Positions 1 through 64,000 of a DNA stretch of 64,000 nt are shown here, in pieces. This stretch comes from a virus. Below the pieces are notes generated by a model. The model searched no databases. It was not told the DNA's origin and saw only the letters and a program-made list of their open reading frames with translations. The stretch is taken from the IMG/VR virus record IMGVR_UViG_3300042731_005759, positions 62,001 through 126,000 of that record. One strand, written 5' to 3'. The position numbers and the translations under genes were made by a program. Each line of letters opens with the position of its first letter. The stretch's first letter is position 1.

Positions 1-3000
1 TTAGGTACAGGTGCACCAAGAGGACTTGCATATATTGGGGATGATAGAGGAGAAGATGTTAAATATGCTATGGGCGACTTCAATGATAATATTGTCAGAA
101 GTAGTTACTATCTAAGTTTAATGTTTGATCAAGTACAAACAGAATTATTTAGGAGACAGGTTGGTATCCCTGAAGGAGGACCAATTGGTGGTAACTTAAC
201 ATGGTATAGTAGTAACTCACAAAATAAATTAGGTGAGAACAATGATGAGTATAATTTAGAAAGATCACAATTAGAACAAAGTTTATCAAACACATATTCA
301 TTTAGATCTGATTCTATATTAGGTAAAACACAAGAACTTTTAAATACAATGCCTTCTGATGGAGGGGCGGCAAGATCACACGTCGCAAATGCGATTGACC
401 AAACAAGTAGAATTTTCAGAGAAGGAGACAAAATGATATCAAGAGGTTCCGCAATACAATATGTAGATAAGTTTGGTGGTGAAAGTGGTGTTGAATATTG
501 TAGAGTGTGGACTAAAGACAATCCATATATGAATATGTCTGATACCATGAAGAGGACAGGTAACGTAAGAAAGTTTGATGATAGTGTAATGACAACACCA
601 TGGAACTTAAACTACGGACCAATGTCAAACGGACAAGGAAGTTTCGAAGGTTCGTCTAACATTGTAAAAGGTGGTGATGGTTACTACGCAAAAAAATATA
701 TGTTCTCCATAGAAAATTTGGCGTGGAAAACATCTAATCTACCTGGTTTCACATACAGTGACTTACCTTTCTGTGAAAGAGGTAATAATGGTGGTAGAGT
801 AATGTGGTTTCCGCCATATGATTTAAAAGTTTCAGAACAAAACAATGCAAGATGGGAAAGTAATAACTTCTTAGGAAGACCTGAACCAATCTACACATAT
901 CAAAATACAGAGAGATCGGGACAAATACAATTCAAAGTAATTGTTGACCACCCAAGTATTCTAAATCTTATGGTAAGTAAGGTCTTTAAAGATATGTCAG
1001 ATGAAGAAGCGGATAACTACATAAACGCTTTCTTCGCAGGATGTGAGGAAATTGATTTCTATAGTCTTATTAGAACATATACAACACTCACTAATGAAGA
1101 TATTAATAACATTAAAAAATATTTAGAAGCGGGTACAGATCCCGAAGTAATCAAAAAGATTAAGGTAGAACAAGGTGAAGCGGAGGATATAGAACCGATT
1201 GAACAAGAACCAATTGAACAAACAGCCGAAGAATTTAAAGTAACTTTGTTTTTCCCTAACGACATTCCGAAGATGGGGTCTAATCAAGTATCCGCTAAAG
1301 ATGACTACTCGACAGTAAAATCTATGTATGACACAATGTACGGTGGTGGTACAGGAGATTATATGCAAAAACTTGAAAACGGTCTAATATTATTATCAAA
1401 TAGTAATATAACGTCGGCAGTTAAAAACGATAAAAGAGTCATTTTTGGTAATGAAGACCAAGTAATAGACTCAACAAAAATCGATTTAATAAAAAATAAA
1501 ATTACATCCGCGTTTACTAAACTAAATTCAAATTACTCCGCATATGAAGATCAAATAACGAGTATAAAGACAAGAATAGAAAACAAAGAAATAAAAGAAG
1601 TCAAACTAACCGCAATAACAAGTACTTCTTCCATTGCGGGGGATGACTACAACATCAAACTATCTTTAAGAAGATCTCACAGTATACTTAAGGATGTTGT
1701 AAAAAGAATATCTAAAAATAACAAAGAAATTGAATGGACATCAACAGTACCCACTTCAGGATCAGAGGAAATCGATATCAATAGAGAGTACACTTTCAAA
1801 GAGCTAGGTTTTGAAGACGTTGAAGGTAAATTAATTATTGAGTCCACATCAGAAGGTGAAACCACGTCAGTAGACGCATCTGAATTTGGTGGTGGTGATA
1901 CTAACGTAGATTGTCACAACGACGAAATACAATCCAACACAAACCTTAAAAAGACGGCACCTGTCACTTTTTATTGTAGACAAGGAACTATTGACTTTAC
2001 AGTAAAACCAGTGGACAAAGTACCTGAACCAATCGATCCTGATCAACAACCACCTTTTGTAATCAAAGACGAAGAGGTTACAGTACCAGGTATTCAGAAA
2101 CCACCAATCAATGAAATGAAGAAAATAATAATGAAGACTTTGTCTGAGTGTTATTATTTTAAAATGTTAGAGGAAGACTCACCTGTAACATTCAAAAGTT
2201 TAAAAGAAAAATTAAAATATTTCCATCCTGCGTTTCATTCAATGACACCTGAAGGTTTAAATGCGAGATTAAACTTTTTACTACAGTGTGTTAGACCAGG
2301 GGATACAATACCAATTAAAGGATTACAATCGGAAAATGACCTAAGAGCAAGAAATACAAGTTTTGGTCCACCACCTATTTGTGTGGTAAGGATCGGTGAT
2401 TTCTACCATTCAAAAGTTGTTATACGTGATGTCAATATAAATTATGACGAAAGTACATGGGATTTAAACCCTGAAGGTATTGGTGTACAACCTATGTTGG
2501 CCAATGTGACACTCCAAGTTAATTTTATTGGGGGTCAAGGTTTATCAAAACCCGTGGAAAGACTACAAAACGCTTTATCATCTAACTTCTTTGCAAATAC
2601 AGAGATGTATGACCCACGATCTGTTTCGACATCTAACATTGATGGTAAAACGACTGAAGAGTTTACAAAAGAATTTTTAGAAAGTTTACAAGGTGTAGGA
2701 TCGACTACGGGAGATGCTCCATTACCAACAGATATAGAACCTGCGGATAATCAAATCCAAGGTAAGTTTATTGGGGAACAAAGTGATACTGAAATAAGTT
2801 ACGGTCAATTAGTTAGTACATTATTCACGGATACGGAAAGTTATTATAATAAGTTCGTACAATCATATGATAATGTCTTAGTTGAATATGGACCACAAGT
2901 TCATTCCTTAGTATTTTCACCAAACTATAGAACGGTCAATACCTATACTGTTATGACATCCAATACAGGCACAAGAACAATTAATTTATTTGGGGAGTAC

Positions 3001-3777
3001 GATAAAGTAAAAAGTCTTGACAATTATGTGACACAATTAAAAGTTAAGATGGTTTCTGCCATTGAAACTTTAGATGTATCAACAATGTTATCGTTCCACA
3101 AATTTTTATCCCAAGATAAAATTGTAAAGTCTAATGATATCTTGAGACCAAAACTAAGAAAAATGGTTGAAGATAAATTAGATAGTATTTTGAGTAACAA
3201 TTCACTAACTTCTTTATCAGAATCACGAAATAAGGTTATTAAAACTTTAGATAGTCTAAATTACATGACACAATACTATAGTGACGGTAAATTAAATAGT
3301 GGTAACGGTACACAAGCGGACTTATCAGGATTCACATATTCATCATTATACGATGAGTATGATCATTGTATAGACTATTTCGACAAAAATAGTGATAGGT
3401 TTATTTCAAAACTAGATAACACAATAAACTTCAATTCATTGAATGTGGATATCACTGTATTAAGTGAATTATTATCTGTATTATTATATAAAGATGATAA
3501 ATACAAAGAGATAATTGACATCTATAAGGAAGACAGTATATTGTATCCACAGAATATTTTGAATAAGATTGAAAGAAAAGTTGATAGATTCTTTGACAAA
3601 ACCAAAGAAGAAAAAGTTAGAACATCAAGATTTAAAGGAAGAAAGAATGAGGACTCTTTAACCTTTACAATACAGTCTGAACAAGACATAACGAACCCAA
3701 CACAGATGGCGGACTTAGAAAGAGTCCACTCTAAGAAAATTGGTCTCGGATCAACCTTAAATTATTATAGACCGTAA
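1..3777 (+). CDS. Tail/baseplate structural protein with OmpA-like insert (5' truncated)
   Basis: The reading frame is open from base 1, so the gene starts upstream of the window; the ATG at 70 is only the first internal Met. 1258 residues are visible. Counting from the edge, an acidic stretch near 390-412 leads into a segment at about 414-585. This segment resembles an OmpA C-terminal peptidoglycan-binding domain: it starts with LFFPNDIP and ends with YNIKLSLRR, like the NxxLSxRR signature of that family. Near 797-870 is a beta-rich patch (IGDFYHSKVVIRDV, then GIGVQPMLANVTL and FIGG) of a kind common in tail-tube and baseplate proteins. The stop codon overlaps the next start by one base, and the next two genes are gp53-like and hub-like, so a baseplate or tail role is likely. 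The OmpA assignment rests on motif spacing only. No enzyme motif is evident. Confidence 0.6.
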   Translation, partial: LGTGAPRGLAYIGDDRGEDVKYAMGDFNDNIVRSSYYLSLMFDQVQTELFRRQVGIPEGGPIGGNLTWYSSNSQNKLGENNDEYNLERSQLEQSLSNTYSFRSDSILGKTQELLNTMPSDGGAARSHVANAIDQTSRIFREGDKMISRGSAIQYVDKFGGESGVEYCRVWTKDNPYMNMSDTMKRTGNVRKFDDSVMTTPWNLNYGPMSNGQGSFEGSSNIVKGGDGYYAKKYMFSIENLAWKTSNLPGFTYSDLPFCERGNNGGRVMWFPPYDLKVSEQNNARWESNNFLGRPEPIYTYQNTERSGQIQFKVIVDHPSILNLMVSKVFKDMSDEEADNYINAFFAGCEEIDFYSLIRTYTTLTNEDINNIKKYLEAGTDPEVIKKIKVEQGEAEDIEPIEQEPIEQTAEEFKVTLFFPNDIPKMGSNQVSAKDDYSTVKSMYDTMYGGGTGDYMQKLENGLILLSNSNITSAVKNDKRVIFGNEDQVIDSTKIDLIKNKITSAFTKLNSNYSAYEDQITSIKTRIENKEIKEVKLTAITSTSSIAGDDYNIKLSLRRSHSILKDVVKRISKNNKEIEWTSTVPTSGSEEIDINREYTFKELGFEDVEGKLIIESTSEGETTSVDASEFGGGDTNVDCHNDEIQSNTNLKKTAPVTFYCRQGTIDFTVKPVDKVPEPIDPDQQPPFVIKDEEVTVPGIQKPPINEMKKIIMKTLSECYYFKMLEEDSPVTFKSLKEKLKYFHPAFHSMTPEGLNARLNFLLQCVRPGDTIPIKGLQSENDLRARNTSFGPPPICVVRIGDFYHSKVVIRDVNINYDESTWDLNPEGIGVQPMLANVTLQVNFIGGQGLSKPVERLQNALSSNFFANTEMYDPRSVSTSNIDGKTTEEFTKEFLESLQGVGSTTGDAPLPTDIEPADNQIQGKFIGEQSDTEISYGQLVSTLFTDTESYYNKFVQSYDNVLVEYGPQVHSLVFSPNYRTVNTYTVMTSNTGTRTINLFGEYDKVKSLDNYVTQLKVKMVSAIETLDVSTMLSFHKFLSQDKIVKSNDILRPKLRKMVEDKLDSILSNNSLTSLSESRNKVIKTLDSLNYMTQYYSDGKLNSGNGTQADLSGFTYSSLYDEYDHCIDYFDKNSDRFISKLDNTINFNSLNVDITVLSELLSVLLYKDDKYKEIIDIYKEDSILYPQNILNKIERKVDRFFDKTKEEKVRTSRFKGRKNEDSLTFTIQSEQDITNPTQMADLERVHSKKIGLGSTLNYYRP

Positions 3778-4100
3778 TGAGAGAGTATTTTAACAGATAT
3801 GAGTTCTTTGAAGACAATGGTGAATTTAAGATTGTACCTGGTATCGAGATTCCAATAAGGTCGACCGACAAGTATATACAATACAAAAAGGGTAAAGATA
3901 GGTTGGATAAGTTATCCCAAGAATACTACAACACACCTGTTTTTGGTTGGTTGATTTTACAAGCAAACCCAACCGCGGGTAGTATTGAATTTGAGATTCC
4001 AAACAATTTTACACTTAGAATACCCTTTCCTTTAGTCAATACTCTTCAAGAATATAAAAGGGCGGTAGAATTGTACAACTTGTATTATGGCGAACAATGA
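3777..4100 (+). CDS. Baseplate wedge protein, gp53/LysM-like
   Basis: A 107-residue protein whose start overlaps the upstream stop (TAATG). Residues about 38-60 contain DRLDKLSQEYYNTP followed by GWLILQANP. This matches the pattern of T4 gp53-type and LysM-like baseplate proteins (a D/R-L-D-x-L-A-x-x-Y-Y-x-D/N-P helix followed by W-x-I-x-x-A-N). In T4, gp53 joins the wedge to the hub. The C-terminus is a short beta segment and helix. Its position between two large tail genes, with a 14-base overlap into the next gene, fits translational coupling in a baseplate operon. The family call is from motif recognition; the length is close to T4 gp53 but a little shorter. Confidence 0.6.
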   Translation: MREYFNRYEFFEDNGEFKIVPGIEIPIRSTDKYIQYKKGKDRLDKLSQEYYNTPVFGWLILQANPTAGSIEFEIPNNFTLRIPFPLVNTLQEYKRAVELYNLYYGEQ

Positions 4101-7100
4101 TTTATCAAAAAACGAAAACATACTCGTAAAGGTCGATCAGAATAACCTAATCTATATCGATCCAAACAGTATACTTGAAGATGGTGTCGTACAACCAAGA
4201 GCCACTAATGCAGAAAACTTGGTTTCATACGTAAATCTTGAGGCGGATCTAATACCAAGAACTATTTTAAATTCTTCGGGAAACAAAAGTAGTCTAACAA
4301 GTATTGCGAAGGGTACAATAAACTTGTTACAGAATAAAAAGGGAGAATACCTTGATACAGGTTGGACAGAATTGTTTAATCCTTCAAGGATGGACCCAAA
4401 TACTGAAGACATCAATGTAAAAGAACAAGTAACTGATAGTTCAGGACAATCCTTTGGTATGAGTTCGGTATCAATAGAAGTGAAAGGTACCAACTTTATC
4501 CCACGAGTTTCAATAGAATTTATCGACGTGAGGGGTAAAGGGTTATTCGAACACAATAAAAATTCCCCATACCAAGCATTTTTCCATTTACCATGGCCAA
4601 TATTTTATTTAACAGTAAAGGGATACTATGGAAAGGCGATAAGGTACCGATTACACCTTACAGATTTTAATGCAAGATACGATGACCAAAATGGTAACTT
4701 TGTTATCAGTACAACATTCGTCGGTTCAACATACGCATATCTGAATGATATACCTTTAACAGGTATTTTGAACGCACCATACATGTATGGTATAGAAAAG
4801 ACAGAACAAAATGGTTTAAATGAAAAGACAGGGGAGTATCAAATAAAACTCGCTAAAACATCAAAAGGATATCTAACACTTAAATCAATCTACCAAGAAC
4901 TAAGGAGAAAAAACTTAATTGATTTCCCACCTGACGTTAATCCGACTCTACGAGAATTAATTGTTATTGCTAAAAGATTAGATCAACTACTTGAGAATGA
5001 GATTTTCGCTGAGGTTGTAGATATGAGAGTTTTTGCGGCAATTAAAGAATTCGAGGACAATATAAATAACCTTTATAATTCTGTTAAATCGTGGAAAGGA
5101 AGGTACTTAGCGGGGGATTATTTTGAAATTACAGGAAACACTAACAATGTAGAGGAAACAACAAGATATTATTATCTCATAAAAACAGAAGATAACAAGT
5201 TAGAAAACACGAAAGGAACGAAGAGTGGGACCTTAGAACAAATTATTAAGGTTGGTATTGAAAAAATAAATAAGGGACAAAGTTTTACAAGAGAAATGTT
5301 AAGGAAGGACGTAACCTTTAAAAGGAGTACTCTTACAATTAACACAAACAACCCTATACAAGACCTTGATAGTTATATTGATCAATTCGGTGGTAAGTAC
5401 GGTATATCGATTAATAAACTATTGACCGACATACTAAACATTAATAAATCATTCTTAGAAGAAAAGAAAAAGTTTCAAGATAAGGTTGAAGAAGAAATGA
5501 ATAAGATTATTTCTGATCCTTCAAGAGGTATTGGATTTAAACCTACTATACGAAACATTTTTGCGGTAATACTTGCAAATGCGGATGTCTATATTAGGTT
5601 GATGAGAGATGTACACTACCAAGCATACAATCAAAGAGAAGAAAGGAAGAAACGTTTAAGAGGTTTTAATTCAAGTGAAACACCACAAGAGGACGCAATA
5701 TATCCGTGGCCAGAAGTTAAAAAGGAAACCGATGGAAACTCTAAAGTTTTAGCGTACCCTGGTGAAGAAGAACTTATAGGTAAACTTGGAAGTGATGATT
5801 ATTCTTTATGGCCCGAAGTAGGTTTTGTTGAGGAATATATTAGAACCTCCATGAAGATAAATGACACGTTGGCAGAAAAAGAAAAAACCTTTGATAATGT
5901 AACGTTTACCTTCGCAGACACAAATGCGGATGAAAAGATCACAAATAAGATATCGACCGCAGGTACAATATTCAAAACACCTCCGTATATTGATAAGAAC
6001 CTCCCATCAATACTTTATGAAGTTTATGAAAGAAGTCAATTTTTCACATTATATGATACATTTAGTACTGATGTACTGACGGAACTTGCGATACTTGAAT
6101 TCAATAATTTACAGAATTCAATAGAAGAAGATTTCTTTATTGTTGACATACTCAAAGACAGAGTAAATAGTAACTCTAAATTATTAGAGTACTTAGAATC
6201 TTTTTCACCTTTCGAGAGATACCCTTATTACAAAGACAGATTACCTACCACACCATATATTAAAGATATTGATGCGGTACCTTTTAAAATTGAAAGTAAC
6301 GTAGGAGATACAGAAAGAGTACAAACTAGTGGTCTTTATCCAAAATTAGTGGGTGAACTTAAAACATATAGAAGTGAAGATTATAGAACTAAGATATACC
6401 CATTTAATTCAGATACCTACTTAGGATATATAAACAAGACCGAGTTAACCAAAAATGATTTATCGTTAGATGATTATTTAAGTATAGATACGACAAACGG
6501 TTTTATTGTAACACCTATGGATTCTACAAATTGGGTGAACAGTGGATATACGACTAACCTATTTTCAAGGAAATTTGATATAGATGGTACGAATAAAATC
6601 AATATACTAAACACACCTTATTTCCATAAATTATTAAATGAGGAATTTCAAAATGATAGAAGTAAAGGTAAGTACAAAGGGTCGGCATATCTTTTATTAA
6701 ATTCATTACCATTCCATGACTTACACGACACTTTAAATGAAGGTGGTGTTAGAATGTCAAATCTATTTAGAGAAGTTAGTGCGACACATTATGTACCATA
6801 CCATTTAATACTGAAGTGGGGATCCATGTACCATAGGTATAAAACTTTCATTTCAGACGGTACCGATATTATAAATGGAATGGAAACCTCAATAAACGGT
6901 TCGACATATTTTGATAATGGACAAGGACAAACTTTTTCAGGTATAACACATAGTTCACAAACACATGTTGGGGTTCATCCATTATACGAACAATACTTCC
7001 ATCAGATAGTAAATGACTATACCCATTTTGATGGAACACCAACGAGTTATGAATCCGCAATTACAAACTTAGTTTTATATAGGGATGACATAACATCAGG

Positions 7101-9693
7101 TAATGTAAATTACTATACGTCTTTTGTGGATAATAGTAGATTCACTTTCGCGGATAAGAGATTCACTCTCTTACCTTCTCATGGTGGTTCAGATCCAAGA
7201 ACAACGTATTTAACATTTAATGATTCGGAACAATTTAATTTTAGATCCTATTGGGAAAACGATCAAACAGAATTTGTAGTAACAGGTAAAACAAGACCCA
7301 CATACAATCAATACTTCGAAGAGATGGGTTCTAATAATAAAAAAGTAATTGATTTAATTGCAACATTCAATCCACTTATATTAGACGAGTTTGAGGACAT
7401 ATTTTTAAACTTTGCAAGTCAAAGAGTAAGTTCATATGAGAACTATAAACAATACCCAAATTTAGTATATGATAATTTCCAAGATTTACTAAAAGAATTG
7501 GTAAGTGTTGAGAAGAAAGATACTGATGATCTAAGTAGTGATAAGATTAGTTCATTAATAAGTAAACTCAAAACAAGACAAACAGAAAAATTCAAAAGAA
7601 TTACAACTGACATCTTAAACAGTAGAAACTTATTAAAGGTAACAATTTCAAACCCGAGAGAATTAGATCCTAATATAACATTTGGATATGTGGGTGATAC
7701 AGATAGATTTGTATATGGAACATATGATGCATCCCAACTAACAAATAATTCGAAATTTATTGAGTTATATGTGGGTGAAGATATCGATAACTATTATAGT
7801 GAGTTCTTCAGTGTAAGTAATATCGAATTATCAGAATCAAATGTTATACAATTTAGACCACTAATATTAATATATGGTGGTTACAGAAAATCAGGTGGAT
7901 CCGCGAATAGAAACGATTTCGCAACATACGTTGCAACAAATATCAACGGACCAAGTCAAAGTAGACAAGCACACTTCCTAAGAATATTAATAAGAAGATT
8001 CCCCACACTCAAAAGAGTCAAAGACCAAAACAATAATTTAAGAGTTAAGGGTGGTTTCAATGATGACCCACTAAAATTAGAGACATACAATAACCTCAAA
8101 ATGTTTAACGATAGATGGACTTCAGGTAATTCTATTGGACAAAGATTATTATTAGAGGAGTTTTTATTTTTAGATAAGGCGAATAGAGATATTGGAGATG
8201 TATTCTTCATGGATCTGAAAAGACTAATTGGATTAGGAGATTATAAAAATCAATCACTCGAACTATACGGTGTGATATCTCTACTACTTGCAAGGACAAA
8301 CGTCGATTTAAGGGCGTTACCCGCGTATGTGAATTTTTATGGTAATGATTCTACAAGTACTAAAGTAAAACCATCAAACACAATCGCAGATACTCTTTTT
8401 GGTAAGTTCTTGGATGTTGATTTAGAATACTCTACACCAAAAATGTTACTTCAATATATTGGACATACATCCAAACATCTAAACTTAAGTTCGATAGAAA
8501 AAGAATATAAGTACCTAAACGATGGGTTTAATATGGATGATGTGGTATCTAATCCTTTATTAGTTACAAACCCAAGATATTTTGAAACGGAGAACTTATC
8601 TAAGTCTAATAAGGTCGTTGCCTTTGAGGTAAGTTTCGGTGATCAAAACCAAGCAATTTTTAAAGGTATCGGTTTAGATCAAAGTCAATTTAGAAATACA
8701 TTCGAAAGTAACTTAGCGATAGAAAGATTAGCAAGATCAGAAGCGGGTTCAGGAGCATCACAGGTTGATGTTGGGTTATATGACATTTATAGGGCAAGAT
8801 CATATACCTGTGAAGTACAGGCGATGGGTAACGTAATGATCCAACCAACAATGTACTTCCAACTTAAGAATGTACCAATGTTTGAGGGTGCATATTGGAT
8901 TATGGAAGTGAGCCACAATATTCAAAATAATCAAGTAATGACGAGTTTTCGTGGTGTTAGAATACCAAAAGACTCTTTACCTGACCCTAAAGAATCCTTT
9001 ACTGCAACCTATAGAGTGTTGTTTGATAAAATCATGAACGCGGCTACTGCAAGAAACAGTGGTGTGGGTACAACAACAACAGAAGAAATTGTAAGGGGTG
9101 GGTTTATAACCGATAGAGGACCTGAGGAATACAAAATACCTGGTGAAGAATTAATTGATGAGGTGGGTGTTACTGAACAAGGTTTACCATATAATGGACA
9201 CAATGGTGTGATTGGTGTACAAAAAGTGAAATATCAAGGTCAAATATGGTATAGATCAAGAGTCATTAAGATGGGTGGTAACATCGCACCGTTATCTGAC
9301 GACATAGTAATGTCTCTACCAACGAAGTTGAGTGACAGTATAAGTGTTAAACCAAACCAATTAAAATGGGGAGAAATAAAAAATAGTAACAAATATTTCT
9401 ATTCCACACCAATAGACTTTAGTGTGGTAAAAACCACAGACTATTTGATGACAAATTCGAACACACAATTCTTTAATCCATTAAAGAAACTAAATAAGAC
9501 AGTGACGGCGGATTCACAATTAAATAGTGATAATGGAGCAAGATATGTAAACGGTCCTGTAGATTCGGGTGAAAGAGTAATTAAAAGTTCAGAAACAGGT
9601 AATTCAGAATATTTTGGACTTACACTTTCTAAAAACCTCATGAAAGACTTAAAATTAGTCGATGGTGACGTTGTATATTTTAGAATTCAGTAA
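4087..9693 (+). CDS. Very large baseplate hub-like structural protein
   Basis: 1868 residues, starting inside the end of the gp53-like gene. Residues about 130-240 form a beta-rich domain (VSIEFIDVRGKGLFEH, then FYLTVKGYYGKA) of the type seen at the N-terminus of large phage hub proteins. The middle 1200 residues are mixed and unrecognised. Residues about 1537-1640 carry a hub signature: YTCEVQAMGN, IQPTMYFQLKNVPMF, then AYWIMEVSHNIQNN and FRGVRIP. This is the pattern of gp27/gpD-type hubs (a position-of-maximum domain followed by YxIxxVxH). It probably forms the central hub that connects tube and spike. It is much longer than T4 gp27 (about 390 residues), which suggests large insertions or fusion with another tail protein. 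No lysozyme motif was found. Confidence 0.6.
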   Translation: MANNDLSKNENILVKVDQNNLIYIDPNSILEDGVVQPRATNAENLVSYVNLEADLIPRTILNSSGNKSSLTSIAKGTINLLQNKKGEYLDTGWTELFNPSRMDPNTEDINVKEQVTDSSGQSFGMSSVSIEVKGTNFIPRVSIEFIDVRGKGLFEHNKNSPYQAFFHLPWPIFYLTVKGYYGKAIRYRLHLTDFNARYDDQNGNFVISTTFVGSTYAYLNDIPLTGILNAPYMYGIEKTEQNGLNEKTGEYQIKLAKTSKGYLTLKSIYQELRRKNLIDFPPDVNPTLRELIVIAKRLDQLLENEIFAEVVDMRVFAAIKEFEDNINNLYNSVKSWKGRYLAGDYFEITGNTNNVEETTRYYYLIKTEDNKLENTKGTKSGTLEQIIKVGIEKINKGQSFTREMLRKDVTFKRSTLTINTNNPIQDLDSYIDQFGGKYGISINKLLTDILNINKSFLEEKKKFQDKVEEEMNKIISDPSRGIGFKPTIRNIFAVILANADVYIRLMRDVHYQAYNQREERKKRLRGFNSSETPQEDAIYPWPEVKKETDGNSKVLAYPGEEELIGKLGSDDYSLWPEVGFVEEYIRTSMKINDTLAEKEKTFDNVTFTFADTNADEKITNKISTAGTIFKTPPYIDKNLPSILYEVYERSQFFTLYDTFSTDVLTELAILEFNNLQNSIEEDFFIVDILKDRVNSNSKLLEYLESFSPFERYPYYKDRLPTTPYIKDIDAVPFKIESNVGDTERVQTSGLYPKLVGELKTYRSEDYRTKIYPFNSDTYLGYINKTELTKNDLSLDDYLSIDTTNGFIVTPMDSTNWVNSGYTTNLFSRKFDIDGTNKINILNTPYFHKLLNEEFQNDRSKGKYKGSAYLLLNSLPFHDLHDTLNEGGVRMSNLFREVSATHYVPYHLILKWGSMYHRYKTFISDGTDIINGMETSINGSTYFDNGQGQTFSGITHSSQTHVGVHPLYEQYFHQIVNDYTHFDGTPTSYESAITNLVLYRDDITSGNVNYYTSFVDNSRFTFADKRFTLLPSHGGSDPRTTYLTFNDSEQFNFRSYWENDQTEFVVTGKTRPTYNQYFEEMGSNNKKVIDLIATFNPLILDEFEDIFLNFASQRVSSYENYKQYPNLVYDNFQDLLKELVSVEKKDTDDLSSDKISSLISKLKTRQTEKFKRITTDILNSRNLLKVTISNPRELDPNITFGYVGDTDRFVYGTYDASQLTNNSKFIELYVGEDIDNYYSEFFSVSNIELSESNVIQFRPLILIYGGYRKSGGSANRNDFATYVATNINGPSQSRQAHFLRILIRRFPTLKRVKDQNNNLRVKGGFNDDPLKLETYNNLKMFNDRWTSGNSIGQRLLLEEFLFLDKANRDIGDVFFMDLKRLIGLGDYKNQSLELYGVISLLLARTNVDLRALPAYVNFYGNDSTSTKVKPSNTIADTLFGKFLDVDLEYSTPKMLLQYIGHTSKHLNLSSIEKEYKYLNDGFNMDDVVSNPLLVTNPRYFETENLSKSNKVVAFEVSFGDQNQAIFKGIGLDQSQFRNTFESNLAIERLARSEAGSGASQVDVGLYDIYRARSYTCEVQAMGNVMIQPTMYFQLKNVPMFEGAYWIMEVSHNIQNNQVMTSFRGVRIPKDSLPDPKESFTATYRVLFDKIMNAATARNSGVGTTTTEEIVRGGFITDRGPEEYKIPGEELIDEVGVTEQGLPYNGHNGVIGVQKVKYQGQIWYRSRVIKMGGNIAPLSDDIVMSLPTKLSDSISVKPNQLKWGEIKNSNKYFYSTPIDFSVVKTTDYLMTNSNTQFFNPLKKLNKTVTADSQLNSDNGARYVNGPVDSGERVIKSSETGNSEYFGLTLSKNLMKDLKLVDGDVVYFRIQ

Positions 9694-9720
9694 TTCTATG
9701 GATAATTACCGATTTAGTGA

Positions 9721-9728
9721 TATTTATA
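9721..9728 (+). promoter_or_regulatory. TATTTATA motif, candidate late promoter
   Basis: TATTTATA ends 15 bases before the ATG at 9744, in the short gap after the hub-like gene. It is one of ten copies (some with a one-base change) placed just upstream of genes in the structural regions. Confidence 0.35.
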
Positions 9729-9743
9729 GTAAAAAGAACAATT

Positions 9744-9947
9744 ATGGATAATTTAAAAATAGGTTCAACACTTGATAATTTCTTAGGAAACAAGTCAGTA
9801 AAAAATTTAAATGAGGACGGTACAGAACAAGAAGTTTGTGACATGAATACTGGTGAATGTTACGTAATTCGTTCAAAAGATGGTATCGTAGAGAGAATTA
9901 ATAAAAGATATATTACCGAAGACGGTAGACAATTATTACAGGATTAA
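9744..9947 (+). CDS. Small conserved-looking hypothetical protein (67 aa)
   Basis: ATG at 9744 is preferred over the upstream in-frame ATG at 9717 because it follows the TATTTATA motif and an A-rich leader. The 67-residue protein is charged. It contains EVCDMNTGECYVIRSKDG, a Cys-x7-Cys hairpin-like segment, followed by INKRYITEDGRQLL. No family is recognised. The segment reads like a short antiparallel beta hairpin, and a small virion or chaperone protein is possible given the large tail gene before it. One base separates its stop from the next ATG, so the two are probably co-transcribed. Confidence 0.55.
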   Translation: MDNLKIGSTLDNFLGNKSVKNLNEDGTEQEVCDMNTGECYVIRSKDGIVERINKRYITEDGRQLLQD

Positions 9948-9948
9948 G

Positions 9949-10614
9949 ATGAGTTTAGAAAATAAGTTACACGAGGAGTTAGAAAGATATAGAAGTATCA
10001 ATAACTACCAAAAAAGTTTGATCTCTGAACAAGAGGAGGTCTCACCTGAAGATTTACCTACTGGTGACGCACCTGAAGGGGACGCACCCGTTGACGACAT
10101 TCCTGCTGGAGACGCACCTGTTGATGATATTCCTGCGGGAGACGCACCAATTGATGATGCACCTATAGATGACGCACCTGATGCGGATGTTGAGGAAATC
10201 GATATTACTGATTTAGTCAATATGACTCAGAACATCAAAAATGATTTAGATGCTAGTAAATCAAATAATGATGAGGTAATTGGTAAAATGGGTGATTTGT
10301 TTTCAAAATTAGACGACTTAGAAAGTAAACTTTCACAAATGGATAATGTGATCGCAAAGATTGACGGACTCGAGAATAAAGTGGAGACAATGAAAGAACC
10401 AACTCCACAAGAGAGATTAGAGATGAGATCTTTAGATTCATATCCATTTAATCAAAAACCTTCAGAGTTCTTCTCTCAAAAAGAACTTGACATGAAAGCG
10501 AGTGGTAAAAATGAATACGTTATCACAAAACAAGATGTCGAAGATTATAACGACAAAGAGATGAGAGACTCGTTCGTAATGGATAACGACGGAGACAATG
10601 AGGTTGAATGGTAG
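9949..10614 (+). CDS. Acidic-repeat, coiled-coil hypothetical protein
   Basis: 221 residues. Residues 1-30 form a helix. Residues 39-77 are a low-complexity acidic run built from GDAPVDDIPA-type units. Residues about 80-150 have heptad-like hydrophobic spacing (MGDLFSKLDDLESKLSQMD, then IAKIDGLENKVETM), so a coiled coil is likely. The C-terminus is again acidic and ends DNDGDNEVEW. The layout (helix, acidic tether, coiled coil, acidic tail) suits a scaffold, adaptor or assembly protein, but no homologue is recognised. It overlaps the next gene by 17 bases in another frame. The protein is strongly anionic, unlike its structural neighbours. Confidence 0.55.
   Translation: MSLENKLHEELERYRSINNYQKSLISEQEEVSPEDLPTGDAPEGDAPVDDIPAGDAPVDDIPAGDAPIDDAPIDDAPDADVEEIDITDLVNMTQNIKNDLDASKSNNDEVIGKMGDLFSKLDDLESKLSQMDNVIAKIDGLENKVETMKEPTPQERLEMRSLDSYPFNQKPSEFFSQKELDMKASGKNEYVITKQDVEDYNDKEMRDSFVMDNDGDNEVEW
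10063..10179 (+). repeat. Acidic GDAP/DDIP tandem repeat
   Basis: In-frame low-complexity repeat encoding alternating G-D-A-P, V-D-D-I-P-A and I-D-D-A-P units, about 39 residues in all. The copies differ at synonymous positions. Confidence 0.8.
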
Positions 10615-10963
10615 TATTAAGTTCTTTCTTGAACTACAATCACAACTAAAAGTTCTACACTGGCAGACTAAAAGTCATGCAAAACACTTAGCGTTCGGAG
10701 AAACATATGATAAACTCGATGAAATTATCGACTTGTATGTTGAAGTCGCAATCGGAAAATACGGTAGATTCACATTAACAGATGATGACCGAGTTTTAAA
10801 CATTAACAATTTATCTGACATTGATCTAATCTCTATGATTAGTGTTGCGTCTGAGGTTATATCAACTATGGAAATAGACGAAAAAGATACTGACCTTTTA
10901 AACCTCAGAGATGAAATCCTAACTCAAGTCAGTAAACTATCTTACCTACTAACTTTAAGGTAA
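10598..10963 (+). CDS. Dps/ferritin-like small helical protein
   Basis: 121 residues, all-helical in appearance. Near the N-terminus, LKVLHWQTKSHAKHLAFGE followed by YDKLDEIIDLYVE closely follows the first two helices of Dps/ferritin-like proteins, where H-W, a second His and an acidic D/E-x3-E helix form the metal site. Full Dps proteins are about 160 residues, so this is short; the second half (ISMISVASEVISTM, then LLNLRDEILTQVSKL) could supply the other two helices. Similar short ferritin-like proteins of unknown role occur in T4-type phages. Whether it binds iron or DNA cannot be told from sequence. The start overlaps the upstream gene by 17 bases. A terminator-like hairpin follows. Confidence 0.55.
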   Translation: MRLNGSIKFFLELQSQLKVLHWQTKSHAKHLAFGETYDKLDEIIDLYVEVAIGKYGRFTLTDDDRVLNINNLSDIDLISMISVASEVISTMEIDEKDTDLLNLRDEILTQVSKLSYLLTLR

Positions 10964-10991
10964 TTTTTTCCCAAAATATGTAAAATTTGTT

Positions 10992-11022
10992 GTCTGAGGG
11001 GGTTGACTTTCGGACTTTTTTT
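10992..11022 (+). terminator. Rho-independent terminator before the SSB gene
   Basis: GTCTGA (10992-10997) pairs with TCGGAC (11010-11015), with one G-U pair, followed directly by seven Ts. It closes the small-gene block and separates it from the replication block. Confidence 0.6.
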
Positions 11023-11043
11023 GTGTACCATTTTACTACACAA
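11021..11043 (+). promoter_or_regulatory. Leader hairpin upstream of SSB gene
   Basis: A perfect 7-bp inverted repeat TTGTGTA/TACACAA with a 9-base loop lies 19 bases before the SSB ATG. It could be an operator, or an mRNA hairpin used for translational autocontrol as known for T4 gene 32. The second is an analogy only. Confidence 0.4.
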
Positions 11044-11062
11044 TAAAATAAATTTTAAAATT

Positions 11063-11926
11063 ATGACAAATTCAATTGACGCGATTCTTTCTCAGTATGA
11101 GAAAAACACGCAAAGAGCCACAAGTGGCAACCAACTGTCGAATGAAGATCGACTCAAAAAATACTTCACAACTATTTTACCTAAAGGAACTCCGAGTGGA
11201 CAAAAGAGAATTAGAATTCTCCCAACAACAGACGGAACAAGTCCTTTTAAAGAAGTTTCATTCCACGAAATCCAAGTAGATGGTAAATGGATGAAATTAT
11301 ATGACCCTTCACAAGATGGTGACCCTTCACCACTCAATGAAGTACAGAAAGCACTTCTTGCAACAGGTTCTGAAGCAGACAAGGTTAATGCAAGAAACTA
11401 CAGAGCAAGAAAATTCTATATTGTAAAAGTTATCGATAGAGATAACGAACAAGATGGTCCAAAATTTTGGAGATTTAAACACAATTACAAAGGAGAGGGA
11501 CCGCTAGATAAAATTATTCCTATCATTAGAAGTAAAGGTAATATTACAGATGTTACTGAAGGTAGAGATTTAATCCTTTCATTGACACTTACTAAAGCAC
11601 CAAATGGTAGAGAGTATACTACAATCAATTCTATTATTCAAGAAGATAAATCACCTCTTCACAACGATTCAGAAGTTTCAAATGAGTGGACGAATCACGC
11701 AGACACATGGAGAGATGTTTATTCAGTTAAACCTCTTGAATATTTAGAGATGGTAGCGTTGGGTGAAGTTCCAAGATGGGACTCTGAACAAAAGAAATAT
11801 GTTTCACAATCTGAATCTGAAAGTGATTTCGGAGGTGCCAATGTTACCGCACCTGTTGAACAGTCAACAACAACGACTGAAGATCCACAACAGAATCAAG
11901 AAACATCTGACGAACTACCGTTTTAA
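11063..11926 (+). CDS. gp32: Single-stranded DNA-binding protein, gp32-like
   Basis: 287 residues from ATG 11063, chosen over the in-frame ATG at 11003, which lies inside the terminator and leader region. The central part carries the gp32 core pattern: NYRARKFYIVKVIDR, then GPKFWRFKHNYKG and LDKIIPII. This corresponds to the OB-fold strands of T4 gp32 around its VIKD...FRFGKKI region. The C-terminus is a disordered acidic tail ending DELPF, like the protein-interaction tip of SSBs. T4 gp32 has a zinc-binding insert; this protein has no Cys at all, so the zinc site is absent. It would coat ssDNA at the fork and recruit the UvsX, helicase and nuclease encoded next. The leader hairpin at 11021 and the structured RNA after the stop are candidate control elements. 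Confidence 0.85.
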   Translation: MTNSIDAILSQYEKNTQRATSGNQLSNEDRLKKYFTTILPKGTPSGQKRIRILPTTDGTSPFKEVSFHEIQVDGKWMKLYDPSQDGDPSPLNEVQKALLATGSEADKVNARNYRARKFYIVKVIDRDNEQDGPKFWRFKHNYKGEGPLDKIIPIIRSKGNITDVTEGRDLILSLTLTKAPNGREYTTINSIIQEDKSPLHNDSEVSNEWTNHADTWRDVYSVKPLEYLEMVALGEVPRWDSEQKKYVSQSESESDFGGANVTAPVEQSTTTTEDPQQNQETSDELPF

Positions 11927-11936
11927 AGTAGACCTT

Positions 11937-12026
11937 GGGTCCCCCTACCTCGCGGTATTGGTGGAGCTGTAACCGACATACTTTGACCCTATTGTCGGCC
12001 CTATGAGGAACGGGGGACCCTTTTTT
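11937..12026 (+). ncRNA. Structured RNA element between SSB and uvsX
   Basis: GGGTCCCCC (11937-11945) pairs perfectly with GGGGGACCC (12012-12020), followed by six Ts. Inside, CCTC (11948-11951) can pair with GAGG (12005-12008), and CCGACA (11973-11978) with TGTCGG (11993-11998). CTACC/GGTGG is a further weak arm. GGGTC at 11937 could instead pair with GACCC at 11985-11989. The element is much more GC-rich than its surroundings and ends 11-18 bases before the uvsX ATG. It may be an elaborate terminator, an attenuator or a small RNA. No known RNA family is recognised. Confidence 0.6.
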
Positions 12027-12037
12027 AAAAATATAAT

Positions 12038-13033
12038 ATGGCAATAAAGAAAAAAGATTTTAAAAGTATTAAGTCGAAGTTTTCGAAACAGGCAAAGTTT
12101 AAGTCTGATAAGTTCCTCGACTTAGGAGATTCTTTCTTAGACGCTACAGGTCTACCAGGTCCCGCAATGGGACATATCAATATGTTCTTAGGACATTCTG
12201 ATACGGGTAAGACAACTGCACTTGTAAAAACTGCGGTAGATGCACAAAAGAAAGGAATATTACCTGTCTTTATTATCACAGAACAAAAATGGGATTTCCC
12301 TCATGCAAAATTGATGGGGTTAGAAATCGAGGAAGTGGTAGATGAAGAAACAGGTGAGATTGAATACGACGGATTTTTCTTATTCAACAACCAATTTCAA
12401 TATATAGAACAAATTACAGATTATATCAATGAACTATTGGATGCACAACAAAAAGGTGAGATCGAATATGATTTACTTTTCTTGTGGGATTCAGTAGGTT
12501 CAGTACCGTGTAAAATGACCTTCGATGGTAAAGGTGGTAAACAACACAACGCATCTGTATTATCTGATAAGATTGGTATGGGTTTGAATCAGAGAATTTC
12601 AGGTTCAAGAAGAGTAGATTCTACATATACTAACACTTTAGTTATTGTGAATCAACCATGGGTAGAATTACCAGACAATCCATTTAGTCAACCAAAAATT
12701 AAGGCGAAAGGTGGTGAGTCGATATGGTTAAATTCGACCTTGGTATTCAGATTTGGAAATCAGAAAAATGCGGGAACCAATCCTATCTCAGCGGTTAAAG
12801 ACAAGAGAAAGGTGAAGTTCGCGACAAGAACAAAGATTTCTATTATGAAAAACCACGTAAATGGTTTGGGTTATGAAGATGGAAAGATCATCGTAACCGC
12901 ACACGGTTTTTTGAGTGGTAAAGATGCTGTGGAGGAGAAAAAGTCTTTAGAGGCGTACAAATCCGAACACGCAGAGTATTGGAAGAGACAGTTAGGTATA
13001 GACGGAGACTTTGATATCAGAGAGGAAGAGTAA
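12038..13033 (+). CDS. uvsX: UvsX/RecA-type recombinase
   Basis: 331 residues, slightly shorter than T4 UvsX (about 390). The Walker A motif GHSDTGKT is at residues 52-59 and the Walker B strand LLFLWDS ends near D151. Residues about 222-245 (IKAKGGESIWLNSTLVFRF) match the L2/ATP-proximal region of the family, where a G-G-x-S-x-x-x-x-S/A pattern is typical. The acidic C-terminus ends DIREEE. It should polymerise on ssDNA, hydrolyse ATP and catalyse strand exchange for recombination-dependent replication, displacing the SSB encoded just upstream. No UvsY mediator is recognised in the window. The structured RNA directly upstream may control its expression separately from the SSB gene. Confidence 0.9.
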   Translation: MAIKKKDFKSIKSKFSKQAKFKSDKFLDLGDSFLDATGLPGPAMGHINMFLGHSDTGKTTALVKTAVDAQKKGILPVFIITEQKWDFPHAKLMGLEIEEVVDEETGEIEYDGFFLFNNQFQYIEQITDYINELLDAQQKGEIEYDLLFLWDSVGSVPCKMTFDGKGGKQHNASVLSDKIGMGLNQRISGSRRVDSTYTNTLVIVNQPWVELPDNPFSQPKIKAKGGESIWLNSTLVFRFGNQKNAGTNPISAVKDKRKVKFATRTKISIMKNHVNGLGYEDGKIIVTAHGFLSGKDAVEEKKSLEAYKSEHAEYWKRQLGIDGDFDIREEE

Positions 13034-13068
13034 TACCAACGATTTGTTTAACCTTTAAAAAGGTATAA

Positions 13069-14082
13069 ATGTCAGTTTTATTAGTAGACGGAGATAACTT
13101 ATTAACTATTGGATTTTTTGGAGTAAAAAATTACTTCTACAAAGGAGAACACATAGGAGGTATTTATCATTTTTTAAACACATTAAGAAGGTCTTTTGAA
13201 AATTATCGTTTAGATAAAATTGTTGTTTTTTGGGATGGTGAAAATGGTTCACAAACTCGAAGAAAGATATACCACAAATACAAGGAAAACAGACGAGAAA
13301 GAGTTCGATCTGACAAAGAAAAAGAATCTTATAGTAGACAACGAAGAAGAGTTCAACAATACTTAGAAGAGTTGTACGTTAGACAAGGTGAGTTCGAATT
13401 CTGTGAAACAGATGACTGTATCGCATACTACTCACAAAACACAAATGAAAATTGTATTGTCTATTCCTCTGATGGGGATTTAGCACAATTAGTTTCGGAC
13501 AATGTGAAGGTGTATAACCCCTCTCACAGAAAACTTTACGAACAAAATGATATAATACCTTACGATAAGGAAGATATCCACATACAGAACGTTAAAATCG
13601 TTAAGATGATGTGTGGAGATCGGTCTGATAATATCGCGGGCATTAGAAACATGGGAATCAAAAAGTTTTTGTCCTTGTTTCCTGAAATAAAAGAGAGACC
13701 AATCACAGTACAAGAAGTGGTTGACAAATCAAATTCTCTCTTTGAAGAGGATAAAAATAACACCACATTAAAAAATCTTCTTACGGGTGTCACAAAGTAC
13801 GGAGTTTTTGGAGAAGAGTTCTTCTCTCTAAATGAAAGTATTGTGAGTTTAGATGAACCTTTCCTAACAGACGAGGCAAGGGAAACTATAACAGCACTTA
13901 TAAATGAAGATTTGGATCCCGAGGGAAGATCCTATAAAAACACAATGAAGATGATGATGGAGGATGGAATATTTACGGTTCTCCCTAAATCAGACGATGC
14001 GTGGATAAAATTCCTCAACCCTTTCCTTAGATTAACTCGAAAGGAAAAAAATAAACGTGTTATAAAAATAAAAAAACAATGA
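13069..14082 (+). CDS. 5'-3' exonuclease / flap endonuclease (T4 RNase H-like)
   Basis: 337 residues with the FEN/PIN-like nuclease layout. The first acidic site VDGDN is at residues 6-10, and VFWDGENGSQTRRK marks the second acidic residue and the start of the basic helical arch, rich in Arg and Lys. TDDCIAYY and YSSDGDLAQL supply the next metal-binding Asp residues, and CGDRSDNIAGIRNMGIKK is the last Asp pair leading into the helix-hairpin-helix DNA clamp. The likely role is removal of RNA primers and 5' flaps from Okazaki fragments, as T4 RNase H does, beside the SSB and helicase genes. The stop overlaps the next start (ATGA). The C-terminal 100 residues are less conserved in appearance and basic. 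Confidence 0.85.
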   Translation: MSVLLVDGDNLLTIGFFGVKNYFYKGEHIGGIYHFLNTLRRSFENYRLDKIVVFWDGENGSQTRRKIYHKYKENRRERVRSDKEKESYSRQRRRVQQYLEELYVRQGEFEFCETDDCIAYYSQNTNENCIVYSSDGDLAQLVSDNVKVYNPSHRKLYEQNDIIPYDKEDIHIQNVKIVKMMCGDRSDNIAGIRNMGIKKFLSLFPEIKERPITVQEVVDKSNSLFEEDKNNTTLKNLLTGVTKYGVFGEEFFSLNESIVSLDEPFLTDEARETITALINEDLDPEGRSYKNTMKMMMEDGIFTVLPKSDDAWIKFLNPFLRLTRKEKNKRVIKIKKQ

Positions 14083-14531
14083 GTAGTAACGACACAACTA
14101 AATTAGAATTTCTGTTAACCCTGAAGGGTAACATTATTTGTCAAAGATTCTTCAACGTAAGGAATTACAACCCTCAAGTTAGAAGATCATTAAATCTTCA
14201 CTACGCAGTAAAAAATATTTGTGAAGAAATTAGTCAAGATTTGAAAGAAAAAACTTTGGAATATCTACACGAAAATCCAAATTATTTTCCTGTTTCAGGG
14301 GGTAATGAAGAGGACGGACCAGACCTTTCAGAGTACTTCCAACTAGAGATTAAGCAAAATGATGAAGTATTTATTTCAAGGATATTCTCCGCACATATCT
14401 ATCATCCGAAAGTAAGATATTCAGTGGATATTCGTCCCAAACTTAGAAGGTTCTTAGGGGATCTAAGCGAGACCCTTTCTTCAAACAAAATTATAACAAA
14501 ATATATAAATTACGATTTAACTAAAATTTAG
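14079..14531 (+). CDS. Hypothetical protein with internal duplication
   Basis: 150 residues made of two related halves. Residues about 9-60 contain LEFLLTLKGNIICQRFF, then NYNPQVRRSL. Residues about 86-135 contain FQLEIKQNDEVFISRIF, then IYHPKVRYSV. The shared pattern is a beta strand, I-x-x-R-x-F, Y-x-P-x-V-R-x-S and a following helix. A short acidic linker (GGNEEDGPD) joins them. No family is recognised. It sits between the flap nuclease (4-base overlap) and the replicative helicase (8-base gap), the kind of place where a helicase loader or fork accessory protein would be expected, but the sequence does not look like T4 gp59. That role is a guess from position. Confidence 0.6.
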   Translation: MSSNDTTKLEFLLTLKGNIICQRFFNVRNYNPQVRRSLNLHYAVKNICEEISQDLKEKTLEYLHENPNYFPVSGGNEEDGPDLSEYFQLEIKQNDEVFISRIFSAHIYHPKVRYSVDIRPKLRRFLGDLSETLSSNKIITKYINYDLTKI

Positions 14532-14538
14532 AAGTATT

Positions 14539-15942
14539 ATGAGTGAGATGACTGAAAAAACATTTGAAAACTTAGGAAATGGATTCCAACAAACATTAAT
14601 AAAATCAATCATAGAGGATCCAAAATATGGTGAACAAATCATAGATGTCTTAGAACCAAAATACTTCGAGAATAATTCATTTAGATATATCGTTCAGAAC
14701 ATAAGAGAGTTGAATGAGGTATATAGAAGAATACCCAATTACTCAACTCTAAAACAAAAAATAATGGAGGATACCGCTACAAATCCTATGAGTGGTAAAA
14801 TCCATACCGATACGTTATTTGGTATTGAAGAGTTAGATGAAAAAACTCATGGACCAACTTACGTAAAAGACACGGCACTTAACTTTTGTAGACAACAAAA
14901 CTTAAAAAAAACTCTTAAAAAAGTTCATGGTATCATGGACGATGGTAATTTCCAAGAGTATGATAAGATCACTGACTTAATCAACGAGGCATTACAAGTC
15001 GGTGTTGGTGATGATGACATCTCTGATATTACAGAAAATGTTCTTGAGTCTTTAGAGAAAGATACAAGAACACCCATAGCTACAGGTATAGGTGGTTTAG
15101 ACGATCTATTAAAAGGTGGTTTAGGTCATGGTGAATTAGGGATGGTTATTGCACCAACAGGTACAGGTAAAACGACTATTCTAACTAAGTTCGCGAATAC
15201 GGCGGTTAATCTTGGGTTCAACGTCGTACACATCTTTTTTGAGGATAGAGAATCTGAAATTAGAAAAAAACACTACACTATTTGGACAGGTAAGGATAGC
15301 GATTGGCAAGTTGAGACTCAAGAAAATAAACTTGAAACTGCGAGAGTAGTCGAGGAAAGACAACAAAGAGATGGGTTCGGAAGACTTAAACTCATTAAGA
15401 TGAATAGTGATACAACTACTGTAGGTGATATCAGAAGAAAATTAAGAAAGTTAGAGAGTACGGATTTTAAGATTGACGTGATAATTATAGATTACATCGA
15501 TTGTGTCGGATCTGATAAAGGAGTCTTCGGTGAAGAATGGAAAGGTGAAGGTTCAGTAATTAGATCAGTCGAATCTATGTGTGCGGAAATGAATGTTGCA
15601 ATATGGACTGCAGCACAAGGAAACCGAGGTTCCATATCCGCTGACATTGTAAATGTAGACGATATGGGTGGCTCGATTAAAAAGGCACAATCGGCGCACG
15701 TTATCATCTCAATTGCAAAAAGTTTAGAACAAAAAGAAGGGAAGACCGCCAATGTTACACTTGTGAAATCAAGAATTGGTAGAGACGGTGTTAACTTCCT
15801 GAACTGTAAGTTCGACAACCAATATTTGGATATTGACGTAACAGAACAAGAAACATTGTTAGGTCACCAAATTAGAAAAGAGAACGATGGACTGCAGAGA
15901 GCACAGGAACTCTACAAGAAATCTAAAGGAATTAATAATTAA
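14539..15942 (+). CDS. gp41: Replicative DNA helicase, DnaB/gp41-type
   Basis: 467 residues, the usual length for gp41/DnaB-type hexameric helicases. Residues 1-160 are a helical N-terminal domain. The RecA-like motor follows: [18 protein letters not shown] (Walker A near residues 197-212), [10 protein letters not shown] (motif H1a with the catalytic acidic residue), VIIIDYIDC (Walker B), WTAAQGNRG (sensor with Gln) and a final VKSRIGRDG, where the arginine finger is expected. It should unwind the fork 5'-3' on the lagging strand, working with the TOPRIM primase encoded at 62235. The NrdB gene follows after 13 bases, so replication and dNTP supply appear co-transcribed. Confidence 0.92.
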
Positions 15943-15955
15943 TAAATTTTATACT

Positions 15956-16930
15956 ATGGCAGAAAAAATCTTACAAGAAAACCCAGGACGTTTTGTCCTT
16001 TTTCCAATAGAACATCATGATATTTGGAAATACTATAAACAACAAGAGGCGAGTTTTTGGACCGCAGAGGAGATCGACTTAGCACAGGATGTGAATGATT
16101 GGTCTAACAAACTTAACGACGATGAAAGACACTTCGTAAAACATGTCTTAGCGTTCTTTGCCGCGTCGGATGGGATTGTTAATGAAAACCTTGCGGAAAA
16201 TTTCGTAAATGAAGTTCAATATACAGAAGCGAAGTTCTTTTATGGATTCCAAATTGCAATGGAAAACATTCACTCAGAAACATATTCGTTGTTAATAGAC
16301 ACCTATATCAAAGACACTGATGAACAAAATAAATTATTTAATGCAATTGAAACAATTCCCGCAATCAAAAAGAAGGCGGAATGGGCACTTAAATGGATAG
16401 AGTCAGATTCATTCGCAGAGAGACTTATTGCGTTCGCGGCAGTCGAGGGGATTTTCTTTTCGGGATCATTTTGTTCTATTTTCTGGCTCAAGAAAAGAGG
16501 TTTAATGCCAGGTTTAACTTTTTCTAATGAACTTATATCCAGAGATGAAGGTTTGCACTGTGATTTTGCGTGTCATTTGTACAATGAACACATCTCTAAA
16601 AAACTTACACAAAAGAGAATTAAAGAGATTATTCTTTCCGCTTTAGAGATTGAAAAAGAATTCATTTTAGAGGCACTACCTGTTAGATTGATTGGTATGA
16701 ATTCTGATCTAATGTCTCAGTACCTTGAATTTGTTACTGATAGATTATTAGATTCATTGGGCGTAGCTAAACACTTTAAGTCAGAGAACCCTTTTGATTT
16801 TATGCAGAATATCGCATTACAAGGTAAGACTAACTTCTTTGAGAAGAGAGTTGCCGAGTATCAAAAGGCGGGAGTTAATAACGATACCGAAGAAGATTTA
16901 GATTCTGCGTTCGGTGATATGGATTTTTAA
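15956..16930 (+). CDS. nrdB: Ribonucleotide reductase class Ia small subunit
   Basis: 324 residues from ATG 15956; the longer in-frame start at 15887 lies inside the helicase gene and is unlikely. The di-iron ligands are all present: D72 (ASDG), E103 and H106 (MENIH), E164 (AVEG), E198 and H201 (DEGLH). The radical tyrosine is Y110 in HSETY. The acidic C-terminus ([11 protein letters not shown]) should dock to NrdA. The enzyme generates the tyrosyl radical needed for reduction of ribonucleotides to dNTPs. It is followed after 12 bases by nrdA, the reverse of the common host order nrdA-nrdB. Confidence 0.95.
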
Positions 16931-16942
16931 ATACGAATACAG

Positions 16943-19393
16943 ATGAAAGTAAAAAAGAGAGACGGTTCTTTAGAAGAAATGAGATATGATAAGATCACAA
17001 GGAGAATATCTGCCTTGTGTTCTGATTTGAATTTAGAGTATGTTGACCCAACATATATTACCTTAAAGGTAACTCAAGGGATATACGATGAGATTAGTAC
17101 AACTGAATTAGATCAGTTGGCTGCAGAAACCGCAGCTTCAATGACAACAACGCATCCTGATTATGCGAAATTAGCGGGAAGAGTTGCGGTTACTAATCTT
17201 CATAAGACAACACCAAAAAAGTTCTCATTGGCAATTAAAGAACTATACTCTTTTGTTGAACCAAGAACAGGTAAAGAATCATCTTTAATCTCTGATGAAC
17301 TTTACAAGTTTGTTATGAAAAATAAGTCTGTTATTGACGGAGCAATAGTACAGGAAAGAGATTTTGATTTTGATTATTTCGGTTTTAAAACTTTAGAAAG
17401 ATCTTATCTATTAAAGATAAGTAACAGAATTGTTGAAAGACCACAATATATGTACATGAGAGTTGCATTAGGTATATGTAATGGTGATATCGAAATGGGT
17501 TTGAGAATCTATGATGATTTATCACAACATTTCTATACTCACGCAACACCAACATTATTTAATGCGGGAACAAGAAGACCACAAATGTCATCTTGTTTCT
17601 TAATAGGAAATAAGGGGGACGACATCAATGGATTATTTGATACAATCAAGGATGTTGCAAACATTTCAAAATGGGCAGGTGGTATTGGATTACACGTACA
17701 CGATGTGAGAGCTAAAGGTTCTTATATCAAAGGTACGGGTGGTGAGTCAGACGGACTATTACCAATGATGAAAACCTACAATGAAGTTGCAAGATGGATC
17801 AATCAAGGTGGTAAAAGAAAAGGTTCATTCGCAATTTATCTTGAACCATGGCACTCAGATATTTTTGAATTTATCGATTTAAGAAAAAATCATGGTAAAG
17901 AAGAAATGAGAGCAAGAGATTTATTCCTTGCAATGTGGACTCCTGATCTCTTTATGAAAAGAGTAGAAGAAGATGGTGAGTGGACTTTATTCTCACCTGA
18001 TGAGGCACCTGGTTTATCAGATGTATACGATTCACCTGAATCAAAAGACTTCACAGAACTTTATACAAAATATGAAGAAGAAGGAAGAGGAAGAAGAGTT
18101 GTGAAGGCGAGAAAATTGATGGACGCAATTCTCACCGCACAGATTGAAACAGGAACACCTTATATGTTATATAAGGATGCTGCGAATAGTAAATCAAACC
18201 AAAAGAATTTAGGTACTATTAAGTCATCAAATTTGTGTACTGAAATTATCGAGTATAGTTCACCAACTGAACAGGCGGTTTGTAATCTCGCATCAATCGC
18301 ATTACCTAAGTACATTGTTGACGGTGAATTTAATCATGATTTATTATATGAATATGTTTACCAAGTTGTAAGAAACTTAAACAACGTTATCGATTTAAAT
18401 TTCTATCCAACAGAAGAAACAAAAAGATCTAATTTTAGACACAGACCTGTTGGTCTTGGAGTACAAGGTTTAGCAGATGTATTTTGTAGTTTAAGAATTC
18501 CTTTTGAGTCTGAAACAGCGGATGATCTACAAACAGATATATTTGAGACAATATATTTTGCGGCCATGACATCTTCAAAAGATATTTCTAAAGAAGTTGG
18601 TCCATACGAGTCTATCTCAGGGTCACCAATAGAGAAGGGAATCTTCCAATATCAGATGTGGGGACTTAAAGACAAAGACTTATCAGGTAGATGGAATTGG
18701 AAAGAACTTAGAAAAGAAGTTGTTAAATATGGTGTAAGAAACTCATTGTTATTTGCACCAATGCCAACGGCATCAACTGCACAGATTCTTGGTAATAATG
18801 AGGCGTTCGAACCATTTACAACAAACTTATATTCAAGAAGAACTTTAGGTGGGGAGTTTATTGTGATTAATAAACACTTAGTGAAAGAACTTATGGAAAA
18901 TGATCTATGGAGTGATGAGATCAAAGACAAGTTAATTATGGAGAACGGTTCTGTTCAAAATATACCTGAAATACCAACAGAAATTAAAGAGATTTATAAA
19001 ACTGTTTGGGAAATGTCACAGAAAACACTTCTGAAGATGGCGGCGAGAAGATCCGTATTTATTGATCAATCACAATCACTAAACCTTTTCATTAGTAACG
19101 CAACTAAAGCGAAGTTATTGGCGGCACACTTATTCGGTTGGAAGTTAGGTTTAAAAACAGGTATGTACTATCTAAGAACTCGTTCAGCGGTAGATCCGTT
19201 AAAAGGGTTAGGTATTAGTACACAAAGAACAAAACCAAATCCCGAAAACACTGAAGAAACTTCAGAAAAAGTAGAAAACCCAACACCAACATCTAATTCT
19301 ATTATAAGTGAAAATAAAGAATTAGTGATGGTAAATTCACAAGTTGAGAGACCAGACGATTCTCCATTTGACTGTGAAGGTTGTGGGTCTTAA
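16943..19393 (+). CDS. nrdA: Ribonucleotide reductase class Ia large subunit
   Basis: 816 residues. Residues 1-90 are an ATP-cone (MKVKKRDGSLEEMRYDKI), so activity control by ATP/dATP is likely retained. The active site is intact: C218 (SSCFLI) and C447 (AVCNLAS) form the redox pair, and N430-x-C432-x-E434 (NLCTE) carries the thiyl-radical cysteine. The tyrosine pair of the radical path is visible (MYYLRTR). The C-terminus ends CEGCGS, with C811 and C814 as the mobile CxxC that passes electrons from a thioredoxin or glutaredoxin; neither of these is encoded here. A Pro/Thr/Ser/Glu-rich tether of about 50 residues precedes it. The end overlaps the following PP-loop gene. Confidence 0.95.
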   Translation: MKVKKRDGSLEEMRYDKITRRISALCSDLNLEYVDPTYITLKVTQGIYDEISTTELDQLAAETAASMTTTHPDYAKLAGRVAVTNLHKTTPKKFSLAIKELYSFVEPRTGKESSLISDELYKFVMKNKSVIDGAIVQERDFDFDYFGFKTLERSYLLKISNRIVERPQYMYMRVALGICNGDIEMGLRIYDDLSQHFYTHATPTLFNAGTRRPQMSSCFLIGNKGDDINGLFDTIKDVANISKWAGGIGLHVHDVRAKGSYIKGTGGESDGLLPMMKTYNEVARWINQGGKRKGSFAIYLEPWHSDIFEFIDLRKNHGKEEMRARDLFLAMWTPDLFMKRVEEDGEWTLFSPDEAPGLSDVYDSPESKDFTELYTKYEEEGRGRRVVKARKLMDAILTAQIETGTPYMLYKDAANSKSNQKNLGTIKSSNLCTEIIEYSSPTEQAVCNLASIALPKYIVDGEFNHDLLYEYVYQVVRNLNNVIDLNFYPTEETKRSNFRHRPVGLGVQGLADVFCSLRIPFESETADDLQTDIFETIYFAAMTSSKDISKEVGPYESISGSPIEKGIFQYQMWGLKDKDLSGRWNWKELRKEVVKYGVRNSLLFAPMPTASTAQILGNNEAFEPFTTNLYSRRTLGGEFIVINKHLVKELMENDLWSDEIKDKLIMENGSVQNIPEIPTEIKEIYKTVWEMSQKTLLKMAARRSVFIDQSQSLNLFISNATKAKLLAAHLFGWKLGLKTGMYYLRTRSAVDPLKGLGISTQRTKPNPENTEETSEKVENPTPTSNSIISENKELVMVNSQVERPDDSPFDCEGCGS

Positions 19394-20057
19394 AAAAATC
19401 AAGTATATATTTTATTCAGGTGGGTATGATTCAACATCATACCTACTTGAGTGCTTGGTAAAAAACAAACTTATTGTACAACCATTAGTCGTTATAACTT
19501 CATATATCGACGGTACTGAAGATAGGATGAGACCGTCTTTCTTTCATGAAAAAATCTCAAGAGAGAATTTCTATCGTAAATTCAAAAGTACTTACCCAAA
19601 ACTAAAAGACAATTTATTACCTGAGATCACAATAAACGATGTTACTTTAGACGAAGAAACAAAAGAGATAGGTGTAGAAGGATATAATGAAGGTTTATTT
19701 ACAAGAAAAACAAATCAACTACTATATTTTCATCAGGTCTGTAAAAATGAGGGTTATGATAAAGTATCGATAACTTACCAAAAAGATGATCCCTTTAGTG
19801 GTAGAATTAGGAAATACATAAATAAAGATAATCCACCCAAATCAATGGGTTGGGCAAAACATTTAGAGTTTCCTCTTATAGATAAAACTAAAAAAAACAT
19901 TTTAGAAGAATCTATAGAAAATGGGTATGAACAATTCTTATATGAGACATGGAGTTGTTGGTACCCAAATGAAGATAACCAACCCTGTGGAAAATGTGCG
20001 TTGTGTGAAATAACAATAGTAGAAACAACTTTAGAAATTCCTAAAACGATAATTTAG
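19383..20057 (+). CDS. QueC-like PP-loop ATPase (putative 7-deazaguanine synthase)
   Basis: About 224 residues if GTG 19383 is the start; the first ATG in frame (19344) is 50 bases inside nrdA and would add 13 residues unlike the fold. The N-terminus KYIFYSGGYDSTSYL is the SGGxDS PP-loop that binds ATP. The C-terminus has a zinc-type cluster: SCWYPNEDNQPCGKCALCE gives C-x9-C-x2-C-x2-C, close to the QueC pattern. QueC turns 7-carboxy-7-deazaguanine into preQ0. In phages such enzymes serve 7-deazaguanine DNA modification against restriction. No QueD, QueE, FolE or DpdA partner is in the window, so the substrate is uncertain and another PP-loop role is possible. A strong terminator follows. Confidence 0.7.
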   Translation: MGLKKIKYIFYSGGYDSTSYLLECLVKNKLIVQPLVVITSYIDGTEDRMRPSFFHEKISRENFYRKFKSTYPKLKDNLLPEITINDVTLDEETKEIGVEGYNEGLFTRKTNQLLYFHQVCKNEGYDKVSITYQKDDPFSGRIRKYINKDNPPKSMGWAKHLEFPLIDKTKKNILEESIENGYEQFLYETWSCWYPNEDNQPCGKCALCEITIVETTLEIPKTII

Positions 20058-20062
20058 AATAT

Positions 20063-20086
20063 AACCCATCAATTTGATGGGTTTTT
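20063..20086 (+). terminator. Rho-independent terminator after QueC-like gene
   Basis: AACCCATC/GATGGGTT, an 8-bp perfect stem with an AATTT loop, followed by a T-rich run. It ends the replication and nucleotide transcript before the baseplate block. Confidence 0.8.
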
Positions 20087-20093
20087 ATTTATA
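20086..20093 (+). promoter_or_regulatory. TATTTATA motif, candidate late promoter
   Basis: TATTTATA directly follows the terminator and lies 30 bases before the ATG of the gp25-like gene. A second near-copy, TATTTATT (20113-20120), is only 3 bases from that ATG. Confidence 0.4.
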
Positions 20094-20123
20094 CTCATTT
20101 TGTTATTGATTATATTTATTAGT

Positions 20124-20576
20124 ATGGCAATAACCTATGGTATAGATTTCCCCTTTAGAGAAAGTATTAAGGGAGATTACTTGAAAATGACAACCACTCC
20201 CGAAAGAGAGGTTAGGGCGAACTTGATTCACCTAATCTTAACTAAAAAGGGTAGTAGGTTTTATTTGCCAGATTTCGGTACAAGAATATATGAATATATA
20301 TTCGATCAGAATGATATGGTAACATTTAATCTGATTGAAGAAGAAATTAGAGAGGGTTGTAAAAAATACTTACCAAATCTCGATATAAACTCAATAAAGG
20401 TTATCTCATCGGAAGACGATGATGATCCTGTAACGACTGTAGATGAAGAAACAGATGATAGAATTTTTAGGTTAGGAGACGAAACCACTAAACCATATAC
20501 CGCAAAAGTTAAAATAGACTATACGGTTAATAACGGAGCGTTTACATCATCAGATTTTGTAATAATTAATATATAA
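20124..20576 (+). CDS. gp25: Baseplate wedge protein, gp25/GPW-like
   Basis: 150 residues from ATG 20124, preferred to the in-frame ATG at 20100, which encodes only a hydrophobic extra piece. The N-terminus IDFPFRES and the following TPEREVRANLIHLILTKKGS, then LPDFGTRIYEYIF, are the signature of the GPW/gp25 family (T4 gp25, P2 W). This conserved wedge subunit initiates sheath assembly. An acidic loop of about 30 residues (SSEDDDDPV, then DEETDD) is inserted before the last strands and lengthens it relative to T4 gp25 (132 residues). It is followed after one base by the gp6-like gene, the expected partner in the wedge. Confidence 0.9.
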   Translation: MAITYGIDFPFRESIKGDYLKMTTTPEREVRANLIHLILTKKGSRFYLPDFGTRIYEYIFDQNDMVTFNLIEEEIREGCKKYLPNLDINSIKVISSEDDDDPVTTVDEETDDRIFRLGDETTKPYTAKVKIDYTVNNGAFTSSDFVIINI

Positions 20577-20577
20577 G

Positions 20578-22410
20578 ATGGCAAAGAAAATATCATACGC
20601 TAAAAGAGATTTCGCAGGGTTAAGACAAGATCTTGTCAACCTAACCAATGACTATTATCCTGATTTAATAAAAAACACAAATGACGCATCGATCTATTCA
20701 GTATTATTAGATCTAAACGCTGCCATCGGTGATAACCTACATTATCACATTGATAGAGTGTGGCAAGAAACGATGTTAGACTTCGCACAACAAAGAAGAT
20801 CGTTATTCCACATCGCTAAGACTTATGGTATAAGATTACCAGGTAATAGACCTTCGGTTGCTTTATGTGACTTTTCAATAAACGTTCCTGTAAGAGGTGA
20901 TAAAGAAGATGAAAGATATCTTGGTATACTCAAGGCGGGGGCACAAGTTTCAGGTGGTGGACAAACATTTGAAACAGTAGAAGATACAGATTTTTCAAAT
21001 CCATTCAATAACAAGGGAGAACCAAATAGGTTAAAGATTCCAAACTTCGATTCAAACAATAAGTTAATTTCTTATACCATTACAAAGAGAGAGGCAGTAG
21101 TAAATGGTGTGTCAAGGATTTTTAGAAGGGTAATAACAAAACAAGATCAAAAACCATTTCTTAAATTGTTTTTACCTGAAAAGAATGTTTTAGGGGTAGT
21201 TTCTATAATCCATAAGGAAGGTTCTAACTTGACATCAAATCCAAGTTCATCTGAATTTAGTTCAGAACAGAATAGGTGGTACGAGGTAAAAAGTCTTATG
21301 GAGGACAAAATATTTTTACCAGATAAAACTTCCGCTTCTGACAAGGATAATTTCACCGCGGGTGAATACAAACGAGTAACAAATAAATTTATCACGGAGT
21401 ATACTCCTGAAGGATTTATGTCAGTCACTTTTGGTTCGGGTAGTGTAGATCCTTTAGATAATTTAGATTCGTATAACTCAGGTAACTTGAAAGTTAACTT
21501 AGGTACATACTTAAACAATTTATCTTTAGGGTCAGTACCTAAATCAAACAATACTATTTTCATCAAATATAGAATTGGTGGAGGTAAGGATAGTAATTTA
21601 GGTGTTAATGTTATTACGTCAGTAAATAATGTTGAGTTTAATGTAAATGGACCACTATCAAATGTTAATAATCAAGTGGTACAATCATTAAACGTAACAA
21701 ATGTTACTCCCGCTGTTGGAGGTGCGGATCAACCAACAGTAGAAGAAATAAGAAACTTGGTAGGTTACAACTTTGCAGCACAAAACAGGGCGGTAACCTT
21801 AAATGATTATAAATCTTTGATTGAAACGATGCCATCTACATACGGTGCACCAGCCAAAGTAAATGTGATGGAAGAAGATAACAAGATTAAAATCAAACTT
21901 TTATCATATGATGATTCAGGTAATCTCACAGACACAGTATCTAATACATTAAAGAACAATATATTAAGGTACCTTGCAAACTACAGAATGATTAACGATT
22001 ATTTAGATATCGTTAGTGGTGAGGTTGTGGACCTCGGTCTTGAGATTGATTTAGTTATTGATAAAAATATTACACAATCCGAAGTATTAAAAGAGGTCAT
22101 AACAAGTGCTACTGAGTTTATGAGTATCGAGGGTAGAAAAATGGGTGACCCATTATTCCTCGGAGAACTACAGAAAAATGTTTCTGATATTACAGGAATA
22201 GTAAATGTAGTAAACTTAAAAGTCTATGGTAAAACAGGGGGAGAGTACTCAACTTCAGAAGTATCACAAGACTATGTAGACGATACCACAAAAGAAATAC
22301 AACAATCTGATTCAACGATTTACATGAAAAGTAATCAAATCTTCCAAATCAGATTTCCTAACAAAGACATAAAAGTTAGAGTAAAAACGTTAGGTTCCAC
22401 TACATTTTAA
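20578..22410 (+). CDS. gp6: Baseplate wedge protein, gp6/baseplate J-like
   Basis: 610 residues, close to T4 gp6 (660). The N-terminal region (FAGLRQDLVNLTNDYYPDL, then IGDNLHYHIDRVWQE) matches the dimerising part of gp6/gpJ proteins. The C-terminal half has the baseplate J core: NRAVTLNDYKSLIETMPS, AKVNVMEEDNKI, then KNNILRYLANYRMINDYLDI and FLGELQKNVSDITGIVNVV. Together with the gp25-like protein it should form the iris-like inner ring of the baseplate. The gene order gp25 then gp6 is the usual one in contractile systems. The last stretch lacks any fibre-like module. Confidence 0.88.
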   Translation: MAKKISYAKRDFAGLRQDLVNLTNDYYPDLIKNTNDASIYSVLLDLNAAIGDNLHYHIDRVWQETMLDFAQQRRSLFHIAKTYGIRLPGNRPSVALCDFSINVPVRGDKEDERYLGILKAGAQVSGGGQTFETVEDTDFSNPFNNKGEPNRLKIPNFDSNNKLISYTITKREAVVNGVSRIFRRVITKQDQKPFLKLFLPEKNVLGVVSIIHKEGSNLTSNPSSSEFSSEQNRWYEVKSLMEDKIFLPDKTSASDKDNFTAGEYKRVTNKFITEYTPEGFMSVTFGSGSVDPLDNLDSYNSGNLKVNLGTYLNNLSLGSVPKSNNTIFIKYRIGGGKDSNLGVNVITSVNNVEFNVNGPLSNVNNQVVQSLNVTNVTPAVGGADQPTVEEIRNLVGYNFAAQNRAVTLNDYKSLIETMPSTYGAPAKVNVMEEDNKIKIKLLSYDDSGNLTDTVSNTLKNNILRYLANYRMINDYLDIVSGEVVDLGLEIDLVIDKNITQSEVLKEVITSATEFMSIEGRKMGDPLFLGELQKNVSDITGIVNVVNLKVYGKTGGEYSTSEVSQDYVDDTTKEIQQSDSTIYMKSNQIFQIRFPNKDIKVRVKTLGSTTF

Positions 22411-22457
22411 TTTTTCTTTTCTGTATTATTAATAATTAGGGAAAATAGGTTCCAATC

Positions 22458-22465
22458 TATTTATA
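22458..22465 (+). promoter_or_regulatory. TATTTATA motif, candidate late promoter
   Basis: TATTTATA exactly 4 bases before ATG 22470, the same spacing as at 44594, 53561 (variant TATTTATG) and 57730. Confidence 0.35.
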
Positions 22466-22469
22466 TGAT

Positions 22470-25400
22470 ATGATACAGAAACATCGTATAAGAACAGAAA
22501 TTGGTAAGGATCAAAAGGTAACTGTCGAGTTAAAACAAGACTATGATCTTTTAGAAATTCTTTCACTTAAGTTCACACAAAAAGACATTTACACATCTAT
22601 TTGTGCGGACTATGGTGTTGTTTGTGGTAGAATTACCGCGAATCAAGGATACGGTGTTGCAAACGCCAGAGTATCGATATTCATTCCGTTAGATGATATA
22701 GATGAGGAAGACCCTGTTGTCTCCGCATTATACCCCTACAGATCAACACAAGACACCGATACAGATGGGTACAAGTATAATCTGTTCCCTAAGAGAAAAC
22801 AACATACAGGACATACACCAACAGGAACGTTTCCTGATCAAGAAGATATCTTGACAAGAGAAGAGGTCTTATACGTTTATGAAAAATATTATAAGTACAC
22901 AGTTAAGACTAATGATGCGGGTGATTTTATGATATGGGGAGTACCCACGGGATCACAAACAATTCATGTAGATGTTGATTTGTCGGATATGGGTTGTCAA
23001 TCACTTGTTCCTTATGATTTTATATATGAAGGTGTTTCTGAAGAAAAATTTGAAAACAACTACACTTTTAAAGGTGATCCTGATATAGCAGGACTACCAC
23101 AAACATTGACATTTGAAGAAACAGTTGAAGTTTATCCGTTTTGGGGTAATGAGGATCTATGTGAAATTGGTATTACAAGAACTGATTATGATCTAAGTGA
23201 CCAAGGTATTAGAATAGAACCTTATTCTATTATGATGGGAGGTAGTTTCACTGACTCAGGTAAAGATTCGGTAAGAGTTAGATGTAATGTCGACAATCAA
23301 ATGGGAGAAAAATGTAGTTTAACTTCAGGTGAGGGAGATATTGAGGCGATTAGATTTACAGGTACCTATGAAGAAAATACGGACGGTACACCAAACTATG
23401 AAAGACCAATACTTGAAGCAATACAATTAGACTCACAAATAAATGAAAATGGTAATTTCTTTTTCAGAGTACCCATGAATATGGGGTATTTCATTACGAA
23501 TGAATTTGGAGAGTTAGTAGAAACTAAAAATACTCAAAGAGGTATCCCAACAAGAGGAACGTATAGGTTCAGACTTTCATATCAAAATGACAATGCCGCG
23601 AGAAAACAATATAGGGGTAAGTACCTTGTACCACAAATCAAAGAACATAATTTAGGTAGTGGAACACCTTATATTGACCCTAAAGCGTATGCGTTTTCAA
23701 CCAACTTAGACGATTATCCCGCAAATGCAATGGATGATATTACGGGTATCAATAATAATGGGTTCTCTAATGACATGTTCTACTCTTTTAGATATAATAG
23801 AGTTTACACCGTATCATCGTTTATAAACCAATATTATAACAAATCGTGGGCGGAGAAAGCATTTAGTTTCCTTGTCAGAGACAGGAATGAATCCTTTATT
23901 GGTATTAAAGAAATACAACCATCACAAGAGGAGGATTGTTCAAATAATAATGAGTATTTCCCAATCAATGACGCAGTAAGAAATCATAAATTCAAATTTT
24001 TAATAACAATTATATTAAACTTCCTCGAGAAAATATATTTAAAAATCACACAGGCAGTCTTAGATGTTATTGTAGAATTCCTTTTTGATGCGAGTGACGC
24101 ATTAAACTTCAAGATCTTAGGTTCAAGACCATTAGGCGGCTTAGCGGATAGGATTGCTGGATATGCGAGAGATATACAAAAAGGGACTTCAAGAAAATTA
24201 GGTTTAGTTAATTATCCCGATTGTTATGAATGTAATGTAGATCCCGAATCGGGAGAACAAACTGGTGGTGGGGGATCATATTCGTATGATTTTATTAGTA
24301 TACCCTCAGGTGGTGAGGAAGACGTTATTACAAATAATAACTTAACAGTTACCGCAACTAACGTAGTTGCAACCACAACGTATGATCCTAATGACACTTC
24401 ATCTAATGACGACGGTCAGATGACAATTGCGGGTATTACAGATGAAAGAAATTATATTTTAAAATACATAAAAGTTGCAGAGGTTTTAGATGCAAGTGGA
24501 AATACGATAACACCACCACAATATGGATATGTCGGTGTTGGTTACAGTACACAACATGAAGGAACCAATATAAGTGGAAGTAACGTCACATTTAATTTCC
24601 TTGCATCCACAGTCTATCAAGATATATTAATTGAAAATGGTTATGGTGCAACACCACAACCAGATGTGTTGGCGGGTACGGCTATTGCAAACGCGAATCA
24701 AATGGAGTTTGTTGAATTATATTTTGTTAGTGAAGTGACGACAACCGTCATAACAGGTACGACAGTAGAAAGTGGTTGTGAAAAATACGATACAATATAT
24801 GACCCTGATTATTGGGGAGGTAACGGTGATACCATGAGATTAAGGGCATACACAGGTTCCACTTATCAAGACTTAATAGATAATCCTGATCATTTAAGTT
24901 GGCAAAATAATGCCTATCCCGATATATTTTTGGATGGTACTGAGGATCCGTGTGCTGATACTCTACCCGTGGCAGATATCACAGTAACAATAAGTGCATA
25001 TACTGACGAAACAAGTGGGTGGGATGGTAAAAGAGATAGAAGATGTGTACAAAGGAAATGGGGTACAGATTGTACTGCATCAGGTTATTCGGAGTTTGTT
25101 GATGGTCAATATCATTTAATACCTGCCGCAGGAAAAAACCAACAACTTATAAACGATTACAGTAGAAGAAAATTAGTCGGCAAACTAATGTGTGGTGGAG
25201 TTACCTCATACACTTTCTCAAATAGTTGGTTAAACGGTGCGTTATACTTTTTCCAATTCAGAAGAAGAAGAGGCGGAACTAACGCCAAATACTGCGAAGA
25301 CGTTATTAGAAGAGTTGAGGACGATAATGGAGTACACTATTATTATAGGTCAACACCTTACCATAATGGTAATTTTATTGGTCAGGTGGGTGAAAGATCA

Positions 25401-26237
25401 TACGGTGAAATACTTTTTCCAACAACTATCATGGATTTAGGACCAAGAAATATGTTTATAAAAGAGATATGTGTCGACCCTGAATTGGATGTAAACTGTT
25501 CTGTTTCAAAAAGTATTGGTAGTACATCATATCAAGATATAAATGATTTAATGGAATATATTATTTCATCCAAAGAAGTTAAAGAACAGGGTAGATTACA
25601 AGTAAAAGACCTTTTCGATAGAAGAGGTGGTGGCGCAATTGATGGTGATATTGCACAACTATTAAATATGAACTCACAAATGGGATATTATGGGTATGAT
25701 GATGAAGATCCTGATAGTCCATATGCAACAACGGGACAAACTGTATATGACGGAATAGGACCTGTTGGTATAGATTTCACATTCTCAGAGGACGACGAGG
25801 ATACTGAGATTGTCGAAAAAGATGGTACTCTATTGAGACTTTGTATTAATGCGGCAGGTAATTTAACTGAAACGGCACAGGAAGTTCCTTATTATAGGTG
25901 GGACAGAAAGTCAACATCAGGTTTTGGTCCCGATAGTGGAACATCAGAAACACAAAATTGGGATAGAACCACAATACACACTACTAAGTATCAAGGAGGT
26001 TGGGACTTCAATGGATTGATGGTGGCTGACCCATACAACGGTGCGGGTGGAAACCCTACCGATAACATCAATAGTCATTATTATGATGGTAGTATCTTAC
26101 CACCAATAAGAGATTGTGCGGATAATAATTATGCGTCACAAGAAATACCACTCGGCGGACCTTTCTTCTTCTACTTTGGATTGAGAACAGGAAAATCTTC
26201 GTGGAATAAATTCGTTAAAAACTTTGGTCCGTTATGA
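22470..26237 (+). CDS. Large baseplate/tail protein with carboxypeptidase-regulatory-like domain
   Basis: 1255 residues. Residues about 38-165 look like a CarboxypepD-regulatory/Ig-like beta sandwich (VVCGRITANQGYGVANARV, then KTNDAGDFMIWGVPTGSQTI), a fold frequent in Bacteroidota outer-membrane proteins. Near residues 505-570 is a hydrophobic, probably helical stretch (FLITIILNFLEKIYLKI, then VLDVIVEFLFDASDAL) that stands out from the polar remainder and could insert in a membrane or form a helical core. Many Cys-containing and Gly/Tyr-rich segments follow, and the C-terminus ends GLRTGKSSWNKFVKNFGPL. No enzyme motif is seen. Position after gp6 and a 4-base overlap with the next gene suggest a wedge-periphery or short-fibre protein. 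Confidence 0.55.
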   Translation: MIQKHRIRTEIGKDQKVTVELKQDYDLLEILSLKFTQKDIYTSICADYGVVCGRITANQGYGVANARVSIFIPLDDIDEEDPVVSALYPYRSTQDTDTDGYKYNLFPKRKQHTGHTPTGTFPDQEDILTREEVLYVYEKYYKYTVKTNDAGDFMIWGVPTGSQTIHVDVDLSDMGCQSLVPYDFIYEGVSEEKFENNYTFKGDPDIAGLPQTLTFEETVEVYPFWGNEDLCEIGITRTDYDLSDQGIRIEPYSIMMGGSFTDSGKDSVRVRCNVDNQMGEKCSLTSGEGDIEAIRFTGTYEENTDGTPNYERPILEAIQLDSQINENGNFFFRVPMNMGYFITNEFGELVETKNTQRGIPTRGTYRFRLSYQNDNAARKQYRGKYLVPQIKEHNLGSGTPYIDPKAYAFSTNLDDYPANAMDDITGINNNGFSNDMFYSFRYNRVYTVSSFINQYYNKSWAEKAFSFLVRDRNESFIGIKEIQPSQEEDCSNNNEYFPINDAVRNHKFKFLITIILNFLEKIYLKITQAVLDVIVEFLFDASDALNFKILGSRPLGGLADRIAGYARDIQKGTSRKLGLVNYPDCYECNVDPESGEQTGGGGSYSYDFISIPSGGEEDVITNNNLTVTATNVVATTTYDPNDTSSNDDGQMTIAGITDERNYILKYIKVAEVLDASGNTITPPQYGYVGVGYSTQHEGTNISGSNVTFNFLASTVYQDILIENGYGATPQPDVLAGTAIANANQMEFVELYFVSEVTTTVITGTTVESGCEKYDTIYDPDYWGGNGDTMRLRAYTGSTYQDLIDNPDHLSWQNNAYPDIFLDGTEDPCADTLPVADITVTISAYTDETSGWDGKRDRRCVQRKWGTDCTASGYSEFVDGQYHLIPAAGKNQQLINDYSRRKLVGKLMCGGVTSYTFSNSWLNGALYFFQFRRRRGGTNAKYCEDVIRRVEDDNGVHYYYRSTPYHNGNFIGQVGERSYGEILFPTTIMDLGPRNMFIKEICVDPELDVNCSVSKSIGSTSYQDINDLMEYIISSKEVKEQGRLQVKDLFDRRGGGAIDGDIAQLLNMNSQMGYYGYDDEDPDSPYATTGQTVYDGIGPVGIDFTFSEDDEDTEIVEKDGTLLRLCINAAGNLTETAQEVPYYRWDRKSTSGFGPDSGTSETQNWDRTTIHTTKYQGGWDFNGLMVADPYNGAGGNPTDNINSHYYDGSILPPIRDCADNNYASQEIPLGGPFFFYFGLRTGKSSWNKFVKNFGPL

Positions 26238-27979
26238 TAAAAAAGAAAATATTATCACCGAGTAAAAGATTTAAAAATGCGGAGTCTGAAGACTTAACGT
26301 TACGAATAAATCTTGAAGAGGAAAAGAATTTACTAAGAGAGGGTGATAAGACCATCATCTTAGACATTGCGGAACAATTCAAAAAAGAACGTAATGAGAG
26401 TACCAAATATAGAATTTATGGTAAAATGAATATGGTTTTCAGAAACACGTATAGTGGTACTACAACATATGAACCACTACTAAATAACTTATATGTTATT
26501 GGTGATGGGATTGACGGTGATTTCACAGGATATGTACCATACAACGAATTTGCGTTTATTAGAAACGATTATATTAGACAAGTGTCTTCTCCATCGGGAA
26601 CAACAATGGGTGATTTCTCACCTAATCTGGTTATTACGGGGGACACATCACACAGGACAATAAATGAGATGGATGTTGCGTCAACAAATTGGAACGTATT
26701 TCTTTCCTATGTTCATGATAAGGATAGTACTCACCAAATGAGATATACATTATCAGGTAACACACAATATTCTTTTACTGCGTCTAATGGGATACCTTTT
26801 AGAGTTGAAGAGTTTACAACACATTATGAATTAACGAGTCCTATACCACATAATATGAGTGAAGGGGAATTTGTGATTCTATCAGGTACTTCGATAAGTA
26901 GTGGATCAGAGTCGGACAGAGTTTTTCCAATTGCGTCAACAGGTAATGAAGTATTCAATTCTGAAAAATATGTTATTAATGTTCAGAAATCAACCTTTAC
27001 ATCATCACAAACTTTAAGTGGGGTTGTATTTGGTAAAAGGTGTTTAGATAAAACTAAAATGTCTGAAACTACTTCAGAGTATTATGTGCACAAACATAAG
27101 ATATTAACTAATTCGGACGGTTGTATTGTAGACAGAACAGGGTTTGAAACTCCTGTGTTTGAGATAGAAAGAAAATTACAATATGAGACTGCTGATGCTA
27201 GAAATAACATATACTCTGTTCAAAATAGACCTGAAACCATATTATATCACTTTAAAGATGAAGTAGATATACAAGGTTTAACAAACAATTTAGGATATAC
27301 AGTGACTGATTTGTACGTCACAACATTATTTAAAAATGGGAATGGATATTTTAACTATCCACCGAGATTAGGTTGGAGATTTAATTTCCATAACTCTTGG
27401 GTTGATAACCAATTTGATACGGGGTTTGGTGGATCAGACAGTGGGTTACCATCAACAACTTTCCAAAACAGTGGAGTGACATTTACTCAAGGAACAGAGT
27501 TGACTGTAGGAGACGAATTAGTCGGTGCTTTTGTTGAATATAACAAAGAAGATTTCAAAGAAACAATTCTATCTGAAGCACTACATAAATTCACAATGGA
27601 CTATAACATATTTAATCACTCACAAGTTTCAAATAATGATGGTTCAAGTACAACTAACCCAAAAGGTCTATTTTACCAACCTCACTATAGGGTTAAGTTA
27701 AGACAACTTTCACCTTATATAGAAACGGCAAATACTAATAAAATAGATGGACTCCCTGAAAACTCATTATACGATACCTACAACAAACAATGGAAGTGGA
27801 GAGACCTATATGATCATGGGTATACAGACCCCGATGGTTTTGGTGTGAACCATCCATTTACAAACGGACAACACTACGTCAAATCTGACATAAACTTTTA
27901 TCTGAGAAATGAGGAGACCTTCTTAAATAAAACGGACGGTATATCAAACTTCACAGTAGACAATGATTCTTTATGTTAA
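26234..27979 (+). CDS. Hypothetical tail/baseplate protein
   Basis: 581 residues, start overlapping the upstream stop by four bases (ATGA). The protein is rich in Thr, Asn, Tyr and short beta strands, with segments such as LYVIGDGIDGDFTGYVPYNEF, typical of baseplate-attached structural proteins. No domain family is recognised, and there is no signal peptide, membrane segment or repeat. It is directly followed, with no gap, by another structural gene, so the genes from 22470 to 29314 read as one translationally coupled set. A wedge or fibre-attachment role is inferred from context only. Confidence 0.5.
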   Translation: MIKKKILSPSKRFKNAESEDLTLRINLEEEKNLLREGDKTIILDIAEQFKKERNESTKYRIYGKMNMVFRNTYSGTTTYEPLLNNLYVIGDGIDGDFTGYVPYNEFAFIRNDYIRQVSSPSGTTMGDFSPNLVITGDTSHRTINEMDVASTNWNVFLSYVHDKDSTHQMRYTLSGNTQYSFTASNGIPFRVEEFTTHYELTSPIPHNMSEGEFVILSGTSISSGSESDRVFPIASTGNEVFNSEKYVINVQKSTFTSSQTLSGVVFGKRCLDKTKMSETTSEYYVHKHKILTNSDGCIVDRTGFETPVFEIERKLQYETADARNNIYSVQNRPETILYHFKDEVDIQGLTNNLGYTVTDLYVTTLFKNGNGYFNYPPRLGWRFNFHNSWVDNQFDTGFGGSDSGLPSTTFQNSGVTFTQGTELTVGDELVGAFVEYNKEDFKETILSEALHKFTMDYNIFNHSQVSNNDGSSTTNPKGLFYQPHYRVKLRQLSPYIETANTNKIDGLPENSLYDTYNKQWKWRDLYDHGYTDPDGFGVNHPFTNGQHYVKSDINFYLRNEETFLNKTDGISNFTVDNDSLC

Positions 27980-29314
27980 ATGAAACTAAGATTTGATTCA
28001 CAAGACAAAAAATTAATTTTAAATCAACAAGAGTCTTTTAGAACGGACTCGGGTTGGGATGAGAGTATACAATCGTATGAGGATGAATTATTAAGAAGTA
28101 TTATTAATCCTATTGAGAATTATGAAACTAATAGGTATATACACAAACCATATACTTCAAGTGCCGCTTCGACTCCATCCGAATCCGCTGCGGAAGAAGA
28201 AGGTACTGTTACTACCAATACACAGATTAATACCATCGAACAAACAGATATATGGTTCTATTTTTATTTTGTTAAAAATGGGTCATATACGAATGGTTTA
28301 GATTATAAATCCGTTGGAATTTCTCAAACAGATAAACTATTATCAGATCTTAGAAATAGTTTTTTCAGACTTGAATTTTATAAAACTCCCGACGGTGAAC
28401 AACCAAATAGAACAAACAGAAGATTAGTATTCGCGAAGAACTTGTCCCCCGCTGTGGGTGAAAGGGTTAGTGTTACGGGAAAAACAGAGAAATTTTATGT
28501 GCCCGTTTTTATGGGGTCAAGTATGAGAAACAAAGAGAATATGTATCTCTTTTGGTTTCACGATGATACGGTATTAGAAGAAACTACACTAACAGGAGGA
28601 ACATTCTTTATGTCCGCAAAATTTTATAATGCGGTGGATGGATCTAAAATACTTTTTGGTAATAAACCAATTGCAGATTCAAGTACAGTAACACAAGAGA
28701 ATGATTTATACTATAGAGTTGAAATGTCTCGTAATGATGCGGGTGAACCAACATATCATTATGTGGTCACAGAGGAGAATGGAACGTACCCATATTTAGG
28801 GACACGTAAAGGGACGGCGGATAACCCTATTTTATTTTATCAGATGGAAGGAACTCAGGCACCACCTCCAACTGCAAATCCAACACCTGTACCAACAGGT
28901 GGAACACCACAACCAACTCCTGCACCGACACCAGTACCAACACCAGGCCCAACATCAAATAGTCCAACAATAACGTGGTCGGCGGGGACAAATGTAACTG
29001 TAAGTGCAAATGCACCACAGACAATGAATTATGATGATATAAGTGGTACAGTAACAGTAACAAATGGTAGTGTAAATGTTTACCTCCGAAGTTCAAAGGC
29101 GTTCAACTATGATAACGTGTCAAACGCCTCTTTAAGTGTCACAAGTGTTGGTTCATTAAATGTTACTGCGGCATCAGGAGACATGAATAATGATAGTTTA
29201 CCATCTGTGTTAACAATACCACCTGGTACATATAACTACACTTTAGGTGCGGAAATAAGTTTAGATGGTGGACTAACATCAGGTATGGCACAATCAGATA
29301 TATATACACAATAA
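27980..29314 (+). CDS. Structural protein with first Pro/Thr linker
   Basis: 444 residues. Residues 1-290 are a mixed domain with no recognised family (FRTDSGWDESIQSYEDELL near the start, and IWFYFYFVKNG). Residues about 292-331 are a Pro/Thr linker (ANPTPVPTGGTPQPTPAPTP). Residues 332-444 form a Thr/Ser/Asn-rich beta domain, SPTITWSAGTNVTVSANAP onward. This is the first gene in the window with the linker plus C-terminal beta-module layout that dominates 31174-57682. The C-terminal module could be a surface-exposed decoration. Start and stop positions abut the neighbours (0 and 1 base). Confidence 0.5.
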   Translation: MKLRFDSQDKKLILNQQESFRTDSGWDESIQSYEDELLRSIINPIENYETNRYIHKPYTSSAASTPSESAAEEEGTVTTNTQINTIEQTDIWFYFYFVKNGSYTNGLDYKSVGISQTDKLLSDLRNSFFRLEFYKTPDGEQPNRTNRRLVFAKNLSPAVGERVSVTGKTEKFYVPVFMGSSMRNKENMYLFWFHDDTVLEETTLTGGTFFMSAKFYNAVDGSKILFGNKPIADSSTVTQENDLYYRVEMSRNDAGEPTYHYVVTEENGTYPYLGTRKGTADNPILFYQMEGTQAPPPTANPTPVPTGGTPQPTPAPTPVPTPGPTSNSPTITWSAGTNVTVSANAPQTMNYDDISGTVTVTNGSVNVYLRSSKAFNYDNVSNASLSVTSVGSLNVTAASGDMNNDSLPSVLTIPPGTYNYTLGAEISLDGGLTSGMAQSDIYTQ

Positions 29315-29315
29315 G

Positions 29316-30230
29316 ATGGAGAAGAACTTTTATAAAATATACAAACCAACAACAGGACTAACTCACAACGTACCTGTATACTTAGTCTCTGAAGCGGATG
29401 AGATGGGTGGTATGGTTGGTTTTGACGGTGATATAGAACAAGTTGAACAGATCTGTAATTTCAATTATCAAATAACTGGTGGAAATACAATAAGAGTTTA
29501 TAATACTGTCAACAGAGATTTATTAAAGGTTATAAGAAGTGAAACATATACTATTGATTGGGGTGATGGAGGGAATGAAGTTATAACAGTTAGTACAGGA
29601 ACTAATCTTTCGTTTAAACAACATACATATTCCTCATCAGGAACATATTTGGTCACTATAACACTACAAACAAATTATATAGCAAAAAGAATACAAAAAA
29701 AGATTACTGTACCCCAAAACACAACAGTCACTAATCCATTCGGTAGTTTCTCAACTACAATGGTATATGAAGGGCAAACAACTGTTACACAAAATTACAT
29801 TAATGATTATGATAATAGTAATGTAACGGGTACAACACAGATCTATTTTGCCGCGATGGGCAGAAGTAGAGTGAGTGAATTAAAAAAATACGGTGAAACA
29901 AACTATCAAAATATTACAACAGGAAGTGATACTGTTGGTAGTTACACTGGATACACTATTGATAATTTGTCCTATAGAGATTATGAGGATGGGACCACAA
30001 CAATTACAGGTTCAACAACAAATTTTGAGATAGAAGACGAGTTCGATAAGATGTTAACAAGGAACGAACATTTCATCGGATTTATAGATGAACCGACCAT
30101 TTATTCTGACGTTTTTGTCGAAAGAGGGAAGCAGGGAGTTTTAGAAATGAATTTAAGGTTAGGTGAAATTGATAATATTGGAGAACTGTCTGTTTATGGA
30201 AACGGATTTTTCCAAGTTAAAAAACAATAA
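29316..30230 (+). CDS. Structural protein with PKD-like domain
   Basis: 304 residues. Residues about 77-122 carry a PKD-type beta sandwich: TYTIDWGDGG, then FKQHTYSSSGTYLVTITLQ. This is the family signature (W/Y-x-x-G-D-G and H-x-Y-x-x-x-G-x-Y-x-V). PKD domains act in surface adhesion and are common in Bacteroidota extracellular proteins. The N-terminus (FYKIYKPTTGLTHNVPVYL) and the C-terminal 120 residues (DEFDKMLTRNEHFIGFIDEP, ending in LSVYGNGFFQVKK) are unrecognised and probably attach to the baseplate. The gene is one base after the preceding stop and is followed by a TATTTATT motif. Confidence 0.55.
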   Translation: MEKNFYKIYKPTTGLTHNVPVYLVSEADEMGGMVGFDGDIEQVEQICNFNYQITGGNTIRVYNTVNRDLLKVIRSETYTIDWGDGGNEVITVSTGTNLSFKQHTYSSSGTYLVTITLQTNYIAKRIQKKITVPQNTTVTNPFGSFSTTMVYEGQTTVTQNYINDYDNSNVTGTTQIYFAAMGRSRVSELKKYGETNYQNITTGSDTVGSYTGYTIDNLSYRDYEDGTTTITGSTTNFEIEDEFDKMLTRNEHFIGFIDEPTIYSDVFVERGKQGVLEMNLRLGEIDNIGELSVYGNGFFQVKKQ

Positions 30231-30236
30231 AAATAA

Positions 30237-30244
30237 TATTTATT
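30237..30244 (+). promoter_or_regulatory. TATTTATT motif, candidate late promoter
   Basis: TATTTATT, one base off the TATTTATA consensus, lies 12 bases before ATG 30257 in a 26-base gap. Confidence 0.3.
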
Positions 30245-30256
30245 AATTAAAAGATT

Positions 30257-31174
30257 ATGGCAGTAGGTAGTTATGGAACGGTAAGACCCGCAGATGTGTC
30301 TCCGTCAGACATAGAAATTTTTTATCACTATGTTTCTGGTAGGACATCAACGGCACCCGTTCAGTTTAAAAAATTAGATTCAGAGGACGTTTTAACTCCT
30401 ATCTACCATGGTGATAGAAATGATACTCTTGAGACTGGTGTTTCTACAACAGAATTAATCGGTGGACTTTACAATTTAAAATTAGATTCTGCGGATTTTG
30501 ACGATTTAGGTGTGTATACATTACATATTAGACCTAAACAAATTAGAACATCAATAACCGATTGTGGTATTCTAGCTTCATTACCATCGGTAAGAGGAAT
30601 AATAATCGATTTGAGTAACGTACCATCTGATGATAGAAATAAATTTACCCCACAAGGATTAGTGGGATATAGAATTGAGTATATCAACAACGACGGTACT
30701 AAACTTCCTAATTTCTATAGGGTAGTTACCTCATCTTTTTACTGTACACCAATTACATCAAACTTGACTAATTCAAGTCAGAAGGCAATCAGATATCAAT
30801 ATACTGATCAGTCTACTAATTTGTTGTTTTTGACAGTAACACCATCGTCAGCACCATCAAACAGACCGAATACGGTACCGTTTATTGGTGAACCATCACA
30901 GAACATAGTTCTATCAAATACATTTTTCAATCCTACAACTTTAGAAGTTGAAATGGTTGAACATGATGATACTACATTGGCTTACGCATTGTATGGTAAC
31001 CAATCTAAATCAGTATCTGATGGTATTTACACAGTTTACGACGGTGCAAACAATATCTACAAACAATTTAACTTGTTTGAGATCAAAGATGAGTTCAACG
31101 AAACACTATTTGAGGTTAGAGAGGAAAGGGACGAAATCGATACAACTAAAGATTTTGATGATATCACTCAATAA
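30257..31174 (+). CDS. Hypothetical tail/baseplate protein
   Basis: 305 residues, beta-rich, with no recognised family. Visible features are a central [20 protein letters not shown] segment, a [14 protein letters not shown] strand pair and a charged, probably helical C-terminus ([20 protein letters not shown]). The stop overlaps the start of the giant 2485-residue gene by one base (TAATG), so the two are likely made together. It may connect that protein to the wedge, but this is inferred from position only. There is no Pro/Thr linker here, unlike most downstream genes. Confidence 0.5.
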
Positions 31175-34100
31175 TGGCAAAAAGAAAAGTTCCAAGTCAG
31201 GCGGCAAGTGGAAGGGAGACCTTTAACGACAACTTGATCGGTAATCAGATTACTGATGGATCAAGCCAATTGACTGCGACGAACTTTTCGGTTGAAAAGA
31301 CATTACCACAGAGAGATTCCAAAAAATTTAAGACAACACCATTTTCAGAATATCTAACTTTAGATGATCTAAATGAAGAAAATGATGCACCAACTACCAC
31401 ATCATCAACAAGTGATGATGATAAAACGGTAAAATTCAATGCATCTAAAGAAAATGGTAGTAAATCACTTTATGGTTCTTTAAGAGAGAGAATTTCCATC
31501 TCAGTAAAAAGAATTATAAATAAATTTCCCGCGGGTTTTTACGTAGACAAGGACACTCCAATCTCTTCAACAGAGTACACGGCAGAAAACATTGTATACA
31601 ATTCCAAAACCTATGAAACAACATTAAAACTTGAAAATTCTAAGATTTTTAACCCACATGATGTTGTTTTAGTAAAACCCAAAAGTAATACTCAACCCGA
31701 GGTTGAGAATACATTTAAAAACTTCTATGATCACTATAAAAAATATACATTAGTTATTGGTGAACAGACCTATAACATTGTAAGTTTCACAGAAGTAGAC
31801 AGTACTGGTTTCATTACATTAAAAGTTAAAGGAAATCCTTTTAATGGAAATAGTACTTACACTGAAAGTTTTTTAATAAGACCTGTAGATTCTGTCGTCG
31901 AAGAATTTTTCAAAAATTTAGATGATTTAGAATCCATTTTATTAAACCGAGAGTCGACACCTAAGTACACGTCGAAATTTGTCGTTCCACAAGATTCTTT
32001 AGATGGTTCAAAAACTGAAAACAAAACGTTAAGGTTTACTTGGCCATTATTTAAGGATGGGTGGAACATAAAAATCACTGGTAACTCTTATGTTGAATAC
32101 CTAAGAAGACTCAGTGATGTTGGTCAAGAAATAGACAACTACAAATCAAATTTAATTGTTAGATTTTTAACTACTGCCTCTCTCAATGAATTTGATACTC
32201 CAGATCAAAGAATCGCGTCTATTTTCAAACTATACGGACAAAGCTTCGACTCTATCAAAAAGTTTATTGATAATGTTTCTTACATGAGAAATGTAAGTTA
32301 CGATGGTATCAATAACGTTCCTGATGTTCTCCTTAAAAACTTATCAAACACATTAGGTTTAACCGATGTTAAACTTTTTGATGATAAGTCTTTGGAGGAT
32401 ATTCTCTATTCGAGAATTGATAGTCAGTACGAAGGTGTTGATCTTGGTAAAAATGTGATTGAGGCGGAAACAGAGTTCTATAGACGAGTCTTAGTAAACT
32501 TAGCACACATATATAAATCGAAAGGTACAAGAAACGCAATTGAGTTTTTCCTTAGATTTTTAGGTGCACCTGAACCTTTAATTAAAATTGAGGAATATAC
32601 CTACAAATATGATGAGGTTAGAAAGAACGTAAGTGATATCGATAGTGATATTTACGATCTTATTCAGGACGAAAAGACGTTTACTATTGCAGAATTACAA
32701 ACCACGGGATTTACTTACTTAAATACTGTTACAACAGGACTTACGTCATATAAAGAGACTGAGTTCCCAATTAATGTTGAAAGTAGTGGTAGTACTAAGT
32801 ACGGTGATGTACAACAAATTGTAAGTGAGACTAATGATACCTTTTTTGAAAAAGGTGCGGGTTGGTATGATATAACTTTACAACACAGATCATCATTAGA
32901 GTTAGATACTGAAAATTCAGATTTACTATCCACACCAAAAGTTATAAAAACAAAAAATAAAGACTATACCTACGGGGAGGATTACTTTGACTTATTTAGA
33001 CAGTTTGATGGTTTAGATTATGGTTATGAATTACATAATACTGTCGATAACAATAAAACAGAATTATTAGGTGATTTAGATTCAAAAACACTAAATAGAA
33101 AAAATATACAAGTTTATATTTCTTCTGCACAAGCATTAGATCATGATGTTTATAGAAAATCAAGAGAATTAGGTGTAAGTTTTGGGACAAATACTTTAGA
33201 ACCACAAACAGGTTTTACGTTCGCGGAATATATAGATCAAGTTTTAAACGAACAAATTAGAAATTCACATGTAGTAAAACATCAAAAAAGTTATATACAA
33301 CTTGAAGACATTTATCTAAGTTATTTAGATAAAGTATCGGACCCATATAGTAATCCAACAGTAAGTGAGTTCATTAATAAGATCAGTCCATATTGGGTAC
33401 AACTTATTGAACAATTTATTCCTGCGACAACATTATGGACGGGTGGTAATATTATTGAGAATCATAATTTAGGTAGGTCTAAATACGAATATAAAAAACC
33501 ATGTAGGATAACAGAATTTACTGAAAATCTATTCCCTGATTTCGAATTGGCAATTGAAGAGGATTTAGAAACAGTCTTAGGTGACCCCGATATTTTTAGG
33601 GGACTAACTGTTGTGAGCGGTGTAACATATAATTTACATATAGATTTTAATGGGACAACATATACTTCAAACAGTCTGTTAACACTAAGTGGTGAAACAC
33701 AGAGTATAAATCAAGTAAATGTTTGTAGTAATAATTTTACACATGCGGGATTATTCGAACCATATCCTGTAAATTCAGAGTGTTCAACTCTACTTAGTTC
33801 AGACTTTAATGGGGTTCCTTTTGATAAAACAATACACTTACCCCTTACTTGTGATTTTAAGTGTTATTTAAAACCACAAAGAGAAATATTAGAGTGTCTT
33901 TGGGTTGATAAAGTACAGGATATTATAGACAACCAAATCAATAGTCAATACTATAGAAAAACTTATTACTCAAATGGTCAAACTAATATATCTAATCACG
34001 CGGGGTGGGTCGATTATGAACTAACAGGAAATACACAGACCGAAACAAACTACCAAAATGAACTCACAAGTAATGGTGAGTCGTATAGTTGTGAGGTCGC

Positions 34101-37100
34101 ACCTATTCTTTCATATAAAATATTCACAGATACTGATGGTATAAAGAAAATAAGTGTCACACCTATTAAATACGACGTACCATTATATACTGACAATACT
34201 TGTAGAACTGAGGCGGATATTGATTGTTTAGATGGAGATACTTTTGATTTCTATTTTGATACATTTTACTTAACAGGAACAACCTGTTGTAATCCACAGG
34301 TAGATGTGTATGGACCGAATAAATTTTATACCCTACCTGAGGATGAAGATGAATGTATCCTCATGGAGGATGTATACTTCAAGGTTTCAGGAATTACTTT
34401 CGGAAACGAAGATATTGTTGATGATGGAGATCCATGTACAACTTGTCCACCATATAATACAACATGGCCAACAAACATTTTTATCAATTGTGTTGGTGGA
34501 TATAACGAATCAATTTCAGGTAATACAACATTACAAGAAGACCAAACAGTTGAATGGGTATCGGGTTGTACTTTCGTTATAAGAAATGTAAGAGAAAATG
34601 ACGTAATAGACATAACTATCACTGACGCGGCTAACTGCGATCAAAAAGTTAGAATTGATGGATTACAACAAAAATTTGAGTGGGATCCTATTGATGGTGA
34701 CGATGTTACCGAATCACGTAGTCATTTTTTCCAATACACAATCGATTCTTATTTAGAAGGTGAGGATTACCCAACTCACGATCCATCAGTAAGTCAAAGT
34801 GGTATAACATTCTGTGATAATTTTTCAGGATATACCCTACACCCAACGGTACAATATAGACCTACTTTTGATTATGGTCTAAAACAAAATACTAAGGTCA
34901 TTAAAATTAACAATGGTGTTATTATAGATGACGAAAATACTTGGGTAGATGTACAGAATTATTTCCAAGATAATACATTAGAGTTAATCGATGTTGAAGA
35001 TGTTCAAATAGGTGATAGATTACTTTCAGGACAATATCTTAACTGTCCTTTCAGTTCAAGTGATTATACAAACGCAGTACTGAGTGGTTATTCATTTAGT
35101 TACAATTACTTAACCGTTGAAGTGGACAATAAAGATTGTTTAGGATCAACAAAAGTAAATGTGATTAATGAAAGATTTAGAGTTTTACCAAATTCTAAAT
35201 TAAGGGTAATGACACAGGTGGGAGATCATTGGGAGTTTACAGAAAAATATCCTGAAGAATTAATAGTGAGACCACCTGAACCAACAGAACCTTGTTGTAA
35301 TTACGGTGTAGACTATTATAAAAAAGGTGATTTACTAATAAACGAATTAGGTTTTCCAATCGAGGTAACCTCATTAGATTTAGATTATTGTCAAAGAGAT
35401 TTATTTTATCATCTGAATGTTAGTGCTGTTTACAGACAACCATCAAATACATTAAGTATTGTTCCTGATAATCCTTTTGGTGTTTCCACAGAATGTTGTA
35501 CGGAAGTTATATTATTTAATGGTGATGTTGACGATCAAATATTGGTAGAATATGATGAACAAATATTTGAAAATTTAGATCTCAGTTCACAACAATATTA
35601 TCAAGACCAATTAGATTGTGTTGATGAGCCAACAATCGAAGATTTAGAAAGACCCGAATATACGGAAAACTGTAATGATCTAAATGCGTTTATTGGTATA
35701 CATTATACTGATGGTAACCAAATATTAATTGAGTATGATGAATCGTACAATATTGGTAATATAGTTCAAGTATCAGAGATTAACTCACAACTAACAGAAT
35801 ACCTCTCACCAGGTATGGATTGTTATGAACTAACAGGAATAGCATACTCTGAAAATATTACACATCAAATACTTTCTATATGTACTGATTTGATAACACC
35901 AACAGCGTCTCCCGCACCAACAGGAACACCAACTCCAACACCAACAATTACTGCTAGCCCAACACCTTCACCATCACCTTCAGAAACACCTGAACCTACC
36001 CCTTCACCAAGTCCTAGTGAGACTCCATCACCAACATCAACGCAAACTCCTACACCATCACCTTCACCAAGTGAGACCCCTGAACCTACTCCTTCACCAA
36101 GTCCAAGTGAAACTGCAGAACCTACACCAACACCTTCAGAAACACCTGAACCGACTGCAAGTGAGACGCCACAACCAACAAGTAGTAGTACGCCAGAACC
36201 AACACCAAGTACTACACCTGATCCAACACCATCACCTTCACCTAGTCCATCACCATCACCGAGTCCTTCTCCAAGCCCAAGTCCATCACCAAGTGCAACG
36301 GCAAACTGTGACTTCGATGTTGATATAGACATTGCGACTCCAACCCCCACAAATAGTAGTACACCAGAACCAACACCTAGTCCATCCCCTTCACCTAGCC
36401 CATCTCCATCACCAAGTCCTACAGTTACTGCAAACTGTGACTTTGACGTTGATGTAGATATTGCTACTCCTACACCAACACCATCTCCATCACCTAGTCC
36501 TTCTCCGTCGCCAAGTCCTTCTCCGAGTCCAAGTGCAACGGCAAACTGTGATTTTGACATTGATATAGATATTGCAACACCAACACCTACACCAACAAAT
36601 AGTAGTACACCTGAACCTACCCCTAATCCTACATCAAGTCCTACACCATCACCTAGCCCTTCACCTTCACCATCACCAACACCTAACTGTGATTTCGATG
36701 TTGATATAGACATTGCAACTCCGACTCCGACTCCTTCACCATCACCGAGTCCTTCTCCGAGTCCGAGTCCAAGTGCAACTGAAAACCCAACACAAACACC
36801 AACACCATCCCCAAGTCCTACGCCAAACTGTGACTTTGACGTTGATGTAGATATTGCAACTCCTACGCCAACACCTAGCCCTTCCCCTTCACCTAGTCCA
36901 TCACCATCACCATCACCAAGTACTACACCTGAATCAACACCAACGCCTTCACCTAGCCCATCCCCTTCACCAAGTCCAAGTCCAAGTGCAACGGCAAACT
37001 GTGACTTTGATATTGATATAGACATTGCAACTCCGACCCCAACACCTACAAATAGTAGTACACCTGAACCTACTCCTAATCCTACACCATCACCAACTGT

Positions 37101-38631
37101 AAGTGTAACTCCTGACGCAACACCTAATCCAACGTCTACACCACCTGCAACGGAAAATCCAACACCTACTCCTAGTAGTACTGCAATTCCGACTCCAACA
37201 CCATCACCTAGTCCGTCACCGTCACCATCTCCGAGTCCTACACCAAACTGTGATTTTGATATTGATATAGATATTGCAACACCTACACCGACACCAAGCC
37301 CATCACCTTCACCTAGTCCATCACCATCCCCTTCACCTAGCCCAAGTGTAACACCTGATCCTACATCAAGTCCAACACCATCACCTAGTCCATCACCATC
37401 ACCAAGTCCTACACCTAATTGCGACTTTGATGTTGATGTAGATATTGCGACTCCTACGCCAACACCAACAAATAGTAGTACACCTGAACCTACCCCTTCA
37501 CCAACACCAAGCAGTACTCCAAACCCTACAGCGAGTCCTACTCCAAGTAGTACTCCTAACCCTACGGCAAGTCCTACCCCAAGTCCTACCCCTAATCCTA
37601 CAGCGAGTCCTACACCATCACCAAGTGTAACTCCTGATCCAACTCCTACGCCTTCACCTAGTCCATCACCAAGTCCTTCACCAAGTCCAACACCTAATTG
37701 TGACTTTGACGTTGATGTAGATATTGCTACCCCTACACCAACACCATCTCCATCACCTAGTCCATCACCATCACCGAGTCCTACCCCAAGTAGTACTCCA
37801 AACCCTACAGCGAGTCCTACTCCAAGTAGTACTCCTAACCCTACTGCAAGTCCAACACCTTCACCTAGCCCATCACCAAGTCCAAGTGCAACACCAAACC
37901 CTACACCATCACCTAGCCCATCTCCATCGCCAAGTCCAACACCAAACTGTGATTTCGATGTTGATATAGATATTGCAACTCCTACTCCTACACCATCACC
38001 ATCTCCGTCGCCTTCACCTAGCCCATCGCCAAGTCCTAGTCCATCACCATCGCCAAGTAGTACACCAAATCCAACTCCTACACCAACACCATCTCCATCG
38101 CCATCACCGTCTCCGTCACCATCACCTAGTCCAAGTCCGACTCCAAGTCCGACCCCTAGTCCTACTGCAGTAGATTGTCCACCTAGTTGTGGTACACAGA
38201 TCTATAAAAACTCATATGTACCAACAGGTAGTACTTCATCTGTTAGTACAATTAAGGATCTCGGTGGATACTGTACTGAAAATAGAGTGGATGGTGATAT
38301 AGTATCTACAAGTGGTGCAGAATGGGTATATAATACAAATAATTGTGTTGTATATGTTAGATCTTATAGTGGAGGATCAAGTAGTACGTGTGTTGGTGAG
38401 TATGTAACACCTACAGGAACTGAGGTTAGTTCATTTGTACACACTGAAGGTACGTTAACACCAACAGGAAGTAATAAATTATACGATACAGGAATCAGAT
38501 ATATTGACTCTAATAATAACGCAATTGTGATTGTGACTGAATGGAATTCATCACTAATGGATTTAGTTAGAGTTTGGGTATTATGTGATTGTAGTTTTGA
38601 AGGTGAAGTAATAGAAAATTTTGAAGGATGA
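31174..38631 (+). CDS. Giant baseplate-fibre protein: P2 gpI-like part plus Pro/Thr/Ser linker with NCDFDVD motifs
   Basis: 2485 residues. Residues about 303-483 ([38 protein letters not shown] and FLGAPEP) resemble P2 gpI-type tail proteins, which join baseplate to fibres. A second helical part near 733-780 ([19 protein letters not shown]) fits the same family. Residues 800-1570 are beta-rich, Cys-containing modules. Residues about 1576-2333 are a Pro/Thr/Ser linker of roughly 760 residues in which a 10-residue motif NCDF-D-(V/I)-D-(V/I)-D-I occurs ten times. A Cys-rich globular domain ends the chain ([13 protein letters not shown]). The likely role is a baseplate arm that carries a long flexible tether with a receptor-binding tip. 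Fusion of baseplate and tether in one chain is unusual. The frame stays open through all repeats. Confidence 0.6.
35897..38171 (+). repeat. [12 protein letters not shown] linker with ten [10 protein letters not shown] motifs
   Basis: About 2.27 kb of C- and A-rich sequence encoding Pro alternating with Ser or Thr. Motif copies start at 36304, 36433, 36544, 36685, 36826, 36997, 37246, 37417, 37696 and 37945, all in frame, with many synonymous differences between copies. An exact 53-bp direct repeat (37513-37565 and 37792-37844) is offset by 279 bases, a multiple of three. Confidence 0.95.
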
Positions 38632-38671
38632 TAGACTATAAAATTGAAAAATTAAACTATATATTTTAATA

Positions 38672-41600
38672 ATGAGTCAGGTAAGATATTTTGATGTAAC
38701 AATTAGTTCGGGAACCTCACATAGTACATATATTATATACTATGATCAGGTTAACGCGTCTAATATTGCCACAAGAGTATCAACTAATTTACCTGCAACA
38801 GGAGTTACATATTCAGATTTAACTTCACTTAATGGTGTTAGAGTTCAAGTACCTTACACTGCAACAACAATATTATTGTATAATAACTCATGTGTTGTTG
38901 ATGACGAAATTATCTTACCAACACCAATTCCCACATCTACACCTACACCCACTCCTTCCCCAAGCCCATCACCTAGTCCATCACCTTCACCTAGTCCATC
39001 ACCAAGCCCTACACCATCCCCAAGCCCAAGCCCATCCCCAAGTCCAACACCTAATTGTGACTTTGATGTAGACATAGATATTGCAACTCCCACACCAACC
39101 CCATCACCTTCACCTAGCCCATCACCTAGTCCGTCCCCATCACCAACACCAAACCCTACACCAAATCCAACACCATCCCCAAGCCCAAGCCCATCACCTT
39201 CACCTAGTCCATCACCAAGTCCTACACCGACATTTAGTCCAACTCCAAGTGCAACACCAAACCCTACTGCGAGTCCAACACCATCTCCTAGCCCGAGTCC
39301 ATCACCAAGTCCAACACCGTCACCAACACCTAATTGTGACTTCGATGTGGACGTAGAAATGAATTTAGCACCTACAGGGTTTACACCATTTGCTTTTCAA
39401 CAGTTTGAAAATACGGCAACAGGTACAACGATAGCGACACTTTCAGCAAGTGATCCTGATTCGGGTGATACACATACATTTAGTTTAGTGTCAGGTTCAG
39501 GTAGTACAGATAACGCATCATTTACTTTATCAAGTGCAGGTGTTCTTAAAAATGCAGTAGTATTCAACTATGAAACAAAATCAAGTTATTCGATAAGAGT
39601 AAGAGTTACAGATCAAGGTGGACTAAGTTTTGAAGGTACAAGAACAGTATCAGTTCGTAACGTAAATGAAACTCCGTATGGATTGACATTAAGCAATAAT
39701 ACACAGAATGAGAATACCGCAACAGGTACAACCATCGGAACGTTCTCAGGTTTAGATGTTGATAGTGGTGAAACATTTACATATACACTTTCGGGAAGTG
39801 GTAATGATAACGCATCATTTACTTTATCAAGTGCGGGAGTTCTTAAAAACGCGATAGTATTCAATTACGAAGTTAAAAATTCATATAGTATCGAAGTAAC
39901 GGTTACTGATAGTGGTAATAACACCTATACTGATACATTTACAATTTCAGTCCTTGATGTTAACGAAACACCTACTAATATTACTTTATCAAGTTCATCT
40001 ATAGATGAGAATGTACCAACAGGGACTACAATTGGAACATTTAGCTCATCAGACCCTGATAGTGGAAATACCTTTACATATAGTTTAGTAAGTGGAACAG
40101 GATCATCAGGAAATGGTAGTTTTTATATCGATGGTACAAGTCTGAAGAGTAATGTTGTATTTGACTATGAAACACAATCATCTTACTCTATAAGGGTTAG
40201 ATCGACAGATCAAGGAGGTCTTTACGTAGAAAAAATATTAACAATATCGATTACAGACATATCAGTATCAGGTACTGCAACAGTCACAAACTTAAATTGT
40301 TATAATGATTCCTCAGGAACAATTGAAGTCACTTCTCAGTCAGGGGGTGACTCACCATACACATATTCAATTAATGGTATATCGTATCAATCATCAACGT
40401 CATTTACAGGTTTGGGGGCAGGAACTTATACAGTATATATTAAAGATGATAATGGTGAAATAGGTACGTTATCAAAAACAATAACACAACCACCCGTACT
40501 TTCAGTGACTGATTCACACACAGATCCAACATGTTATGGAGGAAGTGATGGTGAAATTGTCTTTAGTGTTGCTGGTGGTACAGGTGAAAAAACATATACA
40601 ATAAATGGGGATGTAACAACAGATACAACTCATACAGGTTTGACTGCGGGTACATATACTTTCATTGCGACAGACGAAAATGGATGTACTGATAGTAGAT
40701 CGGTTACTTTGAGTGTAACGCAAGTGTCAGTTAATTTTGACGGAAGTGATGTTAGTTGTAATGGTGATTCAGATGGTAGTATTAGGGTTTTCTGTCCAAC
40801 AGGTGGTAGTGGATCGGGATACGAAGTCAAAATAGGGTCCAATGCATATCAAAACTTACCAACTGGTTGTGGTTTTGGTGATGGAGTAAATTACACGGCA
40901 TTAACTGCAGGTACATACACTATCACAGTAAAAGATGGGGATGGTTGTGAAAGACAATATACAAGAGTAATAACAGAACCTACTACTTTATCAGCATCTG
41001 CAAGTGGTACTCTACCAACCTGTAGTAATAGTTCAGATGGTACAATAACAGTAACCGCCAGTGGTGGTACATCACCATATGAGTATGATTTAGCGAATAC
41101 AGGTTACCAAACCTCAAACGTATTCAGTAACCTAAGTTCAGGTTCATATACAGGTAGGGTAAGAGATAATAATGGGTGTATTGGGGCGTTTAGTGTTGAT
41201 ATCACAAGAACTCAAGTGTCTGCAACAGTAACACAAACAAATGTTACTTGTAATGGTGATGATGACGGAACAATAACTGTTACAAGTCCATCAGGTGGTA
41301 CAGGTACAGGATACGAAGTAAAATTAAATAGTAATGGTACTTATGTAAATCTTGAGACAGAAACATATAGTAATTTGGCACCAGGAACATACACAGTTTA
41401 TGTTAAGGATAGTAATGATTGTGAAAGAACATATAGTATAACAATAACTGAAAATGCGGTGGTGACCGCAAGTGTTACATCAACAGACCCAACATGTTTC
41501 GGTAATACTGATGGTAGTATAACAGTAACGGGATCAGGTGGAACAGGATCATATACTTACAGTATTGGAAGTGGTTACCAAGCATCAAATACTTTTACCA

Positions 41601-43903
41601 ATTTAGGAAATGGTGCATATAATATATCAGTTCAAGATAGTAATGGTTGTATAGGTACAACCACAAGAATCCTATTGAAACAAGAAGTTTCCGCAACAGT
41701 AACACAATCTAATGTTACTTGTAATGGAGGATCAAATGGATCCATTACGGTATCCTCACCTACAGGTGGAAATGGTGTCCCATATAGTGTAAAATTAAAT
41801 AGTGGTTCTTATACAACAACATTCCCTAAAACTTACTCGAGTTTAAGTGCGGGGACGAACACTATAACCGTTAGAGATACTGACGGATGTACAAAAGAAT
41901 ATAGTATTACTATTACAGAACCAACTGCGGTTAATGTTACATCAAGTTCTGTGACACATCCAACATGTAATTACAGTAGTGATGGTGAAATAACAGTAAG
42001 TGCTACGGGTGGAACAGGCACTAAACAATATTCTATTAACGGTCTTTTATATCAGTCTTCAGGGACATTTACAGGATTAAGTGTTGGATCTCATACATTA
42101 TTTGCAAGAGACGAAAACAATTGTGTTGATACGGTATCGGTGACACTAAGTAAATCTCAGGTTACGGCAACCGTAACTCACACAAATGCAAGTTGTAATC
42201 TTGCAGATGGTGGTGGTTCGGGTACAATCACAGTATCCTCACCTACAGGTGGAAATGGAGGCACATACCAATCTAAATTGAATAGTGGGTCTTATACAAA
42301 TATAGGTACGTCAAAAACATATAGTAATGTGTCCGCAGGGACACACACAATTACCGTAAAAGATGGTAGTGGGTGTACAACATCATATTCTGTGACGATA
42401 ACACAACCAAACGCACTTACAATAGGGAGAACCATGGTAAACCCAACCTGTAGTAATAGTTCAGATGGATCAATAACATGGACAGTTGGGGGAGGAACGT
42501 CACCGTACTCATATACATTAAATGGTGATGTAACTGAAACCCTATCACATACAGGATTAACAACAGGTAGTTACACTTTGGAAGTAACAGATGATAACGG
42601 TTGTACAAAATCACGATTAGTTACGTTGAGTAAATCAGCGGTAACCGCATCATATAGTGTCAATAACCCTCTTTGTAATGGTGAATCAAATGGATCTGTA
42701 GAAATCACATCAATTACAGGAGGTAATGGTGGAACCTACCAATATCAATGGGATGGTGGAACATGGACAAACTTCTCAGGTTCCGCAATAATAGGTTTTC
42801 AATCTGCGGGAACATATACATTAAAAGTGAGAGACAGTCAACAATGTACAACAACATATTCTGTGAACTTAGGTCAACCATCAGCCCTTAATTTAAGTCT
42901 ATCACCAACAGGTCCAACGTGTTGGGATGGTAGTGACGGAGAAATTACTGTTACTGGTACAGGTGGAACTTCACCATACACTTATAAAATCGGTTCAGGT
43001 AATTACCAAATCTCAAATACATTTACTGGTTTAACTGACGGATCATACATAGTTACAATAAGAGATGCGAATAGTTGTACTAATTCGGCAAGTACTACGG
43101 TATCTACATCAGCACCATCGGCAACATTTACAACAACGGATGTTTCTTGTAATGGTGGTTCTAATGGTTTAATAAATGTTGCAAATCCAACAGGTGGTAG
43201 TGGATCGGGATATTACCATAGACTTAATAATGGATTATGGGTATTAACTTTCCCTTACAATTATGGTGCTTTATCCGCGGGAACATACACAATCGATATA
43301 AAGGATGGTGATTCATGTGAAAAGTCTTACAGTGTCACCGTGTCTCAACCTACAGCGGGTACCGCATCTATTTTAAGTTACGTATCTGGTAGTAATGGTT
43401 CTATAACTGTTACATCCTCAGGAGGTACATGGAATAAAACTTATAGATTATATGAAGATACTGCGTCACCTTATACAAATAGTGGGGGTGTACTAACAGC
43501 CACAATCACAGGTGTTACCTCATCAAATCCATCACAAACATTCTCCAACCTCTCCGAAGGTTACTATTACGTTGTTATAACTGACGCTAATGGTTGTACC
43601 GCAACATCGGCAGTACAAAGTACTTTCGCAGGTTCAGTAGGAGATCTTAAAATTAGTAGGTGTGGTGATAGTGTAATATACTATGCAAATAGTCAATTTG
43701 GTTGTAGTGAAGGGAACGATCTATTGATGCCATTTGGATTTAATATTGGAGATATAGTTCAATTTGCGGTAGGGACGGATTGCCCACACGGTACTACTTA
43801 TTGTGGTGAAATAACAGCAACTGATCAAAGTAATGAATCAACAGCAATATTAACAAGTGAATTTACACAGGATGATTGTAACTCACCTGACTGTAATGAA
43901 TAA
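38672..43903 (+). CDS. Adhesin-like fibre protein with cadherin-like and SprB repeats
   Basis: 1743 residues. Residues 1-85 are a beta-rich N-terminal domain ([15 protein letters not shown]) clearly related to the start of the gene at 47231. Residues 86-228 are an SPSP linker with two NCDFDVD motifs. Residues 231-531 are three cadherin-like repeats, each with a Ca-site-like D-x-D-S-G ([30 protein letters not shown]). Residues 532-1655 are about 14 SprB-type repeats, with C-x-x-x-x-D/N-G-x-I near the start and G-x-Y-x-V-x-x-x-D-x-x-G/x-C near the end. The C-terminal domain is Cys-rich ([19 protein letters not shown]). SprB is the mobile surface adhesin of gliding Flavobacterium. A phage fibre built from the same repeats probably contacts the host surface or imitates it. 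Domain calls are by pattern. Confidence 0.7.
38918..39357 (+). repeat. SPSP linker with two NCDFDVD motifs
   Basis: Pro/Ser/Thr linker of about 140 codons in the same dialect as 35897-38171. Motif copies start at 39053 and 39332; the second ends [10 protein letters not shown] and runs straight into the first cadherin-like repeat. Confidence 0.9.
39362..40264 (+). repeat. Three cadherin-like repeats
   Basis: Three units of about 100 codons, each with ENTATGTTI or [10 protein letters not shown]-x-D-S-G, V-x-F-x-Y-E and a final ITDI/VLDV/VRNV strand followed by NETP. Repeats one and two share long stretches such as [15 protein letters not shown]. Confidence 0.8.
40265..43636 (+). repeat. About 14 SprB-type repeats in alternating A/B order
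   Basis: Units of about 75 codons (type A, with S-D-G-x-I-T-V-x-x-x-G-G-T-x-x-Y-x-Y) alternate with units of about 82 codons (type B, with T-G-G-x-G-x-x-Y-x-x-K-L-N). From repeat 2 to repeat 13 the order is strictly A-B, so the duplicated unit is a two-domain block of about 158 residues. Confidence 0.8.
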
Positions 43904-43932
43904 ACAAATAAAAACTTTTTTGAAAAGTATGA

Positions 43933-43940
43933 TATTTATT
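43933..43940 (+). promoter_or_regulatory. TATTTATT motif, candidate late promoter
   Basis: TATTTATT lies 26 bases before ATG 43967. A small hairpin ACTTTT/AAAAGT (around 43914-43929) just before it could end the preceding transcript weakly. Confidence 0.3.
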
Positions 43941-43966
43941 AATAAAGATTTTAAAACTAAAAAATT

Positions 43967-44509
43967 ATGGCTTATCAAGTAACATTTACATTAAATGCGT
44001 TGTACACAGGTACAACGGAAGCGGACAACTTTACAATAGTTGGGAAACATTCAAACGGTTCCCCCGCAGATACAACAATAGCAACAGGGGTCGCTAAGGC
44101 GGATTTAATCGCGGGAGTAACCTACCAAGTTGCAGATACAATAACAGGAGGTACAGTAACCTCAACAGGGACATGTACTAATTCTGTGAATTGGGTTGGA
44201 CAAGGAGGTGCGGCACCAACGGCAACACCACAAGCAACACTAGGACCAACGGCAACACCATCGGAAATTTCATATTACCAATTTAGTTACTGTGATACTG
44301 GTGATCAACCACAAGGAGTTACAACTGTTGACGTATCATCAGATGAGTTAACGGCAGCAGGATTTAATGCATTACCATCACCAGGTAACCCAACTCTTGA
44401 ATTCCAAGGGTTAGGTGGTTGTTATGAATACAGACAGGTAGAAGCAAGTAGTAGTGATGGTCGTCTCATTTTGACCGTGAACGAATGTACTTGTGATGAG
44501 TCGGCATAA
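43967..44509 (+). CDS. Minimal display protein: N-domain, short linker, Cys domain
   Basis: 180 residues, the smallest member of the array. Residues 1-82 are a beta-rich N-terminal domain ending at TGTCTNSVNW. A short linker follows ([18 protein letters not shown]), then a domain of about 80 residues opening YYQFSYCDTGD, with GGCYEYRQVEA in the middle and a final C-T-C (NECTCDES). The same Cys layout recurs at 47231 (twice) and 48604 (twice). It gives the basic plan of the array: anchor, tether, Cys module. A terminator follows the gene. Function unknown; a virion decoration or short fibre is likely. Confidence 0.55.
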   Translation: MAYQVTFTLNALYTGTTEADNFTIVGKHSNGSPADTTIATGVAKADLIAGVTYQVADTITGGTVTSTGTCTNSVNWVGQGGAAPTATPQATLGPTATPSEISYYQFSYCDTGDQPQGVTTVDVSSDELTAAGFNALPSPGNPTLEFQGLGGCYEYRQVEASSSDGRLILTVNECTCDESA

Positions 44510-44540
44510 TTCAAAAACTAAGTCATAAAGTTTATATTAA

Positions 44541-44566
44541 AAAACCCTCACTCGAGGGTTTTTTTA
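44541..44566 (+). terminator. Rho-independent terminator
   Basis: AAAACCCTC/GAGGGTTTT, a 9-bp perfect stem with loop ACTC, followed by further Ts. A TATTTATA motif restarts 16 bases later. Confidence 0.85.
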
Positions 44567-44581
44567 TTTCTATTATAAAAG

Positions 44582-44589
44582 TATTTATA
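44582..44589 (+). promoter_or_regulatory. TATTTATA motif, candidate late promoter
   Basis: TATTTATA-ACAT-ATG: the motif ends 4 bases before ATG 44594. The same 15 bases, TATTTATAACATATG, occur at 57718-57732. Confidence 0.4.
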
Positions 44590-44593
44590 ACAT

Positions 44594-45889
44594 ATGGGAT
44601 TAGTAGTTAGGTTATATGACATAGTTTCACCCAATAAATTCAAGTTGAGTATTGGGTTATCACCGTATGGTAATTTTGATCAAATAGTGGGATCAGAAGC
44701 CAATGGATATTTTCTACCGTCAACTACGGGAACTACAGACACCACCCATAGAAATTATAGGACAGATCCTATATGTATAACAGATAATAACCCCGAGATT
44801 ACGGGTTCAACATGTTCTGTATATGAATCTTTGACATTTGATACGAGATATTTTCTGAAATTAGAGGATACATCAAATCTTGTAAATCAATGTGATACTA
44901 ATCCATGTATTGATAATACGGAAAAGAGACATATAATTGAAAGTATATATATCAGTGATAGTAAGACGTTTGATTGTTATGACAAGATTAAATTTGATGT
45001 GGATTATGTATGTTTAACTCCCACACCTACTCCAAGTGCAACACCTAATCCAACCCCTAATCCTACTACATTACCGAATCCAACCCCCAACCCAACACCT
45101 GAACCTACCGCAAATCCAACACCTAATCCTACCGCAGATCCAACACCACAACCAACACCTCAGTGTTTACGTTACATAATAACAGTCACTGACCAAAAGG
45201 TTGCATTAGTAGTAACGTATACGGATTGTGCGACTGGTTTAACAGATACGGAAACTATAAATCCATCAACATCTGAAACCCTTTGTTCACTAACTCAACC
45301 AGTGAGATCATCAGGTACCCTACAATACTACATTGGTGAGGGTACAGATAACTGTGCAAATGCACCTACTCCGAATCCAACACCTAATCCTACCGCTAAC
45401 CCAACACCTAATCCAACTGCGGAACCTACACCTGAACCAACACCTGAACCTACAGGTTTATGTATAGAAGTTTCAGATTTTGTGGCGAGAACTGACTTAT
45501 CAACAACTTTTACTTGGGAAGACTGTGATGGGAATAGTTATAGTATGAATATACCTGCAGGAGACGCGGCACCACCTTCATCGGGGCCATGTGTTAGACA
45601 AGGTACTGTATCATGGGTACCATCAGGCGGAAATGCGAGGGTAGACTTAGCGATAAGTCCTTCAGGACTTTGTGATGGTGGTGAACCAGTTACAACACAG
45701 TGTTATAATTACACATTATCAGTACCTAGTATGGGTGAAACTACGAGTACTTTCTCATATACCGCATGTAATGGAGACGAGAGGACATGGACAGGATTGT
45801 CTGGTGATAATACATCAGTATGTGCACAAGATGGTACGGTAAGTGTAACATCGGGACCTGGAACATACTATAAAGGAAGTGCATGTTAA
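44594..45889 (+). CDS. Display protein with NPTPNPT linkers and three Cys modules
   Basis: 431 residues. The N-terminal part (residues 1-140) is longer than in other members and Cys-containing (NQCDTNPCIDN). Two NPTPNPT/EPTPEPT linkers (near 142-188 and 257-288) separate three small Cys-bearing beta modules: CLRYIITVTDQKVALVV, CIEVSDFVARTDLSTTF and CYNYTLSVPSMGETTST. Each has a T-x-x-x-C-x-G or similar turn. The three modules look like diverged copies of one domain. No known family. A 32-bp block in its second linker (45410-45441) is identical to blocks in the genes at 45901 and 48604. Probably an exposed fibre or decoration protein. Confidence 0.55.
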   Translation: MGLVVRLYDIVSPNKFKLSIGLSPYGNFDQIVGSEANGYFLPSTTGTTDTTHRNYRTDPICITDNNPEITGSTCSVYESLTFDTRYFLKLEDTSNLVNQCDTNPCIDNTEKRHIIESIYISDSKTFDCYDKIKFDVDYVCLTPTPTPSATPNPTPNPTTLPNPTPNPTPEPTANPTPNPTADPTPQPTPQCLRYIITVTDQKVALVVTYTDCATGLTDTETINPSTSETLCSLTQPVRSSGTLQYYIGEGTDNCANAPTPNPTPNPTANPTPNPTAEPTPEPTPEPTGLCIEVSDFVARTDLSTTFTWEDCDGNSYSMNIPAGDAAPPSSGPCVRQGTVSWVPSGGNARVDLAISPSGLCDGGEPVTTQCYNYTLSVPSMGETTSTFSYTACNGDERTWTGLSGDNTSVCAQDGTVSVTSGPGTYYKGSAC

Positions 45890-45900
45890 TACAATAAAAA

Positions 45901-47181
45901 ATGGCAAGAAAGGTTAGGATAGATTTAAGTTTAGACAACACTCACAGTTTGAGTGATTTTCCTGTTGACTTATATAGTGGAACAACTAGTGGGACTACAA
46001 CTGAGTTAGTTTTTGCGAATATTACAGAGGGACCTGTAGTATTAGAAGTGGAAGACAGTGTTTTAAATATTGTCAATGGAGAGCACCCATTTTTCTATGT
46101 TAGGTTTTCTTCTGAAGGATGTCATGATGAAATTGTTAAAGTTCAAGTACCGAGAGTAGATTGTACTTTATGTGTTTCATTTATACCATATGGGTTTACA
46201 CCAACACCAAATCCAACGGAGACCCCATTACCTACTCCTGAACCTACTCCTAATCCTACTAATGAACCAACACCTAATCCTACTAATGAACCTACACCTA
46301 ATCCCACTCCTAATCCTACTAATGAACCAACACCTAATCCTACCGCAGATCCAACACCTGAACCTACACCTAATCCTACCGCAGACCCAACTCCTAATCC
46401 AACTGCAGAACCAACACCTAATCCTACACCGAATCCAACTGCGGAACCTACACCTGAACCAACAGAAAATATTATAGTTGCGGGTGTAAGATTGACTATT
46501 CCTTATACAAATTCGGAAGACGCATGTGCTGGTAGTAATAAAAACCAAAGTAATCACGCATATATCCTTGAAGGATCAAGTATATTCACATTAGTCAACG
46601 GGTATTTACTAATCGACGGAAGTCAACTTACGATGGTAGGATCGGTGGATTATGATTTATATTATGGTGATGAAACAATTTCAACAAACTCATTAGAACA
46701 GAGTATAGGTACAGTAAATGGTGCGTCACCATCGGGATGGTATTTAGTTGATTCGACTTCAACTACAAATATACCTTTAAGTTCGAAAGTATTAGCAACA
46801 GTAAATGACACGTATAATCCAACAACAATAAGTTTTAGTCTTTGTGTAACCCCTGAACCAACACCCGAAGAAACACCAGCTGAAGAAAGTGGTTTAGTTA
46901 AAATTATAGATTGTGATCTGTTGGATGAAAATGGTCAAGCACCACCAGGGGCGAGTTACTATTTGATAGACCCAACTGAAACTTGTATATCAGGGCAATT
47001 ATCACTGACATCAACCTTATTATCTGCAGGGGATATTATATATTATCGTGTAGGTGATCAAACTTGTTCGGGATCCATTATGTGTGCTCAAGTACAGAAT
47101 GGAACCTTTACAGGTACACCAGATGCAACAAGGAGTGGTGAAAACATATTCCCATCTTGTAGTGAATGTTACATACCATAA
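45901..47181 (+). CDS. Display protein with NPTNEPT linker and C-terminal Cys domain
   Basis: 426 residues. Residues 1-98 form a beta-rich N-terminal domain ending CTLCVSFIPYG; the gene at 50572 has the related CTLGVSFIEK. Residues about 100-188 are a linker of [11 protein letters not shown] units. A beta module follows (VAGVRLTIPYTNSEDACAG), then a short EPTPEET linker and a final Cys domain: VKIIDCDLLDENG, then GDIIYYRVGDQTCSG and CSECYIP. Its linker holds a 56-bp sequence (46408-46463) identical to one in the gene at 48604. The gap to the previous gene is 11 bases. Role inferred as a surface-exposed virion protein. Confidence 0.55.
   Translation: MARKVRIDLSLDNTHSLSDFPVDLYSGTTSGTTTELVFANITEGPVVLEVEDSVLNIVNGEHPFFYVRFSSEGCHDEIVKVQVPRVDCTLCVSFIPYGFTPTPNPTETPLPTPEPTPNPTNEPTPNPTNEPTPNPTPNPTNEPTPNPTADPTPEPTPNPTADPTPNPTAEPTPNPTPNPTAEPTPEPTENIIVAGVRLTIPYTNSEDACAGSNKNQSNHAYILEGSSIFTLVNGYLLIDGSQLTMVGSVDYDLYYGDETISTNSLEQSIGTVNGASPSGWYLVDSTSTTNIPLSSKVLATVNDTYNPTTISFSLCVTPEPTPEETPAEESGLVKIIDCDLLDENGQAPPGASYYLIDPTETCISGQLSLTSTLLSAGDIIYYRVGDQTCSGSIMCAQVQNGTFTGTPDATRSGENIFPSCSECYIP
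46198..46464 (+). repeat. [11 protein letters not shown] linker repeat
   Basis: About 89 codons of Pro/Thr/Asn/Glu repeat. It contains the 56-bp stretch shared exactly with 48976-49031, in the same reading frame. Confidence 0.9.
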
Positions 47182-47208
47182 AAAATAAAAGTAATTGGAT
47201 ATAAAGAG

Positions 47209-47216
47209 TATTTATA
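47209..47216 (+). promoter_or_regulatory. TATTTATA motif, candidate late promoter
   Basis: TATTTATA lies 14 bases before ATG 47231. Confidence 0.35.
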
Positions 47217-47230
47217 ATATAAAAGATTAA

Positions 47231-48532
47231 ATGACGTTAAATTATACAGTTACATTAACGGGGGGAACCGACAACGGAACCTACACAATATATTACAATC
47301 AAGTTGATCCGTCTAATATTGCAACCATTTATGGGTCATCAACTCCTGCGACTAATCTAACGTTATCACAAGTACAAAGTGGTGTAATTGTTACAATACC
47401 AGCGAGTTCTTCATTAATTATATTTGTAAACGATAATCCAAATTTTGCGACTGATTGTGGGACAAATCAGGTAGTATATAATATTGTACCTGATGCAACA
47501 CAACCACCAACCGCAACACCACTACCAACTGCAAACCCATCATCAACTCCAACAGCAACACAAGCACCAACACCTGAACCCACACCTAATCCTACACCTG
47601 AACCTACACCTGATCCGACACCTGCTCCAACAGGTGTAGAAGCAACATATAAGTTTTGTCAATGTGGTGGGGAAGGAACGGTTGCGGATTCGGCCCAATT
47701 ACAGTTCAACACAGGAACTTGTATATATTTAACAGCAACACAATTAGGTGGAGTACCATCTGCGGGGGACACTGTGTTTATGAGTGACGCATATTGTTAT
47801 GAGTATGATAGTATGGAACAAGGTAACGCAACCTCTTTAACAGTCAATAACACAACTTGTGTATGTGCGACTCCTGAACCTTCACCTGAACCAACCCCTA
47901 ACCCAACACCAGTAGAATTAAGAAATTTAAAATTTGAACATTGTACAGATATAGAGACTTCACCTCTTAGTGAAGAAGTTACGACTGAAAACGCACAATT
48001 AAATCTACCGATCTATCTTACAGCAACTGAATATGGTAGTACACCATCATTGGGTGATACATTACGAGTTGATGTGGGTGATAATACTCTTAAGTGTTAT
48101 GAATATGTAGGGATAGAAGAGGGACCATGGAGTGATTCCTACAGTATCGTTAATACTAGTTGTACGTGTCCACCTCCTGAACCTACTCCTCCACCAACAG
48201 GAACTCAAAACACATATTACATAACAACACCATCACGATCCCTCCTTCAATTATGTGCCGCTAATTATAACTTAAGTACAGTAATAACTTGTTCTGCTAG
48301 TAGTATACCATTGATGCTCGGTGAAACAGTATACGATGAATTTGGAGATCCATTCCCAAGTGATGATGGAACAGTTGAAAGTCCTAAGTTTCATGCGATC
48401 ACCACTTTAGATAATCAATCAATGGATACACTAATATCACCTTGGAGTTATATTCAAATTGATCAAAATGGTATTGTCGTAGATGTTGGTACCAATGATT
48501 GTGATACAGAGGGTGGGGGGAACCCATACTAA
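47231..48532 (+). CDS. Display protein, paralogue N-domain with two Cys modules
   Basis: 433 residues. The N-terminal domain (YTIYYNQVDPSNIAT, then PATNLTLSQV) is plainly paralogous to that of the adhesin at 38672 ([25 protein letters not shown]). [10 protein letters not shown] linker follows near residues 92-135. Two tandem Cys modules come next: YKFCQCGGEG to CVCATPE and LKFEHCTDIE to CTCPPPE. Each has the GDTxxxxxxxCYEY core and a closing C-x-C. A last module without that core opens YYITTPSRSLLQLCAANYN. In-frame recombination between flanking linkers at 46408 and 48976 would remove this gene entirely. Function unknown; probably virion surface. Confidence 0.55.
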   Translation: MTLNYTVTLTGGTDNGTYTIYYNQVDPSNIATIYGSSTPATNLTLSQVQSGVIVTIPASSSLIIFVNDNPNFATDCGTNQVVYNIVPDATQPPTATPLPTANPSSTPTATQAPTPEPTPNPTPEPTPDPTPAPTGVEATYKFCQCGGEGTVADSAQLQFNTGTCIYLTATQLGGVPSAGDTVFMSDAYCYEYDSMEQGNATSLTVNNTTCVCATPEPSPEPTPNPTPVELRNLKFEHCTDIETSPLSEEVTTENAQLNLPIYLTATEYGSTPSLGDTLRVDVGDNTLKCYEYVGIEEGPWSDSYSIVNTSCTCPPPEPTPPPTGTQNTYYITTPSRSLLQLCAANYNLSTVITCSASSIPLMLGETVYDEFGDPFPSDDGTVESPKFHAITTLDNQSMDTLISPWSYIQIDQNGIVVDVGTNDCDTEGGGNPY

Positions 48533-48576
48533 AACTTAAATTTAATTTTTAACCTCATACAATCTACATTCTAAAG

Positions 48577-48584
48577 TATTTATA
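48577..48584 (+). promoter_or_regulatory. TATTTATA motif, candidate late promoter
   Basis: TATTTATA lies 19 bases before ATG 48604. Confidence 0.35.
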
Positions 48585-48603
48585 ACAATATAGGTGATAC
48601 TTT

Positions 48604-50562
48604 ATGGGTGTAAGATTAACGGTCAATAATTTATATAATAATGGTGTGTGTTCTGAGTATGGGATATACACTGCCACAACGTACAATGGGGACCCATATG
48701 TGATCCCTCCAAGTGCAACATTTTTAGGTGAACACTCACTTCCTTACGAATTTACCTTAAGTAGTATTACAAGTGGACCTATTTATGTATTTGTTGAACA
48801 TTGTGACAATCATATTTTACCACCACCAAACGAAGATCCAAAAAGACAAGGTGGATTTCAAGTAAAATTGGTAAACATTGACTGTGAACCTGATTGTCCT
48901 ATTGGACCGACAGGTACACCTAATCCAACTGCTTTCCCAACCGCAACACCTCAACCAACTCCTAACCCAACTAATGAACCAACACCTAATCCTACACCGA
49001 ATCCAACTGCGGAACCTACACCTGAACCAACTAATCAACCAACACCATCCCCAAGTCCAACACCTAACTGTGACTTCGATATAGATATTGATTTTGGTAC
49101 GACACCAACTCCGACCCCTACAACTAACTGTGATTTTGACGTAGATATTGATTTCGGTACTACCCCCACACCAACATCCACACCTAACTGTGACTTCGAT
49201 ATAGATATTGATTTGGGTACCACACCAACTCCAACACCAACTAATAATTGTGATTTTGATGTTGATGTAGATATTCTTACACCAACTCCAACACCAACTA
49301 ATAATTGTGATTTTGATGTTGATGTAGATATCCTTGTACCAACACCATCACCATCACCTTCACCAACTAATAATTGTGATTTTGATGTTGATATAGATAT
49401 TGTTACTCCGACACCAGTACCAAGTCCAACATCTACACCTAATTGTGATTTCGATATTGACATAGATATTGTAACTCCAACATCTACACCTAATCCAACA
49501 TCTACACCGAATTGTGACTTTGATGTAGACATAGATATTGCAACACCAACACCAACACCTAATCCATCATCTACACCTAACCCATCATCAACACCTAATC
49601 CAACACCTAACCCTACTGCAAATTGTGACTTTGATGTAGACATAGATATTGCAACACCAACACCTACACCATTACCAAGTAGTACACCACTACCGTCATC
49701 TACACCTAACGCAACCCCTAATCCAACCCCTAATCCAACCCCTAATCCAACACCTAACCCAACTAATGAACCAACACCTAATCCAACACCTAACCCAACA
49801 TCAACACCTAATTGTAATTTTGCTGTTGATGTAGATATTGCAACACCAACACCGACACCTAATGCGACTAATCAACCCACACCTAACCCAACTAATGAAC
49901 CAACCCCTAACCCTACCGCAAATCCAACATCAACCCCTAATCCAACACCTAACGCAACCCCTAATCCAACCCCTAACCCTACCGCAAATCCAACAAGCAC
50001 ACCTATTCCAACCCCAACTCCAACTGAAGGTGGAGGTGGAGGTGGCACACAGTATTGGGAGTTAGAATTTTGTGGTAGTGAAGCGACAGCACTTATATAT
50101 CTGATAGATAACCTCTCTCAGTACGAACCAGGTGATGTAATATCTTATGGTGGAGATTGTTATACTACAGTTCAAGTCACAACACCACCTAATAAGGCAA
50201 TATTAATAAATCCTGACAATACCTTTACAGACTGTTCTCAATGTACAGGTAGTATGACACCAACATCAACACCTAGTCCTTCTGCAACGGAAGAGGCGAC
50301 TTATTGGGTTCTAAGAACATGTGACGGTGGGCCAACTTTAAATGTTATACATGACCCATTCCTTAACCTAAATCAAGGTGCTGCGGTTTACGCCAATAAT
50401 GAATGTTATGAATTATTTGCTTTAACCTCAGATGATTCAGGTTTAATACTCCACAGTGGAGAATACGAAAATTGTACGGCATGTATAAATGATAATGACC
50501 TACCTCAGGAGGGTATAGAAAATGAGGAAGTAGGACCTACACCAACTCCAACAGAAGAATAA
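48604..50562 (+). CDS. Display protein with ten NCDFDVDID motifs and two Cys modules
   Basis: 652 residues. Residues 1-100 are a beta-rich N-terminal domain ending VNIDCEPDC. Residues about 103-475 are a Pro/Thr linker holding ten copies of the NCDF-D-V/I-D-V/I-D motif. The residues after each copy vary (FGTTP, LGTTP, ILTPT, ILVPT, IVTPT, IATPT). The last copy is degenerate (NCNFAVDVD). A GGGGGG hinge leads to two Cys modules, [11 protein letters not shown] to CSQCTG and [10 protein letters not shown] to CTACIN, both with the GD or GA-x-x-x-x-x-CY core. The chain ends in linker-like sequence (PTPTPTEE), as if a further module were missing. Confidence 0.6.
48910..50028 (+). repeat. Pro/Thr linker with ten NCDFDVDID motifs
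   Basis: About 370 codons. Motif copies run from 49066 to the degenerate copy at 49810. The stretch holds the 56-bp block 48976-49031 identical to 46408-46463. Linker dialect changes along it, from NPTNEPT to TPTPT to NPTPNPT. Confidence 0.93.
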
Positions 50563-50571
50563 TTATAAGAT

Positions 50572-53547
50572 ATGGCATCAATAAAACTTACATGGTCACA
50601 TCCGAACAACAACATCCCAACTGAGGGATATATTGTTGGTTATAGACCTAATGGTTCTTCTGATCCGTATGTGGAAATTTATGTAACTACAGGAACTGAG
50701 GTTATGTTGGATGACCTATTACCAAACACTTTATATGAGGGTTATATTAAATCTAATAACGGTAATGGGATTATTAGTAATGGTATTACTTGGTTACATA
50801 ATTGTGAAAGAGATTGTACGTTAGGGGTTTCTTTTATTGAAAAAACACCTCCGTTACCACCAACTGCGACACCAACTCCAACACCTAATCCAACATCTAC
50901 ACCATTTGCAACATCACCACCACAACCAACACCAACAGCAACTTTAAATTGTTATATATACACTATTGAACATGATAGTACGATAAACGTAACTTCACCA
51001 AAATTCACTTGTTACAGTTATGTAAAATGTGAAGATGGACTAACGTATAATGTGTGTGTGTCAGAGGTTAATGCCTTTGATTATCCTACACAAATTGACG
51101 TTTGTGCTGTTGAAAATACAGTTCAAAACATAACAGATGGTATTAATGTAATTACACAGGGTGTGGCATGTATTAATGAAAATGATGTACCAACCCCAAC
51201 ACCAACAATTACTTTAACTGCAACACCAAGTGCAACTTCAACACCACAACCAACAAGTACACCTTTACCTACAGAAACAAATATACCGACACAGACTCCA
51301 CAACCAACTTTACAACCAACACCTACACCGTCTATAGACCCTAATTTGCCGACACCTAATCCTACTGCAACATCGGGTAACGAACCGACACCTAATCCTA
51401 CTGCAACAGTAGACCCTAATTTACCGACACCCTCACCAACGTCAGGGGATGGACTTGATCCTACTCCAACAAATACTGGTGATGGTAATGAACCTACACC
51501 AGAGCCTACTTCAACACCAAATAATTTAGGTCCGACTCCAACACCAACATCAGGAGATGGTAATGAACCAACACCTTTCCCAACACAGACACCAGTATCA
51601 ACAAGTACACCTATTCCAACTCAAACACCATTACCAACAAATACACCATATGCAACACCTGAACCAACACATACACAACAACCAACAAGTACACCTGTAC
51701 CTACAGAAAATTTAGAACCTACACCTACACCAACAGATTGTGAGGTTGATTTAGATTGTTACTCAGAAATATTAGATCCTAATTTACCGACTGCGACACC
51801 TAATCCAACACTTGTACCAAATCCAACTCCTAATCCTACAAGTACGAATTACCCAACACCTGAACCAACACATACACCACAACCAACAAGTACACCTTAT
51901 CCAACTGGTGTGTCAAACCCAACACCTGTACCAACAAGTACTCCTAATGCGACTTCGACTCCACAACCAAGTCCAACACCATTTGCAACTCCAAACCCGA
52001 CTCCGATACCTTCGTCTACACCTGACGCAACACCACTACCGTCATCTACACCTGATGCAACACCAATTCCTACAACAACACCTGATCCTACACCAATTCC
52101 AACCTCGACACCTGAGTCAACACCTAATGCAACACCAATTCCTACAACAACACCTGATCCTACACCGATACCTTCCTCTACTCCTGATCCGACGCCACTA
52201 CCATCATCAACACCTGACCCAACTCAGGATCCAACCCCTAACCCAACGTCAACACCTAATCCCACACCAAATCCAACTGCATCGGAAACACCACAACCAA
52301 CGTTAACAAGTTCACCGAATCCAACCGCAACACCATTACCAACACAATCATCAAGTGAGGTGTGTATAATGTACGATTGGTTAGGTAGTCAAGTGATACC
52401 ACAATCTCATGGTAAAGCATATGCGGACACAACAACTGTTAGTTCTATAACTGAGTTCTATTTATATGATCTTGGTTGTGGTCAACAAGACTTTGAGTAC
52501 TTAGTAAATAACTTCTTAACAACAGGATATACATTCACAGTTAGTAGATCTGCGGACAGTAGTTCAGCAACATTTACCTTAGATAGTTTAAGTGATAATG
52601 CGTCTAATGATTATTGGACATTAGGTGTGACGTATGTTTCAGGAAATGTTACACAAGCACCTTCAGGATTACCATGTCACCAACCAAATACTTTCTGTTT
52701 CAATTATCCTCCACAATCGGGTCAACCTACTCCTGAACCTACAAGTACACCTTATCCGACACCCGCACCTACAAGTACACCCGAAGCAACAACGGACGTA
52801 TTGGCACCAACATCAACATTAGGTTATGTCGATGATAATCCACAACCAACACCATTTGCAACACCTAATCCAACACCTGAGTATGGACCAACAGCAACGG
52901 AAGTTTTACCACCAACAGCCACAGCAATAAGTGAATTAGGTGTATTACCAACTTCAACACCACAATCAACACCTTTCCCAACAGATTATCCAACCCCGAC
53001 TCCAACTGAGAATGGTGGATCAACCTCATTAGCATGTAGATTAACAGTTATAGGTTCTGCGGAGGAAGATGAATCGTTATGTGAATTAGTAATAAAGTCG
53101 TCTTATTCTTTACCTGAACCTACACCAACTCCAACAGTAAATAATTGCGAACTTGTATTGATTGGATCTTCAGAAGATTTAGATTGTGAATTAGTGTTAT
53201 TATCAAGTTACAGTGCATTACCAACCATATATACATATTATGTGGTAAATGATTCGACAAACCATTATATATTCTATAATGACGAAAATGGTAATGATCT
53301 TGTGGGGAACGACCCACAACTCACAATTAAAGTGGGGGACACATTAAACATAACGAACTTATCGGGTGGACATCCATTATACTTTAAAACATCTCCTACA
53401 ACAGGTACGGGTGATCAAGTAAATGGTGCGACAGGACAAGGAGCAACCAATGGAACAGTATCATGGACACCAACAGTTGCGGGAACATATTATTATCAGT
53501 GTAGTGCACACATAAACATGTCAGGTATTATTACAGTGACCAACTAA
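50572..53547 (+). CDS. Display protein with FN3-like start and amicyanin-like cupredoxin end
   Basis: 991 residues. Residues 1-85 look like a fibronectin type III domain (IKLTWSHPNNNIPTEGYIVGY, then LLPNTLYEGYI). Cys modules lie near 124-205 (LNCYIYTIEHD) and 600-705 (VCIMYDWLGSQ), separated by very long STPxPT linkers. A pair of short related units follows (CRLTVIGSAEEDESLCELV and CELVLIGSSEDLDCELV). Residues about 886-991 form a cupredoxin: LTIKVGDTLNITN, GGHPLYF and GTYYYQCSAHINMSGIITV. The four type 1 copper ligands are H934, C977, H980 and M983; the C-x2-H-x2-M spacing is that of amicyanin. A copper protein at the end of a phage fibre is unexpected; redox, metal scavenging or purely structural roles are all open. 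Confidence 0.65.
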   Translation: MASIKLTWSHPNNNIPTEGYIVGYRPNGSSDPYVEIYVTTGTEVMLDDLLPNTLYEGYIKSNNGNGIISNGITWLHNCERDCTLGVSFIEKTPPLPPTATPTPTPNPTSTPFATSPPQPTPTATLNCYIYTIEHDSTINVTSPKFTCYSYVKCEDGLTYNVCVSEVNAFDYPTQIDVCAVENTVQNITDGINVITQGVACINENDVPTPTPTITLTATPSATSTPQPTSTPLPTETNIPTQTPQPTLQPTPTPSIDPNLPTPNPTATSGNEPTPNPTATVDPNLPTPSPTSGDGLDPTPTNTGDGNEPTPEPTSTPNNLGPTPTPTSGDGNEPTPFPTQTPVSTSTPIPTQTPLPTNTPYATPEPTHTQQPTSTPVPTENLEPTPTPTDCEVDLDCYSEILDPNLPTATPNPTLVPNPTPNPTSTNYPTPEPTHTPQPTSTPYPTGVSNPTPVPTSTPNATSTPQPSPTPFATPNPTPIPSSTPDATPLPSSTPDATPIPTTTPDPTPIPTSTPESTPNATPIPTTTPDPTPIPSSTPDPTPLPSSTPDPTQDPTPNPTSTPNPTPNPTASETPQPTLTSSPNPTATPLPTQSSSEVCIMYDWLGSQVIPQSHGKAYADTTTVSSITEFYLYDLGCGQQDFEYLVNNFLTTGYTFTVSRSADSSSATFTLDSLSDNASNDYWTLGVTYVSGNVTQAPSGLPCHQPNTFCFNYPPQSGQPTPEPTSTPYPTPAPTSTPEATTDVLAPTSTLGYVDDNPQPTPFATPNPTPEYGPTATEVLPPTATAISELGVLPTSTPQSTPFPTDYPTPTPTENGGSTSLACRLTVIGSAEEDESLCELVIKSSYSLPEPTPTPTVNNCELVLIGSSEDLDCELVLLSSYSALPTIYTYYVVNDSTNHYIFYNDENGNDLVGNDPQLTIKVGDTLNITNLSGGHPLYFKTSPTTGTGDQVNGATGQGATNGTVSWTPTVAGTYYYQCSAHINMSGIITVTN
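51189..52350 (+). repeat. STPxPT/ATPxPT linker repeat
   Basis: About 385 codons of low-complexity Pro/Thr/Ser/Asn, interrupted near 51740-51780 by a single CEVDLDCYSEIL unit that recalls the NCDFDVD motif. This dialect differs from the SPSP and NPTNEPT linkers of other genes. Confidence 0.9.
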
Positions 53548-53548
53548 A

Positions 53549-53556
53549 TATTTATG
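53549..53556 (+). promoter_or_regulatory. TATTTATG motif, candidate late promoter
   Basis: TATTTATG, one base off consensus, ends 4 bases before ATG 53561. Confidence 0.25.
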
Positions 53557-53560
53557 AACA

Positions 53561-56500
53561 ATGGCGTTTTTAGTTGAAATAGGTTTAAATAATCCATCAT
53601 CGGGGGCATCTACTTATGATGTTTATATCACTGACTTTGATGTAAACACGGGTTGGATTCAAGTTGTGTCGGGTATCACCTATAACCAATTTCCTGTTAT
53701 TGTAAATACTGATGATTATCCCGACGTAAATCACAGTATAAAATATAAAATAGTTAGTGATAATGGTTGTGAATGTGAGGGTTGTCCTGGTGAACAAATA
53801 ACAGTTACATACGCTCACGAAGATCAAAACGGGGTATTAACGAATTTTAATGCATCGAATACCACATACTCTGAAATGGAGACGATCTTATGTAACTATG
53901 GTTCTGGCCAAGGACTTTTAGGTAATGGTAATTATAAGATTCAAAAACATGGTTCTAATGTCGCGATAGGAGATGCAATCTTTTACTCATGGAATGATGC
54001 ATGTAACCCATACAGTAATAGAATATTTTACCTAAAAGAAACTCTTAATATAATACCAGGTTACTACGTCGTTACAGATGGTAACGGTATAATAACACAA
54101 TTAGATTATATAGATTGTACATCACCAACCGCAACACCAACACCAAGTCCTTCAGAAACACCTGTTGCCACCCCTAATCCTACTGCATCACCAACACCAA
54201 GTAGTACACCTAATGCCACTCCAAACCCTACTGCATCAGAAACTCCTGATGCAACACCTAATCCTACATCATCACCAACTCCAACACCTACTGAAACAGA
54301 AGATACAAGTCCTACGCCGACACCAAGTAGTACACCTGATGCAACACCTGTACCCCTACAACCGACTAGTGTGATAATATCAGAAGATAATATTTCATAT
54401 GTGACCGCAGCTAATGTGAGTCCTTCCAACTATCCACAAAAAGACGCCGAATATGAAGGTTGGTCGTGGTTAAATATGGAGTCAGGGTACGAGGTAAGTA
54501 ATACTAAGAATTGGGAAATTTACGATTCTAATCTTAATCTTTTATCAGGAACGAATCTTGAAGTTGGTTACAGAATTAGACAGGTTCCATTAAATCAGAA
54601 TTACTACCAAACTCCTGGTGGTATTTATTATTCATTTGTGTGGACCGACGGGAATAATGTCACTTATCTTATAGGTGTTAATGGGGTTTCAGAGACATTT
54701 ACGTATTATGGTAATCCATATACGGTTACATCATTAGATGTAACCTCTAAAACACTAATGAGTGATCTAACATTACCCTCAGGTTATACATTCTACCCTA
54801 ACCAATTTGGACCAGTTGGAGATGGTCAACCATGGCCACCAGCTAATGAAAGGTTAGGAAGGGTACAACCTTATGATTATCCTGAAATTGTAAATTCGGA
54901 TACGTCGTTTGGGTATACCACAGTTGCCGATGGAGATCAGGGAACAACTGATATATTTATTTTTGCGACTCACCCCAAACCACAACTCAATACGGTTATA
55001 CCATCATTATCACCATCTAATACAATTTCATTCATAACTAATTTTACAAATGGGTCAGACTCATCGCTTTTGGTTGATCAGTATTATAGGGTACATATTT
55101 ATCATACTGAATATGAAGGTGTTAATAGTGCTGACGCAATTTCACACGCAAGTACCACACTAATAGGTACAACTAACGATGACCAAATTTCATCTGGGAG
55201 CCTAATGAATAACTCTGGGGTGGGAAGAACGGTAACCTTTACACCATCAACAACAATTGATTTAACAAATAAACGATTAGTATTTAGATATGAATTATAT
55301 CAATTAGATAATGGTAATAGTTATGAAAATTACAATGATTATACATCGAATATTCATATAAGAGCAGGTAAGAGAGTCTCCGCAACAAATAACACACTTA
55401 CAAGAATTACGATTAGTGGAGATATTATTACCCCAACACCTAACCCTACTGCAACACCACAAGCAACACCTGACCCAACTGCAACTAATGTACCGACCGC
55501 AACACCACAATCGACACCTAACCCTACTGCAACACCAACAGGTACACCGAACGCAACACCTGAACCAACACCAACTAATACACCTAACCCTACTACGATA
55601 CCTAACGCATATTTTGTATCAAACAGTGGTACTGATTCCTTAAGTTCAAATGGTGATATCAATAATCCGTTTAGAACCTTAGATTATGCAATCTCAAGAA
55701 TAAATAATGAAGACACGATATATTTTAGAGAAGGTTCCTATGAGTTTGACGAAAAAGAAATAACAACCACTGGTTTATCATTAAAATCATATAATAATGA
55801 AAATGTTGTCTTTGACGGAACTAAATCAATCGACGAGTTAAAAGATATTTCTGTTAATGGTGGTAATTGGGTGACATACACAACTGATGTTGTGACAGAT
55901 AACAATCAAACTATAAATGATAAAACACTTTATAGAATTAAATTAAGAAACGATGTTGAAATTTGGCAACTTTTCCATGACAGAAAAGAAGTGATAAACG
56001 CAAGATTCCCAAGTGCTCAATGGGATGATGAAAGTGTATATAGTCATGATAATTGGGGTCATGGGTATTATGATTATAAAGATAATGGAGATATTGAGGA
56101 TGGTTCAGGTAATATTATAGGAAATGGAACTGGTAGTCATTACTATTATGAGAATGGTGAAATAGTTGATGTGGCACATAACAATATTAATCTATATGAT
56201 TTTGTTACCGCTCAACAGGGAATAGATAACACATTTGATCTTTCAGGTTCTCTCATCAACTTGAATGTTGGTTCATTTAGAAGTTATACAAAAGTGGTAA
56301 ACTCACAAACATTAGATACCTCTAATCAGGTTATTAGATTATCATATGATAACGTTGCCACATGGAAAGAAAAACACCATTATTATTATTTAGAAAATAA
56401 ATTAGAATTTTTAAATAGTGAGAACGAATGGTTCTTTGATAACAGTACCAAATATCTATATGTTTGGTTAGAAAACGATGAGGTTCCTAGTTTAACAAGT

Positions 56501-57682
56501 ATAAGAGCAAAAGTACAGAGTTATTCATTAAATGTAACTGCGGATAATGTAACTGTTGAAGACATTAATTTCTTTGGAACCACATTAAGAGGTAATGGTG
56601 CTGCTAATTTAACAGTTCGTGATTGTGATTTCTTATATGCAAGTTGTTACCCACATATGTTAAATCAAATAAATTATGGAACACCTATCAGTCCTACCAC
56701 TGATGAAGTTTTCGAAAATCAAACAAGAGTCACAAGTAGTTCAAATGTAACTTTTGAAGGTTGCGCGTTTAGGTATACTGACGGTGATGTAATTCATACA
56801 TCAGGAGGAAATACCACAATCGAAGATTGTTACTTCAATTACATAGATAAAACAGTTACCAACCTATCATCTGTGATGACAACTCTTAGACTTATGGGTA
56901 GTGGTAATATTGTTAAAAACAATACTTTCCGTAAAACAGCAGCGTCTTCAACATTGAATTCAGGTAATGCACCAATCATTGAGTATAACGATATGGCCGA
57001 GAGTGGTTACTTACAAAGTGACGGTGCCATGATACACCTTATGACAGCACAACAAGAAAACGCCAAAATCAGATTCAATTGGGTACACGATACAATTAAA
57101 TATGGTATAAGATTCGATGGAAATGGTGAAGGATTTAATGGTTATGTTCACCACAATATTGGGTGGAATTGTGAAGGTGCAATAATGATAAAAGGTGGTG
57201 AGTTAGACGCTAATGGTAATAGTGTTGGTGGACATTTTGTATATAATAACACCGCTTTCAATAGTACGGTGAAGAATGACATCATGGTATTAAATGTTCA
57301 AGCGGGTCAGGACATCAACTTTGGTTCAGTGGTAATGAATAACTTATCTGAGACGTTAAGTGGTCATAGAAGTGATCCTGAGGCATTTGAATCAAGAATA
57401 ATAAATTCTAATAACTTCACACCAACTAATGTGGAAGATTATTTAGTAAATGTAAATAGTAATGATTATAGACCAATAAATGATGGGTCAATAGTAAATG
57501 CGGGTAATACCACATATACTAATAGTGAATTTAGTCCAACTGGTGTTGATTCATTGACGGACGATATTGGTGCTATGGATTATAATGGTAATTCATGGCA
57601 AGCGGGTATAACATGGAATAATGAGAGATTTAATTTTTATAGTGAACTAACCCCACAACCAACACCAACTAATACTCCTTAA
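53561..57682 (+). CDS. Tailspike-like protein with right-handed beta-helix
   Basis: 1373 residues. Residues 1-85 are the N-terminal beta domain with a Cys cluster ([10 protein letters not shown]). A Cys module, a Pro/Thr linker (near 187-267) and a beta-sandwich region (268-622) follow, then another linker. From about residue 683 a right-handed beta-helix begins: [26 protein letters not shown] and [12 protein letters not shown]. An [17 protein letters not shown] segment follows, a pattern known from beta-helix glycoside hydrolases and lyases. Many N-x-x-F/V rungs run to about 1340 ([30 protein letters not shown]). It probably cleaves or binds host capsular or surface polysaccharide. Catalytic residues cannot be assigned. 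The protein ends in a bare linker ([10 protein letters not shown]), as if a module had been lost. Confidence 0.7.
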
Positions 57683-57717
57683 ACGGATTTAATTAAATAA
57701 TAAATTAAAAGAATAGA

Positions 57718-57725
57718 TATTTATA
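57718..57725 (+). promoter_or_regulatory. TATTTATA motif, candidate late promoter
   Basis: TATTTATA-ACAT-ATG, with the same sequence and spacing as before the gene at 44594. Confidence 0.4.
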
Positions 57726-57729
57726 ACAT

Positions 57730-59136
57730 ATGGCACTTAGAAACGTAACATTAACAGGAACTACAATCGGGAGCGGAATCTCGAACGTAAGTATTTACCA
57801 CAGTTTTGTGGATCCGAGCAATTTAATACAGGCGGGAGTAACCAGTACACAATTGGCTAATGGTTACACCTTCCAAGATCAAGATTATAGATACACATAT
57901 TATGTTGTATCAGATTCTGCGTGTGGAACAAACACGAGAGTTGTTCTACCAAACGCACCAATAAGTACATTTACTGAAGGTCAAATCGTGGATATCAGTG
58001 ACAATGTTATAACACACGACATCACGGCAATAGGTAATACGATAACAGGTACTCAAAACGATTGGATGATTTTTACAGAATTTGGATCAACAAGCAACGG
58101 ACATATAGTTAGATCAGATGATAATGGACAGACTTGGATTAAAGAATCAAGTTCTTCTGCACCTGATAGAGCGATGGCATTTGTTAACAACAGTACCAAA
58201 TCAATCCAAGGTGGTGTATCTTATCCTGTATCCGTTGGTAGTTGGGCTTATAATGCTTATGGGTATTTTACATCAAATGGTGGTTCTAATTGGTCCCAAC
58301 AAAATTTAATGACTCGAGGTACTGTTAATAGTAGTGCATACAACTCAGGTTATGTTGGGTATTCTTTTCAAGATGTTCAGACAAGAACCACTGCTGAAGG
58401 GACTCAAAGAGATGGTCACAACAAATTTGTTTCCTATTTAGGGGCACAGTGGATGTCCACGACGGGACAGTATTTTTCAACAGACTATTCATACAGTCAG
58501 AAAAGTCATATTGATGAGTGGTTAAATAGTTCTAGCCCTGTAGCTACTTGGCAGAATCGTGATTCCAATGTTAGTGCATCAGGAGTTAGTCAATCTTTGA
58601 GAGGGTATGGGTGTAGACTAACTGATGAAACTGGTCTAGTGAAGATATTTGCAGGTGCATCAAGTGGTTATATGTTAAAAATAACGGTGGTTAATACCTT
58701 CACTGCGGTATCATCTGGTGAGTCAGGTACAAACCAATTAATAACTGCGGTTGGTCATAATCAAGAGGAACTCAACGAACATGGTCAGGATGGTTCTGAA
58801 ACTACATGGTTGGCAGCAATAGAAGACCCAAATCAAGCAGCTAACACACAGGAGTTTATTATGAGTACTGATGATGGTGATAATTGGGTTTCTTATACAG
58901 GAACTAATATGGACACGGATTATATATACGATATCAAATACATAAAAGGTAGATGGTATGCCGTTGGTAAGAAAGGAACCGAAGGTAGGATTTGTTCCAC
59001 TGCGGACTTAAACGATCCTTGGGAACAAATGGGTACAACAAAACCTTGTAAAACAATAGGTGTTGGTAGAGATATTGAAAACACAAAAATAATAATTGGT
59101 TGTGAAGAAGGATATATAGTACAGAATCAAGTTTAA
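57730..59136 (+). CDS. Asp-box beta-propeller display protein
   Basis: 468 residues. Residues 1-75 are the array's N-terminal domain (VTLTGTTIGSG, then VDPSNLIQAG, related to VDPSNIAT at 47231). The remainder is a beta-propeller with sialidase-type Asp boxes, S/T-x-D/N-x-G-x-x-W: RSDDNGQTW near 129, TSNGGSNW near 181 and STDDGDNW near 378. YDIKYIKGRWYAVG and a final IGCEEGYIVQNQ complete the blades. Asp boxes mark sialidases and PSII-assembly-like propellers but are structural, not catalytic, and no Arg triad or Tyr/Glu nucleophile can be assigned. There is no Pro/Thr linker, unlike its neighbours. It is likely a carbohydrate-binding or -cleaving receptor module. Confidence 0.6.
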   Translation: MALRNVTLTGTTIGSGISNVSIYHSFVDPSNLIQAGVTSTQLANGYTFQDQDYRYTYYVVSDSACGTNTRVVLPNAPISTFTEGQIVDISDNVITHDITAIGNTITGTQNDWMIFTEFGSTSNGHIVRSDDNGQTWIKESSSSAPDRAMAFVNNSTKSIQGGVSYPVSVGSWAYNAYGYFTSNGGSNWSQQNLMTRGTVNSSAYNSGYVGYSFQDVQTRTTAEGTQRDGHNKFVSYLGAQWMSTTGQYFSTDYSYSQKSHIDEWLNSSSPVATWQNRDSNVSASGVSQSLRGYGCRLTDETGLVKIFAGASSGYMLKITVVNTFTAVSSGESGTNQLITAVGHNQEELNEHGQDGSETTWLAAIEDPNQAANTQEFIMSTDDGDNWVSYTGTNMDTDYIYDIKYIKGRWYAVGKKGTEGRICSTADLNDPWEQMGTTKPCKTIGVGRDIENTKIIIGCEEGYIVQNQV

Positions 59137-59154
59137 ATTGTCTATAATTAAGAT

Positions 59155-61434
59155 ATGAGTTTTTTAAGTCAAAATAATGCAGAGTTTCTCTCAGCGAGGA
59201 TAACCCAAAAAGGAAGGAAATCTATTGCGGAAGGTAATTTCCAAATAAAGTTCTTTCAGATTGGTGATTCTGAATTTGACTACACAGCACCCTTTAATCG
59301 TTTAGATGGTATTCAAAATAATCCACAACAGAGTGTATTATCACCATTTGATAAAGACAGCCAAGTTAAATACCCGTATTTAATTGATACTGAGGGTACA
59401 ACAACATATGGTGTACCTATAATGGATTCAATCACTTCTACTATAAGAAATGGTATGGGTCCTGCGGGATTTATAACCGAATATAAACCATATGATGAAA
59501 CAGAATGTACAGGTACTACTGTGGAGTGTGCATCTATGAGATTACCATTAAATGGTTTTACAGGTACAAATGTTATCAGTTTCACAGAAACACAAGCTTA
59601 TTTGGATTGTAATAGTGGTTCACAAACTTCGATAGATACTAATAATTTATCTAGGTTTAATGGATGTGAATTCATTACAATTGTTTTTAATAATGAGTTT
59701 GTTAGTGAAGAACAAGTGGTCACAGGAAACTCCACAAGTAAGATATATAAAATAGTATCAATCAATACTGTAACAGGTACAACAACCACACCTCAATGTG
59801 ATAACGTAGTTACTGGTCAAACTACAATAACAATCGATAGACCAACACCTGATTTTTCAAATCACACAGGTTATGCAGAAGTTATCTGTAATAAATGTAA
59901 AATTGAACACCCATTAGAACCACAAACATCAACTGAATGTGTTTCGAGTCAAGTAGATCCGAGTGAACAACATGACCCATGGAAATTAAACGTTGTATGG
60001 AAAGAAAAACCAATCGGTGCTGATACTAATGGTATTGATGAAAGTTTAAGTGGATTCACAAGTAGTAAACATATATCCACAACAGAGTACTTAGGATATG
60101 GCTTATCTAATGGTCAGGTAACTAATACAGGTACTACATATTTTAATTCATATAGTGAAGAAATAACAGTAAAACCTGAAGAACAAAAATGTGTGGCAAT
60201 AGTACATTATAGTGAGTTAGGTCATATCTATGACGATCCCGATAGATTCTTTAAGTATGATGATTATATTGGTAGTTCAAATACTGAGGGTGTCTTAGTT
60301 GACGATGAAATTGTTACAGATGTTGAATTTTTTAATGTATATATTCCATTCATTTACTATGAAAATAGTACAGGAACAACAGTAGGTTCTGAATTTAAGA
60401 TGGACACTACTGATTATTATTTAGATTCAACTGTTGCGGGTACACCTGGTGATATTAGAACACAATATATAAAGTATAGGTATCTATTAGATGAGATAGG
60501 TAAAAAGGTAGGTAAAGTCTTCGTTGATAAAAAGATAATCGTATTCGATGACCAAGAATTGGTTTCATTATTAGAGTATCGTTCTAATAGGAGACACACC
60601 TTACCATCACCAAAAGTATATTCAATACCAAGTGAAAATTCTGCAGAAAACGCTTGTTTTGCGGGAACTACAGGACAAACGTATTGGGTAACTTACATGT
60701 TAACATATTCAGGTGACAAACAATTGAATGGTTTACCGTGTAATTACTTTACAAAAGTTGAGATAAATACAGAGGTTGATGGATGTGATATAACATATCC
60801 TTCTGATATTGCTTTCAAATTCGGAGGATCTTCAGACCATCCTAATGGGATAGGTTCTTTCCAACATCTAAAAACTGATTTATTAGATTCTACCGACGGA
60901 TATATTGCAGATACCTTTAAAGTTTTAATTCAAGAGACTACAAGTAATTCAGATTTACTACCAGATCCTAATCAATGGATTGAAATGGATTTTACATCTA
61001 AGATACCTAACCATACTGTTGGTAATTTAATTGATCCAACAAACTTAAGAGACCATAGTTTTACTATTTTACTTAGTGATATAGATGCGGGTTCTTTATT
61101 TGACCTTGAAGACTATTTGATTACAGGTACTAATAGTACAAATTATATTCCTGATGAACCATCAACAGATCCACAGTTTGGTGATGAACAACCATTCCCT
61201 GGTAGTGTAAAACTAGTAAGATCTTCAGACATAGAGGAATTAAGGTTCTTAGTCAATTTACCAAATACTCAATTTACAAATACACAGAATCCAACACACC
61301 ACAACGCGGCGACAAAAGTGGTTACTGAAGTGGCATTATTAGATCAAAATAAAAATGTTTTGATTAATGCTAAGACTTCCTCTCCGATTAAAAGAGTCGG
61401 TACCCAAGTATTTTCTGTAAAATTAGATTTTTAA
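59155..61434 (+). CDS. Tail fibre/collar-like structural protein
   Basis: 759 residues. The N-terminus (FLSARITQKGRKSIAEGNF, then KFFQIGDSEFDY) has the layout of phage tail-collar fibre proteins, in which a T-x-x-G-x-x-x-L/I-A helix is followed by a strand and an x-x-G-D motif. The C-terminus (VVTEVALLDQNKNVLINAK, SPIKRVGTQVFSVKLDF) has the matching E-x-A-L-x-D-x-x-x strand pair. The middle carries many Cys residues (CNKCKIEHP, SSQVDPSEQ) and beta strands. The resemblance is weak, so the call is tentative. It is the last structural gene before the second replication block; no terminator hairpin is visible after it, only a T-run. Confidence 0.5.
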   Translation: MSFLSQNNAEFLSARITQKGRKSIAEGNFQIKFFQIGDSEFDYTAPFNRLDGIQNNPQQSVLSPFDKDSQVKYPYLIDTEGTTTYGVPIMDSITSTIRNGMGPAGFITEYKPYDETECTGTTVECASMRLPLNGFTGTNVISFTETQAYLDCNSGSQTSIDTNNLSRFNGCEFITIVFNNEFVSEEQVVTGNSTSKIYKIVSINTVTGTTTTPQCDNVVTGQTTITIDRPTPDFSNHTGYAEVICNKCKIEHPLEPQTSTECVSSQVDPSEQHDPWKLNVVWKEKPIGADTNGIDESLSGFTSSKHISTTEYLGYGLSNGQVTNTGTTYFNSYSEEITVKPEEQKCVAIVHYSELGHIYDDPDRFFKYDDYIGSSNTEGVLVDDEIVTDVEFFNVYIPFIYYENSTGTTVGSEFKMDTTDYYLDSTVAGTPGDIRTQYIKYRYLLDEIGKKVGKVFVDKKIIVFDDQELVSLLEYRSNRRHTLPSPKVYSIPSENSAENACFAGTTGQTYWVTYMLTYSGDKQLNGLPCNYFTKVEINTEVDGCDITYPSDIAFKFGGSSDHPNGIGSFQHLKTDLLDSTDGYIADTFKVLIQETTSNSDLLPDPNQWIEMDFTSKIPNHTVGNLIDPTNLRDHSFTILLSDIDAGSLFDLEDYLITGTNSTNYIPDEPSTDPQFGDEQPFPGSVKLVRSSDIEELRFLVNLPNTQFTNTQNPTHHNAATKVVTEVALLDQNKNVLINAKTSSPIKRVGTQVFSVKLDF

Positions 61435-61446
61435 GATTTACAATTA

Positions 61447-61459
61447 ACTTTTTTTTGTC
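61447..61459 (+). promoter_or_regulatory. ACTTTTTTTTGTC motif, candidate early promoter
   Basis: Thirteen bases identical to 62198-62210, and nearly the same as 11014-11025. It lies 25 bases before the resolvase ATG, with an AT-rich TATATATTAAT stretch between. Confidence 0.35.
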
Positions 61460-61484
61460 TATATATTAATTCATAAGTCATATT

Positions 61485-62090
61485 ATGGACAAAAAATTTA
61501 AAAACAAACCAAAAATTTTAGGTTTAGATATTTCAACCAAAACAATTGGGTGGGCTTTATTTGATATAACCGCATCACATCTTTTGGAACTGACACATTT
61601 CTCACCTAAAATTAAACCAAAACCTGAAGATAAGATTGAGGAATTACTTAAAAAGTCTGAGGCGTTTAGAAAACATTTAGAGAACTATAAAAATATCGGT
61701 ATAACAAAAATCATAATTGAGGAACCACTTCTAAATTCTAATAATGTCTACACAGTAGGAACATTACTTAGGTATAATAGTATGGTTTTAAAATCATGTT
61801 ATGATGTATTAGGGTTAGTACCAACATTTATATCCACATATAATGCAAGAAAGTTTGCGTTTCCTGACCTAGTCGGTGAAAATGCAAAGGGAAGAAATGT
61901 GTTATTTGGGGGTTATCCTAAAACAATCGATAAAAAACACGTTGTTTGGGAACACGTTAATGATCTCTTTCCTGAAGTTACATGGTTATACGCAAGAACA
62001 GGTAACCTTAAAAAAGAAAATTATGATATGAGTGATGCGGCAACTGCGGTTATTGGTTACGTAAATAAAATTAAAAGTGAAGATAACTAA
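61485..62090 (+). CDS. RuvC-like Holliday junction resolvase
   Basis: 201 residues with an RNase H-like fold. The first strand KILGLDISTKTIGW carries catalytic D15; KIIIEEPLL carries E79/E80; the last helix YDMSDAATAVIGY carries D181 and D184. This order and spacing fit RuvC-type resolvases, which cut four-way junctions. In a T4-type life cycle it would resolve branched replicative DNA before packaging, the task of endonuclease VII in T4. It stands at the head of a short replication block with primase and nuclease, separated from the structural genes by a T-run motif. Substrate specificity is inferred from the fold only. Confidence 0.8.
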   Translation: MDKKFKNKPKILGLDISTKTIGWALFDITASHLLELTHFSPKIKPKPEDKIEELLKKSEAFRKHLENYKNIGITKIIIEEPLLNSNNVYTVGTLLRYNSMVLKSCYDVLGLVPTFISTYNARKFAFPDLVGENAKGRNVLFGGYPKTIDKKHVVWEHVNDLFPEVTWLYARTGNLKKENYDMSDAATAVIGYVNKIKSEDN

Positions 62091-62136
62091 ACAAGGGACT
62101 TTACTTTTTTAATTTAAATTCATATATTTAATAATA

Positions 62137-62207
62137 GGACGGGACGTGTAGAAATACACGTAAGGTTGGTAGTCCCTGGGATGTGGTGTTCTCAGGGACT
62201 TTTTTTT
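62137..62207 (+). ncRNA. Two-hairpin structured RNA / leader before primase
   Basis: Hairpin 1 is ACGTGTA/TACACGT (62144-62150 with 62155-62161) with a GAAA tetraloop. Hairpin 2 is AGTCCCTG/CAGGGACT (62171-62178 with 62193-62200), extendable by three pairs and followed by a T-run. GGGAC at 62141-62145 could instead pair with GTCCC at 62172-62176, which would break hairpin 2. The element is thus either a small terminated RNA or an attenuator in the primase leader. Confidence 0.55.
62171..62207 (+). terminator. Strong terminator hairpin upstream of primase
   Basis: 8-bp perfect stem plus a G-U and two further pairs, loop TGTGGTGT, followed by eight Ts. It ends 28 bases before the primase ATG, so primase expression needs readthrough or a promoter in that gap. 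Confidence 0.8.
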
Positions 62208-62234
62208 GTCAAAAATTTTTCGTATACTTTTACT

Positions 62235-63173
62235 ATGACCACCAATGAAACAGACTTTTCTCCAATTATAGACGTTTTAGAAGACGTTTTTGGTGATTAT
62301 AAAAATCACAATGACTATAGAGGTCAAATATCTTTTGACTGCCCTGTATGTTCCTATGAAATAAAGGGGTTAGATGCGGGTGATGGAAAGGGAAATCTCG
62401 AAATAAACTATAAAATGTTTGTTTATAAGTGTTGGTCGTGTGCGGAAACTCACGACACACATGGACACTTATCTAAGTTGGTTAGAAAATATGGATCACC
62501 ACGACAGATTAAACAATTTTTCTTGTTTCTACCTGATGAATTCATACAGGAGAAACAACAATATAAAAAAGTAAAGTTACCTTACAGTTTTACTCCATTT
62601 TCAGAAGTAACTGAAGGACAAAAACTTACACATTATTATAAACAAGCGATTAGATACATAAACTCAAGGAATATAACACCTGAAATGTTAGAAAAATATA
62701 AAATTGGGTACTGTACCGAGGGTTTGTACGAGAATCGAATTGTCGTACCATCTTATGATGGAAACGACAATCTAAATTATTTTGTTGCGAGATCATATTT
62801 GAGTTATTCTAAATTAAAATATAGAAATCCACAAGCGGATAAAGAGAAATTGATTTGGAATGAACATTTAATAGATTGGGAAAAACCAATTTATTTAGTA
62901 GAGGGGGTATTTGATAGTCTATTTGTTGAAAATTCAATACCTCTATTGGGTAAATTCCTAAATAATAACTTGTTTGAAAAGTTATATGATAATGCGAAGA
63001 AAATCATCATCGTGTTAGATGGTGATGCGTGGGATGATGCCGAAAGATTATACCATAGAATAAACGGAGGTAAGTTAATGGGTAAAATATGGATCATTAA
63101 ACTACCAATCGATAATGATATTGCGGATTTGAGAGGAGATCTCTCCAAATATCAAGAAATACAATTAGATTAA
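62235..63173 (+). CDS. gp61: DNA primase with zinc ribbon and TOPRIM domain
   Basis: 312 residues from ATG 62235; the in-frame ATG at 62166 lies upstream of the terminator hairpin and is rejected. The N-terminal zinc site has C36-x2-C39 (CPVC) and C66-x2-C69 (CWSC), with nearby His residues (THDTHGH). The TOPRIM domain has E223 in IYLVEGVFDS and D262-G-D264 in IVLDGDAWDD. These are the DnaG/gp61-type metal-binding residues. It should lay RNA primers on the lagging strand with the helicase encoded at 14539. The stop overlaps the next start (TAATG), so primase and the downstream nuclease are coupled. Confidence 0.9.
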   Translation: MTTNETDFSPIIDVLEDVFGDYKNHNDYRGQISFDCPVCSYEIKGLDAGDGKGNLEINYKMFVYKCWSCAETHDTHGHLSKLVRKYGSPRQIKQFFLFLPDEFIQEKQQYKKVKLPYSFTPFSEVTEGQKLTHYYKQAIRYINSRNITPEMLEKYKIGYCTEGLYENRIVVPSYDGNDNLNYFVARSYLSYSKLKYRNPQADKEKLIWNEHLIDWEKPIYLVEGVFDSLFVENSIPLLGKFLNNNLFEKLYDNAKKIIIVLDGDAWDDAERLYHRINGGKLMGKIWIIKLPIDNDIADLRGDLSKYQEIQLD

Positions 63174-64000
63174 TGAATTTAAAGGAAGAATCAGAGAAAA
63201 TTAGAAAGGTTTTAGATAGGAGACGAAAAGAACTCGACCTATCATTTATAGAGGAAGATCATTTATACTATATGAGAGGTAAAGAAGGTATAATTAGGTC
63301 TAATTACCCATCTGTTTCTAAAATTATCAAGAAATTTTACGAAGAGTTTGACGCTGAAGGTATCTCCTTAAGAATGGCGAAAGGTAACATACAAAGACAA
63401 AAGGAATTATTACAAGAATGGAAAGATAAAGGTACTTATGCGACTAATCAGGGTAGTAGAGTACACTATATACTTGAAAAGGTACTCATTGAACAGTATG
63501 GTGACTATAAAAACGTTAGGGAACCGATTTATCAATGTGATGATGAACAAATACAAAGAAGTGACAACATGATAAATGCGGGTAAAGACTTCTTGAAACT
63601 GATGCACGAAAGAAATGCAGTATTATTAGACACCGAGATCGTATTAGGTGATCCCGAGTTAGGTTATGTGGGTCAACCCGATAAAGTATGGTTAGTAGAA
63701 AATAAACAAGGTACTGATTACGGTATTTTGATAACAGATTGGAAAACAAATAAACCCGAAAACTTCAAAAAACAGAGATACACTAAAAAGATGTATTCTC
63801 CATTTGATAATATAGATAGTACTGCACTTGGACACTACTATTTACAACTACCATTTTATGGTAAACTACTTCTAAAAATGTTAGAAGGTACTGAATATGG
63901 TGATAAAAAATTATTAGGGAACATTGTAGTTCTTGTAAAAGAAGATGGTTCCTTTGAAGAGTATAAAGTCCCTGTTGAGGTAACTCAAAAGATACTTCTC
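63173..64000 (+). CDS. PD-(D/E)XK nuclease, RecB/Cas4-like (3' truncated)
   Basis: The frame is open from ATG 63173 to the window's right edge: 276 codons are visible and no stop is reached. The N-terminus is helical and charged. The nuclease core is clear: GYVGQPDKVW with D170, LITDWKTN with D189-x-K191 and YYLQLPFY with Q225-x3-Y229. This is the motif II-III and QxxxY combination of RecB-type nucleases (PDDEXK_1). A role in end processing for recombination or degradation of host DNA is likely. It begins at the last base of the primase gene. The C-terminus, which could hold an iron-sulphur cluster or helicase part, is not visible. Confidence 0.75.
   Translation, partial: MNLKEESEKIRKVLDRRRKELDLSFIEEDHLYYMRGKEGIIRSNYPSVSKIIKKFYEEFDAEGISLRMAKGNIQRQKELLQEWKDKGTYATNQGSRVHYILEKVLIEQYGDYKNVREPIYQCDDEQIQRSDNMINAGKDFLKLMHERNAVLLDTEIVLGDPELGYVGQPDKVWLVENKQGTDYGILITDWKTNKPENFKKQRYTKKMYSPFDNIDSTALGHYYLQLPFYGKLLLKMLEGTEYGDKKLLGNIVVLVKEDGSFEEYKVPVEVTQKILL

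What the first reader, a model, noticed from the sequence alone, without database searches (positions are those of the whole stretch)
11937..12026. GC-rich structured RNA between SSB and uvsX genes
Seen: a 9-bp GC-rich closing stem, inner helices and a T-run in an otherwise AT-rich genome, with an alternative pairing GGGTC/GACCC. It is larger than a simple terminator. Inference: an attenuator, protein-binding autoregulatory site (SSB or UvsX) or stable small RNA that sets the SSB to UvsX ratio.
Basis: partly seen in the sequence, partly recalled or inferred. Interest (0 to 1): 0.65.

Follow-up and report, generated by a model that had tools for sequence, protein, structure and literature searches.

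The report
Structured leaky terminator between phage genes
Between two DNA-replication genes of an uncultured phage, the RNA folds into a conserved, elaborate hairpin that most likely lets only part of the transcripts continue into the second gene; the RNA is not in Rfam, and what its conserved inner part senses or binds is unknown.

Summary
In detail: 11937-12026 holds a 9-bp perfect GC stem (11937-11945/12012-12020), inner helices and a T6 run. It is the only such hairpin in the window (0 in 100 shuffles). It is also a real, conserved RNA. Twenty-five distinct relatives, all at the same SSB-uvsX junction of related uncultured phages, keep the architecture at near-saturated synonymous divergence. 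The outer stem is rebuilt with three very different arm sequences; an inner hairpin covaries under GNRA loops (absent from the window's own subclade); UGGUGGAG and CCGA..UCGGYCC are invariant. It has one origin on the UvsX tree. More distant relatives have an ordinary hairpin, or nothing, at this site. It occurs once per genome and has no Rfam match.

Best reading: an intrinsic, probably leaky, terminator/attenuator separating a promoter-driven ssb from uvsX, built around an RNA core whose partner is unknown. Support for leakiness: no room for a promoter before uvsX (15-21 nt), and shorter U-tracts (median run 4) than upstream of ssb (median 7). A more conserved alternative, 5' arm with GGUGG, exists but has no compensatory proof. 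No transcript data were available, so termination, leakiness and any sensing are inferred.

The parts
11063..11926 (+). ssb gene (gp32-like single-stranded DNA-binding protein, 287 aa, acidic C-terminus ending DELPF)
   Evidence: Pfam gp32 E=1.3e-12, PHROG SSB 2.5e-11; ORF list
10992..11040 (+). composite terminator hairpin (GTCTGAGGGGGTTGACTTTCGGAC + T7) that overlaps a promoter-like site, TTGAC (11003) - N18 - TACCATTT, directly upstream of ssb
   Evidence: the arrangement is conserved upstream of ssb in the close relatives whose upstream region is held
11937..11945 (+). P1 5' arm GGGTCCCCC of the terminator stem
   Evidence: 9-bp perfect pairing; 9-13 bp pairing with three very different arm sequences (plus minor variants) in all relatives
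11945..11949 (+). CUACC (CCACC in most relatives; alternative helix P2, can pair with GGUGG)
   Evidence: pairing possible in all elements; only one-sided changes
11948..11951 (+). P1b 5' side CCTC (pairs with GAGG 12005-12008)
   Evidence: fold; CUC/GAG becomes CCC/GGG in L409
11959..11966 (+). invariant core segment UGGUGGAG
   Evidence: identical in all 25 distinct elements where four-fold-degenerate sites are only about half identical between subclades
11973..11998 (+). P3 hairpin CCGACA...TGTCGG (loop much longer in the window's subclade)
   Evidence: CCGAU/AUCGG in L393
11997..12001 (+). conserved GGYCC segment following P3
   Evidence: all 25 elements
12012..12020 (+). P1 3' arm GGGGGACCC
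12021..12026 (+). T6 run (U-tract); four T invariant in all relatives
12038..13033 (+). uvsX-like recombinase gene, start codon 17 nt after the stem
   Evidence: PHROG UvsX-like recombinase E=5.9e-13

Best explanation
The element is an intrinsic transcription terminator that works as a leaky or regulated attenuator between ssb and uvsX. RNA polymerase starting at the promoter just upstream of ssb makes much ssb mRNA and stops at the P1 stem plus U-tract. A fraction reads through to uvsX and the downstream exonuclease gene; uvsX has no promoter of its own in the 17 nt that remain. Inside P1 sits a conserved RNA core: a GNRA hairpin (lost in the window's subclade), UGGUGGAG, the CCGAC/GUCGG hairpin and YCC. 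I infer that the core tunes read-through, because GGUGGAG can hold the 5' arm of P1 before the 3' arm is made, and a protein or other factor bound to the core would prolong that state. Shown computationally: structure, conservation, single origin, position, missing room for a promoter, weaker U-tracts. Inferred: termination in the cell, leakiness, and modulation by the core.
For: P1 is kept at 9-13 bp in every relative although its arms change from GGGTCCCC/GGGGACCC to GGACCCACCC/GGGTGGGTCC to GAACCTATCCCCC/GGGGGGTAGGTTC. Eight pair positions have two-sided changes and 99% of cells pair; none of 5000 arm-swap shuffles reaches that. The U-tract directly after P1 is invariant for four T. The stem ends 15-21 nt before the uvsX start in all relatives. 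Promoter-like TTGAC-N18-TA..TTT lies just upstream of ssb and is conserved. The median longest T run is 4 here against 7 in the terminator upstream of ssb in the same contigs. More distant relatives keep a hairpin at the same site with quite different sequence. UGGUGGAG and YCC are invariant at near-saturated synonymous divergence. In the nascent RNA lacking the 3' arm, GGUGG pairs with the 5' arm with probability 0.60-0.98; in the full RNA P1 is about 1.0.
Against: No transcript data. P1 is so stable that the default is termination, and the alternative pairing has no compensatory support: GGUGG never varies. Occupancy of the 5' arm in nascent RNA is only modestly above that in interior-shuffled controls (3-39 of 100 shuffles as high). 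One sister hairpin (L015) has almost no U-tract, so the conserved role at this site might be mRNA protection rather than termination. The T-run measure upstream of ssb picked an unrelated T run in a few contigs. A promoter inside ssb was sought only with two simple consensus patterns.
Confidence: 0.5

Rival explanations
1. The element is the 3' end of the ssb message: a terminator plus exonuclease-resistant, protein-binding cap, or a 3'UTR-derived stable RNA, whose core serves mRNA stability or a trans function rather than control of uvsX.
For: It directly follows the ssb stop codon; very stable fold; core conserved independently of the stem; structured 3'UTR elements such as the L17 downstream element are known (PMC2864571).
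Against: Position and spacing to the uvsX start are also conserved, and uvsX would still need read-through; no separate promoter for a small RNA was seen.
Confidence: 0.25
2. It is a translational operator: the gp32-like SSB (or UvsX) binds the structured core and spreads over the A/U-rich leader of uvsX, repressing its translation, as T4 gp32 does on its own mRNA.
For: T4 gp32 uses a folded element followed by a less structured stretch with UUAAA/UAAA repeats (PMC535899); here a folded element is followed by UUUUUUAAAAAUAUAAUAUG.
Against: In T4 the operator precedes gene 32 itself; this ssb leader is unstructured and lacks any folded element. No pseudoknot is demonstrated. Some deep relatives have only 8-12 nt between the genes.
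Confidence: 0.1
3. It is an ordinary terminator whose loop was enlarged by chance, the inner sequence being conserved only by recent common ancestry.
For: Single origin in one clade; simple hairpins do the job in sister phages; shuffle z-score only -2.
Against: Four-fold sites between subclades are only about 40-60% identical, yet about 20 inner positions are invariant, GNRA loops are kept through loop changes, and inner stems covary.
Confidence: 0.12
4. The conserved core acts as DNA (protein-binding, recombination or replication signal) rather than RNA.
For: It lies among replication and recombination genes; single copy per genome.
Against: Two-sided changes in three stems, GNRA loop variation, and fixed orientation between stop codon and T-run fit RNA.
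Confidence: 0.03

Closest known systems
Intrinsic (Rho-independent) terminators and transcription attenuators
   Same: GC-rich stem directly followed by a U-tract between two co-directional genes; possible earlier alternative pairing of the 5' arm
   Different: The 'loop' is a conserved multi-helix RNA of about 60-70 nt with invariant UGGUGGAG and, in most members, a GNRA hairpin; no leader peptide recognised
Bacteriophage T4 gene 32 (gp32) autogenous translational operator
   Same: Structured RNA beside a gp32-like SSB gene, followed by A/U-rich sequence before a start codon
   Different: T4's is a pseudoknot of about 28 nt upstream of gene 32 itself (PMC535899); this lies downstream of ssb and upstream of uvsX, and is closed by a terminator stem
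L17 downstream element (RF01708)
   Same: Structured RNA in the 3'UTR of a gene
   Different: Different gene, different bacteria, no Rfam match here
STAXI motif (DNA-handling genes including Ssb)
   Same: Conserved structure near SSB genes
   Different: STAXI is a tandemly repeated pseudoknot, often with UUCG loops (PMC2864571); this is a single copy with GNRA loops and a U-tract

Membership tests
Intrinsic terminator | GC-rich stem of at least 5 bp immediately followed by a U-tract | tested here: met
   9 bp + T6 in the window; 9-13 bp and at least 4 T in all relatives; the U-tract is short in many
Intrinsic terminator | Transcript 3' ends at the U-tract | not testable with these tools
   No RNA-seq or in vitro transcription available
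Attenuator or riboswitch-type switch | Two mutually exclusive helices, each supported by covariation | tested here: inconclusive
   P1 strongly supported; alternative 5' arm/GGUGG possible in all but never with a two-sided change, and only modestly above shuffles
Attenuator or riboswitch-type switch | A ligand, protein or ribosome stabilises one state | not testable with these tools
   Needs binding and transcription assays
T4 gp32 operator | Folded element in the leader of the SSB gene itself | tested here: not met
   ssb leader 11031-11063 folds at 0 kcal/mol; the element lies downstream of ssb
Any Rfam 15 family | Match above the family gathering score | tested here: not met
   None in the 64-kb window; only chance-level matches in a permissive local search
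Coding sequence | Conserved open frame through the element | tested here: not met
   An ATG frame seen in L004, L010 and L014 shifts or is interrupted in L083, L005 and L002 and is absent in the window (read by eye from the sequences)

The most novel reading that the evidence does not exclude
A phage-encoded sensing RNA: the UGGUGGAG/GNRA core binds a phage or host factor (for example SSB, so that free SSB level sets read-through) and switches the terminator, directly setting the SSB to UvsX ratio. It would be a new class of attenuator specific to this phage clade.
Probability: 0.25. Interest if true: 0.7.

Novelty: new variant of a known kind. Interest (0 to 1): 0.45.

Why it matters
SSB and UvsX act in a stoichiometric balance on single-stranded DNA, and how phages set that ratio at the RNA level is known mainly from T4. 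A conserved RNA placed exactly between the two genes in a clade of uncultured phages (probably of Bacteroidota: the only cultured relatives found infect Flavobacterium) gives a short, testable handle: delete or mutate about 80 nt in a reporter and measure the two products.

Tried and rejected
A first automatic parse wrongly showed 8-9 nt gaps for several close relatives because the stop-codon pattern matched again near the uvsX start; the alignment showed that all close relatives carry the element. This had briefly suggested a mobile insertion, which is rejected. Other copies: the covariance model finds one strong copy per record in 18 records including the 176-kb own genome and a 145-kb relative, and nothing in 67 distant loci. 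Small ORF (METSGG...): rejected because the frame is not conserved. Small ribozyme (HDV-like nested pseudoknot): considered by eye; catalytic motifs not recognised and no Rfam match. Mimicry of 16S rRNA (GGTGGAGC also occurs near position 940, from memory): not pursued, because a 7-8 nt match in 1.5 kb is expected by chance a few percent of the time. RNAalifold on the MAFFT alignment misplaces P1 because arm lengths differ, so P1 was counted on arm-anchored excerpts (the shuffle part crashed and was redone). Paper searches for a described RNA at ssb-uvsX found none.

Full report
What is there. The window is part of a 176-kb virus record. The gene order DUF5856/starvation-type protein - ssb - uvsX - 5'-3' exonuclease matches, for ssb, recombinase and exonuclease, that of the cultured Flavobacterium phage immuto, whose recombinase is 45% identical; there the ssb and recombinase genes are 2 nt apart and no element exists. 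Between the ssb stop (11926) and the uvsX start (12038) lies a 9-bp perfect stem 11937-11945/12012-12020, inner helices and T6. In the 64-kb window such a stem plus T-run occurs once, and never in 100 dinucleotide shuffles. Folding alone is not striking against shuffles of the same GC-rich segment (z -2.0), so the case rests on comparison.

Comparison. UvsX relatives in viral contigs were collected, and three structure-based pattern scans added more. This gives 25 distinct elements (A3), every one between ssb and uvsX. All keep P1 at 9-13 bp, with three very different arm sequences. All but the window's own four-member subclade have a 4-5 bp hairpin with a GNRA loop: GATG-GAAA-CATC, GACG-GAAA-CGTC, GATAG-GTAA-CTATC, GATGT-GTGA-ACATC. 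UGGUGGAG, CCGA..UCGG and YCC are invariant. On arm-anchored excerpts, eight pair positions show two-sided changes and 99% of cells pair; on the nine distinct excerpts none of 5000 arm-swap shuffles reaches this. Most of the P1 changes separate a few lineages, so they are a handful of evolutionary events, not dozens. UvsX four-fold-degenerate sites between subclades are about 40-60% identical, so an invariant core is purifying selection, not recent ancestry.

History. On a UvsX protein tree the complex element has a single origin (support 99/94; one change in 100% of bootstrap trees). Its sister lineage (L015, L016) and most distant relatives have a simple hairpin at the same site; some deep lineages have 4-12 nt and nothing. 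A covariance model finds one strong copy per record in 18 records, including the 176-kb own genome and a 145-kb relative, and no credible copy in 67 distant loci. Rfam has no match. No similar DNA is in the cultured-phage collection.

Transcription context. Just upstream of ssb lies a terminator hairpin overlapping a promoter-like TTGAC-N18-TACCATTT (11003), conserved in close relatives; more distant relatives have a terminator followed by a similar promoter-like sequence. So ssb appears to have its own start. The P1 stem ends 15-21 nt before the uvsX start in all complex elements, leaving no room for a promoter. The U-tract here is shorter (median longest run 4, window 6) than the tract upstream of ssb in the same contigs (median 7, with a few mis-picked runs). 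These facts fit a leaky terminator that keeps ssb above uvsX. I regard this as inference until transcript ends are mapped.

Possible switch. In RNA lacking the 3' arm it forms with probability 0.60-0.98; in complete RNA P1 takes over at about 1.0. However, GGUGG never varies, so there is no compensatory proof, and total occupancy of the 5' arm is only modestly above that of interior-shuffled controls. In subclades where P1b (CUC/GAG; CCC/GGG in L409) forms, the terminator state alone accounts for the conserved CCACCUC; GGUGGAG, the GNRA hairpin and YCC remain unexplained by the terminator and are the likely recognition surface.

Known relatives. T4 gp32 represses its own mRNA through a pseudoknot plus a less structured leader with UUAAA/UAAA repeats, upstream of gene 32 (PMC535899). 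The leader of this ssb is unstructured, so membership fails, though an SSB-operated element controlling uvsX is not excluded. The L17 downstream element and STAXI motif (PMC2864571) are analogies only.

Verdict. Leaky terminator/attenuator is the best mechanism at about 0.5. The partner of the core is unknown.

Noticed in passing
window 10992-11040: Composite element upstream of ssb: the -35-like TTGAC lies in the loop of a terminator hairpin whose T-run is followed by the -10-like TACCATTT. The arrangement (AAGTCCAGGGGGTTGACCTTTGGACTTTTTTTGTGTACCTTTTA type) is conserved across the clade, with GGGG or GGGCC before TTGAC.
   Followed up: partly
window 62171-62235: A second strong terminator (AGTCCCTGGG..CAGGGACTTTTTTTT) directly followed by a -10-like CGTATACTTTTAC just before an ATG: a terminator-then-promoter layout like that upstream of ssb.
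   Followed up: no
window 35800-39300: Low-complexity Pro-Ser-Thr-rich repeats (TPSPSPSP... with recurring [16 protein letters not shown] units) inside two large ORFs, giving a C-rich island (GC 0.48, skew -0.51) in an AT-rich genome.
   Followed up: partly
window 11973-11998, L001, L261, L265: The window's subclade lacks the GNRA hairpin and has a longer P3 loop containing GACCC, complementary to the P1 5' arm: a possible compensating rearrangement.
   Followed up: partly
L015 just upstream of its uvsX start (position 4410): Sister-lineage hairpin CATATGGTACCGACA..TGTCGGTACCATAT has almost no U-tract, suggesting that the conserved hairpin at this site may not always terminate transcription.
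   Followed up: no
window 10598-10963: Gene upstream of ssb matches DUF5856 / PHROG 858 'starvation-inducible transcriptional regulator'.
   Followed up: no
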